Both the position numbers and the translations under genes were made by a program. 6,365 bases of DNA, from NCBI GenBank assembly GCA_030040475.1, contig JASHTQ010000149.1:1-6365 (forward strand), given 5' to 3'. How positions within the stretch are numbered: the first letter of the stretch is position 1; each line of letters opens with the position of its first letter. The notes below the pieces were generated by a model. That model was not told the origin of the DNA, made no database searches, and saw only the letters and a list, made by a program, of their open reading frames with translations. The DNA comes from Streptosporangiaceae bacterium (GTDB lineage: Bacteria; Actinomycetota; Actinomycetes; Streptosporangiales; Streptosporangiaceae). This document shows, piece after piece, positions 1 to 6,365 of the stretch.

Positions 1-15
1 CTGGCACAAACGGAA

Positions 16-45
16 CGTCTTCCTGTCCTGAGCAGCCGGAAGACG
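16..45 (-). terminator. Stem-loop just past the helicase-nuclease stop codon
   Basis: A perfect 8-bp inverted repeat, CGTCTTCC at 16-23 and GGAAGACG at 38-45, encloses a 14-base loop. It begins 5 bases beyond the TGA of the minus-strand helicase gene. On the minus strand the stem is followed by TTCCGTTTGTG, which is only weakly T-rich, so it fits a hairpin-type actinomycete terminator rather than a classic one. The 50 bases left of the helicase gene hold nothing else I can support. Confidence 0.45.
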
Positions 46-50
46 AGATG

Positions 51-2777
51 TCATCGGCGTGGGTCCCACCTGCATAGCCTGCGCACGTCGCAGCGGTGGC
101 AGGGGTGGCCTGGGCGGGCGCGGAAGTCCCGGTCGCGCAGGCCGCGCACGGTGTCCTCGACGATCCGCTCGCTGGCTTTGATCGCCTGGGGTGAGACATC
201 GACGGGATCCCGGTCCGCGGCCTTGAGGTCGTGGACGTAGGCGGCCCGTACGTTCAGGCCTTCCCGGCGGCCGGCGTTCGTGTAGACGGCGAGCTGGAGC
301 GCGTAGTCGTCGCGGGCTTCCTCGTCGGTGGACGTCTTGTAGTCCACGATGGCCAGCGACTCGATCTCTCCGCCCTCCTTGTCCAGGATGACGTCGGCTC
401 GTCCGGTGATGATCGCCGTGGGCAGATGGAGCTCGAACGGCCGCTCGGTCTCCCAGACGCGCCACAGGTCGTCGTCGTACTCGGTCATGTACGAGGACAG
501 GAGCTGCCGGGCTGCCTCCTTCAGCTGGTGGTGGGCGGGCTTGCTCGCCGCGGGCAGGAAGAAGCCCTCATCGAGCATCCGCCACACCTCCTGGTAGTCC
601 GGCGGACGCCCGTGCCGGAGCGTGTACTCCGCCATCGCCCGGAGGATGTGGTGGACCGCCTTGCCGTATCCCAGTTCTGGCGCGAGGAAGGGCTGGAAGC
701 CGAGCAGGTTGCGGAGGCGGTACGCGAAGCCGCAGGAACGGTAGGCGGCTAGCTCGCTGAACGTGATCGTGATCGGCTCGTCCGCATCTTCCCTGACGAT
801 CCGGTCGACTGGCGGGAGCGGCAGCGGCGGCTTGACCGCGTGGCCGGTCACTTCCAGGTGATACGGCGAGGCGGCGACGCGGTTCTTGATCCGCTCATGC
901 CGGGACAGGGACAGCCAGTCACGCGCCCGGGTCATCGCGACATAGAACAGGCGCCGCTCGTCGGCGTCGGAGCCCTCGTACCGTGCCGGGTTGAACAGGT
1001 GCCGCGGGACCAGCCAGTCCTGCGGGCGGCCCGTTCTTGACGAAGGGAATCGGTTCTTGGTCAGCGACGGCACGAACACCGCGCGCCACTCCAGGCCCTT
1101 GGCCTTGTGGACGGTGGTGAGGTCGACCGCGTCGACCAGCACGTCGGGCTCGCCGTCGAAGTCCTCGTAAGCGCCCTTGGCGTAGTTCGCGACGTAGATG
1201 GCCAGGTTGCCGTAGTACCAAGGTCCCCGGTCCTGGCCGCCGATCTGAGTGCCAGGCTGCTCAGGGTCCGGCCTGCTGCGCCTGCGAACCGACTCGTAGT
1301 CGGCCAGGATGGACGAGCATCTTGCCAGCGTGCCGAGACGCGAGCTCATCATCAGGTCATCCGGGTCCCAGGTGGCCACGCCGATATCGGCGAGCAGTTC
1401 GTAGAAATCGCCGACCAGGTTGACCGGGCGCTCATCGCTGGGCACGCTCGCCTTCAGAGCGGACAGCCGGCTCCGGATCGCTCGGCTTCTCCCGGCGTCC
1501 AGCTGGTAGAGATCGTCGTAGTCGGCGAAGACCTCCTCGGCTGTGGGCTCCTCCCCCCAGCCGTACGGGTCGGGGGTCCAGCTATGACCGGCCAGCCAGG
1601 CGTAGGTCTTGCCGAACAGCCGCGCCTCGGGGCGGGCGAACAGGCCGGTCCGCCCGGCAGGCTGGACCGGGACACCGTGTGCATCGAAGGCCTCAAGCAG
1701 CGCGGGGTACGCCACGCGACCGCGCACCAGGACGGCGACATCACGGTAGGGCAGCCCAGCGGAATGGAGCCGCTGGATCGTCTCGGCGATCCAGTCGCAC
1801 TCCTCGGCCTCGGTCCCGGCGGCCCAGGTGACGACCTCGACGCCGGCCGGGTCGCGTACGACGAGCATCTCCTTGTCCAGGCGACCTTGGATCGAGCGGG
1901 CGAACGCCGTCGCCGCCTCGACTATGCGCGGGCGGCTGCGCCGGTTTTCCGTGATCGTGAAGGTGCGCACGCCCGGGTAGCGGGTGGCGAACTCGACGAT
2001 GTTGCGGACGTCCGAGCCGCGCCACTGGTAGATGGCCTGGTCATCGTCGCCGACTACGCAAAGCTCGACGTCGCGGCCGGCCAGCAGCCTGATCAGGCGC
2101 TCCTGGGCTGGGTTGACGTCCTGGTATTCGTCGACGATCAGGTGCCGGAGCGTCGCGTGCACCACGCCCGCCACCTCGGGCTTCTCCAGCTCGGCGACGG
2201 CGCGGGAGATCAGCTGCCCGTAGGTGAGCAGCCGGAACCGCTCGAGTAGCTCGTAGAAATGCTCCGCCATGCCGCGCAATGGCTCGTTCAGCTCAGTGAG
2301 CGGAATGAGCTCGTTTTCCACGACTTCCAGGTTGGTGAGGAAGGCGCGGATGGATGCGAACAGCTTGCCGGTGAGGTTCTTAAGGCCCAGGGCGGGCTCT
2401 TCCCGGCACAGGAACGCGGTCAGGCGGCGCTCATCCAGCACGTCGAACGTCTCGTACCGGGGCACGTGCTGCTGGAGCAGGCGGAAGCAGTACGCATGAA
2501 TCGTCCCCACGAACGTCGCGCCCAGCCGGTCAAGCGCTTGTGTCCCGAACCGCTCCTCGACGCGGGCGGAGATCCGGGCCTTCAATTCCTCGGCCGCCCG
2601 CTCGGTGAATGTGAACGCGATGATGCTCGCCGGATCCGCGCCGCCGGCCATGAGTTCGGCGAAACGCTGGGCGACCACCTCGGTCTTGCCGGAACCCGCG
2701 GACGCAATGATCTGAAGATGCGATCCCCGGTGGCGTACCGCTGCCAGCGCGTCGCCAGCCAAAACGGGCGCGGTCAT
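51..2777 (-). CDS. UvrD/Rep-type (SF1A) helicase fused to a RecB/AddB/Cas4-like nuclease with Fe-S cysteines
   Basis: This 908-residue protein should be an ATP-driven DNA translocase or helicase that also cuts DNA. Helicase motifs appear in order: Walker A ASAGSGKT (25-32), motif Ia AFTFTERAAEEL (54-65), GTIHAYCF (91-98), Walker B VDEYQD (215-220), motif III GDDDQAIYQWRG (243-254), motif IV at 279-286, motif V TTVHKAKGLEW (544-554) and motif VI RRLFYVAMTRAR (598-609). The C-terminal third carries PD-(D/E)XK nuclease signatures: GKAVHHIL (H699), GRADVILD (D785), VDYKT (D802, K804) and QLAVY (818-822). C672 plus CxxCx5C (C883, C886, C892) matches the iron-sulphur staple of AddB- and Cas4-type nucleases. 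The canonical N-terminal Q motif is not evident. ATG at 2777 is the only ATG or GTG in frame before an upstream stop; no Shine-Dalgarno is visible, so the mRNA may be near-leaderless. It is shorter than AdnA/AdnB and RecB. It diverges from the PurZ-like operon. The molecular function is well supported, but a DNA-repair versus defence role is undecided. Confidence 0.93.
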   Translation of the reverse strand: MTAPVLAGDALAAVRHRGSHLQIIASAGSGKTEVVAQRFAELMAGGADPASIIAFTFTERAAEELKARISARVEERFGTQALDRLGATFVGTIHAYCFRLLQQHVPRYETFDVLDERRLTAFLCREEPALGLKNLTGKLFASIRAFLTNLEVVENELIPLTELNEPLRGMAEHFYELLERFRLLTYGQLISRAVAELEKPEVAGVVHATLRHLIVDEYQDVNPAQERLIRLLAGRDVELCVVGDDDQAIYQWRGSDVRNIVEFATRYPGVRTFTITENRRSRPRIVEAATAFARSIQGRLDKEMLVVRDPAGVEVVTWAAGTEAEECDWIAETIQRLHSAGLPYRDVAVLVRGRVAYPALLEAFDAHGVPVQPAGRTGLFARPEARLFGKTYAWLAGHSWTPDPYGWGEEPTAEEVFADYDDLYQLDAGRSRAIRSRLSALKASVPSDERPVNLVGDFYELLADIGVATWDPDDLMMSSRLGTLARCSSILADYESVRRRSRPDPEQPGTQIGGQDRGPWYYGNLAIYVANYAKGAYEDFDGEPDVLVDAVDLTTVHKAKGLEWRAVFVPSLTKNRFPSSRTGRPQDWLVPRHLFNPARYEGSDADERRLFYVAMTRARDWLSLSRHERIKNRVAASPYHLEVTGHAVKPPLPLPPVDRIVREDADEPITITFSELAAYRSCGFAYRLRNLLGFQPFLAPELGYGKAVHHILRAMAEYTLRHGRPPDYQEVWRMLDEGFFLPAASKPAHHQLKEAARQLLSSYMTEYDDDLWRVWETERPFELHLPTAIITGRADVILDKEGGEIESLAIVDYKTSTDEEARDDYALQLAVYTNAGRREGLNVRAAYVHDLKAADRDPVDVSPQAIKASERIVEDTVRGLRDRDFRARPGHPCHRCDVRRLCRWDPRR

Positions 2778-2943
2778 GCCCGAGACGCGCTTGACTCTAG
2801 GGAGCCGAATATCCAGTGCGGGAAATTCCGGCGAACAGAGGCTAACATGCCGTTATCGTATGCACTGCGTTCAGGAACACATGACGTTTGGCGCAGGTTG
2901 TTCCCTAACTTTTCCGACACAGTCACCGTAGCGATTGAGACGC
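2778..2943. promoter_or_regulatory. Divergent intergenic region with candidate promoters
   Basis: These 166 bases separate two divergently transcribed genes and are visibly less GC-rich than the flanking coding DNA. On the plus strand, TAACTT at 2906-2911 fits a -10 hexamer (TANNNT); a TGAC core at 2882-2885 is the best -35 candidate, though its 19-base spacing is long. That would give a leader of about 26 bases. On the minus strand, TAGAGT (plus coordinates 2794-2799) fits a -10 element 16 bases before the helicase ATG, without a convincing -35. A short palindrome, GGAAATTCC, lies at 2821-2829. Assignments are by eye only. Confidence 0.35.
2874..2904. promoter_or_regulatory. Inverted repeat over the candidate operon promoter
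   Basis: GGAACA at 2874-2879 and its exact complement TGTTCC at 2899-2904 are separated by 19 bases. The right arm ends one base before the candidate -10 (TAACTT at 2906-2911) and the repeat brackets the candidate -35. This is a plausible repressor-binding arrangement, but six-base arms can arise by chance. Confidence 0.25.
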
Positions 2944-4539
2944 ATGACGTACTCACTAGTGTTAATCCTCCTCTCCGGACCCATTGCCTCGGGTAAGACC
3001 ACCCTCGCCACGGACCTTTCGCGGCAAGTTCCAGCAGAGCACATCAGCACTTCCGGCCTCATATCGGCGCAGGCTGGCCGCGAGCTTGATCGCGGCCAGC
3101 TGCAGCGACGCGGTCTAGATACAGCGTTTCAGGGAGCCGCCTGGATTATCGACGCGATGGGACGCACCGCCAGCGGTTCGCTCGGCGAGAGAGTCGTCGT
3201 AGTCGATGCGGTCAGAACCCTGGAGCAGGTCCGGGAATTTCGGCGGGCCGGCGCGGGGACGTGGCGCATTCTGCACGTTCATCTGCGCGGTGAGGACAGT
3301 GTGCTGACCGCCCGGCATGAGGCACGCGGCGACGACGGGGGCGTGCCCTGGGAGGTCGCGATGCGGTCGCCGGCAGAGGCGGCGGCACGGCTACTGGAAG
3401 CGGAAGCCGATGTCGTCATCGACACCACGCATGTCACGCCGCACGACGTGGCAGCGCGCGTCGCGGCTCGCGTTTCGCGCATCCGGATGCGGTATGGCGA
3501 GTACGCCGATGTCCTCGTCGGCGGCCAGTGGGGCAGCGAGGGCAAGGGAAACTTGGCCTTCTTCATCGCGCCCGAGTATGACCTGCTGGTCCGGGTCGGG
3601 GCGCCGAATGCGGGCCATAAGGTGCGCACCGCGGATGGATCCGTGTACACACACAGGCAGCTTCCCAGCGGTACCCGCGCCACGGATTCCGGCTTGCTGC
3701 TCGGGGCCGGAGCCGTTATCGACCTAGAGGTCCTGATGCGTGAGATCGCCGACTGCGGTGTCTCGGCTGACAGGCTGGCGATCGATCCGGGTGCTCTCGT
3801 CATCGAAGAGGGCGACGTCCAGCGGGAAACGGGGCTGAAGCGGGCTATCGGCTCCACTGGTACCGGAGGAGGGGCCGCCGTCGCGCGGCGAATCGAGCGG
3901 CGTGGAGTCGGTGGGGCCGTACGGACGGCTAAGGACATCCCTGAGCTGGCCCCGTTCGTCCGCGACTCCGGCTCAGCGTTCGAGGAAGCGCGAGTACGGG
4001 GCGGCCGGATCTTCATCGAGGGCACCCAGGGCACCGGCCTGAGCATCCTGCACGGCTCATACCCTCACGTCACGTCTCGCGATACGACGGTGAGCACGCT
4101 GCTGGCGGAGGTCGGCCTGCCGCCTCAGCTGCTGCGCCGGGCGATCGTCGCATTCCGCAGCTACCCGATTCGCGTAGGCGGGGAGTCAGGCCCGATGGGC
4201 CGCGAGATCAGCTGGGACATGGTGGCCAGCCGGGCCGGGCTGCCGGCCGACGTTCTGAAGGACAGCGAGCGGGGCTCGGTCTCGGGCAATCAGCGCCGTG
4301 TGGCCGAGTTTTCCTGGGCTCAGCTCCGGCAGTCGGCGAGGTTGAACGGGGCAACCGACCTGGCCCTCACATTCACGGACTACATCGATGCACGCAACAG
4401 CGGCGCACGGCAATTCAGTCAGCTCACGCCGGAGACCATCGAATTCGTCCATGAGATGGAGAGCGTCGCCGGCGCGCCTGTCTCATTCATCTCCGCGAGC
4501 TTCGACGGCCGTGGCCCAATCGACCGGCGGCTATGGTGA
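2944..4539 (+). CDS. P-loop kinase-like domain fused to a PurZ-like adenylosuccinate synthetase (catalytic Asp replaced by Ser)
   Basis: The 531-residue product has two domains. Residues 5-180 resemble an NMP-kinase or dephospho-CoA-kinase fold: Walker A GPIASGKTT (12-20), a buried VVVDAVR strand, an arginine-containing segment ARHEARGD, and a closing VVIDTTHVTPHDV. Residues 190-531 match adenylosuccinate synthetase at the short archaeal/phage size: GGQWGSEGKGN (193-203), NAGHKV (H225), LPSG, IGSTGTGGG (302-310), EGTQGTGLSILHG (from 359), YPIRVG and SVSGNQRR (445-452). E. coli PurA has GDEGKGK, with D13 as catalytic base; here that position is S198, while K201 and the catalytic histidine H225 are kept. 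Serine at this site is typical of phage PurZ, which condenses dGMP with aspartate. I infer that activity or a related one; orthodox PurA activity is unlikely. ATG 2944 places the first strand directly before the P-loop; an in-frame TTG lies at 2935. It forms an operon with the gene 4 bases downstream. Confidence 0.85.
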   Translation: MTYSLVLILLSGPIASGKTTLATDLSRQVPAEHISTSGLISAQAGRELDRGQLQRRGLDTAFQGAAWIIDAMGRTASGSLGERVVVVDAVRTLEQVREFRRAGAGTWRILHVHLRGEDSVLTARHEARGDDGGVPWEVAMRSPAEAAARLLEAEADVVIDTTHVTPHDVAARVAARVSRIRMRYGEYADVLVGGQWGSEGKGNLAFFIAPEYDLLVRVGAPNAGHKVRTADGSVYTHRQLPSGTRATDSGLLLGAGAVIDLEVLMREIADCGVSADRLAIDPGALVIEEGDVQRETGLKRAIGSTGTGGGAAVARRIERRGVGGAVRTAKDIPELAPFVRDSGSAFEEARVRGGRIFIEGTQGTGLSILHGSYPHVTSRDTTVSTLLAEVGLPPQLLRRAIVAFRSYPIRVGGESGPMGREISWDMVASRAGLPADVLKDSERGSVSGNQRRVAEFSWAQLRQSARLNGATDLALTFTDYIDARNSGARQFSQLTPETIEFVHEMESVAGAPVSFISASFDGRGPIDRRLW

Positions 4540-4543
4540 GCGA

Positions 4544-5476
4544 GTGCGGCACAACTTCGTCAACGACATCGGCGACTACGCCAAGTACGCCCTGCTCCGT
4601 GCGCTTTGCGCAAGCGGCCAGCCGGGGATGCGGCTTGGCGTCATCTGGTACCTGACCGAGCACGTCGAGCGCAACAACGACGGCCGCAAGCGCGCTCATC
4701 TCGTCACCACCGGGTGGGAAGACCTTGACCCCGATCTGCTCGCCATCATGAGGCAGGTCGAGAATGCCACGACGGACCCGGATCAGCTCAATGTCAGGCT
4801 GATTGAGACCGCGGGAATTCTCCCGCGTGGTACCGCTTACTTCGCAGAACCGCTGCCGTACGCACTGGGGACTGCTGGGCAGCGGGCGGCGGACAGGACC
4901 GCCTGGTTCGAGCGGGCGCGTAACGCGGTGGCCGACTGCGATCTGGTGTTCCTTGACCCGGACAACGGACTCGAGGTCCTGTCCGTCTCTGTTGCGTCGC
5001 CGCTTGCAGGCAAGTACGCGATGGTCGCTGAAGTTGCGGCGCTGCTGCACAAAGGTGCAGCCGTCGTGCTGTATCAGCACGGCAGCCGCACGCCCTGGCA
5101 GGTGCAACGAGAGCGTGTCTGCGCGCAGATAGCCGCCGGAACCGATCGGGCAGTTGCGATACGCTCACTGCGGTTCGGAGCCTTCGGCGCCAGGGCGTTC
5201 TTCTGCATCACGAGCGATCGGCGAATGTCCGATGTCGTCGAGGACGGACTGGGCCAGCTTCGCCGGCGGGTTGCCGCGTGGGATAAATCGAGGTACCTCT
5301 TGATCGAGTTACCGGCCCGCGAAGCCCGTGCCGATTGCCTGCCGGGTCAGCGATCGTACAGGCCGAGCGCCGAGGCAATGTCCGGCGGGAAGTATCGTTC
5401 CGATTTGAGGACTTTGCCGTCCTCCCTTATCAGGGGCTTTCCGTCGCCGGTCAGCTTGCTCATGTTGGACCGGTGA
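4544..5476 (+). CDS. Conserved-looking protein of unknown function with FVNDIGDYAKY and FLDPDNGLE motifs
   Basis: I recognise the motif pattern from proteins usually left unnamed, but not a function. The 310-residue product opens with FVNDIGDYAKYALLRAL (5-21), continues with a GVIWYL strand, and has DLVFLDPDNGLE ending at residue 144 and VVLYQHGSR around 174-182. The acidic DPDNGLE turn after a hydrophobic strand resembles the end of a Rossmann-type strand, as in some methyltransferases or nucleotide-binding enzymes; that is inference only. No signal peptide or membrane segment is visible. GTG 4544 is preferred because the motif begins at once and GGTGAG (4535-4540) lies just upstream; in-frame GTG 4511 would overlap the previous gene. 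The 4-base gap implies translational coupling with the PurZ-like gene. The recognisable part seems to end near residue 257; the remaining tail of about 50 residues mostly overlaps the MazG-like gene antisense. Confidence 0.8.
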   Translation: MRHNFVNDIGDYAKYALLRALCASGQPGMRLGVIWYLTEHVERNNDGRKRAHLVTTGWEDLDPDLLAIMRQVENATTDPDQLNVRLIETAGILPRGTAYFAEPLPYALGTAGQRAADRTAWFERARNAVADCDLVFLDPDNGLEVLSVSVASPLAGKYAMVAEVAALLHKGAAVVLYQHGSRTPWQVQRERVCAQIAAGTDRAVAIRSLRFGAFGARAFFCITSDRRMSDVVEDGLGQLRRRVAAWDKSRYLLIELPAREARADCLPGQRSYRPSAEAMSGGKYRSDLRTLPSSLIRGFPSPVSLLMLDR

Positions 5477-5790
5477 ACCTCCCGCAGGACCGAGTCCAGG
5501 TCGATACCGTAGGTCAGCGCCGTGCCGTAGATCACGTAGACGATATCGGCTAGCGCGTCGGCGATCCCGATAAGATCAGACTTCCCGGCCGCGGTGACGA
5601 ATTCGTCGACTTCTTCGGCCAGCAGGGCAACACGGAGCTTCACCAGGTCGTCGTCGATTTCGGTACTCGGGAACTGCTGCATGGGCAGGTTGAACGCGCC
5701 GTGAAACTCGGCGACCGCGGCCGCCGTATCGAGCGGCTCACCCAGTTCGCCAGGCATGCCGCCGCGGCGCTGTGCTGAGGTAATAGACAT
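5347..5790 (-). CDS. MazG-like nucleoside triphosphate pyrophosphohydrolase
   Basis: Enzymes of this all-alpha family split (d)NTPs to (d)NMP and pyrophosphate in the cytoplasm, using Mg ions held by acidic residues. The 147-residue protein shows the first metal-binding helix LLAEEVDEF (E59, E60, E63), the second, IADALADIVYVIYG (D78, D82), and HRSNMSKL (106-113), whose N-x-x-K fits the phosphate-contacting segment. The tail, DGKPLIREDGKVLK then YFPPDI, is characteristic of small MazG-like proteins. It is a single-domain form, far shorter than the two-domain MazG. Start ATG 5790 is well supported by GGAGG six bases upstream; an internal ATG at 5757 lacks that support. It converges on the preceding gene and overlaps it by 130 bases. 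Substrate cannot be read from the sequence. Beside a PurZ-like gene, a dGTP-to-dGMP role like that of phage MazZ is attractive, but general nucleotide house-cleaning is equally possible. Confidence 0.88.
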   Translation of the reverse strand: MSITSAQRRGGMPGELGEPLDTAAAVAEFHGAFNLPMQQFPSTEIDDDLVKLRVALLAEEVDEFVTAAGKSDLIGIADALADIVYVIYGTALTYGIDLDSVLREVHRSNMSKLTGDGKPLIREDGKVLKSERYFPPDIASALGLYDR

Positions 5791-5796
5791 TATGCC

Positions 5797-5801
5797 CCTC
5801 C
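5797..5801 (-). promoter_or_regulatory. Shine-Dalgarno of the MazG-like gene
   Basis: On the minus strand GGAGG is followed by six bases (GGCATA) and then the ATG at 5790. It is the clearest ribosome-binding site in the window and decides the start in favour of 5790 over the internal ATG at 5757. Confidence 0.7.
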
Positions 5802-5873
5802 GTATCGCGGGTCCCCGGGATCGCGAGATAGTCAGGCGAGAGGTGCCGGGGCAGCGAGACTACCGTGACGGGC

Positions 5874-5933
5874 CTGTGGAGCGCCACGTGCGTAATTGCC
5901 GTTCAGCTGTGGATGAACTCGACAGCCTGTGGA
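5874..5933 (+). repeat. Three direct copies of CTGTGGA
   Basis: CTGTGGA occurs at 5874-5880, 5907-5913 and 5927-5933. The last two extend to TGTGGATGA and TGTGGATTA, each one base away from TGTGGATAA, the complement of a DnaA box. The uneven spacing (33 and 20 bases) and absence of other origin features make a replication origin unlikely; a cluster of protein-binding sites before the MazG-like gene is possible. Confidence 0.35.
5901..5918. promoter_or_regulatory. GTTCA-N8-TGAAC inverted repeat
   Basis: Perfect 5-base arms at 5901-5905 and 5914-5918 surround an 8-base centre that contains the middle CTGTGGA copy. It lies about 110 bases upstream of the MazG-like start. The dyad symmetry suits a dimeric regulator, but no regulator gene is in the window. 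Confidence 0.25.
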
Positions 5934-6026
5934 TTAGCCGCCGCGAAAAGTCTTTGCCTGTGACATAGGAAACCTGGCCGGGGCTTGGCCGCGACCTGGC
6001 AACTCGGTGCGTCCGCGGGGCAGGAA

Positions 6027-6048
6027 CCACCGCTCGTTCGGAAAAAGA
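6027..6048 (+). repeat. Short direct repeat, copy 1
   Basis: This 22-base stretch shares the core CCGCTCGTTC-N-GAAAA with the sequence at the right edge (6345-6365). The copies differ by two substitutions and one A. A GGGCA block lies a few bases upstream of both. The centres are about 318 bases apart. Confidence 0.4.
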
Positions 6049-6052
6049 ATTT

Positions 6053-6064
6053 TGAGTGTACTCA
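6053..6064. promoter_or_regulatory. Near-perfect palindrome TGAGTGTACTCA
   Basis: TGAGT at 6053-6057 and ACTCA at 6060-6064 flank a central GT, so ten of twelve bases are self-complementary. It sits in locally A/T-rich DNA next to repeat copy 1. An operator is plausible; no regulator is identified. Confidence 0.25.
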
Positions 6065-6075
6065 TGGTCAGGGGC

Positions 6076-6116
6076 GGTACGGCCTGAGGCTTGCAAGAGC
6101 TCATCAGGACGGTACC
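6076..6116. terminator. Imperfect hairpin downstream of the right-edge gene
   Basis: GGTAC (6076-6080) pairs with GTACC (6112-6116), and CCTGA (6083-6087) pairs with TCAGG (6104-6108). A small internal loop separates the two stem segments and the apical loop is 16 bases. It lies 27 bases past the stop codon of the minus-strand gene entering from the right, the expected place for its terminator. There is no T-run on either side, so termination is inferred from position. Confidence 0.4.
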
Positions 6117-6142
6117 CGGCTAACGGGCGGGAGCCAGCAGGA

Positions 6143-6365
6143 TCAGATCATCGCGGCGGCCGCGGCGTGGCGGCGGCGCAGGGTTTCGCGGCGGTGGGCG
6201 GGGTCGGGGCCGAGCTGGCTGATCGGGGTTTCCCGGAGCGGGTGGTGGGAGGCGATCAGGTATTCGCCGCGCCTTACCAGCCAGCGCATCCAGGCTGCGG
6301 CGGGCGGCCGGTCACGCTTGGCGGAGTTGCCCGCTGAACGGGCACCGCCGCTCGTTCTGAAAAGA
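6143..6365 (-). CDS. C-terminal end of an unrecognised protein, cut by the right edge
   Basis: The minus frame is open from the window edge to a TGA at 6143-6145, giving 73 visible residues. From about residue 20 onward nearly every codon ends in G or C, which supports real coding in a high-GC genome; the competing plus-strand frame over the same bases is low-complexity and arginine/glycine-rich. Readable stretches include WMRWLVRRGEYLIASHHP and PISQLGPDPAHRRETLRR, ending in an alanine-rich tail. I recognise no family, domain or membrane segment. The first visible ATG (6289) has no ribosome-binding site, so the gene probably starts beyond the window. The edge part also contains repeat copy 2. 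Confidence 0.6.
   Translation of the reverse strand, partial: LFRTSGGARSAGNSAKRDRPPAAAWMRWLVRRGEYLIASHHPLRETPISQLGPDPAHRRETLRRRHAAAAAMI
6345..6365 (+). repeat. Short direct repeat, copy 2
   Basis: This is the second copy of the CCGCTCGTTC-N-GAAAA repeat (copy 1 at 6027-6048). It lies inside the reading frame of the right-edge gene and reaches the window end, so its full length is unknown. Confidence 0.4.

Follow-up and report, generated by a model that had tools for sequence, protein, structure and literature searches.

A kinase–PurZ-type synthetase fusion in bacterial genomes: a candidate 2-aminoadenine-nucleotide synthase linked to DarT-like genes

2-Aminoadenine (Z), a stand-in for the DNA letter A, is made by phage enzymes, and the synthesis of its nucleotide is known from phages. 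In Z phages, MazZ supplies dGMP from dGTP, and DatZ removes the competing dATP or dAMP. The Streptosporangiaceae contig analysed here (the window, 6,365 bp in full, with four good genes) raises the question of what a synthetase with the active-site serine of phage PurZ might do in a bacterial genome. The gene concerned is a fusion, which is set out below with its parts and neighbours.

51–2777, minus strand: UvrD helicase with C-terminal PD-(D/E)XK nuclease, 908 aa (UvrD-helicase 4e-53; PDDEXK_1 7e-27)
2944–4539, plus strand: fusion gene, adenylate-kinase-like P-loop domain and PurZ-type synthetase, 531 aa (Pfam AAA_33 2e-10; Adenylsucc_synt 1e-46)
2944–3480, plus strand: N-terminal kinase domain, residues 1–175 (Walker A GPIASGKT, residues 12–19)
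3508–4536, plus strand: PurZ-type domain, residues 189–531 (tree, residue tables)
3520–3552, plus strand: phosphate loop GGQWGSEGKGN (sequence, residue tables)
3535–3537, plus strand: codon AGC, Ser198, at the place of PurA Asp13 and S-2L PurZ Ser23
4544–5476, plus strand: RlmJ-fold gene, open frame of 310 aa
5347–5790, minus strand: MazG/PRA-PH-type nucleotide pyrophosphohydrolase, 147 aa (Pfam PRA-PH 2e-19)

The UvrD helicase-nuclease gene is the divergent neighbour of the fusion gene, whose stop is followed after four bases by the RlmJ-fold gene; the frame of the latter runs 130 bases into the convergent MazG gene. This frame also extends about 50 codons beyond the end of its kin, most of which are 237–258 aa long. 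PHROG matches in the window comprise synthetase, MazG, helicase and exonuclease families and one weak ATPase, and no phage structural or packaging genes were matched there. Among the matches listed, the window protein is known from this single 6,365 bp contig, and a chromosomal location of its gene is likely.

The serine loop and the fusion family

The earlier note on this DNA had described a serine in a PurA-type phosphate loop at 3520–3549, and reading the motif from the bases confirms the serine and the start, whereas the end given there stops at G202 and leaves out N203 (residue-to-base anchors V192 3517, G193 3520, S198 3535 and N203 3550). Its statement that the remaining active-site motifs are kept also holds, with NAGH at residues 222–225 and EGTQG at 359–363. 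Absent from that reading were the kinase domain in front, the RlmJ-fold and MazG-type genes behind, and the large family to which the gene belongs.

A protein search scored 7,994 candidates and yielded 2,839 relatives, the best 120 of which, counting the window protein, were used, and a genome-contig scan with alignment confirmed at least 574 relatives, from which 79 loci were kept. The window protein as a single query found no relatives in genome or viral contigs. The fused profile matched in 84 examined loci, in one case as two adjacent frames (L045); L084, which lies on the same plasmid as L002, and L006, which is not a fusion, are excluded from the 84-locus counts. The loci come from Pseudomonadota, Actinomycetota, Acidobacteriota, Chloroflexota, Myxococcota, Verrucomicrobiota, Planctomycetota and other phyla, and four are from records titled as archaea. 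The closest relative among the matches listed is P0002 (85%), and relatives in Streptosporangiaceae metagenome-assembled genomes include P0009 (79%, among the best 120 of 2,839) and L007 (66%).

Distribution within groups is patchy. In 296 genomes of the phylum of the Amycolatopsis genome G003 (locus L013), the fusion was found at E 1e-60 in G003 alone and a lone relative in one further genome, while the L007 family (150 genomes) gave a match in L007's own genome alone; in both searches the best few candidates per genome were scored.

The N-terminal domain is a P-loop NMP-kinase-like domain. Its profile (A2) has as best full-domain PDB matches the AdkA-like 3lw7 (7e-11) and SSO1041 (3h0k, 8e-11), followed by adenylate kinases, and Walker A is present in 79/79 fusion genes read.

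The loop could be read in 116 of the best 120 relatives and holds serine in all 116, and therefore the residue represents more than chance; the remaining four proteins (298–398 aa) gave no loop, and more than 150 residues precede it in 104 of the 116. Serine was likewise read in 77/77 domains parsed from the fetched loci (the window and L007–L085) and in L045, L055, L060 and L071, which lie outside those 77. One of the two scan patterns by which loci were fetched included serine, and the residue is also present in all 17 domains that this pattern could not match.

Kinship and active-site residues

The main tree (52 rows, 334 columns, Ser column dropped, LG+C20+F+G4) separates 40 Ser enzymes from 12 Asp enzymes at a branch with support 100/99. 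The Ser side comprises phage PurZ, phage PurZ0, other viral rows, and bacterial and archaeal rows. Within it, 20 fusions form their own branch (100/99), as do phage PurZ (100/99) and PurZ0 (100/100). The window domain pairs with L007 (100/100) and lies outside both phage branches. In a FastTree of 79 rows the same main groups appeared with less support (fusions 0.73; Ser rows separated from the archaeal PurA L150 at 0.465), the 100/99 values for both splits coming from the smaller row set. Two viral lone Ser enzymes (L100 and L113) have a long branch of their own and are unplaced among PurZ, PurZ0 and the fusions. Grouping with true PurA had been named beforehand as a refutation, and in the tree the domain does not group there; the idea of a PurZ-like enzyme outside phage gains support from its place in the Ser clade, apart from the Asp enzymes and with cellular rows present. 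By phylogeny, the fusions constitute a third branch of Ser-type synthetases, mainly cellular.

Like the phage PurZ of S-2L, phiVC8 and SH-Ab 15497, the fusion has Ser at the Asp13 place, PIRV and a longer loop, but it differs in its own tree branch, its fused kinase, its cellular genomes, its identity of about 27–33% and its loop (GSEGKG versus GSTGKG). Phage PurZ0 (Archimedes, Wayne and Goodman) shares the GGQ(F/Y)GSE loop and PIRVxGxSG, but forms its own branch, reads GSEAKG, has no fused kinase and occurs in phage genomes. Archaeal short PurA (PDB 5k7x and 2d7u) is similar in fold and gives the best database score, whereas it has Asp13 and TRVGAGPFPTE and lies outside the Ser clade. The Pfam cut-off of the whole superfamily (Adenylsucc_synt) is passed by the window domain, while its NCBIfam scores fall below cut-off for the PurZ model NF038379 (190.8; cut-off 300), the archaeal PurA model PRK04293 (274 bits; cut-off 368) and the PurA model TIGR00184 (196; cut-off 395.55). 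Judged by its separate branch and its score against the PurZ model, the fusion is not a PurZ in the strict sense.

In the portion of the published tree study consulted, the PurZ group holds 147 phage and four archaeal sequences, and sampling was up to two PurA per prokaryotic phylum (PMC12884076). Within the part of another report that was available, the best match of a phiVC8-type phage PurZ is from Solibacter usitatus (33%; PMC4802629), which was perhaps an early sign of a bacterial PurZ relative.

PIRV is found in 37/37 fusions, 14/14 lone Ser rows, 4/4 PurZ, 4/4 PurZ0 and the Bacillus phage row, whereas 18/18 Asp rows have TRV or SRV; the loop after the RV motif has 7–17 residues in Ser rows versus 5 in Asp rows. 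The available part of the S-2L PurZ study names the base pocket and ties the Val and the insertion to ribonucleotide rejection (PMC8342488). All seven pocket residues named for S-2L PurZ are present in the window; those besides Ser are also kept by Asp-type PurA rows and, being common to PurA, do not decide the substrate, so that Ser alone separates the two kinds. Arginine at the PurA R303 place is absent from the window (Asn449) and 16/37 fusions and present in 21/37 fusions and 1/4 phage PurZ rows. Loss of Arg303 was thus rejected as a mark of the family, and given this variable place the substrate may differ within it.

Gene neighbourhoods in cells and viruses

Neighbours were counted with profiles (E 1e-6, within 6 kb) around the 84 fusion loci, some of which are cut by contig ends (2.5 kb present upstream in 78 and downstream in 73). 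A DUF7002 gene lies near 81/84 and adjoins the fusion on the same strand in 76, and the c2 gene, which encodes an IrrE-type protease with a macrodomain, lies near 53/84 and adjoins in 50; both occur in 52/84. An earlier gene-caller count gave a median gap of 15 bp between c2 and the fusion (43 loci) and of −3 bp between the fusion and DUF7002 (64 loci), and these short gaps suggest an operon. The frequencies from that count (c2 in 44/80, DUF7002 in 68/80) missed the window's gene at 4544 and six fusion loci and are superseded by the profile counts. Neither gene occurs in two of the 84 loci, the window (no profile match within its 6,365 bp) and L007 (contig of 6,040 bp), both of which keep MazG and RlmJ-fold genes.

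The DUF7002 model has its best structural match in DarT (DarT1 and DarT structures) and also matches other ADP-ribosyltransferases; its predicted fold in the related loci is that of a DarT-like ADP-ribosyltransferase, and the c2 gene may encode the antidote of such a toxin. The usual downstream and common upstream partners of the fusion resemble DarTG, with which the arrangement contrasts in having a kinase-PurZ gene between the partners, a macrodomain joined to an IrrE/CapP-type protease and, in the window, neither partner. Furthermore, the macrodomain recalls the thymidine-type DarTG2, whereas the best DUF7002 fold match is the guanine-type DarT1, whose known antidote is a NADAR domain.

Other partners are lineage-specific. 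MazG stands beside 15/84 fusions (13 of 15 Actinomycetota, one Pseudomonadota, and the window), an HD phosphohydrolase gene beside 17/84 (12 Alphaproteobacteria and five rhizobial or Agrobacterium plasmids), and an RlmJ-fold gene in 10/84 loci. The rhizobial HD profile has no match in the window. The MazG-type gene beside the fusion recalls S-2L PurZ, and the S-2L Z-cluster (datZ, mazZ, purZ) is mirrored by PurZ-type and MazG-type genes in Actinobacteria and by PurZ-type and HD genes in rhizobia and their kin; unlike that cluster, the cellular operon has no polymerase, and its MazG and HD proteins are only distantly related to MazZ and DatZ. We know of no Z-specific polymerase in cells. The closest PDB kin of the MazG protein is DR2231, and its match to MazZ is biased, since profile A5 itself included S-2L MazZ. 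An identification of the HD gene with DatZ was rejected, its protein being far closer to phage dNMP-phosphatase families than to the DatZ dATPase family (L001's protein scores 214 bits with phrog_318 versus 31 with phrog_7076).

Several further gene groups were observed. A 450–470-aa gene with no Pfam match (L001 11101–12459 and relatives) lies near the fusion in 14/80 loci, in rhizobia and kin. In the L013 phylum, L180 7215–10701 holds a lone Ser-type PurZ relative with a deoxynucleoside kinase, kin of the window's 4544 gene and a dCTP-deaminase-like protein with one apparent membrane segment. On a Sinorhizobium medicae plasmid, L006 5290–9931 holds a lone Ser-type PurZ relative, an HD phosphohydrolase and a weakly dCTP-deaminase-like protein, and a BilD gene adjoins this region.

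The whole fusion also occurs in ten IMG/VR viral contigs, in five of which it lies near a family-A DNA polymerase. In L091 and L101, a UDG-exo-PolA protein lies about 2 kb downstream and a DnaB-like-cluster gene (Pfam on L091 only) just upstream, L092 is arranged similarly by gene cluster, and in L087 and L088 PolA is two called genes upstream. The polymerase at L091 12897–15887 and L101 13636–16599 is a phage DNA polymerase A with an N-terminal uracil-DNA glycosylase domain. L086 and L095 (c2-fusion-DUF7002) and L090 (fusion-DUF7002) look like host-type operons because of their gene order. This double setting, viral replication and cellular operon, favours one product in both, a DNA precursor.

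Candidate functions

The preferred explanation, held at somewhat better than even, is a cellular synthase of 2-aminoadenine nucleotides that works within a DarTG-like conflict operon. By kinship with PurZ, the C-terminal domain would use an NTP to couple L-aspartate to (d)GMP, and host PurB could convert the resulting N6-succino-2-amino-(deoxy)adenylate to the Z nucleotide; the N-terminal kinase might phosphorylate the product or make the dGMP substrate. In Actinobacteria the linked MazG would convert dGTP to dGMP, and in rhizobia and kin the linked HD phosphohydrolase would clear dATP or dAMP as competitors. The Z-type nucleotide would then poison or mark DNA synthesis in an anti-phage or toxin-antidote operon. 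The window would carry a reduced version of this operon, which retains MazG and the RlmJ-fold gene but has no DarT-like gene on the available contig. From sequence comparison we infer that dGMP is the substrate and the Z nucleotide the product, and likewise the role of the kinase and the conflict or anti-phage role.

A conflict operon is the likeliest use because the fusion adjoins a DarT-like gene in most of the genomes examined and a macrodomain gene lies near 53/84, and this reading draws further on the defence-type genes nearby and the patchy spread. Fusions on rhizobial and Agrobacterium plasmids lie near SIR2, AbiE, AbiJ-domain, RelA/SpoT-domain and UvrD genes, and the lone enzyme of L006 lies near a BilD gene, although one plasmid copy sits between sugar-transport operons and another beside siderophore genes. 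UvrD-domain genes were seen near several of these copies, as in the window. Counted as families at E 1e-20, PADLOC gave 53 among 109 neighbour proteins versus 21 among 98 control proteins (random draws of 109/143 and 98/149 proteins of 200–1400 aa; 14 genomes per set, one control stretch per genome, BREX genes included among the controls), a hint that fusion neighbourhoods lean to defence. PADLOC has no match for the fusion (E 0.01) or DUF7002 (E 0.1), and no description of fusion or operon was found in titles and abstract openings of the open-licence PMC papers listed, bioRxiv preprints aside; the available part of PMC9503650 has no mention of PurA, adenylosuccinate or IrrE. Somewhat short of even stands the wider proposal of an undescribed conflict system that combines a protease-macrodomain protein, a Z-nucleotide kinase-PurZ, a DarT-like ADP-ribosyltransferase and lineage-specific dNTP hydrolases.

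An unlikely but substantial alternative is that the PurZ fold acts on another guanine-type substrate (GMP, a signalling nucleotide or a DarT-like guanine adduct), so that the macrodomain protein would read the product as a signal, or the reaction would be a repair step, and no DNA precursor would be made. The Arg303 equivalent kept in 21/37 fusions makes this alternative more likely and both the synthase explanation and the conflict system less likely, but the neighbouring genes of MazG, HD, deoxynucleoside-kinase and dCTP-deaminase-like type speak for free deoxynucleotides, and viral contigs carry the fusion near a DNA polymerase.

It is quite improbable that a phage Z gene was left behind by prophages or satellites with no cellular role. 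The ten viral contigs, some with the fusion near phage replication genes, the patchy spread and the viral rows L088 and L093, which branch first among the fusions with weak support (91/68), fit such an origin, but across many phyla the fusion stays in a compact operon with a DarT-like gene and often a macrodomain gene, and in the tree the cellular rows branch outside both phage PurZ and phage PurZ0. More improbable still is a true PurA paralogue that makes AMP from IMP and tolerates the Asp-to-Ser change. The best NCBIfam score, that of the archaeal PurA model, would suit it, but the fusions are separated from the Asp enzymes in the tree, Ile replaces Thr in the RV loop of 37/37 fusions, and a full-length PurA is also present in 16/16 fusion genomes tested, with Asp in 11/11 of those loci parsed; a true PurA with a chance change was rejected on the tree and the family-wide Ser. 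The slimmest prospect, an enzyme of a nucleoside natural product, was rejected, for although a PurA-like gene occurs in a 7-deazapurine-type cluster of R. leguminosarum, the protein of this sole cluster found keeps Asp and groups with archaeal PurA, and no such pathway genes were seen in annotated fusion neighbourhoods. That plasmid cluster (L178 5369–11623) encodes FolE, the Asp-type PurA-like protein, PurB, QueE, QueC, IMP dehydrogenase and a nitrile hydratase subunit, a set that resembles a pathway to a 7-deazapurine nucleoside.

The source annotations call the fusion genes adenylosuccinate synthetase or synthase, and pathway counts may therefore mistake them for purA. A third, mostly cellular branch changes where Z chemistry is sought and opens the origin of PurZ to testing. 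Since the fusion so regularly accompanies a DarT-like gene, and often a macrodomain gene as well, a nucleotide-based defence of a new kind can be tested directly and cheaply. If the proposed conflict system is real, cells would there be using the Z-nucleotide route for the first time known, and the system may be the source of phage PurZ, or the reverse.
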